Under the pieces are notes generated by a model. That model was given only the letters and a program-made list of their open reading frames with translations, did not search any database and was not told the DNA's origin. Of a stretch of 64,000 nucleotides of DNA, positions 1 to 64,000 are shown one piece after another. The translations under genes were made by a program, and so were the position numbers. How positions within the stretch are numbered: the first letter of the stretch is position 1; each line of letters opens with the position of its first letter. The DNA lies in the NCBI RefSeq assembly GCF_024464185.1, contig NZ_JANHAU010000001.1, positions 992,001 through 1,056,000 on the forward strand. Direction: 5' to 3'. The stretch comes from Haloarchaeobius salinus (GTDB taxonomy: Archaea > Halobacteriota > Halobacteria > Halobacteriales > Natrialbaceae).

Positions 1-2
1 GC

Positions 3-278
3 GGCCCCGCGACGGTGCGGGAGTTCGAGGCGGAAGTGATGGTACTCAACCACCCGACGCGCATCGACGACGGCTACGAGCCCGTCGTCCACCTCGAGAC
101 CATCAGCGAGGCCGCCGTCTTCCACCCGGACGACGGCCAGTTGCTCCCCGGCGACACCGGCCACGCGACGGTCCGGTTCAAGTTCCAGCCCTACCTCGTC
201 GAGGAGGGCCAGCGGTTCGTCTTCCGCGAGGGCCAGTCCAAGGGCGTCGGCACCGTCACCGGAGTCCACCGGGAGTAG
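3..278 (+). CDS. Translational GTPase, EF-Tu/GTPBP1-like, C-terminal fragment
   Basis: Only the last 91 residues or so are inside the window; the reading frame is open from the left edge, so the start and G domain lie outside. The visible part is an all-beta segment with the pattern of the third, EF-Tu-like domain: a strand with HPTRIDDGYEPVVHL, a GDTGHATVRFKF strand and a closing GxGTV strand. This fits the archaeal GTPBP1-like relatives of EF-1alpha rather than EF-1alpha itself, which I would expect to end in a basic tail. Role in translation or RNA handling is inferred from the family only. Confidence 0.65.
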   Translation, partial: GPATVREFEAEVMVLNHPTRIDDGYEPVVHLETISEAAVFHPDDGQLLPGDTGHATVRFKFQPYLVEEGQRFVFREGQSKGVGTVTGVHRE

Positions 279-367
279 ACACGACACCCGTTCTCGCGAC
301 CGCCCTGACCACGCAGGCCCCGTTCCCCGATAACGGTTTCAGACCCCCCGTCGTACCCCTACCTCCG

Positions 368-1321
368 ATGGATCCGGACGCCCTGGCCACCCGTCTCCTC
401 ACCGCCGCCACCGGGCTGGTCCTCCTCGTGCTGTACCTGCTGCTCGGTGCCCTGTTCGCCGGCGTGTTCGCCGTCCTCTGGGCGGGCACCCCCGACCCCG
501 TCTGGCTCGCCGTCGCGTTGCTCGCCTCCGCGCTGCTGTTCGGCTACGCGAGCTACCGTGGCGGCACCGCCCGCATCCTCTCCTCGCTCGAGGCGACGGA
601 GCTCCCCCGGGACCGCGCCCCGGAGCTCCACGCCCGCGTCGAGCGCCTCGCCGACCGGATGGACGTCGGGTCGCCGACGCTGCTCGTCGGCCGGATGCCC
701 ATGCCCAACGCGCTCGCCATCGGCGGGCGCGCCGACGGCAGCGTTGTCGTCCTCGACGCCGGGCTGTTCCGCCTGCTCACGCTGGACGAGCTGGAGACCA
801 TCGTCGCCCACGAGCTCGCCCACATCGAGAGCCGCGACAGCCTCGTCCAGACGCTCGGCTACAGCGTCCTCGAGACGTTCAGCGGCTTGCTGTTCCTCCT
901 GCTGTTGCCCGTGGGCCTCCTCGTCGTCGGGGTGCGACGTGCGGTCCGACTCCTGCTCGGCCGTCCCGTCGAGCCGCTCGTCAAGCACGTCGAGCGTGCG
1001 TACGTCGTCGTCGCCGGTGTCGTCGTCGCCTCGACCGTCGTCGCGACGCTGCTGCTGCGGGCGCACTCCCGTCGGCGCGAGCTCTTCGCCGACGACCGTG
1101 CCGCCGACGTGACCGGTCGCCCCGCCGACCTCGCCCGCGCGCTGACCCGCATCGAGCGCGCGTCGACCCCCGACCGTGGCCTGCTCTCCTCGCTGTACAT
1201 CCACGGCGAGGACGAGGGCGGCCTCACGCGACTGTTCGCGACGCACCCGCCGATGCGCGAGCGCGTCGAGCGCCTGCTCGACCGCGCGGACGAGGCCTGG
1301 ACACCCATCGAGGTCCAGTAG
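368..1321 (+). CDS. htpX: HtpX-like membrane zinc metalloprotease (peptidase M48)
   Basis: A 317-residue membrane protease. Two hydrophobic segments lie in the first 70 residues and another pair around residues 165-240. The zinc-binding HExxH motif is HELAH at residues 148-152, facing the cytosol in this family, and the third ligand is probably Glu238 in RRELFADD. The C-terminus carries the usual THPPMRERVERL segment. HtpX-type enzymes degrade misfolded membrane proteins. Length is normal for the family and the ATG start sits directly after a short intergenic gap. No coupled neighbour; the following gene is convergent. Confidence 0.93.
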   Translation: MDPDALATRLLTAATGLVLLVLYLLLGALFAGVFAVLWAGTPDPVWLAVALLASALLFGYASYRGGTARILSSLEATELPRDRAPELHARVERLADRMDVGSPTLLVGRMPMPNALAIGGRADGSVVVLDAGLFRLLTLDELETIVAHELAHIESRDSLVQTLGYSVLETFSGLLFLLLLPVGLLVVGVRRAVRLLLGRPVEPLVKHVERAYVVVAGVVVASTVVATLLLRAHSRRRELFADDRAADVTGRPADLARALTRIERASTPDRGLLSSLYIHGEDEGGLTRLFATHPPMRERVERLLDRADEAWTPIEVQ

Positions 1322-1354
1322 CCGGCGCGTCGGGGGACCGTCGAGCGGGCGACG

Positions 1355-2026
1355 CTACCGCCAGGGCGGCTCGACCAGCTCGTCCAGTCGCTCGACCGCG
1401 TACGTCGGCGTCGGCTCCGGCGTCGACCCGTCGCCGAGCCACACCGAGCGCAGGCCGGCCGCGTGGGCCCCCTGCACGTCGGAGGTGAGCGAGTTCCCCA
1501 CGTGGACCGCGCGGTCCGCGTCGGCGTCGAGCAGGTCCAGCACGTGGTGGAACGGCTCCGGAGCCGGTTTCGCCGCGGTGTCGTAGCCCGCGTGGACGAC
1601 GTGCTCGAACCGGTCCGTGAACGGGAGCGCGCCCAGCTTCGCGGTCTGCATCGCCGGTGCGCCGTTCGTGACGATGGCGAGCCGGTGGTCGGCGGCGAGG
1701 GCGTCGACGGCCGCAGCCGCGCCCGGCAGCGGGTCGACCGCCGTCTGGTCCCGTGTCTCGGTGTAGGCGTCGGCGACCGCGTGGCCGTCCTCGGGGTCGA
1801 GCCCGCGGTCGCTGGCGAGATCGGCGAAGCAGAGCCGACGGAGGTGGCCGATGTCGTCGGCTTCCTCGGCGTAGTCGTCGTAGACCCCCACGTAGTCGCT
1901 GGCGTCGAACACCGGCTCGACGCCCGCGGCCTCGAACGACAGCGAGAGCACCTCGCCGACGCTCCGCCGGTACCGACAGAGCGTGTCGTCGAGGTCGAAC
2001 AGCACCGTGTCGACTGGGTCGGTCAT
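1355..2026 (-). CDS. HAD-superfamily hydrolase
   Basis: A 223-residue HAD phosphatase-type enzyme. Motif I is FDLDDTLC near residue 10 (nucleophile and general-acid aspartates), motif II is IVTNG near residue 119, the motif III lysine lies in AKPAPEPF, and motif IV is GNSLTSD. The cap is helical and placed between motifs I and II, so it is a class I member (phosphoglycolate-phosphatase or dehalogenase-like). The substrate cannot be told from sequence. It is divergent from the HEAT-repeat gene and has a TATA element about 29 bp before its ATG, so the transcript is probably leaderless. Confidence 0.88.
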   Translation of the reverse strand: MTDPVDTVLFDLDDTLCRYRRSVGEVLSLSFEAAGVEPVFDASDYVGVYDDYAEEADDIGHLRRLCFADLASDRGLDPEDGHAVADAYTETRDQTAVDPLPGAAAAVDALAADHRLAIVTNGAPAMQTAKLGALPFTDRFEHVVHAGYDTAAKPAPEPFHHVLDLLDADADRAVHVGNSLTSDVQGAHAAGLRSVWLGDGSTPEPTPTYAVERLDELVEPPWR

Positions 2027-2051
2027 CGTGTCGGAGTGGGACCCGATGGCC

Positions 2052-2058
2052 CTTAAAC
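2052..2058 (-). promoter_or_regulatory. TATA element of the HAD hydrolase gene
   Basis: CTTAAAC-type box (read on the plus strand) centred about 29 bp from the ATG at 2026, a spacing typical of leaderless haloarchaeal transcripts. Only about 70 bp separate this gene from its divergent neighbour. Confidence 0.45.
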
Positions 2059-2099
2059 TGGTGGACCGGACTTATGCCGACGCGCACGGACCCGGACGT

Positions 2100-3551
2100 A
2101 TGGACGACCCACTCGTCTTCTCCCTCCCGGACAGCGTCTTCGTCGCGTTCGACGACGAGCCGACCGTCGCGGACCGGCGGGGCGCGCGCCACGCCATCGA
2201 CGCCGACGACTTCGCGGCGTTCTTCCGTCGCTACGGCGTCGACATCCGCGAGGCCGACGGCGAGGACGTGCGCTCCCTCGGCGACCTGCTCTCGACGCTC
2301 TCGTGGGAGGACGCCGAGGCGACGACGGTGCCACATCCGGCCGACGCCGACGAGCTCGCCGCCCTCACGCGGTTGTTCCTCGCCTACGGCGCGGCGGGCG
2401 CGAGCCTCGACCCCGCCGACGGCACGACGACGTACCTCGACGACGACGGGCTGCGGGCGACCGCGCGACGGACGGCGGACGGCTGTGACGGCTGTACGGC
2501 CGCCGCGGTCGACCAGATCGGCGCGACGTACTACGAGATCTGCGACCCGCACCGCAGAGCACTGTACCGGCGGGCGGTCGAAGCCGCGGCCGACGACGAG
2601 CCCGACCTCGACGCCATCGACGTCGCCGACTGCGTGGACAGGCTCGAGAGCGACGACGACCCGACCGCCGCGGCGGCCGCACTCGCCAGGGTCGCCCGCG
2701 AGGAACCCGGGCGCGTCCGGCCCGCAAGCGATGCGCTGTTCGACGTGCTCGACCGGCTGCGGGCGGACCCGTTCGCCGACGAGGGGCCGGCGACGGCCGC
2801 GGTCACCGCGCTGGCCGGACTGGCGACGGTCGACGCCGAGACGCGGACGCGGCTCGTCGAGCTCCTGGACGACGACCACGCCGGCGTCCGACGCTGTGCC
2901 GCGACCGCCGTCGGCGTCGCCGCGGAGGACCCACCGACTGCGGCCGCCCTCGTCGCGAGCGAGGACGACGACGGCCTGCTCGACCGTGTCGTCGGCGGGG
3001 CGGGGTCGTCGCCGACCATCGAACGCCTGCGGGCGATGCTCGACGAGGAGTCGCCCGGGAACCGCGCCCGGGCGCTGTTCGCGCTGACCGAGCTCGCCCG
3101 GGACGAGCCTGCCGCCGTCGCACCGGTCGCCGAGGCGATCCGGGCCCACCTCGGCGACGACGACCCGGACGCGCGGTTCCGGGCGATCATCGCTCTCGGG
3201 GTCCTCGCCCGCCACGACTCCGACCTCGTGGGCGACGCCCTCGGGCGACTCCGGGGGTTCGCCGGCGGCGAAGGCCCGGACGCCGACGCGGCGACGGTCG
3301 CGCTCGCGTACTGCCTCGCGGGCGGACTGGACGTGGGCACGGACCGGGGCGACCTCCGCCGGGGGATGCGCGACCTCGCGGACCCCTCCCGACAGCCAGT
3401 CCGGACCGTCCGGGAGGCCGCGCTGGCGCTCGGCGCGGTCGGCAGCGACTCGGACCGGGACTACCTCTCGTGGGTCCGGGACTGCGCGGGCTCGCCCCGC
3501 GTGGCGAACGCGGCCGAGCGGGCGGCGCGGGACCTCCGCGAGCGGGTCTGA
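2100..3551 (+). CDS. HEAT-repeat protein with Cys/His metal-binding-like motif
   Basis: A 483-residue protein; the ATG at 2100 was chosen because an earlier in-frame start would overlap the divergent HAD gene. The N-terminal 125 residues are acidic and of unknown fold. A CxxC...CxxH motif follows (C129, C132, C148, H151), which looks like a small zinc site. From about residue 180 to the end the sequence is helical and alanine-rich with repeats such as RARALFALTELARDEP and ARFRAIIALGVLARHD, the pattern of HEAT or PBS-lyase-like repeats used for protein binding. A paralogue with the same layout is at 55607-57040. Function unknown; a scaffold role is inference. Confidence 0.72.
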   Translation: MDDPLVFSLPDSVFVAFDDEPTVADRRGARHAIDADDFAAFFRRYGVDIREADGEDVRSLGDLLSTLSWEDAEATTVPHPADADELAALTRLFLAYGAAGASLDPADGTTTYLDDDGLRATARRTADGCDGCTAAAVDQIGATYYEICDPHRRALYRRAVEAAADDEPDLDAIDVADCVDRLESDDDPTAAAAALARVAREEPGRVRPASDALFDVLDRLRADPFADEGPATAAVTALAGLATVDAETRTRLVELLDDDHAGVRRCAATAVGVAAEDPPTAAALVASEDDDGLLDRVVGGAGSSPTIERLRAMLDEESPGNRARALFALTELARDEPAAVAPVAEAIRAHLGDDDPDARFRAIIALGVLARHDSDLVGDALGRLRGFAGGEGPDADAATVALAYCLAGGLDVGTDRGDLRRGMRDLADPSRQPVRTVREAALALGAVGSDSDRDYLSWVRDCAGSPRVANAAERAARDLRERV

Positions 3552-3599
3552 GGACGCCCCTACCGTCGTGTGCGAACGGGTCACATCCCTGGCGAACCG

Positions 3600-3606
3600 T
3601 TTTTAG
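3600..3606 (+). promoter_or_regulatory. TATA element of the GNAT operon
   Basis: A TTTTTAG box centred 25 bp before the ATG at 3628, so the first acetyltransferase of the three-gene run is probably translated from a leaderless mRNA. Confidence 0.5.
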
Positions 3607-3627
3607 CTGGCTGGACGATGCAGGCCC

Positions 3628-4242
3628 ATGGACCTGTTCCCCGCCGCGTTCGAGACCGAGCGACTGCGGTACGAGCGACTCGACGAGTCGATGGGGGCGT
3701 TCGAGCTGTACGAGCACACGAGCAGCGACGAGTTCGCCGAGATCGGCCGGTTCATCTCGAAGGGCCAGCACCACACGCCGAAGGAGGCCGCGGACTACCT
3801 GGCCGAATCGGCGGAGCGCTGGACCGAGGGCAGCCGCGCGAACTGGGCGATGTACCCGAAAGCCGGCGAGGACGGTGCCGGCGAGTTCGCCGGCGTCGCG
3901 AGCTGCATCCCGCTGTGGGACCGCCGGACCGCACGGCTCGGCGTCTGGCTCCGGAAGCCGTTCTGGGGTCGGGGCTACTCCGGCGAGCGCGCGGACGCCC
4001 TTATCTCGCTGGCGTTCGACCGACTCGACCTCGAACTCGTCGGCGCGGGCTGTGTGGCCGGGAACGAGAACTCGAAGCGCGCCATCGAGAAGTACGTCGA
4101 CCGCTGGGGCGGGACGTACGAGGGCCTGCTGCGGAACTGGCTCACCCTCGACGACGAACCCCGGGACCTCCACCGCTTCAGCATCAGCCGCGCGGAGTAC
4201 GAGGCGAGCGACGTCGCGCCGGAGCTGGCCGTCGATGAGTGA
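3628..4242 (+). CDS. GNAT-family N-acetyltransferase, RimJ/RimL-like (copy 1 of 3)
   Basis: A 204-residue acetyltransferase of the RimJ/RimL type (GNAT fold, acetyl-CoA donor). The acetyl-CoA pyrophosphate-binding loop is RKPFWGRGYSGERA, and the family's NENSKRAIEKYVDRWGG helix follows; the latter normally packs on the acetyl-CoA pantetheine arm. The start of the protein (FPAAFETERLRYERL) matches the usual RimJ/L beginning. It is the first of three adjacent paralogues; its TGA overlaps the ATG of the next by eight bases, implying translational coupling. Substrate unknown: protein N-termini, small molecules and antibiotics are all possible for the family. Confidence 0.88.
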   Translation: MDLFPAAFETERLRYERLDESMGAFELYEHTSSDEFAEIGRFISKGQHHTPKEAADYLAESAERWTEGSRANWAMYPKAGEDGAGEFAGVASCIPLWDRRTARLGVWLRKPFWGRGYSGERADALISLAFDRLDLELVGAGCVAGNENSKRAIEKYVDRWGGTYEGLLRNWLTLDDEPRDLHRFSISRAEYEASDVAPELAVDE

Positions 4243-4915
4243 GCTGTTCCCCGACCGCATCGAGAGCGAGCGGCTCGTCCTCGAACACGAGTCGCCCGCC
4301 GACGCGGACCTCTTCGAGCGGTACCGGCACCTGTCGACGGACGCGGTCGACCCGGCGGCGTTCGAGTACATCCCGGTCTCGCCCCACGAGCATCCCCAGG
4401 ACACCGCGGAGATGCTGAGCCATCGACACGAGCGCTGGGCGGACGGCGTCGGTGCGACCTACGTCGTCCGGCCGAAAGCGGGCGAGGACGGAGCAGGCCT
4501 CCCGGCCGGTGAGGCCGAACTGCTCGCCGACTGGGAGAAGCGGAGCGCGTACTTCGCGTTCGGCCTCCGGAAGCGGTTCTGGGGGCGGGGCTACTCCGGC
4601 GAGCGCGCCGCCGCGCTCGTCTCGCTGGCGTTCGACCGGCTCGACCTCGAGGTCGTGACCGTCACCCACCTCGATGCCAACGAGAACTCGCGTCGGGCCG
4701 TCGAGAAGTACGTCGAGCGCTTCGGCGGCCGGCGCGAGGGCACCATCAGGAACCAGCTCACGCTCGACGACGAGCCCGTCGATACCGTCCGCTACAGCAT
4801 CAGTCGCGCCGAGTACGGGGCCAGCGACCCGGAGCGCGAGCACACGTTCCACGACACGATGACTGACCGCCACACACGACCGACGACCACCACAGACGAC
4901 GAGACCCAGCCATGA
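4235..4915 (+). CDS. GNAT-family N-acetyltransferase, RimJ/RimL-like (copy 2 of 3)
   Basis: A 226-residue paralogue of the preceding gene. The ATG at 4235 lies inside the end of copy 1, and its TGA overlaps the ATG of copy 3 in an ATGA arrangement, so all three should be co-translated. The same acetyl-CoA loop (RKRFWGRGYSGERAAAL) and NENSRRAVEKYVERFGG helix are present. It differs from copy 1 in the substrate-facing N-terminal half (residues 30-90) and carries a 30-residue hydrophilic C-terminal tail rich in Thr, Asp and His, which suggests a different acceptor or partner. Confidence 0.87.
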   Translation: MSELFPDRIESERLVLEHESPADADLFERYRHLSTDAVDPAAFEYIPVSPHEHPQDTAEMLSHRHERWADGVGATYVVRPKAGEDGAGLPAGEAELLADWEKRSAYFAFGLRKRFWGRGYSGERAAALVSLAFDRLDLEVVTVTHLDANENSRRAVEKYVERFGGRREGTIRNQLTLDDEPVDTVRYSISRAEYGASDPEREHTFHDTMTDRHTRPTTTTDDETQP

Positions 4916-5601
4916 ACGTCGAACTCACCGACTGGGAGGGGCTGCTCCCCCGACGCATCGACACCGACCGCCTGACGCTGCTCCCGTCCACTCCGGAGGT
5001 GCTGGATCCGCTCGCGTTCTACCGGGTCTGCTCGGGCGACCCGGCCATCGACGAGGTGACCGAACACCTCACCTGGGAGCCCCACGCGACCCCGAAGGAG
5101 ACGCTGGAGTTCCTCGAGATGACCAGGGAGGGACTCGACGCCGGCGAGGACGCCAGCTACCAGCTGTACGTCGAGCCGGCCGACGCGCCCGGAGACATCG
5201 ACGGCCCGTCGCCCCGCGGGCCGTACGCCGACACCGACCTCGTGCTCGCCGGCGGTGCGGGCATGGGTATCGACTGGGACCGACGGACCGGGACGCTCGG
5301 GACGTGGCTCCGCAAGCCGTTCTGGGGGCGGGGCTACTCCGGCGAGCGTGCCGCCGCGTTCGTCGCACTGGCGTTCGAGTGCCTCGACCTCGAGGTCGTC
5401 GCCGTCGAGCACGTCGCCGGGAACGAGAACTCCCGACGGGCAATCGGGAAGTACGTCGAGCGCTTCGGCGGCCGGAAGGAGGGCGCGCTCCGGAACTGGG
5501 CGCTGAAAGACGGCGAGCCGGTCACCCAGCACCGCTACAGCATCACCCGCGAGGAGTACGAGGCGAGCGACGCCGGGCTCGACGTGGTCGGCGCGCCGTG
5601 A
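4912..5601 (+). CDS. GNAT-family N-acetyltransferase, RimJ/RimL-like (copy 3 of 3)
   Basis: A 229-residue third paralogue, ATG overlapping the stop of copy 2. It keeps LRKPFWGRGYSGERAAAF and the NENSRRAIGKYVERFGG helix. Compared with copies 1 and 2 it has an extra acidic, Pro/Gly-rich loop of about 25 residues near residue 90, just before the central beta strands, in the region that normally shapes the acceptor pocket. All three copies remain intact, so none looks like a decaying duplicate. Divergence in the acceptor half with conservation of the CoA half argues for distinct substrates (inference). Confidence 0.87.
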   Translation: MNVELTDWEGLLPRRIDTDRLTLLPSTPEVLDPLAFYRVCSGDPAIDEVTEHLTWEPHATPKETLEFLEMTREGLDAGEDASYQLYVEPADAPGDIDGPSPRGPYADTDLVLAGGAGMGIDWDRRTGTLGTWLRKPFWGRGYSGERAAAFVALAFECLDLEVVAVEHVAGNENSRRAIGKYVERFGGRKEGALRNWALKDGEPVTQHRYSITREEYEASDAGLDVVGAP

Positions 5602-5804
5602 GCGAGCCGCGGCCGGTCGCGGCTCCCGTGACGGCCGGCCGGCCGACGAGTCCGCGACCAACGCCCGGTTCGATTCGCGAGGTGGGTACTTGAAAGCGAC
5701 CCCTACAATATTTGATTGAAATGTGATATAGTCAACGGAACGGAGGCAACGAACCGGGAGTTTGCCGAAGATATTTACCGAATGCGGCAGAACTGGTTCC
5801 TGTC
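5602..5804. other. Intergenic region with AT-rich promoter
   Basis: About 200 bp with no gene I can support. The second half is clearly AT-rich against the local background (around 5695-5740), and an ATATTTA box at 5771-5777 lies about 31 bp before the next start codon and is the likely promoter of the membrane protein gene at 5805. Confidence 0.5.
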
Positions 5805-6446
5805 ATGTCATCGAACACGAGCCTCGAGAACTCGCGGCTGAACGGGACCGGTGTCGACGTGCGCTCGGCCGCCATCAGCGCGGGTGCCGGCGCGGTCGCC
5901 TTCGTGGCGAGCTACCTGGTGACGTTCCTGCTGTGGACCCAGACCGCACTCCCGGACCCGGAGACGTTCGACCAGGCCATCGACCAGGCGTTCGTCCAGT
6001 CGGTCCGCGACACCGTGCCGTCGTGGAAGGCCGCGGGGATGACGCTGTACAACGCCCACTTCGTCGACCTCACCTACAGCACGCCGTCCGGCTCCAGCGC
6101 GGTGAACCTCATCGACGCGGCCGGTGGCGGCCTCGTCACCTTCGCGCTGGCCGTGCCGCCGCTGTTCCTGCTGCTCGCGGGGTTCGTGGCGGTGTCCGTC
6201 GGCGACGTGACGACCGACCTGCCGAACGCGGTGGCCGCGGGCGCGCTCGTCCTCGTCGGCTACCTGCTGTTCGCGCTCGTCGGGACCGTCCTGTTCGGCC
6301 ACACCGAGACCGTCGAGTTCTTCGGCTTCTCGGGCCAGTACACCCTCAGCGTCCCGCTCGTCTCGACCGTCGTCTTCCTCGGCGTCGTCTACCCGGTCGT
6401 GTTCGGCGGTCTCGGCGGCGTCGGCGCGTACCTCCTGCAGAACTAG
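5805..6446 (+). CDS. Haloarchaeal four-helix membrane protein, function unknown
   Basis: A 213-residue membrane protein I do not recognise. Hydrophobic segments lie near residues 22-45 (AGAGAVAFVASYLVTFLLW), 105-130 (VTFALAVPPLFLLLAGFVA), 140-165 and 182-210. The 60-residue loop between the first two helices is predicted extracellular and contains Asp, Ser and Tyr but no cysteine. The N-terminal tail resembles a short disordered cytosolic segment. Its stop codon overlaps that of the convergent GNAT gene in a CTAG tetranucleotide. Confidence 0.7.
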   Translation: MSSNTSLENSRLNGTGVDVRSAAISAGAGAVAFVASYLVTFLLWTQTALPDPETFDQAIDQAFVQSVRDTVPSWKAAGMTLYNAHFVDLTYSTPSGSSAVNLIDAAGGGLVTFALAVPPLFLLLAGFVAVSVGDVTTDLPNAVAAGALVLVGYLLFALVGTVLFGHTETVEFFGFSGQYTLSVPLVSTVVFLGVVYPVVFGGLGGVGAYLLQN

Positions 6447-6961
6447 AGCTCGCGGGCGACCATCTCGCCCCAGTGCGCGAAGCCGTGTCGCTCGTAGAAC
6501 GCCCGCGCCCGCTCGTTCTCCCGGTCCACGTCGAGCACCAGCCGGTCGAGCGGCAGGTCCTGTGACCGCGCGAACGCGACCGCCTCGTCCATGAGGTCGT
6601 CGGCGACGCCCGTGCCGCGGTGGGCGGGGGCGACCCACAGTTCGTTCAGCACCGCCGCGTCCCAGACGTGCGCGAGCCGTTCGGGCAGCACGAACACGTA
6701 GCCCGCCAGTGCGTCGACCGGGTCGTCGCCGTCGTCCGGTCCCTCGTCACCTTCGGGCTCGACGAGGATGCAGCGCTCGTCGTCGGTGACACAGCGGTCG
6801 ACCCACGCGAACCAGGATTCACGGTAGTCGTCGGTGAGTTTGCCCTCGTACTTCGCCCGCTTGTCGTCACCACCCGTGCCCGAGCCGAGGCCGAGCTCGA
6901 ACGCCCGCTTCGCCTCCCAGAGCGCCTCGGCGTCGGTGTCGGGGTCGTACGGTCTGACCAT
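6443..6961 (-). CDS. GNAT-family N-acetyltransferase
   Basis: A 172-residue acetyltransferase starting at MVRPYDPDTDAEALW; an upstream in-frame ATG at 7012 would add 17 poorly conserved residues. The acetyl-CoA loop is VAPAHRGTGVADDLMDEAV, followed by LVLDVDRENERARAFYERHGF, the standard C-terminal GNAT helix-strand pair. This single-domain form is unlike the RimJ/L-type trio upstream and belongs to the general GNAT group. Substrate unknown. Confidence 0.88.
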   Translation of the reverse strand: MVRPYDPDTDAEALWEAKRAFELGLGSGTGGDDKRAKYEGKLTDDYRESWFAWVDRCVTDDERCILVEPEGDEGPDDGDDPVDALAGYVFVLPERLAHVWDAAVLNELWVAPAHRGTGVADDLMDEAVAFARSQDLPLDRLVLDVDRENERARAFYERHGFAHWGEMVAREL

Positions 6962-7019
6962 GCCCGGGCTTCGTCGTGCGGTGGCTTCAGTCGTGTGGGT
7001 CCGGTCCGGCACGGCGAGC

Positions 7020-7667
7020 TCAGGCCGCGTACTCGTCGTACAGCCGGCTCGTCATCACGAACGCGCCGGTGACGACGAGCAGGAGCTGCTCGCCGCTGTC
7101 CGCGAGCGGGAACACGCGCTCTTGCACCTCGGCCTCGCCCGATCGGTCCGGGTTCGTGTCCACGCCCGTGTGGTACTGGGTCTCCTGCGTGGAGCCACGA
7201 GAGACCGACTGCGCGGGCTCCTCGCTCTCGAGCTCGACGAACGTCTGCACGAACCCCTTCCGGTCCGAGAGGTACATCTCGCCGTTGAACGCGTAGAACT
7301 GGTCGTGGACCGGCCAGAACAGGTTCGCGCCGTTGGTCATCAGGTCCGGGCCGATGGCCCCGAAGAGGGCGGCGACGACCGCCACCGCGCCGACGCGGTG
7401 GGCGGTGGGACCGAACCGACCGCGGAGGAGCGAGCCGTCGCCGCGCGAGCGGTCGTACAGCAGTACGATGCCGATGGCGGCGAGGAACACCAGCGAGTGG
7501 AACGCCGCGCGGTGCGCGCCGACGAGCACGAACCCGAGGAACACGTCGAGGTCGACCAGCATCGTCAGTCCGAGTACGGCGAGCAGGGCGCGCCAGGAGA
7601 ACGCGCGACCGAGGAGGGCACACGCGACCACACCGGCGAGTGCCACGTGAACGACTGTCGAGGGCAT
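7020..7667 (-). CDS. Membrane-bound metal-dependent hydrolase, YdjM/DUF457-like
   Basis: A 215-residue membrane protein beginning MPSTVVHVALAGVV. Features of the YdjM/DUF457 group are the early histidine in the first helix, the D(V)DVFLGF segment at the end of the second helix, and HRAAFHSLVF, which together supply conserved His and Asp residues for a presumed metal site. A hydrophilic stretch near residues 120-195 faces outward and a final hydrophobic segment ends the protein. The family is believed to include hydrolases, but the substrate is unknown. The ATG at 7667 is preferred to one 93 bp upstream. Confidence 0.75.
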   Translation of the reverse strand: MPSTVVHVALAGVVACALLGRAFSWRALLAVLGLTMLVDLDVFLGFVLVGAHRAAFHSLVFLAAIGIVLLYDRSRGDGSLLRGRFGPTAHRVGAVAVVAALFGAIGPDLMTNGANLFWPVHDQFYAFNGEMYLSDRKGFVQTFVELESEEPAQSVSRGSTQETQYHTGVDTNPDRSGEAEVQERVFPLADSGEQLLLVVTGAFVMTSRLYDEYAA

Positions 7668-7766
7668 ACCGGAGGCATCGTCGCTCGGAGCAAAACCCTT
7701 CGGGTTCGTCAGGTGTCGAAGGGGACTTTCGATACGCTTTTGCGCCGCGTGACCCTCCACCGGACG

Positions 7767-8474
7767 ATGAGCGACAGCCCACGCCGACAGCTGGCGACGA
7801 AGATCGCCGGCGAGGTCACCCTCTCCGCGGACCCCGGTTCGACCCTGCGGAAGTGGCGCACCGACTTCGACATCTCCCAGACGAACCTCGCGGCCGAGCT
7901 CGACGTCTCGTCGTCGGTCATCTCGGACTACGAGAGCGGCCGCCGCGAGAACCCTGGCATCGGCGTCGTGAGCCGCATCGTCGAGGCGCTCCTGACCATC
8001 GACGAGTCACGCGGCGGCGACCACATCCGCCAGTACGCCCGCGTCCTCTCGGCGGGCTTCGAGAGCGACATCGTCCGCGACCTGCGCGAGTACCCGACGA
8101 CCGTCCCGCTCTCGCGGCTGTACGACGCCATCGACGCGACCGAGGTGCAGTCCGGCCACGCGACCAGCGTCTCCGGGCACACCGTCATCGACTCCATCGC
8201 GGCCATCACGCGGCTCTCGTCCGAGGAGTTCTACCGGCTCTACGGCCAGTCCACCTCGCGGGCGCTCGTGTTCACCGAGATAACGCGCGGGGAGTCGCCG
8301 CTCGTGGCGATGCGCGTCGTCACCCCCACCCCGAACGCCGTCGTCCTGCACGGCATCGACGAGGAGGACCTCTGGGAGCACGCGCCGAAGCTCGCCCGCG
8401 CCGACGGCTTCTCGCTGGCCGTCACCGACGCCTCGACCGAGGAGATGCTGGAGTCGCTCGCGTCGCTGCCGTAG
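7767..8474 (+). CDS. XRE-type helix-turn-helix transcriptional regulator
   Basis: A 235-residue regulator. The helix-turn-helix spans roughly residues 28-65, with SQTNLAAELDVSSSVISDY as turn and recognition helix. The remaining 150 residues form a separate domain with no metal or nucleotide motif I recognise; the layout resembles the archaeal HTH group catalogued as COG1709 (from memory). It is convergent with HMG-CoA synthase, so control of that gene is possible but not shown. The ATG at 7767 directly precedes the domain; longer forms would run through the neighbouring gene's promoter. Confidence 0.8.
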   Translation: MSDSPRRQLATKIAGEVTLSADPGSTLRKWRTDFDISQTNLAAELDVSSSVISDYESGRRENPGIGVVSRIVEALLTIDESRGGDHIRQYARVLSAGFESDIVRDLREYPTTVPLSRLYDAIDATEVQSGHATSVSGHTVIDSIAAITRLSSEEFYRLYGQSTSRALVFTEITRGESPLVAMRVVTPTPNAVVLHGIDEEDLWEHAPKLARADGFSLAVTDASTEEMLESLASLP

Positions 8475-8755
8475 CTCCCCGGCTCAGTTCACCGGTGACA
8501 CTGTTTCCGAGCCAGAAAACCTGCGGCCCGGTTTTTATGCATACGGGCCACAGGATACGATGGCGACGGCCGCCCACCCCCGCCATCCACCGTCGCCAGC
8601 CCCCGATCCACACCGGCCGGCGTCGGACCCCGCCCTGGGTCCGGGGCCGGCCGCTCCCGACCCATCGCCCGTTGCCGCCCGCACGCTCTGGTTCACCCCG
8701 CTGACGCGACCGGCCGCCCTCGCGACCGGCCGCCACCCGATTCGCGTCGCTCGTT
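8475..8755. other. Convergent intergenic region with promoter-like hairpin
   Basis: Between the convergent regulator and HMG-CoA synthase genes. It holds GGCCCG at 8525-8530 and CGGGCC at 8544-8549 around a T-rich TTTTTATG core. The core could be a TATA box for a plus-strand transcript: an ATG at 8560 lies 25 bp downstream and opens a 90-codon, proline- and arginine-rich frame to 8832. The alternative is a terminator hairpin for the regulator gene. I do not claim a protein here. Confidence 0.35.
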
Positions 8756-10093
8756 CTACTCGACGTACGTGTACTTCCGCTCGCCCATCCGGCCCCAGCC
8801 GTCGAAGGCGAACTCGCCCTCGGGCGTCGTGAACTCCTCCAGCTCCGAGTCCGTCTCGTGGTTGTGCCGGTCGTGGACCTGCTCGTACTCCGCCCACGAG
8901 AGGTCGTACCGCTCGGCGATCTGCTCGTCGACGTCGAGCGCCGCGATCTCGTCGGCCCAGCCGTCCTGGACGACCTCGCCGTGGATCTCGGCCTGCGCAC
9001 CCGAGCCGTAGGACGCGACGAGCATCGACTCGCCGGCCACGTCGCGGTCGGCCTCCAGCGCCGTCTTCAGCGCGGAGACGCGCGCGAGGTGGACCGAGCC
9101 CGTGTACCAGTTGCCAACGTCACGCGAGATGGTCAGCGTCGGGTCGACCGTCGCCGCGTACCAGTCCTGGTACTGCTCGGTCTCCTTCAGCGCGTCCATG
9201 TACTCGCGCACGGCCTCCTCGTACGCGCCGTCGTCGTCGAAGCTCTCGCGGCGCGGCTGGCGGCCGATGCCCTCCGCGAGCTCCTCCTCGACCGGCGTGT
9301 CGCGAGTGACGTGCCGGTACGCCAGCGCCGCCGCCTTCCGGACCATGCCCGGGTACGGCGTGTGGAACGGCGCGTAGATGAAATCGTCCAGGTGGACGTC
9401 GCCCGAGACACTCTCGTAGTCCTCCAGCGCCTCGCGCATCCGGGCGAGGTACACCTGCACCGAGCGCTTGCCGTCGACGCTCGGGAACTGCTGGTTCGGC
9501 TTCAGGAAGTCCGTCTCGTCCGCGCTGCCGTAGCCCTGGTCGGTCGACAGCTCGACCAGGTCCGGGTCCTCGTCGATGAGCATCGCGACCGCGCCCGCGC
9601 CCTGGGTCGCCTCGCCGGAGTCGTCACGCGCGTACAGCGCGGTGTCCGTGGCGACGACCAGCGCCGCACGACCCCGGTTCCGGCCCGCGCGGATCCAGTT
9701 GTACGCGTCGTCGATGCTCTGGGTGCCCGCGATGCAGGCGAACTTCCGCTCGCCCTTGTTCGCGTGGTGGAAGTCCCCGGCGTACACCTGCTCGAGACAG
9801 CCCGCGATGTACGTCGAGATGGGCTTGGAGTTGTCGAAGCTCGACTCCGTGGCCACGTCGATGCGGCCGATGTCGTCGGGTTCGAGCCCCTTCCGGTCCA
9901 TCAGCTTCTTCGACGCGTTCGCGCCCATCGTCACGATGTCCTCGTAGGAGTCCGGCAGCGACGATGCCCGCAGGCCCAGCCCCTTCGTGAAGTACTCCGG
10001 GTCCTTGCCCTTCTCCGTCGCGAACGTCTCGGCGAGGTCGAGTTTCAGGTTGCCCGTCCAGACTTCGACCGCGTCGATACCGACTGCTGTCAT
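8756..10093 (-). CDS. hmgB: Hydroxymethylglutaryl-CoA synthase
   Basis: A 445-residue thiolase-superfamily enzyme that condenses acetyl-CoA and acetoacetyl-CoA to HMG-CoA in the mevalonate pathway feeding archaeal isoprenoid lipids. The catalytic cysteine is Cys120 in FACIAGTQS. Other thiolase-fold marks are VGIDAVEVW at the start, YAPFHTPYPGMV (active-site His) in the middle and LVASYGSGAQAE near the C-terminus. Length and layout match other haloarchaeal enzymes. A TATA-like CAAATAG lies about 25 bp before the ATG on the minus strand. No coupled gene. Confidence 0.94.
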   Translation of the reverse strand: MTAVGIDAVEVWTGNLKLDLAETFATEKGKDPEYFTKGLGLRASSLPDSYEDIVTMGANASKKLMDRKGLEPDDIGRIDVATESSFDNSKPISTYIAGCLEQVYAGDFHHANKGERKFACIAGTQSIDDAYNWIRAGRNRGRAALVVATDTALYARDDSGEATQGAGAVAMLIDEDPDLVELSTDQGYGSADETDFLKPNQQFPSVDGKRSVQVYLARMREALEDYESVSGDVHLDDFIYAPFHTPYPGMVRKAAALAYRHVTRDTPVEEELAEGIGRQPRRESFDDDGAYEEAVREYMDALKETEQYQDWYAATVDPTLTISRDVGNWYTGSVHLARVSALKTALEADRDVAGESMLVASYGSGAQAEIHGEVVQDGWADEIAALDVDEQIAERYDLSWAEYEQVHDRHNHETDSELEEFTTPEGEFAFDGWGRMGERKYTYVE

Positions 10094-10156
10094 GTGGGGG
10101 AATGGGTGGACTGGCTATTTGTGCGTGTCGATGGGGATTTCGACGGGTGTCGAAAG

Positions 10157-13100
10157 TCAGCAGGACGTGAACTCACCCAGCGCGATGGTATCCCCGTGGT
10201 CGACCGTGCCCTCCCAGCAGGTCTGCCCCCCGGGGCCAGTGGCAGTCACCTCCACCGTCATCGGATCGTACTGGTTGCTGTTCAGGCTCACCGTAATCGG
10301 CCCGTCGAGATCGGTGACGGTCGTGGAGCCGACTACCGTACCTCCGGAATTGCGGACGACCAGTTCGACGGAGTCGACGTTCGTGTCGGCGACGAAGTCG
10401 TAGTCGAACGTCACCTCGTCAGCGTAGAGCCCAAAGAACCAGTTCTCGTTCGCTGACGCAGATAGCGCGTCGAACCCGGGCTGGGCACGCGAGAGCGACA
10501 CGTCGACGTTCTCCGTCGTCTGTCCGTCCTGCACAGCGAGTGGGAACGAGTTACTGGTCTCGTACGCGGTTGCCGTGGCGTTCGCGGTGTAGCTCCCGGC
10601 GGGCACAGTCGTGATCTCGTAGTCGCCGTTCGCGTCCGTCGTGGTCGTGTAGGTAGATCCGTCGAACGTGAACGTCACGTCCGTGTTGGCCAGCGGTGTC
10701 CCGGCGGTCGTGTCGGTCACCGTCCCCGAGAACGAGCCGAACTGACTTGCGGTGCTGATGGTCACCGTGTCGGTCGCGCTGTCGTTCTCCGTACTCACGG
10801 TCTGCTCGTACTGGCCCTCGGTGCTCGGTACGGTCACCTGGTACGTCAGGGTCCGGCTCTCGCCGGGGGCGAGGGTAATCTCGGTCGCGTTCGAGGGGTT
10901 CCCGGCGGTGACGGTGACGTGTTCCACTGCGCTCGCGAGCACGTTGTTCGCCTCGCTGGTGTACTGCTCGTTGGGGATGTACTGCGAACGACCCATCCCG
11001 AGAAGGACCTCGTTCGCGTCGTCGTCCGCGAGGATGGTCGGACCGTCGTAGCTACCCGAACCCTCCTCGCGGACCTGTGCGAGCGTGTCGCCGCTATAGC
11101 CGGTCGTCCACACGCGGTCGGCGTTGCTGTCGGTCGCGGAGTCGTGGATGGTGATGGTGTCACCCACGTCGCCGACGCCGTCGAAGATGGGGTGGTCCTG
11201 CGTGATGTCGAACACGATGGGTGGCGTGCCCTGGAACTCCTGTTGCACGCTCGACGGGTCGCCACGGACCTGCGAGAGCCGCCGGATACCGTCGCTGTAG
11301 TCGCTTGCCGACGGGTTGTTCGTCCACTGGTCAAGGTAGACCGCGCCCACGTCGTTCGAGTCGACCGCGCTGACGAACGACGAGGCGAGCGTCGTGTCCG
11401 TCCCGAGGCGCTGGACGACAACGGCGTCGTAGCTACCCATCTGATTGACCGCGGTCTGCGTGTCGACCACGACGACCGAGTAGTCGTCGGGCAAACGCGA
11501 GCGGAGTGTCGACGCAATGTCGGAGCCGTAGACGCCGCCGTCGTCGACGACCGCGACCGTGAGCGTGTCCGAGGCGTTGAACACGTAGTCGACGTACTGC
11601 GTGTCGGCGGTTTCACCCGTGTTCGTCACGGTCGTATTGACGGTTATGGTCTCGCCCGGTGTCGCCGTCTCGGTGGCCGAGAGGTCGGTCACCTTGAAGA
11701 ACGGCGGCGTGTACTGCGTGACTGTGACCGTCCGGGTCGTCGTGTTGGTGTCGCCGTTCTCGTCGGTAATGGTGAGCGTCACGGTGTACGTTCCGCTCGT
11801 ATCGTAGCTGTGGGTGGGAGTGTCCCCCGTCGCGGTGGTACCGTCGCCGAAGTCCCACTGGTAGGACCCCGAGCCGGCGACCGTGCTGCCGGTGGCGTCG
11901 AACGTCACGCTGTCGCTCGTGTCGGGGGTCGGCGGACTGTAGTCGAACGATGCGTTCGGCGCGGGATCGAAGAAGTCCGTCTCGACCACGTCGGACCAGT
12001 CGCTCGGGTCGTCCGTGTCGACGTACCAGCCGGCACCGTCGCCGTTCCGGGTCGCGACGCCGGTCGCGTTGGCGTAGGTGTAGCTCCAGCCGTCGCTCGT
12101 GGTCGCCGTGCCGTAGGCGAACTCGTCGACGACCACGCCGCTGCTCGTGTTGACGAGTTCGAGCGGTTCGCCGTCGTTGGCGAGCACGCCGATCTCGTCC
12201 CCGGGCTGGAACTCGACGAGGGTCACGTCGGCCGGGACGGACCACTGCGCCTGGAACGCGCTGGCGTTCCGGACGAACCAGAGCGTCCCGTCGCTGGTCG
12301 CCGGGAACGTCGCCAGCGTCGCGCCGGTGCCGCTCTCGTCGTCGCGGACGACCCAGTCGCTCGTGTTCAGCGGGCCGTCGACCTCGACCGCGACGAACTC
12401 CCCGTCCGTGTCGGCGAGTGCGTCGGGGTTCGGCTGGACCCCCGTCAGCAGCGCGGCCGGCCGGACAGTCACCGTCCGGGTCGCGCTGTCGGTCAGGCCG
12501 TCGTCGTCGGTGGCCGTGAGCGTCACCGTGTACGTGCCGGGCGTGCTGTAGGTGTGCGTCGCCGTCGGGCCGCTCGCGGTGGTGCCGTCGCCGAAGTCCC
12601 ACTGATAGGAGCTGATGGAGCCGTCGGGGTCCGAGGAGCCGGTGCCGTCGACCGAGAGCGACTCGCGCGTGGTCGGGCTCGACGGCGAGGCGGTGAACGA
12701 CGCGGTCGGCGGCGTGCCGCTCGCGTCGTAGGTCGGACAGTCGCCGGTAACCGCGACACCGTTCGCACCGTCCGGTTCGACGGTCAGCCCCGCCAGACAC
12801 GGACTCTGGGACGGCGCGGTCGAGTTCAGTTCGACGACGACGCGGAACCGGTCGCTCGAGGTGCCGAAGTTCCCGTCACCGACGGCGTAGGACTCCTGGC
12901 CGCCGACGATGGATACGGGGTCGCTCCGGTTCCACGTCCCGTCGTCCTCGGGGTCGGACTCGACGTAGACCGTGAGGCTCGTCCCCGACGGCACGTCGGC
13001 GGTGACGTTCTCGAGCCGGATGGTCCGCGGGTCGACCGTGACCGAGGTCGTCTTCTCCGCGGTCGTGATGGTCCCGTTCCTGCTGGTCTCGTACAGTGCC

Positions 13101-15466
13101 CGTGCCTCGGCGTCGGAGAGCGCGCGGTCGTAGAGCCGCACCTCGTCGAGTCGGCCGTCGAGGTACTCCGGCGAGCCGCCGGTGTCCTCGATGACGCCGA
13201 TACCGGAGAACGGGGTCGTCTTCGCGCCGGCGTCGGAGGTCGCCGTGTCCTCCAGCACGCCGTCGACGTACACCCGCGTCTCACCGGAGTCCGCGTTCCG
13301 GGTGAGCACGACGTGGTGCCACGCGCCGTCGTTGATCTCCGTAGCGCTCTGTGCGCCGGCCTCGTTGCCCGCCATCACGCCGATGTTCCCCGAGGCGTCG
13401 ATCCAGCCGTAGAACACGTCGTTCGCGTCGCCGTTGCTCTCGACCCCGGTGATGCCCGGGGCCTGCCACATCGTGTCGGAGCCGCTCTGTGTGGTCTTGA
13501 TCCACGCAGAGACCGTCCCGCTGGTGCCGAGCGTGTCGGAGAGGTCCGTCGGTGCCTGCACCGAGTCGTCGAGGCCGTCGAAGCGGTACGCCGAGGTGTT
13601 CAGGATACCGGGGACACCCTGGGTCGCGCCGTCGACGGTACCGTCGTTCCCGCCACTCGCGTCGTCCGCCGTAGAGCCACCGTTCTCGTCCAGCGGGTAG
13701 TACGCCACGAGCCCCGAACCACTGGTGGGGTAACCTAGCTGGACCGCGCCCGCTTCGTGGTCGCCGTGATTCGCGTGGACGACGTTCGACTCGACGGTTG
13801 CGGCGTCCCAGTCCGCTGCAGTCTGCCAGACCAGCGGCGAGAGCGCGCCGCTGACCACCTCGACGACCAGCCGGTCACCGCTCCCGCCGCTGGTGACGTA
13901 CGCGAGGAAGGTGCCGTCGTTCTGCAGGTCGAACGTCGCATCGGCCGCACCCGAGCCGTTGGTCTGAGCGTCGGCGCTCGCGATGTTCGCCACGTTCGTG
14001 TTGTTGACGGAGAACTCGACCGGCTGGTTCGCCAGCCCCTCGACGATGCGGGCGGTGAACGTTCTCGACGGACTGCTCGTCCGGTCGACGGTCACCGTCG
14101 AGTTCCGGTCCCACTCGACGGTGAACGCGCCGCCCGTGGAACCCCCCGCGCCGCCACCACCGCCGCCACCGCCGCCGTCGCCGGGCGTGACCGTCGTCAC
14201 TACCGTCGCGTTCAGCGGCGCGCTCGCGTCGAAGCCGCTCCGTGGGTCCCCCGAGAGGCTCACGTTCACCGTCACGTCGGTCGCTGTCGTCACCGAGTCC
14301 GGCGCGTCATAGCGCGCGGTCACCCGCCCGTCGTCGCCGACCCTGAGGCCGGTGAACGTGCGCCGACTGGTGCCGTCGACGGTCAGGTTGCCCGGGCTCC
14401 CGTCGAGGGTCAGGTTCACCGTCGCCCCCGGTACGGGGTTGTTGTACGCATCCCGGATCTCGACGGTGAACTCGCGGGACGAGCCCGCGTTGGCAACGCT
14501 GTCGTCGCCGTCGACGACCGTCACGTAGGCCGGGTCGGGCGACGCGGGGTCCGGCTCCGAGGCCGTCCCGAGGTGGACCCTCGTCGTCTGCACGGCGTAC
14601 GTCTCGTTCGCGACGAACGTGATACCGACCCGGTGGAGCGTCTCGCCGCCAGCGGTCGGTACCGGCGTCTGCGTCCGGTTCACGACGTCGGTGACGTAGC
14701 CGCCGTCCTCGTCGAGTTGGCCGTCAGCGGCCAGAGTCTCGTTCCAGAACTCGGCTGGACGGTAGGAGGTCACCGTCAGCGTCACCGGCCCGGTGTCGTT
14801 CTCCACGCGGACCGTGTTCGTCGAGGTGCTCGTCGGCGTCACCTGGAGCGAGAGGTCGTCGGTGACGCCGGACCGCGTCTCGCTCACGTTCCCCGACGCG
14901 ACGAGCAACGAGAGCCGCTTCCCGTCGACCAGCGACTGCGGGGAGCGCGCGATGGTGGTCGAGTCGTACCGGTCGTACAGCAGCGTGTTGTCGAGCACCG
15001 TCGTCGGCGCGTCCTCGTACTCGTGGTAGCCCGGTCGGTAGGTGACCAGCACCGTGTCGTAGCTCAGCTCCGTCCCCCAGAAGTCCGCCGTCTCGCCGTC
15101 GACCGGCGTCGCGTTGGAGACGTTCACCGTGACCGCGCCACCCCCCGAGACAGTCCGCAGCTGCCCGACCGGCGGCTGCGGGTTCCGGTAGAGCGTCCGG
15201 TCCGGGTACGTCGTCCCCAGCGGGATGTCGACGGTGCCACCGCGTCCGCCCGCACTGGCCGAGACCATCCGGCTCCGGAGCTCCTGCAACTGCTCGTGGA
15301 CCTGCTGGTTGTGACCGTACTCGACCTCCTCGTTCTGGGCGGGAACGACGCCCACCTGCCACGCCGTCACCGCGAGGAGGAGGAACGCGAAGAAGATGAC
15401 GAAGCCCAGGACGTAGCTCTGGGCGCGGTCGTCGCGGTCGTGATTACAGTGCTGCACGGACTGCAC
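10157..15466 (-). CDS. Giant multidomain surface protein with pilin-like N-terminus
   Basis: A 1769-residue secreted or cell-surface protein with a GTG start overlapping the end of the upstream gene by 23 bp. Residues 13-40 form a hydrophobic helix after DRAQSYVLG, which fits a class III (prepilin-peptidase) signal. Then, in order: an N-terminal region shared with the upstream protein (40-300), a Big_1-like Ig domain (about 305-410), a glycine linker (427-443), another Ig-like domain, a LamG/concanavalin-like domain (582-795), a PKD domain (916-1002), a lamin-tail-like domain (1003-1130), a second PKD domain (1168-1250), a CARDB-like domain split by an alpha/beta insert (1255-1575) and a carboxypeptidase-regulatory-like domain (1574-1663). 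No PGF-type sorting signal is visible. Probable adhesin or sugar/protein-binding surface structure. Confidence 0.82.
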   Translation of the reverse strand: MQSVQHCNHDRDDRAQSYVLGFVIFFAFLLLAVTAWQVGVVPAQNEEVEYGHNQQVHEQLQELRSRMVSASAGGRGGTVDIPLGTTYPDRTLYRNPQPPVGQLRTVSGGGAVTVNVSNATPVDGETADFWGTELSYDTVLVTYRPGYHEYEDAPTTVLDNTLLYDRYDSTTIARSPQSLVDGKRLSLLVASGNVSETRSGVTDDLSLQVTPTSTSTNTVRVENDTGPVTLTVTSYRPAEFWNETLAADGQLDEDGGYVTDVVNRTQTPVPTAGGETLHRVGITFVANETYAVQTTRVHLGTASEPDPASPDPAYVTVVDGDDSVANAGSSREFTVEIRDAYNNPVPGATVNLTLDGSPGNLTVDGTSRRTFTGLRVGDDGRVTARYDAPDSVTTATDVTVNVSLSGDPRSGFDASAPLNATVVTTVTPGDGGGGGGGGGAGGSTGGAFTVEWDRNSTVTVDRTSSPSRTFTARIVEGLANQPVEFSVNNTNVANIASADAQTNGSGAADATFDLQNDGTFLAYVTSGGSGDRLVVEVVSGALSPLVWQTAADWDAATVESNVVHANHGDHEAGAVQLGYPTSGSGLVAYYPLDENGGSTADDASGGNDGTVDGATQGVPGILNTSAYRFDGLDDSVQAPTDLSDTLGTSGTVSAWIKTTQSGSDTMWQAPGITGVESNGDANDVFYGWIDASGNIGVMAGNEAGAQSATEINDGAWHHVVLTRNADSGETRVYVDGVLEDTATSDAGAKTTPFSGIGVIEDTGGSPEYLDGRLDEVRLYDRALSDAEARALYETSRNGTITTAEKTTSVTVDPRTIRLENVTADVPSGTSLTVYVESDPEDDGTWNRSDPVSIVGGQESYAVGDGNFGTSSDRFRVVVELNSTAPSQSPCLAGLTVEPDGANGVAVTGDCPTYDASGTPPTASFTASPSSPTTRESLSVDGTGSSDPDGSISSYQWDFGDGTTASGPTATHTYSTPGTYTVTLTATDDDGLTDSATRTVTVRPAALLTGVQPNPDALADTDGEFVAVEVDGPLNTSDWVVRDDESGTGATLATFPATSDGTLWFVRNASAFQAQWSVPADVTLVEFQPGDEIGVLANDGEPLELVNTSSGVVVDEFAYGTATTSDGWSYTYANATGVATRNGDGAGWYVDTDDPSDWSDVVETDFFDPAPNASFDYSPPTPDTSDSVTFDATGSTVAGSGSYQWDFGDGTTATGDTPTHSYDTSGTYTVTLTITDENGDTNTTTRTVTVTQYTPPFFKVTDLSATETATPGETITVNTTVTNTGETADTQYVDYVFNASDTLTVAVVDDGGVYGSDIASTLRSRLPDDYSVVVVDTQTAVNQMGSYDAVVVQRLGTDTTLASSFVSAVDSNDVGAVYLDQWTNNPSASDYSDGIRRLSQVRGDPSSVQQEFQGTPPIVFDITQDHPIFDGVGDVGDTITIHDSATDSNADRVWTTGYSGDTLAQVREEGSGSYDGPTILADDDANEVLLGMGRSQYIPNEQYTSEANNVLASAVEHVTVTAGNPSNATEITLAPGESRTLTYQVTVPSTEGQYEQTVSTENDSATDTVTISTASQFGSFSGTVTDTTAGTPLANTDVTFTFDGSTYTTTTDANGDYEITTVPAGSYTANATATAYETSNSFPLAVQDGQTTENVDVSLSRAQPGFDALSASANENWFFGLYADEVTFDYDFVADTNVDSVELVVRNSGGTVVGSTTVTDLDGPITVSLNSNQYDPMTVEVTATGPGGQTCWEGTVDHGDTIALGEFTSC

Positions 15467-17513
15467 TCCACCTCCTCGGTGACTGCTCGGTGGGGTCGAC
15501 CGCCAGCCGTGCGTCGAGTGTCATGCCCCGGGACGGGAGCACGGGCTGTAGCGACGGAGTGCCAGTCGTACAGGAATCCGCCTGCGACTTGTCCTTCGTC
15601 ACCCCCGCGTTGTTGAACGTGAACGTACACTCCTCGTAGTTCCCGCTCGTGTCGTTGACCCGGATGGTCACGGTCACAGTGCGCTGGTTCATCTTCTGCT
15701 CGGGGATGTTGTACGTCGTGGTCGTGTTCGGGTTGGTGCTGGTCGTGCTCACCAGCGTCGCCCCCTGGTCGTTCACGGCAGTGAAGCTGACGTTCTGCAC
15801 CGCCACGTCGTCGCTCGTGTCGTAATCGAACGTGAGTTGGTCTGCCTTCTGCCCGTTCGGGTTGTTGATGCTCACGCTGGTCATCGGCGCGAACTGTGGC
15901 GGCGTCGTGTCGCCCGTCGATCCGCCTGCCATCCCCTCGACGGAGAACGCCACCCGATCACCGCCGGCACCGCTGGTGACGTACGTCGACACCGTTCCGT
16001 TCTCGGTCATGGTCAGCGTCGTCCGGTTCTCGCCGGTGCTGTTCGTCGTCCCGTTGTTCGACGAAAAGCTCCCGACGGTCGAGTTGCTCACGGAGTAGGA
16101 GACGGTGGCACCGTCCGCGACGGGGTCGGTGAACATGACCATCGGGAGGTCGACGGAGGACTCGCCGTTGCCGTCGATGGTGCAGATGCCGCGCGGAGGG
16201 TCGTCCGTGCAGGAGACCGTCGCGGCACCGGAGGCGGTCCGGTTGTCGGGGTCGTGCCACGTCACGTTGTACGCGCCGTTCCCGCCGCCCCCGCCACCGC
16301 CGCTCGCAGTCACCGTGATGTTGAACTGGACCCGCTCCGAGGCGTTCGGGCTCGCGGAGATGTTCATCTCGACCGTCGCGGAGCCCGAACTCGACGGGGC
16401 GTCGTAGACGAAGGAGATGCGACCGTCGTCGCCGGTGCGCTGGTCGGTGTCGGAGATGGAGCCGCCGCCGCGCTGGACGCTCGCGTTGACCAAGACGCCG
16501 CTCTGCAGCGAGTTGTACCGGTCGCTGACGGCGACGGTCAGCGTCTCGCTGCCGCCCGCCGAGACGCTCCGGTCGTTCTCTCCCTCCGCGGTCAGGTAGG
16601 CATCGCTCTGAACGGGTGTGACCCCGGTTCCGACGCCTGCTTTGGCGAGCCGGAGGCGGTACTGCTCGCCCTGCTCCAGCTCGAATGTGACGAGGTAGAT
16701 GGGGACCGTTCCCGAGGTGTCGAACGTGCCGTTCGCCCGTACCGCGCTGACGTACGCGTCCGGGTCGCTGTCGGACGGGTCGTACTGGCCCGACTCCTCG
16801 AGGAGGCGCTGCCACTCGCCCGCCGAGAGGGTCGTCGGGACCGTCACGGTCAGCTGCTCGTTCGTCGTGTTCTCGACCGTGACAGTCCGCGGCTCGCCGG
16901 TCACCGACCGCACCGTCAGCGACGCGGTCCCGCCTTCCCGCCGCACCTCGCCGTCGAGTGCGGTCAGCGTGATGCGGTTGCCGTCGAACACGTCCTGCTG
17001 TGTCAGCGTGATGTTCGCGGTCCGAAAGCGGTTGTACGCGAGCGAGTTCTCGTACACCGTCGTCGGCGCACTCTGGTAGACGTTGTAGCGCGGTTCGTAG
17101 ACGATTGCACCGGTCGAGTACGAGCGTGCGGTCCCGTTCCAGTAGTCGGCGGTCTCGCCGTCGAGCGCGGAGGCGTTGTCGACGGTGAAGCCGACCGAGT
17201 CGTTGGTCGTCCCGACGGTGCGCAACAGCCCCGTCGGTGGTGGCGGGTTCACGAAGATGCTGCGTGCCGGGTAGCGGGTGCCCAGCGGGACGGCGACCGA
17301 GCCGCCGACGCCACGGGCGGGCACCGTCCCGACGGTGTCCCGGAGGTCCTGCATCCGCTCCTGGACCTCGCGGTTGTGGTTGACCTCGACCTCCTCGTTC
17401 TGGCTCGGAACGACCTGCACCTGGTAGGTCGAGATCGCGATGACGACGAACGCGAGCAGGATGACTGCGCCCACCTGGACGCTCACCCCTCGCTCGTCGT
17501 CGAGAAACCCCAT
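15444..17513 (-). CDS. Surface protein with pilin-like N-terminus and Ig-like domains
   Basis: A 689-residue protein whose first 330 residues are homologous to those of the larger downstream protein: a hydrophobic helix after DDERGVSVQVGAVILL, a VPSQNEEVEVNHNREVQ segment, a P-rich strand and two beta domains. A Big_1-like Ig domain (about 325-420) leads to a glycine-rich linker near residue 425, and two further beta domains follow, one with several cysteines (TVSCTDDPPRGICTIDG). R-G/V-S before the helix fits a prepilin-peptidase site. The overlap with the next gene and shared orientation indicate an operon, so the two may form one surface structure. A TATA element lies about 30 bp before the ATG. 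Confidence 0.78.
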   Translation of the reverse strand: MGFLDDERGVSVQVGAVILLAFVVIAISTYQVQVVPSQNEEVEVNHNREVQERMQDLRDTVGTVPARGVGGSVAVPLGTRYPARSIFVNPPPPTGLLRTVGTTNDSVGFTVDNASALDGETADYWNGTARSYSTGAIVYEPRYNVYQSAPTTVYENSLAYNRFRTANITLTQQDVFDGNRITLTALDGEVRREGGTASLTVRSVTGEPRTVTVENTTNEQLTVTVPTTLSAGEWQRLLEESGQYDPSDSDPDAYVSAVRANGTFDTSGTVPIYLVTFELEQGEQYRLRLAKAGVGTGVTPVQSDAYLTAEGENDRSVSAGGSETLTVAVSDRYNSLQSGVLVNASVQRGGGSISDTDQRTGDDGRISFVYDAPSSSGSATVEMNISASPNASERVQFNITVTASGGGGGGGNGAYNVTWHDPDNRTASGAATVSCTDDPPRGICTIDGNGESSVDLPMVMFTDPVADGATVSYSVSNSTVGSFSSNNGTTNSTGENRTTLTMTENGTVSTYVTSGAGGDRVAFSVEGMAGGSTGDTTPPQFAPMTSVSINNPNGQKADQLTFDYDTSDDVAVQNVSFTAVNDQGATLVSTTSTNPNTTTTYNIPEQKMNQRTVTVTIRVNDTSGNYEECTFTFNNAGVTKDKSQADSCTTGTPSLQPVLPSRGMTLDARLAVDPTEQSPRRWSAVRAAL

Positions 17514-17539
17514 TCTATGCGCTGATTAGCTTGGCGCGA

Positions 17540-17547
17540 GTAAAACC
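17540..17547 (-). promoter_or_regulatory. TATA element of the surface-protein operon
   Basis: GGTTTTAC (minus strand) about 30 bp before the ATG at 17513. It is the only good promoter candidate ahead of the two overlapping surface-protein genes. Confidence 0.5.
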
Positions 17548-17581
17548 CTTATGACCAAAATACTGGGGAAGTAGGTCCCGA

Positions 17582-18169
17582 TTACTCGGCGTCGTCGTCC
17601 TCCTCGACGACCTCGGGGTCCTCCATCGCGGACTGGAGGCTGGCGAGGCCGTTGAGCCACTGGGCGACCGGGCCGTACTCGAGCTCCTCGCCCAGCTCGG
17701 GCGAGAGCTCCTCCCCGTCGATGATGAGCGTTCCGGCCTTCACGAGGTAGCCGCGGGCGCTCTCGATGTCCTCCTCGGCCTCGGCGTCTGCGGCCGCCGA
17801 CACGAACTCGGGAATCGTGGCCTCCTCGGCGGGGCCGGCGTGGATGTACTCCATCGCGGAGTGCAGGACGATGCTCAGGCTCTCCTGGACGCTGCCGACG
17901 AGGAACAGCTTGTCCTCGTCGTCGAAGTCGGGCTCGGTGAAGACGATGTCGCCGATCTCGTTGATCTTCTCGGAGGCTGCCTCCTCGTCGAGCTCGTCGT
18001 CGTCGGTCGCGGAGACGATCTTCGCGACGGCGATGGCGGCGTCGTCCTGCATGAGGTCGAACACGCGCATCGAGTCCTCGTCTTCGGCGTCGACGTCCTC
18101 GTCTTCGACTCGGTCGATCCAGTTCTGCCAGCGTTCTGCCGAGTAGTATTCGGTCGGGGGAGTGCTCAT
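17582..18169 (-). CDS. DUF2150 family protein
   Basis: A 195-residue, extremely acidic soluble protein (long Glu/Asp runs at residues 20-30 and at the C-terminus) matching the haloarchaeal DUF2150 family in length and in the opening TEYYSAERWQNWIDR. No catalytic motif, signal peptide or membrane segment is visible; the middle is helical. The family has no assigned role that I know of. It stands alone, with the surface-protein operon starting just beyond its stop codon. Confidence 0.8.
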   Translation of the reverse strand: MSTPPTEYYSAERWQNWIDRVEDEDVDAEDEDSMRVFDLMQDDAAIAVAKIVSATDDDELDEEAASEKINEIGDIVFTEPDFDDEDKLFLVGSVQESLSIVLHSAMEYIHAGPAEEATIPEFVSAAADAEAEEDIESARGYLVKAGTLIIDGEELSPELGEELEYGPVAQWLNGLASLQSAMEDPEVVEEDDDAE

Positions 18170-18313
18170 ACCACAACCTACCCCGGCGTAGTGAAATGCC
18201 TTTCTCTACGGTGGGACGCTCCCGCCCGAGACAGCCGTGCGTGGGCACGAAACGGCGTGGTGGACCGGAGCACACGACGGCGGTACGGTGGTGCAGCTGT
18301 CGGCGGTCGGCAG

Positions 18314-19153
18314 CTACAGGTCCGCGGTCGTGTCGATGTCGTAGACGAGCGCCGGTGTCTCGACGTGCGCTCGGCGGACGGCCTCGTCGTGGCCCTCCTC
18401 CAGCAGCCAGCGGACGCGCCGTGGGACCGTCTTCGGGCCGAGCACCGCGCCGGGACGGTCGGGGTCGTCGACGAAGTCGGTCTCCATGAGGAACGGGGCG
18501 TCCGAGGCGGCTGCGACCGTGAGACGCTCCTTCTCGCTCATCACGCTCGGGACCGGGCCGGCGAGCTCGCCGCCGGCGTAGTGCTTGACGACCCGTGTCC
18601 GGTCCAGGCCCTCGTCCTCCGCCCAGTCGGCGACCTCGGTGAGGTCGTCGCTCGCCTCGGTGTGGAGCTGGACCGCACAGTCGGCCCCGGCTCCGAGCGA
18701 GAACGCGTGGCGCATCACGTCGTTCGAGGCCTCCCAGACGGCGTCTTCGACCTCGTAGTGCGGGCGGCCGGATTTGAGTGCGAGGGCGCGTCCGTCGGCG
18801 ACGTACTTCGCGGCGAGGTCGAGTCCGGCCTGCATCAGGTCGCGTGCCTCCCCGGGTGTGTGGCCGTCGTCGACGAGGTGGGAGACGAGCCCCGGATGGA
18901 CGCCCAGCACCGGCCACGCTCGTCCGTCGAGTCGCTCGCTCGCGGCCGCGACGGCCCCGATGGTCGCCTCGAACACGTGCCGGAAGGACTCGCGGTCGGT
19001 CGGCAGGTCGCCAAGGTGCCAGGACGGCTTGTTGACGACGAGCAGGTGGGTGCCACCCAGCCGTGCGAAGTCGTCGACAGCAGCCATGCCGCGACCGTGG
19101 TCCGGGTCGAGATGCATGTGGTTGTCGAGGACGGGGGTGTCGAGTTCCTCCAT
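18314..19153 (-). CDS. TatD-like metal-dependent hydrolase
   Basis: A 279-residue amidohydrolase-fold enzyme related to TatD deoxyribonucleases. The metal-binding start is LDNHMHLDPDHG (HxH), a WPVLGVHPGLVSHL segment carries the usual G-(V/I)-HP, VQLHTE gives a further ligand histidine, VVKHYAGG another, and FLMETDFVDDP supplies the terminal aspartate. The start at 19153 places the HxH motif near residue 12, as is normal; an upstream in-frame ATG would add a tail not found in the family. Nuclease or other hydrolase activity is known for the family, the actual substrate is unknown. Confidence 0.82.
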   Translation of the reverse strand: MEELDTPVLDNHMHLDPDHGRGMAAVDDFARLGGTHLLVVNKPSWHLGDLPTDRESFRHVFEATIGAVAAASERLDGRAWPVLGVHPGLVSHLVDDGHTPGEARDLMQAGLDLAAKYVADGRALALKSGRPHYEVEDAVWEASNDVMRHAFSLGAGADCAVQLHTEASDDLTEVADWAEDEGLDRTRVVKHYAGGELAGPVPSVMSEKERLTVAAASDAPFLMETDFVDDPDRPGAVLGPKTVPRRVRWLLEEGHDEAVRRAHVETPALVYDIDTTADL

Positions 19154-19307
19154 CGTGTGTACGTGCGTGCGTGAACGCGGAAGTAACATGATGTTTCGTT
19201 CCCTCGGTATCTGGACCACTATTTCCGGATGACGGGCACGCACTGACCGGTGGAAGCTGACAACTGCTCGTGTTGAACACTAGTTAATTCAGTCCCGGCT
19301 TGCCAAG

Positions 19308-19314
19308 ATATAAA
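19308..19314 (+). promoter_or_regulatory. TATA element of halolysin gene 1
   Basis: ATATAAA about 32 bp before the ATG at 19343, within an AT-rich patch, leaving a very short 5' leader. Confidence 0.5.
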
Positions 19315-19342
19315 TGGCTAGCGGTAATTGCTATTGGTGGGC

Positions 19343-20920
19343 ATGGCAGATGATACCCCACGCGGTACGAACAGACGTACGTTCCTGAAGACGACCGGTG
19401 CCGCCGCGAGTGCGGCCGCCTTCGCTGGGCTCACGCAGGCCACTCCCGGACGCGAGCCGGGTGCCAAGGAGAACGAGCTCCTCGTCGGCGTCTCCTCGTC
19501 GACAAGCATGGCATCCGTCCAGCGGCAGGTCGAGCGAGACCTCCCATCGGACGCGAACGTCGTACACGAGAACGAGAACCTCAGCTACATCGCGGTCGAG
19601 GTCCGCGACGACGGTCCCTCGACGATGGACGCCGTCGCCTCGCGCATCGAGCGCAAGTCCGGGGTCCGGTACGTCGAGGAGAACACGACGCACTACGCGT
19701 TCGCGACGCCGAACGACCCGCAGTTCGGCCAGCAGTACGCACCCCAGCAGGTGGGGGCACCGTCGGCCTGGGACACCACCTTCGGCAGCGATGACGTCAC
19801 GGTCGCCATCGTCGACACGGGCGTCGACTACACCCACCCCGACCTCCAGAGCCGCTTCGGCTCGAACAAGGGCTCCGACTTCGCCGGCGGTGACGACGAC
19901 CCCGCCGCGCCCAGCGGCGAGAACCACGGGACGCACGTCGCCGGTATCGCGTCGGCGACCACCGACAACGGGACCGGCGTCGCGGGCATCTCGGACTCGA
20001 CGCTGCTCGCCTGTCGCGCGCTCGGCGGCGGTAGCGGCTCCACGGCCGACATCGCCGACGCCGTGGAGTACGCGACGAACCAGGGCGCGGACATCATCAA
20101 CATGAGCCTCGGCGGCGGCGGCTACACGCAGACGATGAAGAACGCCGTCTCCTACGCCGTCAACAACGGCGCGCTCCCCATCTGTGCGGCGGGGAACGAC
20201 GGCTCGGGCTCGGTGTCGTACCCTGCCGCGTACGACGAGTGTGTGGCGGTCTCCGCGGTCGACGAGAACGAGAACCTCGCGGATTTCTCGCAGTACGGTC
20301 CGAACCTCGACGTCGCCGCACCCGGTGTCGACGTGCTCTCGACCTGGAACGACTCCCCGTACAACAGCATCTCCGGCACGTCGATGGCGTGTCCGGCGGC
20401 CTCCGGTGTCGCCGCACTGGGCAAGGCGGTCGATCCCGGCCTCACCCCGACCCAGCTCCGGAGCAAGCTGAAGAACACGGCCGTCGACATCGGCCTGTCC
20501 GAACAGGAGCAGGGCGCGGGCCGTGTCTCGGCCGTCAACATCGTCGACGGTGACGGTGGTGGTGGCGGTGGCGGCGGTGGCGGCGGCGACTGTGGAGACG
20601 AGTCCACCGGTGGCTCGGCCGACAGCTCGCTCTCGGGGTACTGGGACTCCGAGTCGTACACGTACACCACCTCGCTCGACAGCACGTGTCAGGTCACGGT
20701 CTCGCTCAGCGGTCCGAGCAGCGCCGACTTCGACCTGTACGTCACCCTGGACGGCCGGACGCCGTCGACGAGCGACTACGACAAGCGCTCCATCACCCCG
20801 GACAGCCAGGAGCAGGTCATCGCGGATGCGGTGAGCTCAGGCCAGGATATCGGTATCCTCGTCGACTCCTACTCCGGCTCGGGCAGCTACACGGTCAGCG
20901 TCGAGGAGCTCGGTCAGTAG
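19343..20920 (+). CDS. Halolysin-type S8 serine protease 1 (Tat-exported)
   Basis: A 525-residue subtilase. The N-terminus has a twin-arginine signal (NRRTFLKTTG plus an Ala-rich helix). Residues 45-120 are an I9-like propeptide, which acts as chaperone and inhibitor until maturation. The catalytic triad is D158 (VDTGVDYTHPDL), H198 (NHGTHVAG) and S347 (SGTSMACP). A glycine-only linker near residue 410 joins a roughly 100-residue beta domain with two cysteines (pre-peptidase C-terminal type). Halolysins are secreted proteases activated at high salt. This copy lacks the PKD domain found in the next two. ATG 19343 is used because it sits ten residues before the Tat motif. Confidence 0.92.
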   Translation: MADDTPRGTNRRTFLKTTGAAASAAAFAGLTQATPGREPGAKENELLVGVSSSTSMASVQRQVERDLPSDANVVHENENLSYIAVEVRDDGPSTMDAVASRIERKSGVRYVEENTTHYAFATPNDPQFGQQYAPQQVGAPSAWDTTFGSDDVTVAIVDTGVDYTHPDLQSRFGSNKGSDFAGGDDDPAAPSGENHGTHVAGIASATTDNGTGVAGISDSTLLACRALGGGSGSTADIADAVEYATNQGADIINMSLGGGGYTQTMKNAVSYAVNNGALPICAAGNDGSGSVSYPAAYDECVAVSAVDENENLADFSQYGPNLDVAAPGVDVLSTWNDSPYNSISGTSMACPAASGVAALGKAVDPGLTPTQLRSKLKNTAVDIGLSEQEQGAGRVSAVNIVDGDGGGGGGGGGGGDCGDESTGGSADSSLSGYWDSESYTYTTSLDSTCQVTVSLSGPSSADFDLYVTLDGRTPSTSDYDKRSITPDSQEQVIADAVSSGQDIGILVDSYSGSGSYTVSVEELGQ

Positions 20921-20930
20921 GCTCCCGTCC

Positions 20931-20946
20931 TCCCCCTGCGGGGGGA
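20931..20946 (+). terminator. GC-rich hairpin after halolysin gene 1
   Basis: A C5/G5 stem around a TGC loop, 10 bp past the stop codon. Archaeal termination usually needs a T-run, which is absent here, so this may rather protect the 3' end. Confidence 0.3.
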
Positions 20947-21079
20947 TTCGACGGCCGTGTCAGTTCGCGTACAATCGCTCCCGGAACCACCATCTGGTTT
21001 CCGAACGCTATATCCGTTGGTATTAAGTGTCTACAGCGCTGACGCTCTCCCGGCGTTTCAACGAGTGGCCTGTTTGCTA

Positions 21080-21119
21080 TAGTTTCTAACCGATTCGACA
21101 AACAACTTTCTAGAAACTA
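21080..21119. repeat. Inverted repeat upstream of halolysin gene 2
   Basis: TAGTTTCTA at 21080-21088 and TAGAAACTA at 21111-21119 are perfect nine-base complements separated by 22 bases, and the right arm overlaps the palindrome TTTCTAGAAA. The repeat lies about 45-85 bp before the TATA element, where an archaeal activator would be expected to bind. Confidence 0.5.
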
Positions 21120-21160
21120 CCGGACAAATTGTATAACTCTCCGATAAATTTAGACCCAGA

Positions 21161-21175
21161 TTATAAAATTATAAG
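21161..21175 (+). promoter_or_regulatory. TATA elements of halolysin gene 2
   Basis: Two overlapping boxes, TTATAAAA and TTATAAG, centred 40 and 33 bp before the ATG at 21205. The more proximal one fits a short leader best. Confidence 0.45.
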
Positions 21176-21204
21176 TAGTGGTAACGTGACTGCCGTTGTG
21201 TGTC

Positions 21205-23088
21205 ATGACAGGCGATAACACGCAATCGTGGGCACGACGAACCTTCCTGAAAGCGACTGGCGCGGCGGCTTCGGCCGCTGCACTCGCGGGCATCACCTCT
21301 GCGACCCCAGGACGGGACCCGCAGCCGCGTGAGAACGAACTCATCGTGGGCGTCTCGGGTGCGGCGAGCATGGCCAGCACCGAGGCGAGCGTCCAGGAGG
21401 AACTCCCCGGACCGGCGAGCGTGACGCACCGTAACGAGAACCTCAGCTACTTCACGGTGGAGCTACCGGACCAGGCCGCCGCACAGGCCGAGTCCGCCAT
21501 CGCGGAGGCGATCCGGCGGAAGACCGGCGTCCGGTACGTCGAGGAGAACAAGACCGTGCACGCGTTCGCGACGCCGAACGACTCGCTGTTCGACCAGCAG
21601 TACGCACCGCAGCAGGTGCGTGCGCCGTCGGCGTGGGACACCACGCAGGGCAGCTCCGACGTGACCGTGGCGGTGGTCGACCAGGGCGTGAAGTACGACC
21701 ACCCCGACCTGCAGGCGCGCTTCGGCTCCGACAAGGGACAGGACTTCGTCGACAGCGACGGCGACCCGTACCCGGACTCGATGGCGGACGAGTACCACGG
21801 CACCCACGTCGCCGGCATCGCGGCGGCGACCACGGACAACAGCACCGGCATCTCGGGTATCTCGGACTCGACGCTGCTGTCGGGCCGCGCGCTCTCCGAG
21901 GAGGGTAGCGGCTCCACGACTGACATCGCCGACGCGGTCGAGTGGGCCGCGGATCAGGGCGCGGACATCATCAACATGAGCCTCGGTGGCGGCGGCTACA
22001 CGGATACCATGAAGAACGCCGTGAGCTACGCCGTCAGCAACGGCTCGCTCCCCATCTGTGCGGCGGGGAACGACGGCTCCGGCTCCGTCTCCTACCCGGC
22101 GGCGTACGACGAGTGTGTGGCCGTGAGCGCGGTCGACAGCAACGAGAACCTCGCGGATTTCTCGCAGTACGGTCCGAACCTCGACGTCGCCGCACCCGGC
22201 GTCGACATCCTGTCGACGTGGACGGAGAACGTCTCCCAGTTCGGTGGCCAGTACAACAAGATCTCCGGCACGTCGATGGCGTGCCCGGCGGCGGCCGGCG
22301 TCGCCGCGCTGGGCAAGGCGGTCGACTCCACCCTCTCACCGACCGAGCTGCGCAGCCGACTGAAGAACACGGCCGTCGACATCGGCCTCTCCGAGGAGGA
22401 GCAGGGCGCGGGTCGCGTCGACGCGCTCAACATCGTCGAGGCCGGCGGTGGCGGTGGCGGTGGCGACGACCCGCCGGAGAACGAGGCTCCGACGGTGTCC
22501 ATCGACGCCTCCTCGGCGACCGTCGAGGTCGGTCAGGAGGTCACCTTCGACGGCTCCGGCTCCAGCGACTCCGACGGCTCCATCAGCGCCTACGAGTGGA
22601 GCTTCGGCGATGGTGCCTCGGCCACCGGCCAGACCGTCACCCACACGTACAGCGAGGCGGGCGACTACAGCGCCAGCCTGACCGTCACCGACGACGACGG
22701 CGCGAGCACGACCGACTCCGTCTCGATCACGGTCGAGTCCGATGGCGGTGGCGGCAGCTGCGGTGACGAGTCCTCGACGGGCTCGGCGGACGGCTACCTG
22801 TACGGCTACTACGACTCGACGTCGTACACCTACACGAACAGCCTCGCGGACCCGTGCCAGGTCACCGTCTCCCTGACCGGCCCGAGCAGCGCCGACTTCG
22901 ACCTGTACGTGACGACGGACGGGCGCACGCCCAGCACGTACGACTACGACAAGCGTTCCATCTCGATGGGCAGCGACGAGCAGGTCATCATCGACAGCCC
23001 GAGCGCGGGACAGGACATCGGCATCCTCGTCGACTCCTACTCCGGCTCCGGCAGCTTCACGGTCAACGTCGAGGAGCTCGGCCAGTAA
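21205..23088 (+). CDS. Halolysin-type S8 serine protease 2 with PKD domain
   Basis: A 627-residue Tat-exported subtilase ([10 protein letters not shown] signal). Propeptide at about 45-125; catalytic D159 ([13 protein letters not shown]), H201 (YHGTHVAG) and S357 (SGTSMACP). A short glycine linker near residue 415 is followed by a PKD domain (about 425-510, with the WSFGDG core) and a C-terminal two-cysteine beta domain (520-627). PKD and terminal domains in secreted proteases usually bind substrate or surface. The PKD and terminal parts are almost identical at DNA level to those of the third copy. The ATG at 21205 places the Tat motif at residue 10. Confidence 0.92.
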   Translation: MTGDNTQSWARRTFLKATGAAASAAALAGITSATPGRDPQPRENELIVGVSGAASMASTEASVQEELPGPASVTHRNENLSYFTVELPDQAAAQAESAIAEAIRRKTGVRYVEENKTVHAFATPNDSLFDQQYAPQQVRAPSAWDTTQGSSDVTVAVVDQGVKYDHPDLQARFGSDKGQDFVDSDGDPYPDSMADEYHGTHVAGIAAATTDNSTGISGISDSTLLSGRALSEEGSGSTTDIADAVEWAADQGADIINMSLGGGGYTDTMKNAVSYAVSNGSLPICAAGNDGSGSVSYPAAYDECVAVSAVDSNENLADFSQYGPNLDVAAPGVDILSTWTENVSQFGGQYNKISGTSMACPAAAGVAALGKAVDSTLSPTELRSRLKNTAVDIGLSEEEQGAGRVDALNIVEAGGGGGGGDDPPENEAPTVSIDASSATVEVGQEVTFDGSGSSDSDGSISAYEWSFGDGASATGQTVTHTYSEAGDYSASLTVTDDDGASTTDSVSITVESDGGGGSCGDESSTGSADGYLYGYYDSTSYTYTNSLADPCQVTVSLTGPSSADFDLYVTTDGRTPSTYDYDKRSISMGSDEQVIIDSPSAGQDIGILVDSYSGSGSFTVNVEELGQ

Positions 23089-23145
23089 GGACAGCCGACC
23101 TCGCGGACCCCATTCCTCCCCCGTCTTCGACCCTGACAGCGACGG

Positions 23146-23607
23146 CTACTCCTCGATGACCACGTCGTCGTTCGCGGCGTTCCGGAGCGCGTCGGAGCGA
23201 CCGTGTTCGCCCGGGGCGATGGCCAGCGTCCGGATGCCGTAGCGTCCCGCCTTCTCGAGCACCGGCTTGAAGTCGGTGTCCCGGGAGGCGATGGCCAGCG
23301 TGTCGATGGCCTCGGTCACGACGGTCTCGGTCGCGTCGACCGCGAGCTTCACGTCCACGTCGCCGCTGGTGATGACGACCTCGAAGCCGCGGGCCTCGGC
23401 GGCCTGGATGAGGCCGGGCGTCGCGTGCTCGTCGAGGTACAGCCGGTTCACGGTGAGGTCGCCCACGTCGGTCGCGGCCGTCCGGACGTCGTCGAGGTCC
23501 ACGTCGAACTCGTCGCGGAGCACGTTCGGGCCGTCGACGAACAGTCCGACGCGCGCCCGCGGGTGCGGCTCCGTGCCGGGCAGGAGCCGCCTGAATCGCT
23601 CGTCCAT
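23146..23607 (-). CDS. NYN-domain (PIN-like) putative RNase
   Basis: A 153-residue single-domain protein of the NYN/LabA group, a PIN-like fold that cuts RNA with metal ions held by acidic residues. Candidate ligands are the aspartates in GLFVDGPNVL, GDVDVKLAVDA and ASRDTDFKPVLE, the three hallmark positions of the family. The ATG at 23607 was chosen over one nine codons upstream because it starts next to the fold. It lies antisense between two halolysin genes with no partner of its own, so a link to the proteases is not shown. Confidence 0.82.
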   Translation of the reverse strand: MDERFRRLLPGTEPHPRARVGLFVDGPNVLRDEFDVDLDDVRTAATDVGDLTVNRLYLDEHATPGLIQAAEARGFEVVITSGDVDVKLAVDATETVVTEAIDTLAIASRDTDFKPVLEKAGRYGIRTLAIAPGEHGRSDALRNAANDDVVIEE

Positions 23608-23728
23608 ACCTGCTCCTCTCTCGGTGCCGCTCAAAGCCGTGGCGATTCATCCGGCCCCCGGTTCACAACTGTCCGCAACTAGAATACAGTTTGTAACAGT
23701 ACTAAAATTAACAATGAGGATTGCAAAA

Positions 23729-23736
23729 ATTTAAAT
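23729..23736 (+). promoter_or_regulatory. TATA element of halolysin gene 3
   Basis: ATTTAAAT in an AT-rich patch about 34 bp before the ATG at 23766. An out-of-frame ATG at 23759 lies between box and start. Confidence 0.5.
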
Positions 23737-23765
23737 AGAGGACGGTGTGTCGGTGGGCATGTCTC

Positions 23766-25619
23766 ATGACAGACGACAGCAGTCACGATTGGGGACGACG
23801 TACCTTCCTGAAGGCGACCGGTGCCGTGGGGGCGGCAGCAGCGTTCGCGGGACTCTCGTCCGCGACACCGTCGCGACAGCCGGGCCCTCGCCCGGACGAG
23901 ATCCTCGTTGGCGTCACGAACACGTACTCGGTGACCGACGTCGCGTCGACGACCGCGAACGACGAACGGCTCCCGGACGGGATGGCGGTCACGCACGAGA
24001 ACGACGACCTCAGCTACATGGCGCTCTCGAAGCCCGAGGTCACGACGATGTCGGACGACGACATCCTCGAGACGCTCGAGTCGCTCGAGCACGTGCGCTA
24101 CGCCGAGTTCAACGAGACGCTCCACGCGCTCGCCCAGCCGAACGACCCGCGCTTCGGCGATCAGTACGCGCCACAGCTCGTCAACGCGCCCGCCGCGTGG
24201 GACACCACGCTCGGCAGCGAGGAGGTCACCATCGCCGTCATCGACCAGGGTGTGAAGTACGACCACCCGGACCTGGCGGGCCAGTTCGGCTCGAACAAGG
24301 GCTCCGACTTCGTCGACGACGACGGCGACCCGTACCCGGACTCGATGTCGAACGAGTACCACGGCACCCACGTCGCCGGCATCGCCGCGGCGACCACCGA
24401 CAACGGCGACGGCATCGCCGGGATGTCGAACGCCAGCATCCTCTCGGGTCGTGCGCTCTCCGAGCAGGGCAGCGGCTCGACCAGCGACATCGCGGACGCC
24501 GTGCAGTGGGCGGCCGACCAGGGCGCGGACATCGTGAACATGAGCCTCGGGGGCGGCGGCTACACCGACACGATGAAGAACGCCGTCAGCTACGCGGCGG
24601 ACAACGGCGTCACCATCGTCTGTGCGTCCGGGAACGACTCCACGGGCACGATCTCCTACCCGGCGGCGTACGACGAGTGTATCGCCGTCGGCGCTATCGA
24701 CGAGAACGAGAACCTCGCGAGCTTCTCGAACTACGGCGAGAAGCAGGAGGTCGTCGCACCGGGCGTGAACATCCTCTCGACCTGGACGGACTCGCCGTAC
24801 AACAGCATCTCCGGCACGTCGATGGCGTGCCCGGCGGCGGCCGGCGTCGCCGCGCTCGGGCTCGCGGCGAACCCGGGCTGGTCGAACACCGAGCTCCGCA
24901 ACCAGCTGAAGAACACGGCCGTCGACATCGGCCTCCCCGAAGAGGAGCAGGGTTCGGGCCGCGTCGACGCGGCGAACCTCGTCGGCAGCACCGACGACCC
25001 GGACCCACCGGAGAACGAGGCCCCGACGGTGTCCATCGACGCCTCCTCGGCGACCGTCGAGGTCGGCCAGGAGGTCACCTTCGACGGCTCCGGCTCCAGC
25101 GACCCCGACGGCTCCATCAGCGCCTACGAGTGGAGCTTCGGCGACGGTACGACGGCGACGGGCCAGACCGTCACGCACGCCTACAGCGAGGCGGGCGACT
25201 ACAGCGCCAGCCTGACCGTCACCGACGACGACGGCGCGAGCACGACCGACTCCGTCGCCATCACCGTCGAGTCGGGCGACGGCGGCAGCTGCGGTGACGA
25301 GTCCTCGACTGGCTCGGCGGACGGCTACCTGTACGGCTACTACGACTCGGACGACTACACGTGGACGAACGATCTGCAGAACCCGTGCCAGGTCACCGTC
25401 TCGCTGTCGGGCGGGGACTGGTCCGACTTCGACCTGTACGTGACGACGGACGGGCGGACGCCCAGCACGTACGACTACGACCGACGCTCCATCACCCCGG
25501 ACAGCCAGGAGCAGATCACGCTCGACGACGTCGGTGCGGGCCAGCAGATCGGCATCCTCGTCGACTCCTACTCCGGCTCGGGCAGCTACACGGTCAGCGT
25601 CGAGGAGCTCGGCCAGTAG
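23766..25619 (+). CDS. Halolysin-type S8 serine protease 3 with PKD domain
   Basis: A 617-residue Tat-exported subtilase ([10 protein letters not shown]). The propeptide is the most divergent of the three (residues 40-125). Catalytic residues are D160 ([13 protein letters not shown]), H202 (YHGTHVAG) and S352 (SGTSMACP). A PKD domain (about 415-500) and a two-cysteine C-terminal domain (510-617) follow; the linker is short, acidic and proline-containing rather than polyglycine. It has its own promoter. The same fold order as copy 2 and a highly similar 3' third point to duplication plus sequence exchange. Confidence 0.92.
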
Positions 25620-25776
25620 GCCCTCCTCGCTCCGGGTCGAGCCTCGCGTCGAGCCCTCGCACGGCCGGGCAACACCGTTCGCCGAGGAGAGACTGTCTCG
25701 AGCCCGACACGACGGGATGCACGAACAGTCAGCCGTTTTCTTTAACTCTTTACGTCCCGGGGTCGACCGCCCCGAT

Positions 25777-26427
25777 ATGAGCAGTCCGCACATCCTCATC
25801 CTCGGTGCACCGGGCGCAGGCAAGGGAACCCAGTCCGCGAACATCGTCGACGAGTTCGGCGTCGAGCACGTCACCACCGGCGACGCGCTCCGCTCGAACA
25901 AGGAGATGGACATCTCGGACATGGACTTCGAGTACGACACGCCGGGTGAGTACATGGACGCCGGCGACCTCGTCCCCGACGCCGTCGTCAACGCCATCGT
26001 CGAGGAGGCGCTGTCCTCGGCCGACGGCTACGTCCTCGACGGCTACCCGCGCAACCTCGAGCAGGCCGAGGAGCTCGCCGACATGACCGAGCTCGACCTC
26101 GTCCTCTACCTCGACGTCGACCGCTCCGAGCTCGTGGACCGGCTGACCGGCCGCCGCGTCTGCGAGGACTGCGGCGCGAACTTCCACGTCAAGTACAGCC
26201 AGCCCGCGGAGGAGGGCGTCTGCGACGAGTGTGGCGGGGAGCTCGTCCAGCGCGAGGACGACACCGCCGAGGCCGCCGAGAACCGCCTCGACGTGTTCGA
26301 GGAGAACACGCTCCCGGTCGTCGAGTACTACGAGGGCACCGACGAGTTCGTCGCCGTCGACGGCGAGCAGGCCCCCGACGAGGTCTGGGCCGACGTGAAG
26401 GCCGCCATCGAGGCTGTCACAGAGTAA
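25777..26427 (+). CDS. adk: Adenylate kinase
   Basis: A 216-residue enzyme converting ATP and AMP to two ADP. The P-loop is [10 protein letters not shown] at residues 9-18; the AMP-binding segment includes TTGDALR and LDGYPRN (DGFPR-type). The LID contains a CxxC...CxxC set (CEDCGANFH and CDECGGE) typical of zinc- or structure-stabilised adenylate kinases. A longer in-frame frame begins 243 bp upstream but runs through non-coding sequence, so ATG 25777 is used. It heads a housekeeping block with an Oxa1-like protein, cmk and truB, a gene order common in archaea. Confidence 0.95.
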
Positions 26428-26463
26428 AAGACTCTTATCCCACGACTGCCAACAGGCTCTCAT

Positions 26464-27366
26464 ATGGCCTGGACGGCGGAACAGATACAGGATTTCCTCT
26501 CGGACAACCCCGGGACCTCGGAGGCGCTGCAGGTCGTCATGGACGCCTCCAACGACGGGGACGACGAGGTCGAGTGGAAGGACGTCAAGGACGAGGACGG
26601 AATGGACAGCGGCCGCTGGGGGCGACTCATCCAGAGCGAGATCCTGCGCGAGCAGGAGGACGGCTTCGTGGTCGTCGACCCCGACGCGGTCACGGACGCA
26701 CTCGACGACGACATCACCGTCGCGAGCGACCCCGTGGAGGTCGACAGCGAGGGGTCGAGCTGGACCCAGCGCGACAAGCTCGCCGCGGTCGTCTCCGTCG
26801 GGATGATGGCCGGCTACTACTTCAACCCCGTCAGGAACGCCGTCGGCGGGACCATCAACGTCATCTTCGAGCCGCTGAACGCGGTGCTCCCGTTCTACGC
26901 GGTCATCCTCGCCATCGCCCTCCTCACCGGGCTCTACTCGACGCTGCTGCAGGCGAACATGGTCGACCGGAGCAAGGTCAAGCAGATCCAGCAGAAGATG
27001 CAGAACATCACCGAGCGCGAGCAGGCCGCCAAGGAGGCCGGCGACGACGAGGCGCTCGACAGGATCCAGGACGAGAAGATGGACGCACTCGGCGACCAGG
27101 GCGAGATGATGAAGGAGAACTTCCGCCCGATGGCGTGGATCATGCTGCTCACCATCCCGGCGTTCCTCTGGATGTACTGGATGATCCTCGACGGCCACCT
27201 CGTCGCCGCCGAGCGGAGCATGGTGCTGCCCATCTTCGGCGAGCGCAACTGGATGGAGGGCGCTGTCGGCCCGATGCCCGCGTGGATCGTCTGGTACTTC
27301 CTCTGCTCGATGGGGTTCACCCAGCTCATCCGGAAGACGCTCGACCTCGACGCGACGCCGACGTAG
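26464..27366 (+). CDS. DUF106 membrane protein (archaeal Oxa1/YidC-like insertase)
   Basis: A 300-residue membrane protein with an acidic 100-residue cytosolic N-terminal region, then hydrophobic segments near 105-130, 142-165, 220-245 and 262-285. Between the second and third helices lies a charged, coiled-coil-like cytosolic stretch (KVKQIQQKMQNITEREQAA), the hallmark of the DUF106/EMC3/TMCO1 branch of the Oxa1 superfamily. Such proteins insert membrane proteins with weak hydrophobic segments. It lies 36 bp after adk and shares the conserved archaeal neighbourhood of adk, cmk and truB. Confidence 0.85.
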   Translation: MAWTAEQIQDFLSDNPGTSEALQVVMDASNDGDDEVEWKDVKDEDGMDSGRWGRLIQSEILREQEDGFVVVDPDAVTDALDDDITVASDPVEVDSEGSSWTQRDKLAAVVSVGMMAGYYFNPVRNAVGGTINVIFEPLNAVLPFYAVILAIALLTGLYSTLLQANMVDRSKVKQIQQKMQNITEREQAAKEAGDDEALDRIQDEKMDALGDQGEMMKENFRPMAWIMLLTIPAFLWMYWMILDGHLVAAERSMVLPIFGERNWMEGAVGPMPAWIVWYFLCSMGFTQLIRKTLDLDATPT

Positions 27367-27461
27367 GCGGCGCACACCCGCCCTCGACTGGCGGCGACCG
27401 CGGTATCGTCGCTCCGCCGTCCAATCACAACCCATTTTACCGACACCCGCGCAGATAGGAT

Positions 27462-28037
27462 ATGTTGCTCACCGTCTCCGGCCCGCCGGGCAGTGGCAAG
27501 AGCACCACTGCGGCCGGGCTGGCCGATGCGTTCGACCTCGACCACGTCTCCGGCGGCGACATCTTCCGCGAACTCGCCGACGAGCGTGGCTACACGCCGC
27601 TCGAGTTCAACAAGCTCGCCGAGGAGGACGAGGGGATCGACCGCGACCTCGACCGACGCCTCCGCGAGATCGCTGAAGAGCGCGACGACCTCGTGCTCGA
27701 ATCACGTCTCGCCGGCTGGCTCGCCGCCGAACAGGCCGACTTCCGCTTCTGGCTCGACGCCCCCCTCGCGGTACGGGGCGAGCGTATCGCGGACCGAGAG
27801 GACAAAGACCCCCAACTCGCCCGCGAGGAGACCGCGGCGCGCGAGTCCAGCGAGGCCCAGCGCTACCACGAGTACTACGGCATCGACATCGGCGACCTCT
27901 CCATCTACGACCTGAGCGTCAACACCGCGCGCTGGAACGCAGAGCACGTCCAGCACGTCCTCGTCGAGGCCGTCGAGTCCTACGACCCCGAGACCGACGA
28001 GGGGAAGGCACCGGTCGAGCTCGACTACGAGTTCTGA
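27462..28037 (+). CDS. cmk: (d)CMP kinase
   Basis: A 191-residue nucleoside monophosphate kinase phosphorylating CMP and dCMP with ATP. The P-loop is [12 protein letters not shown] at the very N-terminus, [13 protein letters not shown] forms the nucleotide-binding turn and [10 protein letters not shown] the acceptor segment; the LID contains RIADREDKD with catalytic arginines. This compact archaeal type is normal in length. A TTTTAC-type box lies about 29 bp before the ATG. The stop codon is three bases from the truB start, so the two are co-transcribed. Confidence 0.93.
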
Positions 28038-28040
28038 CCC

Positions 28041-28946
28041 ATGTCCCTGCGCGCACCGCCCGACGAGCGCTCGCCCGCCGAACTCCTCGAGTTCGGCGTC
28101 GTCAACCTCGACAAGCCCGCCGGCCCGTCGGCCCACCAGTTCACCGGCTGGTGCCGCGACGCCGTCGCCGACGCCCTCGATCGCGCCGGCAGCGACGCCA
28201 CCGTCGACGAGGCCGCCCACTCCGGCACCCTCGACCCGAAGGTCACCGGCTGCCTCCCGACGCTGTTCGGCGACGCCACCCGGCTCGCACAGGTGTTCCT
28301 CGAGGGCGCGAAGGAGTACGTCGCCGTGCTGGAACTCCACGGCCGCGCCCCGGGCGACGTCGAGGCGGTCGCCCGCGAGTTCGAGGCACCCCTCTACCAG
28401 AAACCCCCGCGGAAGAGCGCGGTCACCCGCCGCCTCCGGGTCCGCGAGGTCCACGACCTCGACGTGCTGGAGGTCGAGGAGCGCCGCGCGCTCGTCCGGG
28501 TCCGCTGTGAGTCCGGCACCTACATCCGGAAGCTCTGCCACGACCTCGGACTCGCGCTCGGCACCGGCGCGCACATGGGCCACCTCCGTCGAACCGCCAC
28601 CGACCCCTTCGACGACGCGACGCTCGTCAGCTACCACGACCTCGTCGACGCACTCGCGTTCTGGATCGAGGACGGCGACGAGGAACCCCTGCGCGAGGTC
28701 GTCCAGCCCGCCGAACGCGCGCTGACGCACCTCCCGCGCGTGGAGATCGCCCCCTCCGCCGCCGAGCAGGTCGCCAACGGCGCGCCCGTCTACGCCCCCG
28801 GCGTCATCGGCGTGGACGGCGGCGCGCAGGGCGACCTCGTGGCCTGCTACCTGCCCGGCGGTACCGCGGTGTGTCTCGGCACGCTCGTCGGTGACCCCGA
28901 CGCCGAATCGGGGACTGTCGTCGAACTGGAGCGGGTGCTGGTGTAG
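28041..28946 (+). CDS. truB: tRNA/rRNA pseudouridine synthase, TruB/Cbf5 type
   Basis: A 301-residue pseudouridine synthase; in archaea this is the Cbf5 catalytic subunit of H/ACA ribonucleoproteins, also able to modify U55 of tRNA. The motif GVVNLDKPAGPSAHQ starts the domain, the catalytic aspartate lies in HSGTLDPKVTGCLP, and CESGTYIRKLCHDLG is the third conserved block. From about residue 225 on is a PUA RNA-binding domain (LPRVEIAPSAAEQVANG). The gene sits at the end of the adk-cmk block immediately before tRNA-Pro. Confidence 0.92.
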   Translation: MSLRAPPDERSPAELLEFGVVNLDKPAGPSAHQFTGWCRDAVADALDRAGSDATVDEAAHSGTLDPKVTGCLPTLFGDATRLAQVFLEGAKEYVAVLELHGRAPGDVEAVAREFEAPLYQKPPRKSAVTRRLRVREVHDLDVLEVEERRALVRVRCESGTYIRKLCHDLGLALGTGAHMGHLRRTATDPFDDATLVSYHDLVDALAFWIEDGDEEPLREVVQPAERALTHLPRVEIAPSAAEQVANGAPVYAPGVIGVDGGAQGDLVACYLPGGTAVCLGTLVGDPDAESGTVVELERVLV

Positions 28947-28969
28947 CGTGGTGCCGACGAAACGACACG

Positions 28970-28976
28970 CTTAAAC
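28970..28976 (+). promoter_or_regulatory. TATA element of tRNA-Pro
   Basis: CTTAAAC centred 29 bp before the first base of the tRNA, the standard spacing for an archaeal tRNA promoter. Confidence 0.55.
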
Positions 28977-29001
28977 GGCAAACGGGCATCGGTTGACGTA
29001 C

Positions 29002-29072
29002 GGGACCGTGGGGTAGTGGTATCCTCTGCGGATGGGGTCCGTAGGACCCGAGTTCAATTCTCGGCGGTCCCA
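29002..29072 (+). tRNA. tRNA-Pro(GGG)
   Basis: A 71-nt tRNA without intron and without an encoded CCA end. The acceptor stem pairs GGGACCG with CGGUCCC; the anticodon stem UGCGG/CCGUA (one G-U pair) encloses the loop AUGGGGU with anticodon GGG at 29034-29036 after U33; the T arm is CCGAG-UUCAAUU-CUCGG. The D arm is short with a GG pair in the loop. The discriminator base is A73. Confidence 0.93.
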
Positions 29073-29405
29073 CTCGAAATTATCCAACTCTCCATCAACG
29101 GAGAGTCTGCCTACCCGAGACGCTCGAAAATACAATTCTCGGGTTCGGGACCTGTTCGCTGAACTACTCATATACCACCAGCGACGGCCTTCGGGGTGGT
29201 GCGCGTGAGCGCCGACCAGCTCGGCATCACGCCCGACGAACTCGGTCGGCGCGAGTACGAGAAGCCGACGAAATCCCGCCTACACCACGACCGACCGGAA
29301 ACGAGCCTAAAACCTCTCAACGAAGCGACGGACCGGGCGAAAGTGCCGCCGCTAACAGGTCAGCGCGCGAAAAATGGGGAAAGCGTACTGCAAATCCCCG
29401 AGCCG
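29073..29405. other. Region between tRNA-Pro and the pilin operon
   Basis: No gene that I can support firmly. An 8-bp perfect stem (ACCCGAGA at 29113-29120 with TCTCGGGT at 29137-29144, loop of 16) may form an RNA or DNA hairpin. A plus-strand frame from 29196 to 29438 (80 codons, many Arg, Lys and Glu) overlaps the pilin gene end and could be a remnant. Base composition is less GC-rich than the neighbouring core genes. Confidence 0.4.
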
Positions 29406-29885
29406 TTACGGAATCTGCGACTCGAAGATAATCTGTGAGTTATCACCAGACGACGAGGTCCACGTGATTTCCACAGCGTCTCCGGATTCGAACGTGTAGG
29501 AGTTACCGTTAGCGTCTTCCCCGAGTACAAGATCGGATCCAGCCGTAGTGCTGGTTCCCCACGTTCCATTCACAGGGCCAGTCTGGGTAGTCAGGTCGTC
29601 CGCGGTATTGCCACCGATGTTGACCGACAGCTGCGAAGCGTCGAACGAACCTCCGCCGTTATGAGCCACGATTACACGGTCAGTGTCCGAACTCGCGTCC
29701 GAGTAGTCGCTCGGGTACTCACCATTGAGGTTCGCCTGAGGTGCAGTCTCCTGATTTCCGCCGATGTTCAGGACAAACGCACCAATCACAGCCGCGAGGA
29801 TAACCGTAATTGCGACCATCAGGATAACCCCGATAACCGGTGACACGGCGTCGTCTTCTGTAAATAGTGACTTAATATCCATCAT
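29406..29885 (-). CDS. PilA-like type IV pilin (second in operon)
   Basis: A 159-residue archaeal type IV pilin; translation may begin at the first or second of two adjacent ATG codons. After a short charged leader ([11 protein letters not shown]) comes the hydrophobic domain [20 protein letters not shown], which is the highly conserved H-domain of haloarchaeal PilA adhesion pilins. The prepilin peptidase should cut just before it. The remaining 110 residues are a hydrophilic beta-rich head with Ser, Thr, Asp and Gly and no cysteine. It follows the next gene by six bases and the two share the first 50 codons almost identically. Confidence 0.92.
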
Positions 29886-29891
29886 GAGTTA

Positions 29892-30344
29892 TTACGGAAT
29901 CGTGGAGTCAGCGACGATCTGAGACTGATCTCCGGAGGACGAAGTCCACGTGATTTCGAGTGTGTCTCCAGAGCTGCCTCCGTGCGTGCACGGGTCCTCG
30001 TTGGAGAAGCCATTGCTGTTGTCGCCGTCGACAACCACTTCACCTGCCGAGAGTCCCGTTGCCGAACTGTTCGCCAGCTCGCAGTTGCTTCCGAAGTTCG
30101 ACGACAGCGAAAGCTTCGTGGCGTCCAGACTTCCACCGCCGCCGTGCGAAACGACGACATCAGATCCGCCGCTGCTGTATGCGAAGTCGAACTGGTTCTG
30201 CGGTGCCGTTTCCTGGTTCCCGCCGATGTTCAGGACGAATGCCCCGATCACTGCGGCGAGAATGACCGTGATCGCGACCATCAGGATAACCCCGATGACC
30301 GGCGACACGGCGTCGTCTTCTGTAAAGAGCTGTTTCAGTTCCAT
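29892..30344 (-). CDS. PilA-like type IV pilin (first in operon)
   Basis: A 150-residue pilin. Start ATG 30344 gives the leader [12 protein letters not shown] followed by the same PilA H-domain; a longer frame exists upstream but is not pilin-like. The head differs completely from the downstream pilin after the shared [11 protein letters not shown] boundary and has two cysteines (SNC and DPCTHGG) that may form a disulfide. Two pilins with the same membrane-core helix and different heads can be assembled interchangeably into a fibre (known for PilA families, inferred here). No prepilin peptidase or assembly ATPase is in the window. Confidence 0.92.
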
Positions 30345-30462
30345 AGTTGAGTTGAATCCCACACCGTGCGAGGCTCCACCGTCACGTCCCATGCGCGACG
30401 TCCGCCTGCCGGTGTTACCCGACCGACTACGATGACACCTCATAAACCCATCGGCCTATGAC

Positions 30463-30998
30463 GGATTTCGGACTATAACACGTCGTTACAATCCCCGTTC
30501 AGGGGGTGCTTGGATTCCATCAAGCCCCCATTGAAATCCACACAGATAGTTCAAAACTCCAAGAAACACCAGATTACCGATTCTGATACCGACCGCACCC
30601 GATTCATGGTCACGAAACTGGCACGTCAACACGGCGGCCAACAGGGTTATGTACGATTACCAATCGCGACGGTCGCGACTGCTCGCGCGCGCTCCTCTCA
30701 GAAACTGGTCGAGTGGGCCGCTCTTCACATCGACCCACCCAGCCAGGTGTGGGATAACGAGGATGGTGGACCCCGTTAAAGCCGAACGCTGGGACGTTCG
30801 GTACTCGAGGCGAAGTCCCGGTTATAGTTAAAGGTGTCCGAGCAGATTCCCCCGCTGACAACACCTCACCCGCTATCACTTCCACACGCAGTCGAGAACA
30901 CGGTTCGGACGACTCACCGCGCCCTCCCCGTCTGAAACCGCAATTCCGACGCTCTCCCGACGACTTTCACTGCACGCAGGAATTCGGACTATCACATG
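30463..30998. repeat. Imperfect 20-bp direct repeats flanking about 500 bp
   Basis: Copies at 30463-30482 and 30979-30998 differ at three positions and share the core TTCGGACTAT. Their spacing is 516 bp. They may be paired promoter elements or the footprints of an inserted segment. Confidence 0.5.
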
Positions 30999-31212
30999 AA
31001 CTCCTCTTCAGTCGCGGTCGTACTGGTTGCCGGCGGATGAGAAGGCGTTTCCGACGACGTTGTGGCAGGGGGTGCCCGAGGCATCGGTGTGGGCGTGGGG
31101 CAGGAAAGACACAGGTCCATCCCCGCATCACGGTTCATCTCGACGGACTCCCGTGTGCCGACCACCACCCCACAGCGTTTAGGCCGACCGAAAAATTGTA
31201 ACGTTCGTGATA

Positions 31213-31219
31213 GGATTTA
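31213..31219 (+). promoter_or_regulatory. TATA element of the ZIP transporter gene
   Basis: GATTTAT about 29 bp before ATG 31246, giving an almost leaderless transcript. Confidence 0.45.
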
Positions 31220-31245
31220 TCTCCGCCGAGCAGCTACCCTCACAC

Positions 31246-32199
31246 ATGAGCCTCGTGGGCAATCTCGTCGTCGTCTTCCTGGCCGGGCTGGCCACCGCGC
31301 TCGCCACGGGTCTGGGTGCGTTGCCGTTCTTCCTCGTCGACGACGTGAGCGACCGGTGGAACGTCGCGCTGTGGGGGGTCGCCTCGGGAATCATGGTCTC
31401 GGCGTCGCTGTTCGGGCTGATGAACGAGGGGCTCGCTGCGAGCGATGGCTTCCCGACCATCCTGCTCGCGGGTGTCGTCGTCGGGGTGCTGCTGGTCATC
31501 GTCGCCGACGACGTGCTCGACCGGGTCGACGTGGGGAAGTACGCGGACGACGACCCGGAGCGGGCGACCGACGGCGGGGCCGTGGACGGCATCCACGAGC
31601 ACGAGGAGGGGCACCACGACCACGCCGACGACGAGCACGACCACGATGGCGGCGGGCACGATCACGGGCACGCCGAGCTGGTCCACCCGGACATCGTCGC
31701 GGAGGGCGACCTGAAGAAGCTCGTGCTCGTGCTCGGTGTGCTCACCGTCCACTCGTTCCCGGAGGGCGTCGCCGTCGGCGTCTCCTTCGCGGACATGGGA
31801 CTGGCGGGCGGTATCGGCATGCTCGGGCTCACCGTGCCGGTGCTGGCGATCATGATGACCGTCGCCATCTCCATCCACAACATCCCGGAGGGGCTGGCCA
31901 TCTCCATCCCGCTGCGGGCGATGGGTGTCGGGCGCTGGCGGATGGTCGGTGCGGCGGTGTTCTCCAGCCTGCCCCAGCCCATCGGTGCGGTCATCGCGTT
32001 CGCGTTCGTCCGGAGCGCCCGCGAGTTCCTCCCGTTCGGCTTCGGGTTCGCAGCGGGGGCGATGGTGTTCCTCGTGCTGACCGAGTTCATCCCGGAGGCA
32101 CTGGAGGCGGGCGAGGGGCTGGAGTCGAAGGGCTATCCCGAACTCACTGCCGGGTTGCTCGGCGGCTTCGGCGTGATGGTCCCGCTGTTGTTCGTGTGA
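31246..32199 (+). CDS. ZIP-family divalent metal transporter
   Basis: A 317-residue membrane protein taking up or exporting Zn2+ or related ions. Eight hydrophobic segments can be seen; a cytosolic loop at about residues 115-150 is packed with His, Asp and Glu (HHDHADDEHDHDGGG), a typical metal-sensing or buffering loop. The signature helices carry VHSFPEGVAVGVSF and IHNIPEGLAIS, whose His, Asn, Pro and Glu residues form the transport site in the family. Start ATG 31246 is preferred to an earlier in-frame GTG/ATG, because it begins just before the first helix. Confidence 0.92.
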   Translation: MSLVGNLVVVFLAGLATALATGLGALPFFLVDDVSDRWNVALWGVASGIMVSASLFGLMNEGLAASDGFPTILLAGVVVGVLLVIVADDVLDRVDVGKYADDDPERATDGGAVDGIHEHEEGHHDHADDEHDHDGGGHDHGHAELVHPDIVAEGDLKKLVLVLGVLTVHSFPEGVAVGVSFADMGLAGGIGMLGLTVPVLAIMMTVAISIHNIPEGLAISIPLRAMGVGRWRMVGAAVFSSLPQPIGAVIAFAFVRSAREFLPFGFGFAAGAMVFLVLTEFIPEALEAGEGLESKGYPELTAGLLGGFGVMVPLLFV

Positions 32200-32222
32200 G
32201 CGTGACACGCCTGCGGCGTGCT

Positions 32223-32229
32223 TTTATAA
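32223..32229 (+). promoter_or_regulatory. TATA element of the DUF4097-like lipoprotein gene
   Basis: TTTATAA centred 25 bp before ATG 32251, indicating a leaderless message. Confidence 0.5.
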
Positions 32230-32250
32230 CTGTCCGTCGAACTGTCACGT

Positions 32251-33069
32251 ATGCGCCGCAGAACGGTCCTCTCGGCTGCCAGCATCGCCCTCCCCACCGC
32301 CCTCGCGGGCTGTAGCCTCCTCGACGGCGGGACGGAGGTGACCGAGACGGTCGACAGCCAGGTCGACGTCGCCGACGGGACGCCGGTCTCCGTCGTTGGC
32401 CAGAACGGCTCGATCCACGTGACGACGACGGACGCCGAGGCGGTCGAGGTCGAGGCGGTCAAACGCACCCGCGGTGGACGGGACGCGCTGGACGAGGTCG
32501 AGGTCCAACTCGACGAGTCCGGCGGTCGGCTCCGGATCCAGGCGGTGTACCCGGAGAACCGGGACCTACTCTCGCGGCCCGTCGTCGTGGACTTCGAGGT
32601 CGCGGTTCCGGCCGGCGTTCCCGTCGACCGTCTGGCGACGGGGAACGGTGCAGTGACGGCGAACGGCGTTGCCGGCGACGCCACCCTCGCCAGTTCGAAC
32701 GGGTCGGTCACGGCCGAGGACGTCGACGGCTACGTGAGCCTGCGGACGACCAACGGGAGCATCGACGCCACCGGTGTCTCGGGACCCGACCGCGCGGTCA
32801 CCACGAACGGAGCGGTCGACGTCGAGCTCCGGGCGCTCCGCGGCGACGTGCCCGTCGAGACGACGAACGGCGACGTGACAGTCCGCACCGCCACGGACCT
32901 CGCGGCGACGTTCGAACTCGAGACCAGCGTCGGCGACGTGTCGGTCGATGGGCTGTCGCTCGACCGCTCGACCGACGGCTCGGACCGGGTCGTCGGCGAC
33001 CTGAACGGCGGCGGCGACCGCGTCACTGCCGAGACGACGAACGGTGACGTGACGCTCCGGACGCTCTGA
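32251..33069 (+). CDS. DUF4097-like beta-repeat lipoprotein
   Basis: A 272-residue exported protein: a short basic start (MRRRT), a hydrophobic stretch and a lipobox ending ALAGC at Cys23, so it should be lipid-anchored outside the membrane. The rest is a run of short beta strands in repeats such as TTNGSIDATG, TTNGAVDVEL and TTNGDVTVR, the pattern of DUF4097 putative-adhesin beta-helix domains. Function in the family is unknown. The end is 9 bp from a convergent gene. Confidence 0.82.
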   Translation: MRRRTVLSAASIALPTALAGCSLLDGGTEVTETVDSQVDVADGTPVSVVGQNGSIHVTTTDAEAVEVEAVKRTRGGRDALDEVEVQLDESGGRLRIQAVYPENRDLLSRPVVVDFEVAVPAGVPVDRLATGNGAVTANGVAGDATLASSNGSVTAEDVDGYVSLRTTNGSIDATGVSGPDRAVTTNGAVDVELRALRGDVPVETTNGDVTVRTATDLAATFELETSVGDVSVDGLSLDRSTDGSDRVVGDLNGGGDRVTAETTNGDVTLRTL

Positions 33070-33078
33070 CTCCGCGGA

Positions 33079-33519
33079 TCACCAGTCCAGCTTCCGTTCC
33101 CGGTCGTCACCCTCGTCGAACTGGCGTTCAGCCTCGGGGTCGTCGAGCAGCAGGTCGAGCCGTCGTTCGAACTCCACTTCGTCTATCTCGCCGGCGACGT
33201 ACCGCTCGCGGAGCCGAGCCGCCTCGCTGGCTGTGTCCTCGACCCTGGTGTCGGCGGTGGCCTCGACCGACGCGTCCGCCTCGAACCAGTCCGACGCGCC
33301 CCCTTCGTCCTCGCCGTCGCCCCCGACGAACAGCGACAGGAGCCCGACGGCGATTGCGCCGAACAGAACGACCAGCCCCAGCACGACGACCGCGGTGAAC
33401 ACCGTACTGAGGACGCCAAGGACCAGCCCGACGACGGTGGTGACGACGCCGAGGATGACCAGCAGCACGAACGCCCAGACGAGGAGTTGGAGGACCGTAC
33501 CGCTGAACGAGCGTCCCAT
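33079..33519 (-). CDS. SHOCT-domain small membrane protein
   Basis: A 146-residue protein with two hydrophobic helices (about residues 8-60) and an acidic C-terminal half. The C-terminus contains the SHOCT motif (RLRERYVAGEIDEVEFERRL), a short helical module often found at the end of membrane or enzyme proteins and thought to mediate oligomerisation. Start ATG 33519 was chosen because it directly precedes the first helix; the open frame extends further upstream through the divergent gene. Confidence 0.8.
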   Translation of the reverse strand: MGRSFSGTVLQLLVWAFVLLVILGVVTTVVGLVLGVLSTVFTAVVVLGLVVLFGAIAVGLLSLFVGGDGEDEGGASDWFEADASVEATADTRVEDTASEAARLRERYVAGEIDEVEFERRLDLLLDDPEAERQFDEGDDRERKLDW

Positions 33520-33636
33520 GTTCGACTGTCGGACACGCGTGGGCAAAAAGCTTCGACCGACACCCGGAACAGACAGGTTTCGTACAAAAACGGGTTTCAG
33601 CGAGCGCTTTAGTTGCCACGTCCGGTATCCCGGTTC

Positions 33637-34218
33637 ATGAGACGGAACGTACACGTGCTCGGGCTCTCCGGGAGTCTGCGCGACGACAGCGGTACGCGAA
33701 CGGCGATACGACGGGCCCTCGCGGCGGCGGACGCGGCGGGTGCCACGACGGAACTGCTCGACCTCCGCGAGTACGACCTCCCGCCCCGGGACGGCGACGA
33801 CGCCGACGCCGGGGATGCAGCCATCCTCCGCGAGCGGGTCGCGGCCGCCGACGCCGTGCTGCTGGGCTCGCCGGTGTACCACGGCTCGTACGCCTCGCCG
33901 CTGAAGACCGCACTCGACTACTGCGGCTCGGACGAGTTCGACGGGACCACCGTGGGCCTGCTGGCGGTCGCGGGCGGAAGCTACCCGACGCCGACGCTCG
34001 AGCACATGCGGGCGGTCGCGCGGGCGGTCGGCGCGTGGACGCTCCCCCTGCAGGTCGGTATCGGCGACGCGGGCTCGGCGTTCGCGGGCGGCGATCTCGT
34101 GGACGAGGACCTCGGCGAACGCGTGGACCGACTCGGCGAGGAGCTGGTCGCCTACGCGGGCGTGGACTCGTACCCGACGACCGTCTCCGAGCCGTTCGAC
34201 CCGGTGGCGGGGGTCTGA
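33637..34218 (+). CDS. NADPH-dependent FMN reductase-like flavoprotein
   Basis: A 193-residue flavodoxin-fold protein. The FMN phosphate loop is LGLSGSLRDDSGTR at the N-terminus and the second flavin-contact segment is LLGSPVYHGSYASPLKTALD, both typical of the NADPH-dependent FMN reductase family. These reduce flavin, azo or quinone substrates. ATG 33637 was chosen over an upstream ATG because residues before it are absent from the fold. Its TGA overlaps the ATG of the arylamine N-acetyltransferase gene (TGATG), so the two are coupled. Confidence 0.88.
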   Translation: MRRNVHVLGLSGSLRDDSGTRTAIRRALAAADAAGATTELLDLREYDLPPRDGDDADAGDAAILRERVAAADAVLLGSPVYHGSYASPLKTALDYCGSDEFDGTTVGLLAVAGGSYPTPTLEHMRAVARAVGAWTLPLQVGIGDAGSAFAGGDLVDEDLGERVDRLGEELVAYAGVDSYPTTVSEPFDPVAGV

Positions 34219-35024
34219 TGGACACCGACCGCTACCTCGAACGCATCGGGGTCGACCCCACGACCGTCACCCCCGGGGCCATCGACCTCGACACCGTCGC
34301 TCGCCTTCAGCACGCCCACGTCGGGGCGGTCCCGTTCGAGAACCTCGCCATCGTCGGCGACCCCTTCGACGACGCGACCGACGGCGAGGGCGTCGTGCTC
34401 GACCTCGGGCACATCCACGAGAAGGTGGTCGAGCGCCGGCTGGGCGGCTACTGCTTCGAGCTGAACGGGCTGTTCGGCTGGCTGCTCGGCGAACTCGGCG
34501 TCGACACGCACCGGGTCGCGGCGCGGGTCGTCGGTGACGACGGCACCGGTCGACCACCGGCGAACCACCACACCAACGTCGTCACGTTCGACCGGCGCTT
34601 CCTCGTCGACGTGGGGATGGGCATCCCGACGATGCGCCGGCCACTCCCCGTCGACGGCGAGGTCGTGACCGACAGCGCGGGCGTCGCCTGGCGCGTCGTC
34701 GAGAGCGACCGCCCCGACGAGACGCACCTGACCCAGTACCGCAGGCCGGGCGAAGCGGCGTGGCGGGACCGCTACCTGTTCACCGACGTCCCCCGCGAAC
34801 TGTCCTACTTCGAGGCGACCTGTGACTACCTCCAGAGTGCGCCGGAGTCGCCGTTCACCGGCGAGCCCGTCGTCAGCGTCGCGACCGACACGGGTCACGT
34901 GAAGCTGAAGCGGGACACGCTCGTCCGGTACGAGGGCAACGAGCGCTCCGAGGAGCCCGTGGCAGCCGAGGACTGGCACGACGTGCTTGCACGGCGGTTC
35001 GGCCTGCAGTACCGGACGGCGTGA
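34218..35024 (+). CDS. Arylamine N-acetyltransferase
   Basis: A 268-residue NAT-family enzyme that transfers acetyl groups from acetyl-CoA to arylamines or hydrazines through a cysteine. The catalytic triad is visible: Cys in RLGGYCFELN (about residue 78), His in NHHTNVV (about 117) and Asp in FLVDVGMG (about 132). The opening YLERIGVDP is standard. Translational coupling to the flavin reductase suggests joint handling of aromatic amines or nitro/azo compounds (reduction, then acetylation); this is inference. Confidence 0.92.
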   Translation: MDTDRYLERIGVDPTTVTPGAIDLDTVARLQHAHVGAVPFENLAIVGDPFDDATDGEGVVLDLGHIHEKVVERRLGGYCFELNGLFGWLLGELGVDTHRVAARVVGDDGTGRPPANHHTNVVTFDRRFLVDVGMGIPTMRRPLPVDGEVVTDSAGVAWRVVESDRPDETHLTQYRRPGEAAWRDRYLFTDVPRELSYFEATCDYLQSAPESPFTGEPVVSVATDTGHVKLKRDTLVRYEGNERSEEPVAAEDWHDVLARRFGLQYRTA

Positions 35025-35051
35025 ACGGCGTATCGCGACGACACCGTCCCC

Positions 35052-36266
35052 TCAATCCGAAGGCGTCGCTCCTGCGGGCTGACCGCTCCCGGAGCCCTCA
35101 CCACTTCGGACCGGTCGCGTGAGGATCCAGAGGATGCTGGCGGCGACCACGAGGACCGCACCCGCACGAGGGAGGAACGCGAGCGGCCCCAGCCGCTCCG
35201 CGATGCCGCCCAGCGCGAGCTTCAACAGGCCGCTCGAGAGCGACAGGACCATCGAGACCCCCGAGAGGACCGTCGCACGCCCCACGTCCGCGAGCCGGTC
35301 GTTCAGGTACTGGTTCTGGACCGGCTGGACGACCGACCGGGCGCTCCGGTAGAGGAAGAACGTCGGGACGAGGAACACGGGGAACAGCGCCCCGAGGACG
35401 AACGCCACGGCGAACAGCGGGACGAGCAGTCCGAGCACGCCGCGCGCGCCGAGGCGCTCCTCGAACCAGCCCGCCGTCGAGGCCGCCCCGGCGGAGACGA
35501 GCTTGAACGCCGCGAAGACGACGCCGAGGCCGGCGACCGGCAGCCCGAGCGCGTCCAGCGCCGGCTGTTCTACCATCCGGGCGAGTCCGAACAGCCCGTA
35601 GAACAGCGCGACGTAGGCGACCAGCCAGCGGACGCTCTCACGGCTGGCCTGCACGCGGAGCATCTGGACCGCCTCCCGCACCGTGAACACGTCGGCGTCC
35701 TCCTCGTCGACCCGGATGGACGGGAACGTGTACAGCACCGGGACGCCGGAGACCGCGAGCGCCGCGCTGAGCAGGAACGGGAGCTCGTAGGCGACGCCGT
35801 AGAGGACCCCGCCGGCGATGGCCGCCACCGCCGAGGTGAGGAGCAACACGGTGCTGCCCCGGCCCTTGATGCGGGCGAACTCGTCGTCGTCGCAGGTGCG
35901 GGCGAGCAGCTCGTAGAGCCAGGCGTCGCCCGTGCCCGAGCGGAACGCCCAGCCCGTCGCCCAGACGACCTGCATCGCGACGAACCCGATGGGCGTGTCC
36001 ACGAACGCGTAGCCCGCCATCCCCGCCGCCCGGAGCAGACTGCCGACGGCCAGACTGGCCCGCCGGCCGATTCGGTCGCCGAGGTACCCCGAGGGGATCT
36101 CGGCGGCCAGCATCGCGAGTGAGAACGTCGCCTGCACCAGCGCGACGAACGCCAGCCCGAACCCCTGGTCCAGCAGGTAGAGGACGCTGATGGGCAGGTA
36201 GAAGCCGGCAGAGTTCGTCGCGCGGAACAGGTAGTACCGCCGCACGACCGATTCGTCCGTCGCCAT
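35052..36266 (-). CDS. Major facilitator superfamily transporter
   Basis: A 404-residue integral membrane protein with about twelve hydrophobic segments. The N-terminal half carries the MFS loop motif in GYLGDRIGRRASL between helices 2 and 3. The central cytosolic loop (residues 180-205) is acidic. Substrate unknown; the best comparison is with drug- or sugar-type MFS exporters. ATG 36266 follows an AT-rich upstream patch. It is convergent with the N-acetyltransferase gene. Confidence 0.88.
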   Translation of the reverse strand: MATDESVVRRYYLFRATNSAGFYLPISVLYLLDQGFGLAFVALVQATFSLAMLAAEIPSGYLGDRIGRRASLAVGSLLRAAGMAGYAFVDTPIGFVAMQVVWATGWAFRSGTGDAWLYELLARTCDDDEFARIKGRGSTVLLLTSAVAAIAGGVLYGVAYELPFLLSAALAVSGVPVLYTFPSIRVDEEDADVFTVREAVQMLRVQASRESVRWLVAYVALFYGLFGLARMVEQPALDALGLPVAGLGVVFAAFKLVSAGAASTAGWFEERLGARGVLGLLVPLFAVAFVLGALFPVFLVPTFFLYRSARSVVQPVQNQYLNDRLADVGRATVLSGVSMVLSLSSGLLKLALGGIAERLGPLAFLPRAGAVLVVAASILWILTRPVRSGEGSGSGQPAGATPSD

Positions 36267-36385
36267 TACAGCTAGACGTACGGGAGATCGACTTGTAGGG
36301 TTTCCCGGAAATTCTCTTTTGTAAACAGCCTTGCTGGAATCCGTTTTGGTACGGATTCAGACAGGTCTGCCGCGGCGTGGCATGC

Positions 36386-37054
36386 TCACACCGCGTCGTT
36401 CGCGATGTCCCGCACCGCGTGCAGCGTCTCCACCTCGTAGGTCGGGTCGGTCGACAGCTCGACGTCCCGGCTGTGCTCGCGCCGGACGAACACCGAGTCC
36501 ATCCCGGCGCGCTCGGCCGCCACCACGTCGCTCTCGCTGTCGCCGACGTACAGCGCCGACCCCCCGCCGAGGTCCGCCAGCGCCCGGTCGAGGTAGTGCG
36601 TGTTCGGCTTCTTCAGCGAGATGCTCCCGATGGTCATCGGCCGGCCGTAGTACGTCTCGAACTGCTCGCCGAAGTCGAACCGGTCGAGCACGAACTCGAC
36701 CGTCGTGTGGTGGTTGTTGCTCACCAGTCCGCAGGGCTGGGCGATGTCGGCCACCGCCGTCGCATCGTCGTAGCTGTCGCGTCGGCCCGCGCGGAACGCC
36801 TCGAACTGCGACCGCTCGTCGTGGCGCTCCCGGGCGTCCCACAGCGCCTCCCGGTCCACGCCGTAGGTGCGTTCCAGCTCCGCGAGGAGTTCGGGCGTCA
36901 CACCGGCCGTGAGCGCCGAGAGGTGTGCATCGTCGGGCGACTCGATGCCGAGCTCGTCGAAGGCGTCGCGGATGGCAGCCACCTGGTCCGCGTGGGCCGG
37001 CGGGTCCACCAGCACGCCGTCGTTGTCGAAGAGGATCGCGTCGTAGGTCGTCAC
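36386..37054 (-). CDS. HAD-superfamily phosphatase
   Basis: A 222-residue class I HAD enzyme: motif I LFDNDGVLVDPP, where the second position has Asn between the two Asp residues as in many phosphoglycolate phosphatases, motif II GLVSNN, motif III lysines in SLKKPNTHYL, and motif IV YVGDSESDVV. The cap lies between motifs I and II. The GTG start at 37054 was chosen because the upstream frame is unlike the family. Substrate unknown. Confidence 0.87.
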   Translation of the reverse strand: MTTYDAILFDNDGVLVDPPAHADQVAAIRDAFDELGIESPDDAHLSALTAGVTPELLAELERTYGVDREALWDARERHDERSQFEAFRAGRRDSYDDATAVADIAQPCGLVSNNHHTTVEFVLDRFDFGEQFETYYGRPMTIGSISLKKPNTHYLDRALADLGGGSALYVGDSESDVVAAERAGMDSVFVRREHSRDVELSTDPTYEVETLHAVRDIANDAV

Positions 37055-37232
37055 TTGCCCGACGTTGGAACGGTCGGGAGTTGGGTGTTTTGGTCGTGTG
37101 CCGGTCCTTCCCGCGGACCCTCGTTCGTCGTCACCCCCACGGTCGCTCGTGGACAGCTTCGTCTCATTCGATAGCCATGCTCCGACGCCGTCGAGCGCAA
37201 CCACTAAACGCGGGCCGCCCCTCCTGCCGGTA

Positions 37233-38732
37233 ATGGCAGACTGGACGGAGAAGTACCGCCCATCGACGCTCTCGGAGGTGCGCGGGAACGACAAGGCCCG
37301 CGACGAGCTCCGGAAGTGGGCGGAGACGTGGGACGACCACCGCGAGGCCGCCATCGTCCACGGCTCGCCGGGGGTGGGCAAGACCTCGGCGGCGCACGCG
37401 CTGGCCAACGACATGGACTGGCCGGTGATGGAGCTGAACGCGAGCGACTCCCGGACCGCGGACGACATCGAGCGCTTCGCCGGCCGGGCGTCGAAGAACC
37501 AGACGCTCGGCGGGGCGGGCGGCCGGCAGCTGCTCGTCGTGGACGAGGCGGACAACTTCCACGGGAACAGCGACTACGGCGGCTCCCGGGAGGTGACCCG
37601 CATCGTCAAGGAGGCGAACCAGCCGATGGTGCTCATCGCGAACGAGTTCTACGACATGAGCAACAGCCTCCGGAACGCCTGCCGCGAGATCGAGTTCCGC
37701 GACGTCTCCCGGCGCTCCATCGTCCCCGTCCTGCGCGACATCTGTCGCCAGGAGGGCATCGAGTACGAGGACGACGCGCTCGACAAGATCGCCCGGGAGA
37801 CCAGCGGCGACCTCCGCTCGGCGGTGAACGACCTGCAGGCGCTCGCCGAGCGGAACGAGCGGCTCACCGTCGACGACGTGGTGACGGGCGAGCGCGACCG
37901 CACGGAGGGCATCTTCGACTTCCTCGACGACGTCATCAAGCACAAGTCCGCCGAGGAGGCGCTGTACGCGTCCTACGACGTGGACGAGACGCCGGACGAC
38001 CTGCTCAACTGGGTCGAGGACAACGTCCCGAAGGACTACCGCGGCGACGAGCTGGCCGACGCGTACGGCTTCCTCTCGAACGCCGACCGCTGGCTCGGGC
38101 GCGTGCGGGCCACGCAGGACTACTCGTTCTGGCGCTACGCGACGGACAACGTCGCCGCGGGGGTCGCGGCCTCGCGCCGGCACGACCACGGCGGCTGGAC
38201 CCGCTACGGCCCGCCGTCGTACTGGTCGAAGCTCGGGCGCTCGAAGGCCACCCGAAACAGGCGGGACGCAATCGCCCGGAAGATCGCCGAGATGGGCGGG
38301 TTCAGCATGGCGACGGCCCGGCGCGAGGTGATGCCGTTCCTCGCGGAGATGACCCACCACTGCAAGCCCCGCGAGCTCACCGTCCGGATGACGATGGTGT
38401 ACGACCTCGACGCCGCGGGGGTATCGTTCGTCACGGGGAGCGGCGAGGACACGAACAAGGTGCAGGGCATCGTCGAGGAGGCCCAGGAGCGCCGCGACGA
38501 CGCCGTCGTCGAGAACGCCGGCGGCGCGTTCGCCGAGTTCGAGTCCGACGACGTGGACGGAGAGACGGACGACGATGGGGCCGCGGGCGACGAGGATGTC
38601 GGTGACGACGGACAGGCGACGCTCGGCGGGTCGGCCGACGGGGGGGACGACGAACCGGCGGCCACGGACGGAACTGACACTGAGACTGACGAAACAGATG
38701 ACGGACAGTCCGGACTCGACGACTGGATGTAG
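37233..38732 (+). CDS. rfcL: Replication factor C large subunit
   Basis: A 499-residue AAA+ clamp-loader subunit that with RfcS opens the PCNA ring during DNA replication. Walker A is GSPGVGKTSAAHAL near residue 48, Walker B LLVVDEADN, and the RFC box is DWTEKYRPSTLSEV at the start. The collar domain follows; the last 80 residues are acidic and low-complexity with a QATLGG segment and a QSGLDDWM end, likely PCNA-interaction elements. The ATG at 37233 replaces a longer frame that extends through the divergent gene's promoter. Confidence 0.95.
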   Translation: MADWTEKYRPSTLSEVRGNDKARDELRKWAETWDDHREAAIVHGSPGVGKTSAAHALANDMDWPVMELNASDSRTADDIERFAGRASKNQTLGGAGGRQLLVVDEADNFHGNSDYGGSREVTRIVKEANQPMVLIANEFYDMSNSLRNACREIEFRDVSRRSIVPVLRDICRQEGIEYEDDALDKIARETSGDLRSAVNDLQALAERNERLTVDDVVTGERDRTEGIFDFLDDVIKHKSAEEALYASYDVDETPDDLLNWVEDNVPKDYRGDELADAYGFLSNADRWLGRVRATQDYSFWRYATDNVAAGVAASRRHDHGGWTRYGPPSYWSKLGRSKATRNRRDAIARKIAEMGGFSMATARREVMPFLAEMTHHCKPRELTVRMTMVYDLDAAGVSFVTGSGEDTNKVQGIVEEAQERRDDAVVENAGGAFAEFESDDVDGETDDDGAAGDEDVGDDGQATLGGSADGGDDEPAATDGTDTETDETDDGQSGLDDWM

Positions 38733-38844
38733 GAGTCGATCCCGCTTCCGTCCCCGGAACTCGCGGAAACTTTCCCGCCGTTTCCGGTGAAACGAGACCG
38801 CAACGCCTAAGCGTACAAACTCCTGTGTTGGGAATAGTTCACAC

Positions 38845-40320
38845 ATGAAGCGCGCGCTTCTCGCCGTCGCGTTGGCCCTCATGCTCGTGGTCGCGGGGTG
38901 TAACACCACCGACCAGGGTGGGGACTCGACGACAGTCGAGACCACGGGGGAGCCGACCGACGTGCAGACGACCGCGGAACAGACCGACACGCAGACGTCC
39001 GAACCGACAGCGACCACCACGTCCGACGATGGGGGAGAGGAGCAGGAGGAGCCCTGTGAGTACCGTAGCGAGGAGGACGACCTCGTGCAGGTGCAGGGTG
39101 CCTGCCTCGGCTTCGACGCCAACCAGGTCTACCTGAACGTGATGGAGATGGCGGGCACCGACCTCGACAGGGGCCCCTCGGTGCGTGCGCTCTCGCCCGA
39201 GGACACGAACCCGTACACGTTCGACCAGTTCGAGTTCAGCAACGAGTCCTTCCAGGCCGTCATGGGAATCGCGCCGAACGGCACGCCAGACGTCTACGTC
39301 GCCGGGTACGCCCAGCCCCAGAGCGGCCCCGACGGGAGCACGGAGGTCGACGTCGTGATGCGCTACATCGACGCCGACGGCGGCGAGGGCCGCCCGCAGG
39401 GCCCCGAGGAGGCCGAGATCACGCTCGCCCACGAGTTCCTGCACGCCATCCAGTTCTACGAGGGGAGTCAGGACCGCCTGGCCGCCAACCTCACCAGCGA
39501 GGGCGTCAACCTCGGTGACGTCGAGACGTCGCTCGTCGAGGGGAGCGCGGTCTACTTCGAGAGCGAGTACCAGGAGCAGTACATGGACCGCGAGGCCGCC
39601 TCCCGCAACGTCTCCGCGTGGGCGAACTCGTCGGCGTTCTCGATGTACCAGCTCGGCCCGTACGTGATGGGCGAGCGCTACACCAAGTTCCGCGTCAACT
39701 CCACCAGCGAGTTCCAGACGCTGTACGACAACCCGCCGATCTCGATGGAGCAGATCATGCACAACCACATGCCGGACGAGGAACGGCCGCGCAACCTGAC
39801 CGTCGAGCGCGGGCAGGACTCCGTCTGGAACCACTACGACACCTCGACGCGTGGCGAGCTGTTCCTGCGCTCCTCGCTTCGTGCGGGCGTGAGCGGCCCG
39901 CGCGCCGCCGCCGGTGCCGAGGGCTGGGGTGCCGATCAGGTGATGGTGTTCCGGAACCAGAGCTACAGCTCCGACGGCAACTACAAGTACGGCTACGCCT
40001 GGACGCTCCGGTTCGACAACGCCTCCGAACAGGACGAGTTCCGCGGCATCTTCGGGGACTGGCTGGAGAGCCGCGGCCCGCTGACCGACGGCGTCTACCG
40101 GATGGACGAGGACCACACCTACCGGATGGTCGAGACAAGCGACGAGACGGTCGTCGTGCTCGCCGGCCACGAGCGCTTCACGACCCAGACCGTCGCAACG
40201 GGCAACTCGAGCGACGTGACGGTCACGATGACCGACGCCGACCAGACGAACACCAGCGTGCAGTCCGACGACGACGAGGAGCGCCTCGTCACCGCACAGG
40301 CCGTGCGCGCCGCGGTCTGA
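38845..40320 (+). CDS. Hvo_1808-like surface protein with HExxH motif
   Basis: A 491-residue lipid-anchored surface protein: lipobox VVAGC at residues 16-20, then a Thr/Glu/Asp-rich tether (20-65) of the kind that is often glycosylated. The folded part starts near residue 66 and contains TLAHEFLHAIQFYEG at about 194, a zincin-type HExxH that suggests metalloprotease ancestry, and a downstream EGSAVYFESEY with a possible third ligand. The name follows the haloarchaeal Hvo_1808 family (from memory). Activity is not proven. An acidic stretch precedes the C-terminus. Confidence 0.78.
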   Translation: MKRALLAVALALMLVVAGCNTTDQGGDSTTVETTGEPTDVQTTAEQTDTQTSEPTATTTSDDGGEEQEEPCEYRSEEDDLVQVQGACLGFDANQVYLNVMEMAGTDLDRGPSVRALSPEDTNPYTFDQFEFSNESFQAVMGIAPNGTPDVYVAGYAQPQSGPDGSTEVDVVMRYIDADGGEGRPQGPEEAEITLAHEFLHAIQFYEGSQDRLAANLTSEGVNLGDVETSLVEGSAVYFESEYQEQYMDREAASRNVSAWANSSAFSMYQLGPYVMGERYTKFRVNSTSEFQTLYDNPPISMEQIMHNHMPDEERPRNLTVERGQDSVWNHYDTSTRGELFLRSSLRAGVSGPRAAAGAEGWGADQVMVFRNQSYSSDGNYKYGYAWTLRFDNASEQDEFRGIFGDWLESRGPLTDGVYRMDEDHTYRMVETSDETVVVLAGHERFTTQTVATGNSSDVTVTMTDADQTNTSVQSDDDEERLVTAQAVRAAV

Positions 40321-40517
40321 AACCGGGGAGACACCGACCACCTTCTCTCGCGTGTTCGACGGCGAGTTGCGACGCCGGCTGGCGAGACGAGTACCGGCGG
40401 GCCCGGGGCGGGATACGGTCGGTAACGAGTTCGAACCGGGCGATTGTATCGACACCGTCGCGTCGCTGGACGTCGGTTACGTCCGCGTAACGGGGGTCTC
40501 CCCGTCGACGACGACGT
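40321..40517. other. Convergent intergenic region
   Basis: About 200 bp between the surface-protein gene and the end of bioF. I see no gene or RNA structure in it. Confidence 0.5.
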
Positions 40518-41753
40518 TCACAGCAGCCCGACCGCCTCGCCGGCGGCGCGGAACGCCTCGATGCAGTGCTCGACGTCGCTTCGGGAGTGCGTCGCCATCG
40601 GTGCGACGCGGATGCGGCTCGTCCCCTCGGGCACGGTCGGCGGTCGGATGGCGCGCGCGACGATGCCGCGCTCTCTGACCGCACGTTCCAGTGCGAGCGC
40701 GTCCGCCGGGTCGCCGACGACGATGGGGAGGATCTGCGTGTCCCCACAGATCTCGTAGCCCACCGATTCGAGCCCGTTGCGAAGCTGGCCGACGTTCGAC
40801 CAGAGACGGTCGCGACACTCGCCGTGTCGCGCGAGGTGGAGCGCCTCGCTGGCGGCCGCGGCGGCCGGCGGGGCCAGCCCCGTCGAGAAGACGAACGACC
40901 GCGCCTCGTTGACGAGGTGCTCTATCAGGGGCTCGCTCCCGGCGACGTAGCCCCCCTGGCTTGCCAGCGCCTTCGAGAGCGTTCCCAGCTGGACGTGGAC
41001 GCGCTCTTCGAGCCCCTCGCGCTGGACGATGCCGCCGCCGTCGACGTGCAGGCCGGTCGCGTGCGCCTCGTCGACCATGAGCCACGCGCCGAACGCCTCG
41101 ACGGCGTCGCAGACCTCGGCGAGCGGCGCGACGGTGCCGTCCATCGAGGACACCGAGTCGGTGACGACGAGCCACGACTCGTCCGCGGCCGCCCCGGGGT
41201 CCGAGCCGGCGCGGTCGGCCATCCGTCGCCGGAGGTCGTCGGCGTCGCGGTGGTCGAAGACGACGACGTCGGCCCCGGAGAGCCGGCAGCCGTCGACGAT
41301 GCTCGCGTGGTTGTACTCGTCGGAGAACACCACGTCGGGCGAGAGCGCGGCGATGGTCCCGACGTTCGCGGCGTATCCGGAGGAGAACACCAGCGCCCGG
41401 TCGGTGCGTTTGACCTCGGCGAGGCGGCGTTCGAGGTCGCGGTGGACGAGCGTGTCGCCCGTGAGGAGCCGGCTCGCACCGGCACCCGTCCCGACGACCT
41501 CGGTGGCCTGGGCGGCGGCCTCCTGCACGCGGTCGTGCTGGGTCAGGCCGAGGTAGTTGTTCGCGGCGAAGACGAGGTGCTCCTCGCCGTCGAGGACGGG
41601 GAGGTCACGACCGGGGTCGGGCGCGAAGTAGCTGCGCTCTGCGACCCGGTCGACCGGTGCGATGTCGCGGTAGAGGTCGGCATCGTGTCGGGCGGCGACG
41701 CGGTCGGCGAGGTCGAACCCGCGCTCGGTCATCTGGTCGTAGATGTCAGTCAC
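40518..41753 (-). CDS. bioF: 8-amino-7-oxononanoate synthase (biotin synthesis)
   Basis: A 411-residue PLP-dependent alpha-oxoamine synthase that joins pimeloyl-CoA or -ACP and alanine. The Schiff-base lysine is Lys261 in LGTLSKALASQGGY; other marks are NNYLGLTQHD, SGYAANVGTIAAL, SVSSMDGTVAPL and VDEAHATG with the PLP-pairing aspartate. A GTG start at 41753 gives a protein of normal length; the open frame continues upstream without homology. bioB lies 222 bp upstream in the same direction. Related 2-amino-3-ketobutyrate ligases are alternatives, but the bioB neighbour favours BioF. Confidence 0.88.
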   Translation of the reverse strand: MTDIYDQMTERGFDLADRVAARHDADLYRDIAPVDRVAERSYFAPDPGRDLPVLDGEEHLVFAANNYLGLTQHDRVQEAAAQATEVVGTGAGASRLLTGDTLVHRDLERRLAEVKRTDRALVFSSGYAANVGTIAALSPDVVFSDEYNHASIVDGCRLSGADVVVFDHRDADDLRRRMADRAGSDPGAAADESWLVVTDSVSSMDGTVAPLAEVCDAVEAFGAWLMVDEAHATGLHVDGGGIVQREGLEERVHVQLGTLSKALASQGGYVAGSEPLIEHLVNEARSFVFSTGLAPPAAAAASEALHLARHGECRDRLWSNVGQLRNGLESVGYEICGDTQILPIVVGDPADALALERAVRERGIVARAIRPPTVPEGTSRIRVAPMATHSRSDVEHCIEAFRAAGEAVGLL

Positions 41754-41975
41754 CGGGCCTTGAACGGTTCGATACCGTGACGGAGGCCGGCTTTCAGAAT
41801 CAGGGTTGCGTTCGGTCCGCGGCGGGGGTCGACGGCGATGCCGTTTCCGGGCGAAGCGTGCGACCGGCCGGAGCCCGTCCGTGTGCTGGCCCACTTCGAG
41901 CGTTCGTCGGGCGGTTCCGCCCGTTCCGAGTCCCGCGAAATTCACGTCGTCCCTGGCTGTGTCGTATGAGCGGTG
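41754..41975. other. Spacer between bioB and bioF
   Basis: 222 bp without a gene I can support. The part just ahead of bioF has a small CGGT/ACCG inverted pair, unlike the operator-like palindrome ahead of bioB. I find no bioD or bioA here. Confidence 0.4.
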
Positions 41976-43091
41976 TCAGTCGTCCAGTTCCGCGTTGTCC
42001 GTCGCCGTCTCGACGGGCTCGTCGGGCTGGTGGGGGTTCTCGCCCCGGGCCTTCACGGCCGACGGGTCGAACTCGTTCGTCTCGGTGTTGGGCTCCAGCC
42101 CGGCGCGCTCGATGACCTCGATGTCGTCGCCGGGTGACTGCCCGCCGGTGGTGAGGTAGTCGCCGGTGAGGATGCCGTCGGCACCGGCCTCGAACGGGAG
42201 ATGCTGCTCGTCGACCGCGAGGTTGACCTCCCGTCCGCCGGTCAGTCGGACTCGGGCCTCGGGGTGGAGCAGCCGGTACACCGCGATGGTCCGGACGATC
42301 TCCGCGGTCGAGATGTCGGCCGAGTCGCCGAGTTCGTCTCCCAGTTCGGTACCGGCGACGGGGTTGAGGATGTTCACCGGCAGCGAGGAGACGCCGACAT
42401 CCTGGAGCGCGATGGCGCCCTCCACGCGGTCGGTCGGTGTCTCGCCCATCCCGAGGATGACGCCCGCACAGAGCTCCATCCCCACGTCCTTCGCGAGTTC
42501 GAGGGTCTTCACGCGGTCCTCGAAGGAGTGCGTCTCGACGATCTCGGGGAAGAACCGGGGCGAGGTCTCGATGTTGTGGTTGTAGTGGTTGATGCCCTCC
42601 GCGGCGAGTATCTCGGCCTCCTCGCGCGTGAGGATACCGAGGCTGGCGTCGACCTCAACGTCCGTCTCGTCGCGCACGAGCCGGATGGCCCGGACGACGT
42701 CCTCCCACTCGTCCGGGCGGCGTTCCTTCGAGACACCTTTCTCCGCGACGACGATGCCGAACCGCTGTGCGCCGTCGCGCTCGGCCCGCTTCGCGGCGTC
42801 GAGTATCTCCTCGGGGTCGAGGAAGCCGTGCGTCTCGATGCCGGTGTCGAAGTGGACCGACTGCGCGCAGAACCCGCAGTCCTCCGCGCAGTTGCCCGCC
42901 TTCGCGTTCACGATGGAGCAGGCGTCGACCGTGCCGTCACCCAGCGCCGACCGGACGTAGTCCGCCGCGGGCGCGAGGTCCTCGACCGGCTGTGCGATCA
43001 GTGCCAGGCCGTCCGTGCGGTCGAGGCGCTCGCCCGCGAGCACGCGCTCGACGGCGTCGTCGACCGTCGGGTTCCCCGTCTCGTAAACCAC
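41976..43091 (-). CDS. bioB: Biotin synthase
   Basis: A 371-residue radical SAM enzyme that inserts sulfur into dethiobiotin. The 4Fe-4S cysteines are C68, C72 and C75 in NCAEDCGFCAQ. Further conserved stretches are YNHNIETSPRFF and GVILGMGETPTDRVE, and the [2Fe-2S]-side residues CSIVNAKAGNC and LCAGVI. The C-terminal 40 residues are an acidic extension. It begins with GTG at 43091, and the TATA box is 25 bp upstream, so the message should be leaderless and the palindrome at 43086-43107 covers its start. Confidence 0.93.
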   Translation of the reverse strand: MVYETGNPTVDDAVERVLAGERLDRTDGLALIAQPVEDLAPAADYVRSALGDGTVDACSIVNAKAGNCAEDCGFCAQSVHFDTGIETHGFLDPEEILDAAKRAERDGAQRFGIVVAEKGVSKERRPDEWEDVVRAIRLVRDETDVEVDASLGILTREEAEILAAEGINHYNHNIETSPRFFPEIVETHSFEDRVKTLELAKDVGMELCAGVILGMGETPTDRVEGAIALQDVGVSSLPVNILNPVAGTELGDELGDSADISTAEIVRTIAVYRLLHPEARVRLTGGREVNLAVDEQHLPFEAGADGILTGDYLTTGGQSPGDDIEVIERAGLEPNTETNEFDPSAVKARGENPHQPDEPVETATDNAELDD

Positions 43092-43107
43092 ACTGGTGAT
43101 AGTGGTT
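43086..43107. promoter_or_regulatory. Operator-like palindrome at bioB start
   Basis: AACCAC at 43086-43091 and GTGGTT at 43102-43107 form a perfect inverted repeat with a ten-base spacer. It lies between the TATA box and the predicted start point and includes the GTG start codon, the place where an archaeal repressor would block polymerase. Biotin-dependent control is inference. Confidence 0.45.
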
Positions 43108-43113
43108 GACGAG

Positions 43114-43119
43114 ATATTA
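43114..43119 (-). promoter_or_regulatory. TATA element of bioB
   Basis: TAATAT (minus strand) centred about 25 bp before the GTG start of bioB. Confidence 0.45.
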
Positions 43120-43304
43120 GTTCTTGGGGTTCCGTCGTGAAACGTTCGCGACGACGGATCTCACGGCTGCTGGTTCATCCGACCAGTGGAGGGAGTCGGA
43201 GCGCTGTTCTCACACCCACCAACAGCGATGGCTCGGTTCGGGAGACACTGAGAGCACCTGGGCCACCCGTCGGCTGGTTTCACTACCCGAACGAGAACGA
43301 CGTT

Positions 43305-43625
43305 CTACACGGGCGGGTCCGCGTCGTCGCCGAATCCACTCCCGTACGCCTCGATGACCTCGGTGACGATGACCTCGTACGCATCGTACCACTCCGTCCA
43401 CCGCTGTTTCGCCCGCTTGTGGTCGGGGTCTGCTCCGAACGACCCGAGCGCGTCCAACGACTCCCAGTAGTACACGACGAGGACCTCCTCGCGCTCCGGG
43501 GCCTGCCACGTCCGCTTGCCCAGATACCCCTCCGTCTCCTCCGCGGCCTCCTGTATCGCATCGTTCAACTCGTGGAACTCCGCATCGTACTCCCCGGGGT
43601 CGAGACGAAACGTGACGAGATACAT
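43305..43625 (-). CDS. Antibiotic biosynthesis monooxygenase-like (ABM) small protein
   Basis: A 106-residue dimeric alpha+beta barrel-type protein. It starts MYLVTFRLDPGEYDAEF and contains LVVYYWESLDALGSF and KRAKQRWTEWYDAYEV, the strand-helix pattern of the ABM/ferredoxin-like group. These act as small heme-degrading enzymes or monooxygenases; no cofactor residue is certain here. Start ATG 43625 fits; the frame upstream is not conserved-looking. No operon partner. Confidence 0.75.
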   Translation of the reverse strand: MYLVTFRLDPGEYDAEFHELNDAIQEAAEETEGYLGKRTWQAPEREEVLVVYYWESLDALGSFGADPDHKRAKQRWTEWYDAYEVIVTEVIEAYGSGFGDDADPPV

Positions 43626-43731
43626 CACACGGCTCACTCGCTCACGGGACCAAGATGCTTCCCCTTCGGACGAGTCGCTCGGACCGAAACCGACAGTGGT
43701 AGACGCACAACCACGCACCGGCTGATCCAGC

Positions 43732-44682
43732 TCACTCCGTCAGCTCGAACCCGTCGAGCGTGCGTTGTCCGGCGTCGAACCGGTCGAGGTAGTACTCGAT
43801 GCCGGGCTGGTGGGCCGCGCCGACGAGGAGGTGGACCGTATCGCCCGGGCCGGCGTGGTACATCCCGTAGTCGGCCATGCGCTCGTTGCGGGCGTGGGTC
43901 ATCAGTTCGAGCTCGGGGTCGTGCCGCCGGAGCCACTCCCGTTCGAGGGGCTGGGGGAGGAACGTCGTCCGGTAGTAGTGCTGGAGGTGGAGGAGGTGTG
44001 ACGGGTCGGTGGCGGCGCGTCGGGTGAGCTTGAACGACTCGTAGTCGTCGCCAGTGGCCAGGCCCTCGTGGCTGGTGAGGAAGTCGGAGGCGAGGTCGCC
44101 GAGGGTGCGCTCGAACGTCTCGCCGTAGACCCCGCTGCCGTCGTCGACGAGGGAGAAGACGGCCTGCTTGAACTCGCCGGTGAACGAGTCCACGTCCTCC
44201 AGCAGGCCCTCGAAGTTGCCGGGCACGTCGTCGAGGTGCGAGTCGACGTCGAGCTCGCGGCACCGCTCCATCGCCCAGCGGTAGTCGTCCATCTCGCAGG
44301 CGCGGTCGAAGTCGTCGAAGTACATCCGCCAGATGCCCTGCTCGCAGTACACCGACGCGCCCGCGTCGAGGACGTCGGCGACGTGCTCGCGGAGGAACGA
44401 ACGCTCCGCGTCGGTGTCGGCGTGGGTGATGCCGTGGACGTGGAACTCGCGGTCGCCCACGGCCACGGTCGTCCCCGGGAGTCCGGGCACCGGCCTCGGG
44501 TCGAGCCGGCGCTCCTGGAGCGTGCGCCACTCGCGCTTGGCCGCGAGGTACGCCGCGTGCTCGCCGTCGGCGGCGGTCACGTCGGCCAGCTCCGAGAGGC
44601 TCCGGGCGCGTCGGAGCCGCTCGAACCGCTCGCGCTGGCCGGGGGTGAGCCTCGGGTCGCGCGTGGGGGACACGTCGGTCAT
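43732..44682 (-). CDS. TraB/GumN-like domain protein, function unknown
   Basis: A 316-residue, acidic, soluble protein with no signal peptide. It has an HGITH motif near residue 84 and a C-terminal LLVGAAHQPGIEYYLDR, which together resemble the two histidine motifs of the TraB/PrgY/GumN (Tiki-like) family. The centre is helical with two Cys residues and several Trp and Tyr. TraB-like proteins may be metallopeptidase-like, but the archaeal members have no proven function. The match is from motif reading only, so the assignment is tentative. Confidence 0.5.
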   Translation of the reverse strand: MTDVSPTRDPRLTPGQRERFERLRRARSLSELADVTAADGEHAAYLAAKREWRTLQERRLDPRPVPGLPGTTVAVGDREFHVHGITHADTDAERSFLREHVADVLDAGASVYCEQGIWRMYFDDFDRACEMDDYRWAMERCRELDVDSHLDDVPGNFEGLLEDVDSFTGEFKQAVFSLVDDGSGVYGETFERTLGDLASDFLTSHEGLATGDDYESFKLTRRAATDPSHLLHLQHYYRTTFLPQPLEREWLRRHDPELELMTHARNERMADYGMYHAGPGDTVHLLVGAAHQPGIEYYLDRFDAGQRTLDGFELTE

Positions 44683-44748
44683 CGGTTCGAAGGTCGGGGC
44701 CGAGCGTGCTAAAGGATGACGGGGGTTGGCGAACGGGTCGTCAGGCCG

Positions 44749-45642
44749 TCACGACCGCCCGCGGGCCTGCCCGAGACCGGGCAGGGAGACGCGGTCCTCG
44801 ACGTAGCCCATCAGCCTCGTCGCGGTGATGACGATGCCGATGTACACCAGCGCGACGACCGTGAACATCGCGGTGTAGTCGAAGGTGTCGCTCGCGACGG
44901 CGTCGGCCCGCCGGAACAGTTCGGCGACCGTGATGAACGTCGCCAGCGAGGAGTACTTGATGAGGTACACCAGCTCGTTCGTCCAGCCCGGAATCGCATA
45001 GCGCAGGGTCTGCGGGAGCACGACGTGGCGGATGCCCTCGCGCTGGGTCAGGCCGACCGAGCGCGCCGCGACGAGCTGGTTCGGGTCGACGCTCTCGATG
45101 GCCGACCGGATGTACTCCGCCTGGTACGCCGCGCTGTTGATGGTGAAGCCGATGAGGGCCACCCAGAGCGCGGTGCGGAACGTGAACGGGCCGAACTCGG
45201 TGAGCCCGCGGAAGAACTGCGAGAGGTTCAGTCCGTAGTACAGCAGGTAGAGCTGTGCGATGAGCGGCGTCCCCCGGATGAGTTCGGTGAACGACAGCGA
45301 GAGGTACTTGCTCCATCGCCCGTACACGCGGGCCACCGACAGCGGCACCGCGAGCACGAGTCCGAGCAGGATAGAGAGCACCGTGATGAGCACGGTGATG
45401 TACGCCCCCTCGGCGAGCTGTGGCAACGACTGGAACGCGGTCGCGGTGCCGCCTGTCAGCCCGAGTGCCTCGGGCGAGACCAGCGGTTCGCCGGGTGTCC
45501 CGAACGGCACCCAGTTCCAGTTGATGAGCCAGCGCAGGAGCAGATAGCCCCAGAACAGCGCCCCGGCGGCGATGAGGACCCACGAGACGGCCGAGCGGCC
45601 CTCGGTCCGTCTGATCTGGCGGAGGTCCTCGGCGTAGCTCAC
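44749..45642 (-). CDS. Amino-acid ABC transporter permease (second)
   Basis: A 297-residue inner-membrane permease of the HisMQ/GlnP type, with hydrophobic helices near 20-45 and at about 90-280. The EAA-like cytosolic loop contacting the ATPase is [19 protein letters not shown]. Its ATG overlaps the stop of the ATPase gene (ATGA), making it the fourth cistron of the operon. It has a longer N-terminal segment than its partner permease, so the two probably form a heterodimer. Confidence 0.9.
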
Positions 45643-46397
45643 GCGGTCTCACCACCGTGGAGCTTCGTGATGCGCTGCAGGAACTCCGCGGTGCGTGCCT
45701 GCTCGGGGTGCTCGAACAGCTGGGCGGGCGGGCCGCGCTCGACGATGTGGCCCTGGTCGAGGAACATCATGCGCGAGGCTGCCTCGCGGGCGAAGCCCAT
45801 CTCGTGGGTCACCACCAGCATCGTCATGCCCTCGTCGGCGAGTTCGCGCATGACGCTCGTGACCTCGCCGACCAGCTCGGGGTCGAGCGCGCTCGTCGGC
45901 TCGTCGAACAGCATGAGCTTCGGGTCCATCGCGAGCGCGCGGGCGATGCCGACGCGCTGCTTCTGACCTCCCGAGAGTTCGGCGGGGTAGGAGTCCGCCT
46001 GGTTGGCGAGGCCGACGCGTTCGAGGTGCTCCATCGCCCGCTCGCGGGCCTCTGCCTTGCCTAGACTCTTCACCCGGCGCAGGCCGAGCGTGATGTTCTC
46101 GAGCGCGGTGAGGTGCAGGAACAGGTTGAAGTCCTGGAACACCATCCCGACCTGCCGCCGGAGCTCGTTCACGTCGGTGTCGGGGCCGCTGACGCGCTCG
46201 CCGTCGAGGTAGATGGTCCCCGAGTCCGGCTCCGTGAGCCGGTTGACACAGCGCAGCAGCGTCGACTTGCCGGAGCCGCTCGGTCCGGACAGCACCTCTA
46301 CGTCGCCCGTCTCCAGCTCGAAGCTGATGCCCTCGAGGACCTTCTCGTCGCCGTAGCTCTTGTGCAGGTCCTCGACGCGGAGCAGCGGGTCGCTCAT
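45639..46397 (-). CDS. Amino-acid ABC transporter ATP-binding protein (GlnQ/HisP-type)
   Basis: A 252-residue ATPase. Walker [13 protein letters not shown] near residue 37, signature [15 protein letters not shown], Walker [14 protein letters not shown] and the switch histidine in VVTHEMGFA. The sequence matches the polar amino-acid transporter subfamily, whose ATPases are normally this length. It overlaps both permease genes by four bases (ATGA), fixing the operon order. Confidence 0.94.
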
Positions 46398-47137
46398 GCG
46401 TTCTCACCCGTGGGGACGCCGAAGTAGTCACCGGCGAACTCCAGTCCGCGGTTCGTCGTCACCGTCAGCACGAAGTAGACGAGGCTGATGGCGAGGATGA
46501 GCTCGAGCGCCGCGCCGGTCCGGTTCTGCTGGAGGAACAGGTCCTCGGCGGTGCCGAGCAGCTCGGTGACACCGAGGATGATGGCGATGCTCGTGTCCTT
46601 CAGCACGATGGTGAACTCGTTCTGGAATCCCGGGATGGACCGCCGCAGCGACTGCGGGACGATGACGTAGACGATGGCCTCCAGCTTGCTCATGCCGACC
46701 GAGCGGGCGGCCTCCATCTGGCCCTCGCCGACGCTCTGGATCGCGCCACGGAAGATCTGGGACTGGTACGCGCCCGAACGGAGGCCGAGCGCGAACGTCG
46801 CCGCGATGAACGGACTGCTCGACACGGAGAACACGTAGAACATGTAGATGAGGATGACCAGGATGGGAACCGCCCTGATGACGACCCCGACGGTCTCGAC
46901 GGGGATGCGGAGCCATGCGGGTGCGTACACCTCCGCGACGCCCGCCGGGAGGCCGATGAGGAACCCGAGGACGATGGAGACGAACGTCAGCTGGACGGTG
47001 ACGACGGTCGCGTCCAGTATCGCGTCACGGTTGCTCCAGACGTACCCCCAGTCGGGGTTGTCGAGGAAGAACCGGCTCGCGGCGTCAGCGAGTCCGCCCT
47101 GGAGCGGGGCGGCCGCCGGGGTGAGTTCCAGCACCAT
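46394..47137 (-). CDS. Amino-acid ABC transporter permease (first)
   Basis: A 247-residue permease with five hydrophobic segments and the cytosolic coupling loop [20 protein letters not shown]. It overlaps the ATPase start at its 3' end and follows the binding-protein gene after a six-base gap. The closely related second permease points to an asymmetric His/Gln-type importer. Confidence 0.91.
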
Positions 47138-47143
47138 CGCGGA

Positions 47144-47926
47144 TTACTCGCCGAACCACTCCGCCGTCAGGTCCTGGTAGGTGCCGTCCTCACGCACCGT
47201 CGCGAGCCCGTCGTTGAGCGCGGACTGCAGCTCGCTCTCGCCGGTCCGGATGCCGAAGCCGTACTGCTCGCCGGTCTCGTAGACGAACGCGACGCTGACG
47301 CTGCGCTCGGACGCGAACGACGCCGCGACCGGCTCGTCGAGGACGACCGCGTCGATGTTGCCGTTTTCGAGGTCGGTCACCGCCAGCACGTACGTGTCGT
47401 AGGCGTTGTAGTTCGACTCCTGGAAGTCGCCGTCCTCGATCATCCCCTGGATGACGCTCTCGCCGGTCGTCCCGGCCTGGGATCCGACCTGACGGCCCTG
47501 CAGGTCGGACAGCTCCGAGGGCTGGAAGTCCCCGCCCTCGCGCACGAGGATGGACTGGTTCGCGCTGTAGTACGGGTCGCTGAAGTCGATGTTCTCGTCG
47601 CGATCTTCGGTGATGGTCATCGCGGCGGCGATGACGTCGATGTTACCGTTGCGGAGCGACGGGATGAGCGAGTCGAACGAGTTCAGGTCCTCCCAGGCCG
47701 CGAGCTCGTAGTCGGTCTCGTCGACGACCGCCTCGAGCAGGTCGATGTCGAAGCCGACGACCTCGTCGCCTTCCTTCATCTCGAACGGCGGGAAGCCCGA
47801 CGCTGTCCCCGGGATTATCGTGTTCTCGCCGCCGCCACCGCCGCCGGTGAGGGAGTCGATACACCCTGCCAGGGAGACTGTCGTCACTGCCGCACCAGTC
47901 GCCTTGAGGTAGCTACGTCTGTCCAT
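47144..47926 (-). CDS. Amino-acid ABC transporter substrate-binding lipoprotein
   Basis: A 260-residue receptor anchored by lipid: Tat-type MDRRSYLKATGAAVTT leads to lipobox SLAGC. The mature part is a type II periplasmic-binding-like fold with the amino-acid-contact pattern FPPFEMKEGDEVVGFDID and the loop ITEDRDENIDFSDPYY. This subfamily binds polar or basic amino acids; the exact ligand is not readable. It heads the transporter operon, with ATG 47926 chosen for its position before RRSY. Confidence 0.92.
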   Translation of the reverse strand: MDRRSYLKATGAAVTTVSLAGCIDSLTGGGGGGENTIIPGTASGFPPFEMKEGDEVVGFDIDLLEAVVDETDYELAAWEDLNSFDSLIPSLRNGNIDVIAAAMTITEDRDENIDFSDPYYSANQSILVREGGDFQPSELSDLQGRQVGSQAGTTGESVIQGMIEDGDFQESNYNAYDTYVLAVTDLENGNIDAVVLDEPVAASFASERSVSVAFVYETGEQYGFGIRTGESELQSALNDGLATVREDGTYQDLTAEWFGE

Positions 47927-48036
47927 ACCGGTTGAGTATGACACCCCGATATAAAACGGTTGGTTGCTTCCGGGGAAACTTGCCGTCCCGAACGCGCTTC
48001 AGTCGGTCGATTCGCACGTCTGTCGGACGCGACCGC

Positions 48037-48255
48037 TCAGTCGCCGTCCGGGACCGGGTCGACGTGGTGGACCGCGTCCGGCGAGATGAGCCGACCGGTC
48101 GGGAGTTCGACCCAGCCGTTGGCGAGGACCCGGACCTCGCCCTCGTGGAGGACGTCCGTGGCGTCGCGATCGCCGTAGACGACGGCGTTGCGGTACTCCT
48201 TGATGAAGTAGTCGTCACCCCAGTCGAAGATGGAGCTGGTTCCTGCGGGGAGCAT
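48037..48255 (-). CDS. Small acidic protein, 72 residues, unknown
   Basis: A short frame with an ATG at 48255 and acidic haloarchaeal codon use. It contains FDWGDDYFIKEYRNAVVYGD and a C-terminal acidic end, reads like a small beta-rich soluble protein, and lies 41 bp beyond the heme A synthase gene in the same direction. I do not recognise the family. It is the only sensible frame here and its composition argues for a real gene. Confidence 0.6.
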   Translation of the reverse strand: MLPAGTSSIFDWGDDYFIKEYRNAVVYGDRDATDVLHEGEVRVLANGWVELPTGRLISPDAVHHVDPVPDGD

Positions 48256-48296
48256 GTTCGGCGGTTCGGCCACCGGTGTGAAAAGTCGTCGGGTGG

Positions 48297-48806
48297 TCAG
48301 TCCGCGTCGACGGGCCGCGTCGTGCCCTCGCGCTCTGCCGTCGCGGTCGTGCCGTCCTCCCCGCTGCGCTCGAACATCCACGCCGTCGCGCCGACGAGGC
48401 CGGCGAAGATGACCATCGCCGCGCCGTGGTGCAGCGTCTGGACGCCCGCGGTGTAGGTCACGACGGTCTGCCGGCCGAGGAGCACCTGCACCGGCAGGAC
48501 GACGATGGCGATGGCGACCGCGGCGTGGATACGCCGGCTGTCGAACGCCTTCCACGCGCCGTAGGCCGTCCCGAGGATGAAGAAGCCGGTGATGGACGCG
48601 ACGAACCGGTGGATCCACTCGGGGTACGACGCCACGTTCGGCGGCAGCAGGCCGAACAGCGGGCCGCCACAGAGCGGCCAGCGTCCCTGACAGGTGAGTC
48701 CCGTCCCCGTCGCGGCCGTGTACACGCCGAGCAGGATGAGCAGGAACGTCAGCCCCGTCGTCACCGCACCGAGGATGGCGACGTTCCGGCGGTCGAGCCA
48801 GTTCAT
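48297..48806 (-). CDS. ctaA: Compact heme A synthase (CtaA/COX15-type)
   Basis: A 169-residue four-helix membrane protein, about half the usual length. The heme-ligand histidines are in YPEWIHRFVAS and QTLHHGAAMVIF. Two cysteines near residues 38-46 (TCQGRWPLCGG) match the redox pair of the family. Four-helix archaeal versions are known to function as dimers of one half of bacterial CtaA, so it need not be a truncation. It converts heme O to heme A for terminal oxidases. The start ATG 48806 is the one that begins the first helix. Confidence 0.85.
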   Translation of the reverse strand: MNWLDRRNVAILGAVTTGLTFLLILLGVYTAATGTGLTCQGRWPLCGGPLFGLLPPNVASYPEWIHRFVASITGFFILGTAYGAWKAFDSRRIHAAVAIAIVVLPVQVLLGRQTVVTYTAGVQTLHHGAAMVIFAGLVGATAWMFERSGEDGTTATAEREGTTRPVDAD

Positions 48807-48926
48807 AATCCGTTCTCGGGGGTACGACCATATCAAGCGCACGGTCCTTCCGAGCGTGTGGGAATGCTTCGACCACCCCTCGCGACCCGCGGGGTTCGAC
48901 GGCTGTCGAACAGTTTGTTCGATTAG

Positions 48927-48933
48927 CTTTTAG
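48927..48933 (+). promoter_or_regulatory. TATA element of the malic enzyme gene
   Basis: CTTTTAG centred about 27 bp before ATG 48957; a leaderless start is likely. Confidence 0.45.
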
Positions 48934-48956
48934 TCGTACCATGTGGTGGCATTCGT

Positions 48957-51221
<2,265 letters not shown>

Positions 51222-51292
51222 CCCCGCACAGTCACTCAAACAGCCGTTTGTGTTTTCTTCGGACTTTTGGGTGTTCAGGCGTACCCACCGGT

Positions 51293-51754
51293 ATGGAGCG
51301 CCGTCAGTTCCTCGCGGTCGCCGGGTCGGTCGCCGCCGCCGGCTGTGCGAGCGTCACGCTTCGGAGCTCGTCGGGGGACGACGACGGTGACACGGACACG
51401 ACACTCGGTGTCGACGACGCACCGGTGACGGACGCGACCGCCGGGGACGCGGCGTCGTCGCCGACGCCGGCGGCGGAGCTGGAGATCTTCTCGACCGCCT
51501 CGGGAACCGTCGACGCGGGGTTCCAGCTGCAGCTGTACGACAGTCTGCGGACGGTCCACGAGCGGACACGAGAACTGGAGTACGGCGAGCGGGCCTACCT
51601 CTCGGGACGGCTCGCCGAGGAGACGGACTACCTGTTCGACCTGAGCGTCGACGGGTCGCTGCTGGTCGAGCGACCGGTGTACGCCGGCGAGCGGGTCGTC
51701 CTCGAGATCACCGACCGGCACACGGTCAGGCTGGTCGAGCGACGCCTGCTCTAG
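51293..51754 (+). CDS. Small haloarchaeal lipoprotein-like protein
   Basis: A 153-residue protein starting MERRQFLAVAG with a lipobox-like AAAGC at residue 17-18, then an acidic disordered linker rich in Asp and Thr (residues 25-60) and a folded C-terminal half of mixed strands. No catalytic motif is visible. The start is the Tat-like RRQF site; an upstream in-frame start is unlikely. Its TAG overlaps that of RNase H in CTAG. Confidence 0.7.
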   Translation: MERRQFLAVAGSVAAAGCASVTLRSSSGDDDGDTDTTLGVDDAPVTDATAGDAASSPTPAAELEIFSTASGTVDAGFQLQLYDSLRTVHERTRELEYGERAYLSGRLAEETDYLFDLSVDGSLLVERPVYAGERVVLEITDRHTVRLVERRLL

Positions 51755-52386
51755 TCCGAGGCGTTGCGATCCGCGCGGGACGGCGGCGGGTACTGCGGCC
51801 CGGTCGGCCGCGACGGCTCCACCGGTTCCGGGAGCACGCAGCGGTCCGGCTCCCGGTTGACGTGCGCGTAGCGCGACGGTTCGTTCGCCAGCGGGTGCGC
51901 CGGGTTCTGGTCGGAGTGGATGCGTGCGGCGCGCGCCTCGTCGAAGCCGGAGAGGCGGGCGCGGATGCCACGCCAGTGGTTCACGCTGGCGTCGGGCACG
52001 TCGAGGCGCTTCGTCGGCTCCCAGTCGGGGTGCCGGGCCGCGAGCAGCGCGTTGTTGACGTTCGCGGCGAGGTCGTCGTGGTCGAGGAGGATGCCCACGC
52101 GGGCCGTCCGCGGCGCACGGGCGGCGAGCACGTCGAGCCCGAGGTGGAGCGCGCGGTACTCCGCGACGTTGTTGTCGGGCGGCGCGTCGGACGACGCGAC
52201 GCGTGCGACACGTGTGCCGTCGCGCGTCTCGATGACGGCACCCAGCCCGCCGGGACGGTCCGCTCTGTAGGAGCCGTCTGTGGCGACGTAGAAGTCCCGA
52301 TGGTGCGTCTCGGGCGGGTGGGCGATGTGCGGCGTCGGCGACTCGTCGAACAGGTCCCGCAAGGCGGGTCGGCCGTGGGCGGCCAT
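51751..52386 (-). CDS. rnhA: Ribonuclease HI family protein
   Basis: A 211-residue RNase H-fold protein. Acidic active-site residues are seen in YVATDGSYR (Asp), NVAEYRAL (Glu) and LLDHDDL (Asp), spaced as in RNase HI. The N-terminal 30 residues and the C-terminal basic and proline-rich tail (PSRPTGPQYPPP) go beyond the catalytic core. Such archaeal type 1 enzymes degrade RNA in RNA/DNA hybrids. The gene shares the CTAG stop overlap and has a TATAAA box about 27 bp upstream of its ATG. Confidence 0.86.
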   Translation of the reverse strand: MAAHGRPALRDLFDESPTPHIAHPPETHHRDFYVATDGSYRADRPGGLGAVIETRDGTRVARVASSDAPPDNNVAEYRALHLGLDVLAARAPRTARVGILLDHDDLAANVNNALLAARHPDWEPTKRLDVPDASVNHWRGIRARLSGFDEARAARIHSDQNPAHPLANEPSRYAHVNREPDRCVLPEPVEPSRPTGPQYPPPSRADRNASD

Positions 52387-52410
52387 GAGTGACGTATAGA
52401 CGACGGTTCG

Positions 52411-52416
52411 TATAAA
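52411..52416 (-). promoter_or_regulatory. TATA element of the RNase HI gene
   Basis: TATAAA centred 27 bp before the ATG at 52386 (minus strand), suggesting leaderless translation. Confidence 0.45.
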
Positions 52417-52509
52417 TCAACCGGCTATGTCAGATATCAACAGGCATGGATTGAGGCCGAATTACCCGGAGGGGAAAGCCCTGTTATCGTCGGTGCACTC
52501 ACAGGTGAC

Positions 52510-53427
52510 GTGTCCCGGTACCGCAACGTCGCGCTGTTCCTCCTCCTCGCAGCGGTGTGGGGGAGCGCGTTCATGGCCATCAAAGCAGGCGTCGAGTTCA
52601 TCCCGCCGGTGCTGTTCGCCGCACTCCGCTACGACATCGCCGGCGTGCTGATGCTCGGTTACGTCGTCGTCGCCGTCGACGACTGGTACCCGACGACGCG
52701 GGCGGGCTGGACCGAGGTCGTCATCGGCGGCGTGTTCATGATCGCGGCCTACCACGCGCTGCTGTTCGTCGGGGAGACCGGTCCCGTCAGCAGCGCGGCC
52801 GCCGCCGTCCTCGTCGCACTCTCGCCGGTGCTGACGACCGCGTTCGCCCGCCTGCTGCTGCCGAACGAACCCGTGACCGCGTCGACCTGGCTCGGGATGT
52901 TCATCGCGCTCGTCGGCGTCGTCGTGCTGATGAACCCCGACCCGCAGCAGTTGCTGACGGACGCGGTCGTCTCGAAGTCGCTGGTCTTCGGTGCCGCGGC
53001 GGCGTTCGCGCTCGGGAGCGTCCTCACCCGGCGGGTCGACGGGGACCTGCCCATCGAGACGATGGAGGCGTGGTCGATGCTGCTCGGTGCGGCGCTGATG
53101 CACGTCGCCAGCGTCGCGATGCCGTCGGAGTCGTTCGCGATGGTCGAGTGGAACCTGACCGCCGTCCTCTCGCTGGCGTACCTCGCGGTCGCGGCGAGCG
53201 CGCTCGGCTTCCTCGTCTACTTCGACCTGCTCGACCGGCTCGGCCCCGTCGAGATCAACATGGTCTCGTACGTCGCGCCGGTGTTCGCCGCGGTGTCGGG
53301 CTGGCTGGTGCTCGACGAGGCCATCACGCTCTCCACCGTCGCCGGCTTCCTGGTCATCTTCGCGGGCTTCGTCGTGGTGAAACGACGGGCCGTCGCGCGG
53401 GAGTTCGCGCTGTTGAACTCGCGGTAG
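52510..53427 (+). CDS. EamA/DMT-family transporter
   Basis: A 305-residue protein with ten hydrophobic helices in two EamA repeats (residues 10-140 and 155-290), the classic drug/metabolite exporter layout. Repeat signatures are LLLAAVWGSAFMAIKAGVEF in the first helix and VSYVAPVFAAVSGWLVLDEAI in the second repeat. Substrate not inferable. The start is a GTG at 52510; no in-frame ATG upstream is available. Confidence 0.9.
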   Translation: MSRYRNVALFLLLAAVWGSAFMAIKAGVEFIPPVLFAALRYDIAGVLMLGYVVVAVDDWYPTTRAGWTEVVIGGVFMIAAYHALLFVGETGPVSSAAAAVLVALSPVLTTAFARLLLPNEPVTASTWLGMFIALVGVVVLMNPDPQQLLTDAVVSKSLVFGAAAAFALGSVLTRRVDGDLPIETMEAWSMLLGAALMHVASVAMPSESFAMVEWNLTAVLSLAYLAVAASALGFLVYFDLLDRLGPVEINMVSYVAPVFAAVSGWLVLDEAITLSTVAGFLVIFAGFVVVKRRAVAREFALLNSR

Positions 53428-53428
53428 T

Positions 53429-53662
53429 TCAGGGCTCGTACCGTTTCCCGACGACGAGCGCGAGCGCGTTCCAGACGAGCAGCAGGAGGAACGCGACCGT
53501 CTTCGGCGTGCTGTCGAGCCCCCAGACGAGGAGTCCGAGGTTCACGATCGGGAGGGAGACGGCACTCCAGAAGCCGACCATCCGCACGGACCGGGGGACC
53601 GACCGCGCGACGGTGTCGATGGGGCGCTCGGGGAGGCGGCCGAGGAGGGACTGGGCCGACAT
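53429..53662 (-). CDS. Small two-helix membrane protein
   Basis: A 77-residue protein with hydrophobic helices at about 28-47 and 53-71 and a short basic end (GKRYEP). It is a common haloarchaeal size class, with no known role that I recognise. It is convergent with the DMT transporter gene and has a TTATAA box 32 bp upstream. Confidence 0.62.
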   Translation of the reverse strand: MSAQSLLGRLPERPIDTVARSVPRSVRMVGFWSAVSLPIVNLGLLVWGLDSTPKTVAFLLLLVWNALALVVGKRYEP

Positions 53663-53691
53663 CGTCGACCGAAGCTACCGGACGAGGCGAC

Positions 53692-53697
53692 TTATAA
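53692..53697 (-). promoter_or_regulatory. TATA element of the small membrane protein gene
   Basis: TTATAA about 32 bp before ATG 53662. Confidence 0.4.
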
Positions 53698-53736
53698 CCA
53701 GTAGAAGCTGTCTTCGTTCATACCGAACTCCTCCTG

Positions 53737-55344
53737 CTAAATACTGGCCGGGCAGCCCCGCGTCTCCAACGTCGTCGTCGGCCGGATCCGGGACTCGTTC
53801 ACGGTCAGTCTGATGGAAGATTCCGCGGTGTCACGGCCCACAGAGACGGTCTGTACGTACTCGCCGGGGGGTAGGTCGGACGCCGACACGGTGAACTCGA
53901 CACGGGTGGACTCGTTCGGGTCGAGGGCCACAGTCTCGGTCGCGACCACCGTCTCACCGATCCGATAGGTGGCGGTGTCGGACTCCCTGGCGTTGCCCTC
54001 GTTCGTCACCGTCGCCGCGACCGTGAACGTCTCGTTGCCCGCGGCGGTCGCCGGGGCGTCGAGTTCGGTCACCGTGTAGTCCGCCCCGACGACCGTGAGG
54101 TTCGTCCGGTCGGACAGGAACCGCTCCCGGGGCGTCTCCGGGGCGCGCGCGACCGCGGTCACCTCGCCCGGCACCTGGAACCGGATGCGGAGCTCGCCGT
54201 CCGCACCGGTCACGTACTCCGTCCCGAACAGCTCGACGGTCCCCGCCACCGGCTCGCCCGTCGTCGCCCGCGTGATGGCGAACGTCACGCGCTCGCCAGC
54301 GGGAACCTCTCTCTGACTCGCCGCGAGGTCGAGCCCGACGAGCCGCGGGCGCACCCGCAGGCTCGCCGCCCCATCGGTGAACCGCACCGCATCCGTCCGT
54401 GGTGCGGTTGCGGCCACGTCGTACGTCCCGCTGGCGTCGAGCGCGACCGGGACGGTCCCATCGGGACCGGTCCAGACGCTCCGGTTGGCGACCGTCACCG
54501 AGGCGTTCACCGGTTCGCCCGTGTCCGCCCGGGTGACCGTCGCCGTCACGGCATCGTCGACGCGCGTCCGGTTCGACGAGAGCCCCACGTCCAGTGCGAC
54601 GGACCGGCGCTCGACCGAGATGGGGACCCGGACCGCGGTGAAGCGCTCCGTCTCCGTCCGCTCCTTCTCGACCCGGAGCTCGTAGCCGCCGGCGGTGTCG
54701 AACGACAGCGTCGCCACGCCCGACTCGTTCGTCCGGACGGTCCGGCCGTCGACGACGACCCGGCCGGTCACCGGCTCGCCGGTGTCGGCCCGCGTCACCG
54801 CCACCTGCAGCCCCTCCGCGGTGACCACGGTCGTCTCCGACGCCGACGCCGACAGCGAAACCGTGAACCGTCGGACACGGAGGGGCAGGCGCGCGACGGT
54901 GTTGTTGTCCGCCTCCGGTTCGACGACGCGTGCCGTGTAGTCACCCGGCGTCTCGAACCGGACCGTCGCGGTCCCGTTCCGGTCGGTCTCGACCGACTGG
55001 CCGTCGACCCGTACCGTCGCGTTGGCGACCGGTCTGTCACCCGCCACGACGGTGAACGCGATGGTCCCGCCGGGGTCGACGACGGTCCGGTCCGCCGACA
55101 GCGTGACCGCCTCGGGCTCCGGCTGCTCCTCGCCGTCGTAGTCGTAGAACGGGAACACCGGCCCGTCGGAGCTGTTGTCGTCGCCAAAGGGCGGCCCGGT
55201 CCCGAGCCCGCCGACCATCACGGCGAACGTCCCCAGCACGATGAGCACGAGGATGATGACCTGCGGGTCCCGGTGTGGCCGATAGCGTTCGTCCGTCCTG
55301 AGGGGCGACGACCCGGGGACTGAACGGGGTGCATCCGACGGCAT
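53737..55344 (-). CDS. Membrane-anchored Ig-repeat protein with CARDB-like end
   Basis: A 535-residue protein with one N-terminal transmembrane helix (about 28-50: VIILVLIVLGTFAVMVGGLG), an acidic linker, then Ig-like repeats: the motif RADTGEPV recurs in the second, third and, as RATTGEPV, fourth repeats at an exact 87-residue spacing (261 bp between matching codons). A CARDB-type domain follows (about 420-510, VTNEGNARESDTATYRIGETV). Such chains bind partners or give stiffness to a surface stalk. The C-terminal tail has a Cys six residues from the end. A short TATA-like CTTAAG lies 33 bp upstream. Confidence 0.8.
   Translation of the reverse strand: MPSDAPRSVPGSSPLRTDERYRPHRDPQVIILVLIVLGTFAVMVGGLGTGPPFGDDNSSDGPVFPFYDYDGEEQPEPEAVTLSADRTVVDPGGTIAFTVVAGDRPVANATVRVDGQSVETDRNGTATVRFETPGDYTARVVEPEADNNTVARLPLRVRRFTVSLSASASETTVVTAEGLQVAVTRADTGEPVTGRVVVDGRTVRTNESGVATLSFDTAGGYELRVEKERTETERFTAVRVPISVERRSVALDVGLSSNRTRVDDAVTATVTRADTGEPVNASVTVANRSVWTGPDGTVPVALDASGTYDVAATAPRTDAVRFTDGAASLRVRPRLVGLDLAASQREVPAGERVTFAITRATTGEPVAGTVELFGTEYVTGADGELRIRFQVPGEVTAVARAPETPRERFLSDRTNLTVVGADYTVTELDAPATAAGNETFTVAATVTNEGNARESDTATYRIGETVVATETVALDPNESTRVEFTVSASDLPPGEYVQTVSVGRDTAESSIRLTVNESRIRPTTTLETRGCPASI
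54247..54797. repeat. In-frame 261-bp repeat motif of the Ig-repeat gene
   Basis: The codons for (R)A(D/T)TGEPV start at 54247, 54508 and 54769 on the plus-strand reading, so the spacing is exactly 261 bp in both cases. A fourth, weaker copy (DRPVANATV) falls near 55030. Only the motif is conserved; the sequence between diverges. Confidence 0.75.
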
Positions 55345-55606
55345 CTGCTTCTCTGGAGATGGACGGGGGAGGGACTTAAGCCCGTCCGCCGTTCGGGGGT
55401 ATGTCGAATGTGCACACGGAACGGTCGATGGGTCGGATTCTCGGCGACTGTTCGTCGTTCGCGTTCGACCGGGGTCCACTGGCTGTTCGTGGCCGAATGC
55501 GCCCCCAGAGAGGTGGAACTCTCGGGCTGGGCCTGACTGCACCCACGGCAGCTCCGACCGGACCGTCTGACGCAGATATTAAGCGCTGGCGGGCGAAACG
55601 GGGCGC
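55345..55606. other. Divergent intergenic region
   Basis: 262 bp with no gene I can support. CTTAAG at 55375-55380 fits the Ig-repeat gene and ATATTAA at 55576-55582 fits the HEAT gene, so both promoters lie here. Confidence 0.5.
55576..55582 (+). promoter_or_regulatory. TATA element of the second HEAT gene
   Basis: ATATTAA about 28 bp before ATG 55607, probably a leaderless transcript. Confidence 0.45.
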
Positions 55607-57040
55607 ATGGCTTTCGACACCGGCTGGGACCTCCCGGCGACCGTGGCCGTGGCGTTCGACCCGCCGGTCGAGGCGGCCGGGGTGGCCAGCGCGGACGCGT
55701 TCCGCGCCGCCTACGGGCCGTTCCTGCGCGGGGTCCTCGGGACGAACGTGGACCGCGAACTCGAGGAGGGCACGCTGACGGGGCTGGCGAACCGGCTCGG
55801 CGGCGTCGCCTGGCAGCCCTCCTACGCGCGGTTCGAACGGCCCGCGGACGCGGACGAACTCGCCGATCTCACACGTGTCATCCAGGCGTACGCCCGAGCG
55901 GGGGGTGCGATGCGGCCGACCCGGCGGCCCGGCTACTGGCGACACGAGGCGTCCCGCGAGCGGGCGGTCGACCTCACCGACGAGTGCGAGGCGTGCGAGG
56001 CGCGCGATCTGACCGTGACGACGGGGACGGCGACGTGCTACCGGCTCTGCGAGGAGCACCACCGCGAGGTGTATCGGGACTACGTCGTGGCGACCCGGCA
56101 GGAGCCCGACCCACCCGAGCACGAGGAGGCGTTCGACCTCGCGGACCGGCTTCGGGAGGAGGCGCTGCCGACGGACGCGGCGAGCCGGCTGGCCGAGATC
56201 GGTGCGCACGACCCCCACCGACTCCGGCCCGTCTCGGACGTGCTCGTCGACGCGTTCGAGGCCCAGCGCGGCGCACACATCGTCAGCGTAGACTTCCTGC
56301 GCGCGGTGACGACGGCACTGACGCACCTCGGGACCATCGACTCGACGGTCCGGCAGCATCTCGTCGCCGGACTGGGCGACGACGACGAGAGCATCCGCGG
56401 GGCGAGCGCGGCCGCCATCGCCGCCCTCGCGTGGGAGCGGCCCGAGGCGCTGCTCGACGTCGACGAGGAGAGCCTCGGTGGGTCGGCCGCCGAGCGCCGC
56501 CCACCAGTCGTCAGACGGCTCGGGTCGATGCTCGGCTCCGACACCGTGCGCTGTCGGACGCAGGCGCTCTCGGCGCTGCGGGAGTTCGCACGGACCGACC
56601 CGGAACAGGTCGACCCGTACGCCGGCTCCGTCCGCGCCGCCACCGAGGACGAGAACCCGCGCATCCGGTTCCTCGCGGGGGTCACGCTCGCCAACCTCGC
56701 GCTCGCGGAGCCGGAGCGCGGTGCAGACTGGATTCCGGAGTTCGCCCGGCTCGCCGACGAGGAGAGCCACGTCGCGGCCGCGGGTGTCGTCGGGCTGGGC
56801 TTCCTCGCCAAAGCAGGGCAGGACGTCGGCTACGAACTCGACGACCTCACCGCGCTCGTCCGCACCTTCGCCGACCCGACCCGGCGGCCCCACCGGGTCG
56901 TCCGCGAGGCCGTCTTCGCGCTCGGCCACCTCGGCGGTCCCGGCGATGCCGAGCACGTCGACTGGGTCGCGGACTGCGCGCGGACCGACGCGCTCCGCGA
57001 TGCGTGCGAACGGGCGAAGGACGAGCTGTTCGTGACGTGA
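55607..57040 (+). CDS. HEAT-repeat protein with Cys/His metal-binding-like motif (paralogue)
   Basis: A 477-residue homologue of the protein at 2100-3551 with the same order: a 120-residue N-terminal domain (GWDLPATVAVAFDPPVEAA), a Cys/His group (C127, C130, C144, C148, H151) that could bind zinc, then helical repeats to the end (LRPVSDVLVDAFEA, ASAAAIAALAWERP, RFLAGVTLANLAL). Relative to its paralogue it has one extra cysteine in the motif and more repeats of similar length. No enzyme motif. The two lie about 52 kb apart and their partners are unknown. Confidence 0.72.
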   Translation: MAFDTGWDLPATVAVAFDPPVEAAGVASADAFRAAYGPFLRGVLGTNVDRELEEGTLTGLANRLGGVAWQPSYARFERPADADELADLTRVIQAYARAGGAMRPTRRPGYWRHEASRERAVDLTDECEACEARDLTVTTGTATCYRLCEEHHREVYRDYVVATRQEPDPPEHEEAFDLADRLREEALPTDAASRLAEIGAHDPHRLRPVSDVLVDAFEAQRGAHIVSVDFLRAVTTALTHLGTIDSTVRQHLVAGLGDDDESIRGASAAAIAALAWERPEALLDVDEESLGGSAAERRPPVVRRLGSMLGSDTVRCRTQALSALREFARTDPEQVDPYAGSVRAATEDENPRIRFLAGVTLANLALAEPERGADWIPEFARLADEESHVAAAGVVGLGFLAKAGQDVGYELDDLTALVRTFADPTRRPHRVVREAVFALGHLGGPGDAEHVDWVADCARTDALRDACERAKDELFVT

Positions 57041-57080
57041 ACGGCGGTGTCCGTGGCGTGCGGGCGCGTTCCCCTGCGGT

Positions 57081-57575
57081 TCAGTTCTCGGCAGCGACGT
57101 AGCCGCCATCGCGTTCCGCCGCGAGCCCGAGGAGGACGAGCCAGTCGAGTTCGTGTGCGACGGTCTCGGTCCAGACGTCGGTCCAGGTGTTCGGGTTCTT
57201 GTGGCGCTCCCACTCCGGGATGGTGTCGCGGACGCGCTCGAAGGTCGCGTCGACGGTGAGCGGCTCGTCGGCGTCGTGGAGCACGTCGAGGACCGCGTCG
57301 ACGCCGAACACGCCGTCGCGGAACGCCTCGCGGAGGAACTCGGGGTCGGGGTCGCGCCGGACGCGGCTGTAGCCGGACTGGCCGCGCTCGACGAGGCCCA
57401 GCCCGCGGAGGAAGGTGAGCCAGGTGGCGGCCTCGTCGCGGGCGACGAGGTCGGTGCGGTCGAGGATGCGGGCACAGCAGTCGTCCTGGCTGTCGGGGAC
57501 CAACGGGACCGCGCGCTGGGCCGTCTCGACGAAGGCGAGCGACTCGGGCGCGGCGGGGACGTGTTTGACCTTCAC
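57081..57575 (-). CDS. Unknown helical protein coupled to mch
   Basis: A 164-residue protein starting with GTG at 57575, which overlaps the mch stop codon (GTGA). It is acidic and mostly helical, with a possible winged-helix-like segment (DEAATWLTFLRGLGLVERGQ, residues 46-65) and a Trp/Asn-rich C-terminal half (NPNTWTDVWTETVAHELDWL). I do not recognise the family. Tight coupling suggests it is made in step with the cyclohydrolase and could regulate or bind it; this is inference. Confidence 0.65.
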   Translation of the reverse strand: MKVKHVPAAPESLAFVETAQRAVPLVPDSQDDCCARILDRTDLVARDEAATWLTFLRGLGLVERGQSGYSRVRRDPDPEFLREAFRDGVFGVDAVLDVLHDADEPLTVDATFERVRDTIPEWERHKNPNTWTDVWTETVAHELDWLVLLGLAAERDGGYVAAEN

Positions 57576-58504
57576 AGTCCGAACGAATCCGCGAGTATCT
57601 CCTCGTCCGTCTCGCCGTACACCGCGGTCGGGCCGCCGACCACGTCGACGGTGACCTGGGCCGGCGCGAACACGTCCTCGTCGACCTCGTAGAGGTCCCA
57701 GTCTACGTCGTCGAACACCTGCTCGAAGGGCCGGCCGTACTCCTCGCGCACCGAGGACGGGAGCTCGTCGAAGCGGTCGAACTCCTCCCGGACGGTGAGG
57801 TGGACCTGTCCGCCGTAGGCCAGCGCGTCGTTCGTCCGGGCCATCGCGGCCTCCTCCGAGCCGGCGACCGGTGCCACGGGCGCGGTGCCGGAGGCCGAGA
57901 TCACGTCCCGCGGGTCGTAGCCGAGCTCGGAGAGCCGGAAGACGGCGAGTTCGGCGGCGCGGGCCGCGATACTGACGCTGCCGGCGAGGCTCGCGGTCCG
58001 GAAGCCGACGAGGAAGACGGACGATGGGTTCGTCTCGGTCATGTCGGCGACGTGCTCTGCGACGGCCTCGCCGGGGAGCGCGTCGGACTCGATCGTCAGG
58101 ACGGTCAGGTCGAAGGCGTCGTGGTAGCCGATCTTCCGGAACACGTCCTCGGTGCCGACGAGGGCGCGGGCGGGGCCGCTGCCCAGGCCCTGGAAGTCCT
58201 CGACGCCGACCTCCCAGCCGGCCTTCTGCGAGCACAGCAGCGCGAGGTCCGGGTGGTCGGTCACGAGGTCGACGTACCGGTGGGGCGCACCGGCCACCTC
58301 GCCCATGCGCGTCTGCACCGTCGCCATGCCGGCGGTCTGCATCTCGGTGAGCAGCGTACCGGCCTCGATGCCGCCGTCGAAGTCGACGCCGAAGTCGAGC
58401 ACCGTCGCCTCGTTCTCCAGTTCGTACGCACCGACGTCGAGTACCTCCGCGAAGTCGATGGCCTCGTCCACGAGCTCGATGGCCATCCGGTTGAGACTCT
58501 CCAT
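57572..58504 (-). CDS. mch: Methenyltetrahydromethanopterin cyclohydrolase
   Basis: A 310-residue enzyme that interconverts methenyl- and formyl-tetrahydromethanopterin (or the folate-like C1 carrier). The start ESLNRMAIELVDEAID and the conserved QKAGWEVGVEDFQGLGSGPARAL segment near residue 95, together with RKIGYHDAFDLTVLTIES, match the Mch family well; length is as expected. Haloarchaea keep this enzyme though not methanogenic, probably for C1 transfer. Its last bases overlap the next gene, which is therefore in the same operon. Confidence 0.9.
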   Translation of the reverse strand: MESLNRMAIELVDEAIDFAEVLDVGAYELENEATVLDFGVDFDGGIEAGTLLTEMQTAGMATVQTRMGEVAGAPHRYVDLVTDHPDLALLCSQKAGWEVGVEDFQGLGSGPARALVGTEDVFRKIGYHDAFDLTVLTIESDALPGEAVAEHVADMTETNPSSVFLVGFRTASLAGSVSIAARAAELAVFRLSELGYDPRDVISASGTAPVAPVAGSEEAAMARTNDALAYGGQVHLTVREEFDRFDELPSSVREEYGRPFEQVFDDVDWDLYEVDEDVFAPAQVTVDVVGGPTAVYGETDEEILADSFGL

Positions 58505-58537
58505 GCACGGGGGTTGTGCGGCCCCGGCTAAAGGGTT

Positions 58538-58879
58538 TCAGTTCTCGCGACGACCGTCGTGCCGTCGGTCCTCGCCGGAGCGCGCCTCGCGTCCGAGGTG
58601 TTCCTCGACGGCGTCGACCTTCGCGTCGGCTGTCGTCTCCACGCGACGCTTGTCGTCGATCTTGAGGAACGTCGAGACGCGGTCGCCGTCGACCGCCTCG
58701 TGGGCGGCCTGCGCGGCGGCGAAGACGGTCGCGGCGTCGTCGGCCTCGATGGTCGTGCCCATCGGCGTCGTCTCGTAGGAGACGTCGAACTCCTCGAGCG
58801 CGGCGACGGCCTTCGCCACCGCCGCGGCCATGCTGTCCTCGACCACGGGCGCGACCGAGAGGAAGGCGACGGTCGTCAT
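58538..58879 (-). CDS. Thiamine-binding protein, MTH1187/YkoF-like (UPF0045)
   Basis: A 113-residue protein of the MTH1187/UPF0045 group, a ferredoxin-like fold that binds thiamine. It has the usual beta-alpha-beta start (VAFLSVAPVVEDSMAAAVAKA) and the conserved YETTPMGTTIEAD segment; a charged low-complexity tail is added (residues 90-113). Its ATG overlaps the universal stress protein stop (ATGA). The role is probably vitamin binding or transport, not catalysis. Confidence 0.82.
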   Translation of the reverse strand: MTTVAFLSVAPVVEDSMAAAVAKAVAALEEFDVSYETTPMGTTIEADDAATVFAAAQAAHEAVDGDRVSTFLKIDDKRRVETTADAKVDAVEEHLGREARSGEDRRHDGRREN

Positions 58880-59328
58880 CGGTCGTCGGTGAGGTGGACG
58901 GTGACCATGCCGTCGAAGTTCAGCAGGAGGCGCTGGGTGAGGTCGCCGAACAGCGCCTTCCCGCTCGGGGAGCGTCGGCGACCGGAGAGGAACAGGTGGT
59001 CGCAGTCGTGCTCCTCGGCGACGTCGAGGACGGTCTCCTCCTCGTGGCCCACCGCGGCGATGACGTCGTACTCCACGTCGACGTCCGAGAGGGCGCGGCG
59101 GCCGACCTCCGCGGCGAGCCGTTTCGCCTCCGCCTCGGCCTCGTCGAGGGAGTAGCCGCCCGTCTTGCTCTCCAGCCGCGAGGACATCCGCTCGTCGTAC
59201 TCCTCGTCGGGCATCACGTGCAGCAGTCGTAGCTCCGCTCCCGTGCCGGCCGCGACCACACCTGCCTCGTGGACCAGCTCTCGGGTCGTCTCTGACTTGT
59301 TCCGGATGACAACGAGTATTCGTTCCAT
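58876..59328 (-). CDS. Universal stress protein (UspA-like)
   Basis: A 150-residue UspA-like protein. It starts MERILVVIRNKSE and contains a FLSGRRRSPSGKALFGDLTQ segment, the ATP-binding-type G-x-x-G-x(9)-G-S/T pattern in modified form. The central helix (ESKTGGYSLDEAEAEAKRLA) is charged. The promoter is a TTTTTAAA-type box 25 bp from the ATG. It is the first gene of a two-gene operon with the thiamine-binding protein. Confidence 0.85.
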   Translation of the reverse strand: MERILVVIRNKSETTRELVHEAGVVAAGTGAELRLLHVMPDEEYDERMSSRLESKTGGYSLDEAEAEAKRLAAEVGRRALSDVDVEYDVIAAVGHEEETVLDVAEEHDCDHLFLSGRRRSPSGKALFGDLTQRLLLNFDGMVTVHLTDDR

Positions 59329-59350
59329 AGCCGACCCGTTCACGAGGCAG

Positions 59351-59357
59351 TTTAAAA
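59351..59357 (-). promoter_or_regulatory. TATA element of the Usp operon
   Basis: TTTAAAA (plus-strand reading) 25 bp before ATG 59328. Confidence 0.5.
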
Positions 59358-59389
59358 ATGGTTGTCGGTGTCAGTCGACCACACCCACG

Positions 59390-59644
59390 TCAGTAGTACG
59401 CACACCCCTCGTCCGAGTCGAGGGACAGACGGAGGAGCCACTCCGCGCCCAACCCGACGGCCATCGCGCCGGCTACGACCGCGACGTAGTACACGACGAC
59501 CGCCGCGACCACGTTCGCCGGGAGGATGAGCAGGCCCAACAGGGACGCCAGCGTCGCCAGCGCGAGCAGCGGGAACACGGGCCAGCGCAGCAGGACCGGG
59601 TCCCGCGCGAAGTTCCACGCGGACGACAGCCCGTTTCGTGTCAT
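59390..59644 (-). CDS. Small two-helix membrane protein
   Basis: An 84-residue protein from ATG 59644 with two hydrophobic helices (about 22-42 and 45-66) and an acidic C-terminus (LDSDEGCAYY). No recognisable family. The longer frame upstream is not used, because it would run into the next gene's stop region. Confidence 0.58.
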   Translation of the reverse strand: MTRNGLSSAWNFARDPVLLRWPVFPLLALATLASLLGLLILPANVVAAVVVYYVAVVAGAMAVGLGAEWLLRLSLDSDEGCAYY

Positions 59645-59681
59645 GGTCAATTCTGAATATATCGGACAGTAAGGATCGCCC

Positions 59682-60212
59682 TCAGAGCCGTCGCTCCACC
59701 ACGCTGTACGTCGCCGTGAACGTCGTCGGTCCACGGACGACCTCGCCTGCCAGCTGGAACGCGTTCAGTGTCACGTCCGTCTCCGCGCCGTCGAGGACGA
59801 CCGCCCAGATGCCGCCCTTCGGCTTCGTCCACTCGCCGTCGTGGGCCGACAGCAGCGCCTCGCCGAAGTAGCTCCCCAGCGCCAGCACCGTCTCCCCGTC
59901 GGGGTCGTGGGACGCCGCGAGGTCGTCGGCCGCCGCGAGCGAGTCGATGGACCCGTCGAGTTCGGGATGCTCGGCCGCCAGTGCCGCCGCCTGTTCGGCG
60001 AACGCGGCTGTCGGGTCGGGCTCGTTGTCCGTCGTCCCCTCGTCAGTCGCTTCGTCCGGTACTGCCTCGCCCGTCGTCGCCTGCGACTCCTGTGGACCCC
60101 CAGCGGGCACGTCCGTGTTCCCGGTCGGCCCCGCGTCGCCCGTTGCCGTCCCGTCCGATGTCTCCGTCCCACCCCGGTCGAGCAGTCCCGAGAGTCGTTC
60201 GATGAAACCCAT
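59682..60212 (-). CDS. Acidic protein with DUF3806-like C-terminal half
   Basis: A 176-residue soluble protein. Residues 1-65 are low-complexity, rich in Gly, Thr, Asp and Glu. The second half (LGSYFGEALLSAHDGEWT, then IWAVVLDGAETDVTLNAFQ) resembles the DUF3806 domain, though I am not certain. Function unknown. A helical start (GFIERLSGLLDRG) precedes the linker. Confidence 0.62.
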   Translation of the reverse strand: MGFIERLSGLLDRGGTETSDGTATGDAGPTGNTDVPAGGPQESQATTGEAVPDEATDEGTTDNEPDPTAAFAEQAAALAAEHPELDGSIDSLAAADDLAASHDPDGETVLALGSYFGEALLSAHDGEWTKPKGGIWAVVLDGAETDVTLNAFQLAGEVVRGPTTFTATYSVVERRL

Positions 60213-60395
60213 CGCTTTGATTCGGCGGTTCGAGGGGTAAAAACTTGGACCACGGGGTGAATGTGTAACCAGGCGGTAGCGACGCTGTACCGCGATTCAT
60301 TGGCGGATTGTGATGTCTGTAACGTGCTCGCGACTGGCCGTGACGAACCGCCGCTCGTCCCGGCACCTGAAGACCGTCACGGTCAACGACCCCAC

Positions 60396-60403
60396 AATTA
60401 ATA
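60396..60403 (+). promoter_or_regulatory. TATA element of the Azf-like gene
   Basis: AATTAATA centred about 27 bp before ATG 60427. Confidence 0.45.
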
Positions 60404-60426
60404 CCACCCCCGACTTGGGCACGCAC

Positions 60427-61242
60427 ATGGACGAGGTTCTCGTGACCGGTGCGTTCGGCCGCGTCGGAACTGCGCTCATCGAGCACCTGTCGGACCGGTA
60501 CTCGTTCGACTACCTCGACCGTGTCGAGAGTGCGGACCACAGTTCGATCACGGCTGATATCGCGGCGTTGAACGACATCCAGCCGGCGTTCAACGGTCAG
60601 GACGGGGTGGTCCACCTCGCAGCGGACCCCTCCACTGAGGCGAGCTGGGACTCGACGCTTCGGAACAACATCGTCGGGACCTACAACTGTCTCGAGGCCG
60701 CCAGACAGGCCGAGGTGGAGAGCGTCGTCTTCGCCTCGTCGAACCACGTCGTGGGGCAGTACGAGACCGAGTTGGCCCCGGAACTGTACCAGAAGGGCCA
60801 CGGTGTCGTGCTCGACCATCGGACTCCCCCTCGGCCCGATTCGTTCTACGGGACCTCGAAACTGTTCGGCGAGGGACTAGGCCGACAGTACGTCGAGAAC
60901 TTCGATTACCCGAAACGGTTCTACGTGCTGCGCATCGCGAGCGTTCGGTCTCCCGAGTACGATCACCCGTACGGCGACGCCGAACGTGGCGTCGCGGCCG
61001 GCGAGTTCGACCGTGGGAGTGCTGCCTACCGACGGGCCGTCGAACGGATGAAGGCGACCTGGCACTCCCGGAGAGACCTCGCACACCTCGTCGACTGCTG
61101 TCTGTCCGACGAGTCGGTGACGTTCGACGTGTTCTACGGCGTGAGCGACAACGCGACACGCTGGTTCGACCTGGAACACGCTCGCTCCGTCGTTGGGTAT
61201 CGCCCCGAAGACCAGGCCGACGAGTGGAACGACCCCCCGTGA
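60427..61242 (+). CDS. NAD-dependent sugar dehydrogenase, Azf/uronate-dehydrogenase-like SDR
   Basis: A 271-residue extended SDR enzyme. Glycine motif TGAFGRVG at residue 7, VVHLAADPS, RNNIVGTYNCL, the catalytic Tyr-Lys in FYGTSKLFGE and FASSNHVVG (active-site Ser). The arrangement is strikingly like haloarchaeal Azf, the NAD-dependent glucose-6-phosphate dehydrogenase of the oxidative pentose phosphate pathway, and like uronate dehydrogenases. I cannot choose between these substrates by reading. It is followed 9 bp later by a membrane protein gene, possibly co-transcribed. Confidence 0.82.
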   Translation: MDEVLVTGAFGRVGTALIEHLSDRYSFDYLDRVESADHSSITADIAALNDIQPAFNGQDGVVHLAADPSTEASWDSTLRNNIVGTYNCLEAARQAEVESVVFASSNHVVGQYETELAPELYQKGHGVVLDHRTPPRPDSFYGTSKLFGEGLGRQYVENFDYPKRFYVLRIASVRSPEYDHPYGDAERGVAAGEFDRGSAAYRRAVERMKATWHSRRDLAHLVDCCLSDESVTFDVFYGVSDNATRWFDLEHARSVVGYRPEDQADEWNDPP

Positions 61243-61250
61243 GTTGATTC

Positions 61251-61823
61251 ATGTCGTCACCACCTGATATCTCCTCGGACGACGACCGTGACGCGCTCCA
61301 GGACGTCTACGAGCAGTACTGGTGGCACGCCCGCCACGTTGAGAACCAGGTCTGGTCGTACACACGGATGTGGGCACTCGTCCTCACGGGCATCTTCACC
61401 ATCGTCGGGACCGACCTTCCGGACGACGCGAAGGGAGCGGCGGCCCTGTTCGGCGCGTTGCTCTCCCTGCTCGGGTTCTTCGTGGTGTACTCGCTGCGGG
61501 TCCCGTTTCTCGCGTTCGCACTCCGGACCGAAGTGCTCGCGATCAATGAGTTTGGCCTCGACCCGGGGTACCGACGGTTCTTCGAGAGCGGACTTGACTT
61601 CCGTGACGACAAGGGGATCGACATCCCGGAGATACTGATGCTGGTCTACGGGACCGTCGCCTCCGGAATGCTCTTCGTTGCCACCTACATCTGGCTGGGG
61701 TTCTGGCCCGCACTGCCCACGGCGTTCGCCGTCGTAGTGGTGCTGCTGCTGCTCTACCTGACCCGCGTGCGGCCGAAGCTCACCGAGGAGAAGCGGAAGG
61801 CGTACGACCAGTTCAAGGAGTGA
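61251..61823 (+). CDS. Membrane protein with cytosolic N-terminal tail, unknown
   Basis: A 190-residue protein. An acidic, Trp/Tyr-bearing N-terminal tail (residues 1-35) precedes two helices (about 38-55 and 62-82), and a further hydrophobic pair (about 135-185) ends near a charged tail. The pattern ALRTEVLAINEFGLDPGYRRFF between the helix pairs is hydrophilic and likely cytosolic. I do not recognise the family. Short spacing to the dehydrogenase suggests one operon. Confidence 0.65.
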   Translation: MSSPPDISSDDDRDALQDVYEQYWWHARHVENQVWSYTRMWALVLTGIFTIVGTDLPDDAKGAAALFGALLSLLGFFVVYSLRVPFLAFALRTEVLAINEFGLDPGYRRFFESGLDFRDDKGIDIPEILMLVYGTVASGMLFVATYIWLGFWPALPTAFAVVVVLLLLYLTRVRPKLTEEKRKAYDQFKE

Positions 61824-62025
61824 TACCGGCTTCATCCGTTCAGCCGACGAGAGGATTCGGCATCTTCGACAGGGCTCGCTTCGCTGTGCGGGCTGTGGCT
61901 CGTCGGGGGCCAACCCCTGCGGAGTCCTCGCTGCGCTCCTCGTCGTTGATCACGGAGAAGTGCGCTGACGGGGATTGCTACGCGAACAGCTCCTCGCTTC
62001 GCTCGTCGCGTAGTTCGTATAGAAG
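61824..62025. other. Intergenic region with partial tRNA-Gly copy
   Basis: About 200 bp without a gene. A 21-bp stretch at 61956-61976 matches 62021-62041, the end of tRNA-Gly, at 19 of 21 positions. GC-rich low-complexity patches such as CTTCGCTCGTCGCG fill the rest. A 74-codon frame through here ends inside the tRNA gene and is not a gene. Confidence 0.5.
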
Positions 62026-62096
62026 TGCGCTGGCTGGGATTTGAACCCAGGTTGTGACCATGGCAAGGTCACGTGATACCACTACACTACCAGCGC
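62026..62096 (-). tRNA. tRNA-Gly(GCC)
   Basis: A 71-nt tRNA on the minus strand, no intron and no encoded CCA. The acceptor stem pairs GCGCUGG with CCAGCGC, the anticodon stem is UGACC/GGUCA with loop UUGCCAU and anticodon GCC at 62064-62062, and the T arm is CUGGG-UUCAAAU-CCCAG. Discriminator A73. Confidence 0.94.
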
Positions 62097-62122
62097 CCGT
62101 TCGCATTCTCAACAACTGCAGG

Positions 62123-62133
62123 AATAAATAAAA
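62123..62133 (-). promoter_or_regulatory. TATA element of tRNA-Gly
   Basis: AATAAATAAAA (plus-strand reading), centred about 32 bp before the tRNA 5' end at 62096. Confidence 0.55.
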
Positions 62134-62187
62134 GGCTTCCGAATCGGTCGGCCTTCGCCACGGAGAACCACACGACGGCAGTAGGGT

Positions 62188-62202
62188 AAGAGTACTACTC
62201 TT
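62188..62202. promoter_or_regulatory. Perfect 15-bp palindrome upstream of the L3 operon
   Basis: AAGAGTA-C-TACTCTT, seven-base arms around one base. It lies about 110 bp before the operon's TATA box and about 60 bp upstream of the tRNA-Gly promoter, so a role for either transcript is possible. Confidence 0.4.
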
Positions 62203-62309
62203 TCGCCCGCACGCGTGGCCCGGCGCAATCCGTCGCGCTTCGTGTCAACGCGAAACACCCACATCCGGGCGTGTGGGGCCGTCACAACCGGAAACACAAT
62301 CCGGCACCC

Positions 62310-62315
62310 TTTTAA
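62310..62315 (+). promoter_or_regulatory. TATA element of the L3 operon
   Basis: TTTTAA about 60 bp before ATG 62372, giving a 5' leader of roughly 30 bases, unlike the leaderless genes elsewhere in the window. Confidence 0.45.
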
Positions 62316-62371
62316 CCGTTTGTAGAATAACATCGGCACAGTCTAGTGACGAGGCGTCGAAGCGTCACGGC

Positions 62372-63226
62372 ATGACAGTCAGCGTGCTCGTGCCGTCGTC
62401 CCTCGTCCGGGAAGCCGAGGACAAACGCGAGGCAACTCGCAAACTCGGTTACGTCGCCCGCGCGGCGACGGTGTTCCGGGCGGACCGACTCGTCGTCTTC
62501 GACGACGAAGACGGCGAACGGCGATGGGGCGGCGGGTTCGTAAGTACGGTACTCGCTTACGCGGCGACGCCCCCCTACCTTCGAAAGGAGGCGTGGGGGC
62601 AGCGAGGCGAACTGGAGTACGCGGGCATCCTGCCCCCGCTCCGCGCCACGTCACAGACCGGCTCCGAATCGAACGGTTCGGGGTCGTTAAGACAGGGAAT
62701 CGTGACCGAGGTCGGACCTGACAGGCGCGTCCGGGTCAATTGCGGCTTGCAACACCCGATCTCCCTCGTGACGCCCCCAGAAATGGGCGAACTCACGGAG
62801 GGGGAGCGCGTGACCGTCAGGGTCTCTTCGCGACGTCCGGTCCGTGCGAGGCTGGTCGACGACCCCCTTCCGGGGCTGTCAGTCGAACGCATGGACCTGC
62901 AGGCGGCGCTCGGCCGTGAGGACGCCGGGTTCCGTATCGCGACCTCGCGCCACGGTGAACCGCTCACCGTGGGGCGACTCGCGAGCCTGGCCGGACGGGT
63001 CGAGGCTGATGGGGCGACCATCGCCTTCGGCGCGCCCGAGAGAGGGCTGCCTGCGATACTCGGATTCCCCGAGGCCGATGTACCGGCCGGCGGGGACGAG
63101 GACGCCACCGAACCCATCGGCGGGTTCGACCTTTGGCTCAACTCGATTCCGAACCAGGGCAGTGAGGTCGTTCGCACCGAAGAAGCGGTGTTCGCGACGC
63201 TCGGACTGCTCACGCTCACAGAGTGA
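62372..63226 (+). CDS. Putative SPOUT RNA methyltransferase (RNA uridine-N3-type)
   Basis: A 284-residue protein of the archaeal SPOUT-fold group found just before rpl3 (DUF171-type). The N-terminus MTVSVLVPSSLVREAED and the middle OB-like insert (GIVTEVGPDRRVRVNCG, residues 108-124) are typical, and the C-terminal knot region is seen in IAFGAPERGLPAIL and FDLWLNSIPNQGSE. Related yeast and human proteins methylate 25S rRNA. The target here is unproven. ATG 62372 is preferred to an upstream GTG, which lies before the promoter box. Confidence 0.86.
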   Translation: MTVSVLVPSSLVREAEDKREATRKLGYVARAATVFRADRLVVFDDEDGERRWGGGFVSTVLAYAATPPYLRKEAWGQRGELEYAGILPPLRATSQTGSESNGSGSLRQGIVTEVGPDRRVRVNCGLQHPISLVTPPEMGELTEGERVTVRVSSRRPVRARLVDDPLPGLSVERMDLQAALGREDAGFRIATSRHGEPLTVGRLASLAGRVEADGATIAFGAPERGLPAILGFPEADVPAGGDEDATEPIGGFDLWLNSIPNQGSEVVRTEEAVFATLGLLTLTE

Positions 63227-63230
63227 TACG

Positions 63231-64000
63231 ATGCCACAACCAAGCAGACCACGCAAAGGTTCGCTCGGGTTCGGCCCGCGAAAGCGCGCCTCTTCGGAGG
63301 TTCCGCGCTTCTCGAGCTGGCCGGACGACGACGGACAGCCGACGCTGCAGGGATTCGCCGGCTACAAGGCCGGTATGACCCACGTGGTGATGATCAACGA
63401 CGAGTCCAACTCCCCCCGCGAAGGGATGGAGGAGACCGTCCCAGTCACCATCGTGGAGACACCGCCCATGCGGGCGGTTGCCCTGCGAGCGTACGAGGAC
63501 ACGCCGTACGGAAAGCGTCCGCTCACGGAGGTCTGGACCGACGAGTTCCACGACGAACTCGACCGCGTCCTGGACCTGCCGGAGGACGCCGACGACAACA
63601 CCGACGAGCTCCACGAGGCGCTCGAAGCCGGCGACGTCGACGAGGTCCGGGCCATCACGCACACGGTCCCCTCCGACGTCTCCGGCGTGCCGAAGAAGAA
63701 GCCCGACGTGATGGAGACCCGCATCGGCGGGGGCTCCGTCCAGGACCGGGTCGACTTCGGCCTCGAACTCGTCGAGGACGGCGGCGTCCACGAGATGAAC
63801 GACACCTTCCGCGCCGGTGAGTACACCGACGTCTCCGGCGTCACGAAGGGCAAGGGCACCCAGGGCCCCGTCAAGCGCTGGGGCGTCCAGAAACGCAAGG
63901 GCAAGCACGCCCGCCAGGGATGGCGACGGCGCATCGGTAACCTCGGCCCGTGGAACCCGAGCCGCGTTCGCTCGACGGTTCCCCAGCAGGGTCAGACCGG
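63231..64000 (+). CDS. rpl3: 50S ribosomal protein L3 (partial, 3' end outside)
   Basis: The first 256 residues of archaeal L3, running off the right edge. It opens MPQPSRPRKGSLGFGPRKRA, has FAGYKAGMTHVV near residue 43 and the conserved TDVSGVTKGKGTQGPVKRW segment near residue 203 that contacts the peptidyl-transferase centre and carries glycine-rich, basic residues. It starts five bases after the SPOUT gene's stop codon, so it belongs to the same operon. Acidic insertions (around residues 112-135) fit the halophilic lifestyle. Confidence 0.97.
   Translation, partial: MPQPSRPRKGSLGFGPRKRASSEVPRFSSWPDDDGQPTLQGFAGYKAGMTHVVMINDESNSPREGMEETVPVTIVETPPMRAVALRAYEDTPYGKRPLTEVWTDEFHDELDRVLDLPEDADDNTDELHEALEAGDVDEVRAITHTVPSDVSGVPKKKPDVMETRIGGGSVQDRVDFGLELVEDGGVHEMNDTFRAGEYTDVSGVTKGKGTQGPVKRWGVQKRKGKHARQGWRRRIGNLGPWNPSRVRSTVPQQGQT

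Follow-up and report, generated by a model that had tools for sequence, protein, structure and literature searches.

The locus analysed here raises the question of how a pair of pilin genes came to stand behind a tRNA gene in Haloarchaeobius salinus, and whether the distal parts of these pilins, the heads, can be exchanged against a constant N-terminal core. The window, by which we mean the whole analysed stretch of 64,000 nucleotides, contains the two genes in tandem on the minus strand with a spacing of 6 nt: p1 (30344..29892, 150 aa, two cysteines in the head) and p2 (29885..29406, 159 aa, with a start at 29885 or 29882). The initial annotation, made from the sequence alone, had described a two-pilin operon with identical cores, and this description holds. 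Both proteins match the Pilin_N profile PF07790 (E 9e-24 and 2e-22 for p1 and p2), and their signal/H-domain blocks are identical across 44 residues. Together with a match to TIGR02537, this identifies the N-terminal domain of archaeal type IV pilins, with its class III signal and conserved H-domain. Moreover, p1 matches the pilin chain of PDB entry 8fj5 at E 3e-24. By analogy, p1 and p2 can be regarded as haloarchaeal PilA-type adhesion pilins, which would be incorporated into a pilus and would serve in adhesion.

The same annotation had called the two heads unrelated, which is refuted by 48 identical residues among 95 aligned (51%) and by 74% DNA identity over the final 81 nt of both genes. 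It had further suspected a disulfide in one head. Such a bond is plausible in p1, judged from its two head cysteines, and the pair is also present in all five pilins of the relatives G002 and G004, so that six of seven pilins possess it and it is absent only from p2. At the DNA level the p1 and p2 cores are 83% identical across 147 nt and 86% across 38 codons, and the core synonymous divergence between the two genes is about 1 (dS 0.98). Gene conversion that keeps both cores identical within the genome is thereby rejected; it is therefore protein constraint that keeps the cores alike.

A conserved core with variable heads is already known from pilins. Two studies on Haloferax volcanii describe for PilA1-PilA6 a nearly identical H-domain, different heads and assembly by PilB3-C3, which is encoded elsewhere, and state that each PilA pilin alone can form pili (PMC4371748, PMC6491452); the identical H-domain and the unlinked pilBC genes are hence known PilA traits. 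Also the variability of pilA loci between Haloferax strains has been described (PMC7921747). The genome of H. salinus has ten PF00482 (PilC-type) matches, nine of them over the cut-off, and all ten lie outside the window, in line with the earlier remark that assembly machinery is absent nearby. The window operon and PilA1-6 are thus alike in their conserved core and different heads, whereas the window operon is located in a tRNA island and shows a measured synonymous step between core and head.

The island becomes apparent from the comparison of four close genomes, G000 (the genome of the window), G002, G004 and G005 (Haloarchaeobius iranensis). The closest named relatives in the scan were H. 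iranensis and Haloarchaeobius sp. FL176, with truB 96% and 94% identical. The genes cmk and truB, the tRNA-Pro gene and a ZIP transporter gene are common to all four genomes, and the DNA in between differs: between tRNA-Pro and ZIP the window has the pilins, G002 genes for an M23 peptidase and an HTH protein, G004 a 94-aa ORF and G005 a universal-stress gene. The left border is the tRNA-Pro(GGG) gene itself (29002..29073, plus strand, by ARAGORN), and the right border lies at 31149..31175, upstream of the ZIP transporter gene. Homology to G005 ends at 29072, one base short of the tRNA end, and is back at 31149; G002 shares the DNA up to 29143 (the first 70 nt after the tRNA) and again from 31164; G004 shares it, with a small insertion, up to 29267 (about 190 nt after the tRNA) and again from 31175. 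Accordingly, the truB–tRNA-Pro side and the ZIP side are colinear in the three close relatives and most of 29074–~31150 is replaced, as expected of a genomic island with its border at a tRNA 3' end, which is sharp for G005. That tRNA-Pro(GGG) borders a replaceable segment is supported by this. A right-hand copy of the tRNA end (attR) was found neither at the right end of the window island nor at that of the G004 insert described below, and the sole same-strand match to the tRNA end in the window is of 10 nt, about 60 nt past the tRNA and within the range of shuffled sequences. At the tRNA-Pro locus of G004 (L071), the last bases of the tRNA recur about 60 nt downstream (GGTCCCACTCGAAATT), like a nested insertion scar, and G036 is similar.

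Immediately behind the tRNA, 29074..29204 is a sequence with small hairpins which in a 13-genome alignment resembles the DNA after tRNA-Pro in relatives that carry genes of the SNJ2 type there. It may be native, since G002 and G004, without SNJ2-type genes at this place, partly have it. It is followed by the start of a small ORF (29205..29300, plus strand, VSADQLGITPDELGRRE...) that is probably truncated, as fuller zinc-finger-like copies lie directly after tRNA-Tyr in G004 and G005. This ORF is 59% identical across 27 aa to a copy at the tRNA-Pro of G004 and resembles the first ORF after the G004 tRNA-Tyr, whose own similarity to SNJ2 gp25 is weak; the longer G005 relative has no match in the phage collection. 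A relation of the ORF to gp25 is suggested by its position, with weak support from the sequence.

On the other side of the pilins, a 0.9-kb gene-poor tract had been noted. Indeed, 30345-31245 contains no convincing genes, but its pilin-proximal ~520 nt are a conserved leader or upstream region (30345..30867, minus strand) that is common to the pilin operons of relatives, as defined by homology to L126 and L125. The stretch 29736-30867, which comprises the p2 start, p1 and the ~520 nt leader, matches the L126 operon of G004 with 74%, and 29736-30694 matches the L125 operon of G002 with 73%. Within the leader, a 33-nt element (30520..30552, minus strand) is conserved in all five Haloarchaeobius genomes that have the operon, the pattern being derived from the sequences of those same five genomes and the G004 copy needing six differences. 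The exact pattern has one match in its own genome, and wherever the element is present, it precedes the H-domain codons by 241-263 nt. This near-fixed distance is kept wherever the operon sits, and an operator or an RNA element are candidates for its nature. The promoter and terminator scan used bacterial models and is uninformative for an archaeon.

The lower GC content beside the pilins, which had also been pointed out, is confirmed (0.575 for 29074-31150 vs 0.684 for the window). GC3 is 0.73 in p1 and 0.62 in p2, with 0.93 in truB, and six related pilins elsewhere have values of 0.63-0.80. As related pilins elsewhere are similarly low in GC, the composition does not prove a recent transfer; it reflects a property of pilins as much as it hints at transfer.

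Two of the three close relatives, G002 and G004, carry a related pilin operon with the leader elsewhere. In G004 the sequence agrees with that of G000 as far as the final base of tRNA-Tyr and then continues with an insert of about 3.49 kb with three pilins; at the same tRNA-Tyr place there are 41 nt in G000 and about 590 nt of other DNA in G002. G000 and G004 are thus reciprocal, each filled where the other is not. In a wider set of 58 truB-centred loci, consisting of the window and 57 relatives drawn from 77 relatives with truB, 12 have pilins at most 7 kb downstream of truB (seven on the minus and five on the plus strand). It had been stated at the outset that a swapping cassette would be contradicted if all relatives carried these pilins at this site with a core-like composition; with 12 of 58 occupied loci and a composition that is not core-like, this is not what was found. 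Among 80 named truB-centred loci, of which seven have under 8 kb downstream and six are the same places as loci of the first set, pilins occur within 8 kb downstream in four and in none of the upstream flanks.

These counts are also what would be expected if a chromosomal pilA operon of the ordinary kind had long stood beside a tRNA that is often used for integration, had been relocated or lost through ordinary rearrangements, and had met pleolipovirus-type elements there by coincidence. That such pilins are common in haloarchaeal genomes and are found also on 17 plasmid records fits this explanation as well. It is less easily reconciled with the G004 block, which is inserted where another tRNA ends, and with the occupation of the site by different pilin lineages. 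In a FastTree phylogeny the pilins at the tRNA-Pro site are spread over several lineages, so that the site has probably been filled more than once, the support printed for the deeper clades of the window being low (0.45-0.81). In the same tree, the window pilins group with chromosomal Haloarchaeobius pilins and not with those of SNJ2 or of L266.

The link to viruses comes from SNJ2, a pleolipovirus with two records that is the one virus in the phage collection with a PilA-type pilin. Its gp10 has 22 residues in common with the window pilins, and a gene in divergent orientation to gp10 encodes gp09, which matches the profile of the gp09 family at E 3e-100. The SNJ2 record labels gp09 and gp10 as hypothetical, and the PHROGs families that match the pilins and the gp09-type proteins are annotated as "unknown function". 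The SNJ2 stretch L297:5587-6600 contains two tandem PilA-type pilins (tree entries 5637 and 6122), the first alone being an annotated CDS in the stretch shown. At L266 (G030), tRNA-Pro is followed by homologues of gp25, gp23, gp22, gp16, gp15, gp14, gp13, gp12 and gp11, two pilins on the minus strand, and homologues of gp09 and gp04. This is the SNJ2 gene order with the pilins at the place of gp10 and in the orientation seen in the window, and L254, L232 and L253 have the same core gene order around two pilins. That the L266 pilins behind tRNA-Pro are part of an SNJ2-ordered element argues against a coincidental neighborhood of a chromosomal operon and such elements.

The SNJ2-type integrases point in the same direction. 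At E<1e-10, 10 of 56 pilin-centred loci have one, compared with 0 of 57 and 2 of 80 truB-centred loci (Fisher 9e-5 for 10/56 vs 2/137), where the truB-centred controls are shorter regions and not random places. The count of 10/56 omits seven loci (L210, L230-L235) that were picked when a recombinase near them or within ~10 kb was already known; with them it becomes 16/63. L075, a truB-centred locus with pilins, has an integrase match at E<=1e-3. According to a study on pleolipoviruses (PMC7911831), the attachment site lies between the integrase gene and a gene for a CxxC protein, and related proviruses are found at tRNA genes; after integration, the CxxC gene would consequently stand beside the tRNA. 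Among the 58 loci, 46 have tRNA-Pro within 3 kb of truB, and in 14 of these 46 the start of a gp25-like gene is no more than 400 nt away from the 3' end of the tRNA. The CxxC-type protein from L272 had no match among phages.

In the window itself, a search of all 64 kb with 20 of the 25 SNJ2 proteins (gp05, gp06, gp17, gp18 and gp19 being left out) matched only with gp10, and the matches are the pilins; neither an integrase nor a structural gene, as would define an SNJ2-type provirus, was thus seen among the 20 proteins. No trace of the divergent gp09-type gene was detected in 25001-36000, and a scan of viral contigs with p1 gave no confirmed match. The lack of a remaining viral gene favors the chromosomal operon described above. 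The tRNA-Pro loci show a range of states: L266 has the SNJ2-ordered element with pilins; L079, L083, L089 and L111 have several SNJ2-type genes, with pilins not seen in the stretch; L105 has gp25 and gp09 remnants with pilins; L090 has a gp25 remnant with pilins; L103 has gp09, pilins and a truncated recombinase; the window has pilins and a short first ORF; and L068 and L070 have pilins only. These states possibly form a decay series, the order of which we infer from different species.

Taken together, we favor, with a probability of roughly 0.6, that the locus is the relict of an integrative element of the kind of SNJ2 (a betapleolipovirus), in which the pilins were kept as the rest decayed, with the operon and its leader residing in the tRNA-Pro(GGG) island and with heads replaced by recombination. 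The copy in the window would then be of viral ancestry. Weighing the same data, we consider a long-resident chromosomal operon with coincidental viral neighbors rather unlikely. SNJ2 or related proviruses and the window are alike in their PilA-type pilins and the tRNA site, with the difference that the window has the pilins alone; neither an integrase nor gp09 nor a structural gene was detected in it. What is new here are the SNJ2-type genes behind the same tRNA-Pro, the two pilins inside the SNJ2-ordered element of L266 and the PilA-type pilins of SNJ2. Among the titles and abstract openings covered, none dealt with pilins in pleolipoviruses or with an exchange of archaeal pilin heads.

The second part of the question, the exchange of heads, was addressed by counting, among codons for identical residues, those that use a different codon, in the p1 core (codons 1-~50) vs the rest, with a Fisher test. 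For G000-G002 the counts are 7/45 in the core vs 26/57 in the rest (p 0.0014; truB 49/282), for G000-G004 8/45 vs 28/59 (p 0.0018; truB 52/279) and for G002-G004 4/47 vs 20/53 (p 0.0008; truB 47/284), a step that concerns one gene in three species, the three pairs having been predefined by leader homology. The core thus diverges at the synonymous rate of the housekeeping gene truB, and the rest is near saturation. Corresponding dS values for the same three pairs are 0.22, 0.25 and 0.12 in the core and 1.4, 1.9 and 1.1 in the head, and DNA identity falls from 93-97% at nt 120-159 to 38-55% at nt 160-199. Because codons 1–~50 evolve at the housekeeping rate and the rest is near saturation, the p1 heads have probably been replaced relative to the core, and recombination between core and head appears as the simplest account of these codon counts. 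The pair G001-G003 is borderline (14/45 vs 16/29, p 0.053), and for the p1-p2 pairs within genomes the step is not significant (p 0.09, 0.44 and 0.33). A wider scan gave 13 pairs, nine with p<0.05, which had been selected for low core divergence, so that distant ones can be chance. Among 392 genomes of the order, close relatives of the p1 head are confined to G000, G002 and G004, with one weak match in G244.

Could the heads instead have diverged in place, under strong diversifying selection or local hypermutation and without any exchange? The high dN of the head (about 0.45, compared to 0-0.02 in the core) would agree with this, but dS also jumps at the end of the H-domain, from 0.12-0.25 to 1.1-1.9, which protein-level selection alone does not do. 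A control pilin locus of the same genus (L237, L238, L255) shows no such jump, with 6/40 vs 16/80, 7/40 vs 17/68 and 7/39 vs 19/73, from which it follows that the low core divergence is not simply a codon constraint of pilins and that pilins do not generally have such divergent heads. Furthermore, no PF00078 reverse transcriptase match was obtained in the genome at E<=0.001, and hence there is no diversity-generating retroelement. Divergence in place is therefore judged improbable.

Even less credence is given to a programmed switch, in which silent head cassettes or an invertible module would change the expressed head within a lineage. The model is suggested by the pilin blocks of G001 vs G003 and of G011 vs G038, which are inverted relative to each other between colinear flanks, by short tyrosine recombinases near some pilin clusters, and by a 24-nt inverted repeat around the module at L210. 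Searches for its components argue otherwise. With the p1 head as the only query, no silent donor cassette was found in G000 at E<=1e-6, the head matching p1 and p2 alone. Convincing inverted repeats are absent from the window, G001, G003, G011 (tRNA-Pro site) and G038, and of 13 modules compared with shuffled sequences, 11 have a best flanking repeat that stays within the shuffle maximum, which is exceeded clearly in L210 and by one point in L222. A model of inversion between such repeats is accordingly not supported. In Neisseria, pilE/pilS antigenic variation leaves the N-terminus constant and varies the C-terminus; the window differs from it in that no silent copies of the p1 head were found and that an exchange would take place between strains and not within a genome. 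The initial idea of a cassette that swaps pilus heads thus survives on the evolutionary time scale, with the island replaced and the synonymous step in p1, and is not borne out as a present-day switching device.

For the favored replacement of heads by recombination, a mechanism can be proposed. As in Haloferax PilA, the prepilins would be processed by PibD and assembled, through the invariant H-domain, by PilB/PilC encoded elsewhere, so that a pilin with any compatible head could join the pilus. The leader and the signal/H-domain part of the first gene would stay put, and the DNA past about codon 50 would be replaced by homologous recombination with DNA of other strains or elements, among which we infer the donor of the p1 head. 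In such a process the invariant H-domain would act as the constant arm for recombination and at the same time would keep any head acceptable to the machinery. The exchange would occur between strains or elements over evolutionary time and not as ongoing switching, and its consequence could be an altered adhesion or an altered attachment of viruses. A related case are the homeocassettes of Halorubrum ezzemoulense, which PMC11078007 describes as islands that are homologous yet divergent and lie between the same core genes, with a type IV pilus system as one pair and tRNAs near the islands. As presented there, whole islands differ between strains of one species, whereas in the window case the step lies inside one gene and is seen across species.

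In a broader and tentative proposal, considered less likely than not, temperate SNJ2-type pleolipoviruses would carry a module in which PilA-type pilins are joined by a divergent gene resembling a regulator, and would deposit this module at the tRNA genes of haloarchaea; hosts would keep the pilins when the provirus decays, the H-domain would offer the homology arm for new heads, and the viruses would constitute a shared reservoir that rewrites adhesion and perhaps the virus-receptor surface. Haloarchaea maintain sets of pilins in which a single core is combined with many heads, and a core/head break in one gene across species makes domain exchange testable. The finding that pleolipovirus-type elements at tRNA genes carry PilA-type pilins supplies a possible vehicle and would explain why some pilin operons adjoin tRNAs. 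If true, virus integration, surface adhesion and the choice of virus receptors would be linked in archaea. A general rule of pilins beside tRNAs is weakly supported: away from truB there are 8 tRNAs in 213 kb within 2 kb of pilins vs 11 in 517 kb at 2-8 kb, counted in 54 of the 63 pilin-centred loci after nine without a pilin by a stricter pattern were dropped. The tRNA-Tyr(gta) beside ftsZ lies within 1.5 kb of four of these 54 pilin clusters (L126, L217, L230 and L252), in four genomes of different genera.

The divergent gene of the pilin module belongs to a family of ~260-aa gp09-type proteins with a match in 21 of 63 pilin-centred loci. Its genes start 203-558 nt from the pilin H-domain codons in 30 of 35 matching loci, some of which are overlapping copies of one place. 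Members are found at L222:4393-5187, L231:6999-7781, L223:7158-7958, L210:6574-7413, L103:3023-3808 and L297:4474-5262. Five members had no Pfam match above the cut-off, two that were tried belong to phrog_14115 of unknown function, and one of four showed a weak NCBIfam match to an RtcB intein (E 4e-4), in addition to weak HTH signals in the family. The intein match hints at descent from a homing endonuclease, and the proteins are candidates for regulators of the pilins. The AlphaFold model of the divergent gene product from L187 alone reached a pLDDT of 43.

The pilin clusters at L222, L231, L230, L210, L103 and L223 each have a short XerA-like tyrosine recombinase, truncated in L103, at a distance of less than 2 kb. 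At L210 (G011), the arms of the 24-nt inverted repeat (6073-6096 and 10006-10029, one mismatch) enclose the divergent gene and three pilins, and one arm is located inside the gene of the short tyrosine recombinase; this locus is possibly an invertible pilin module.
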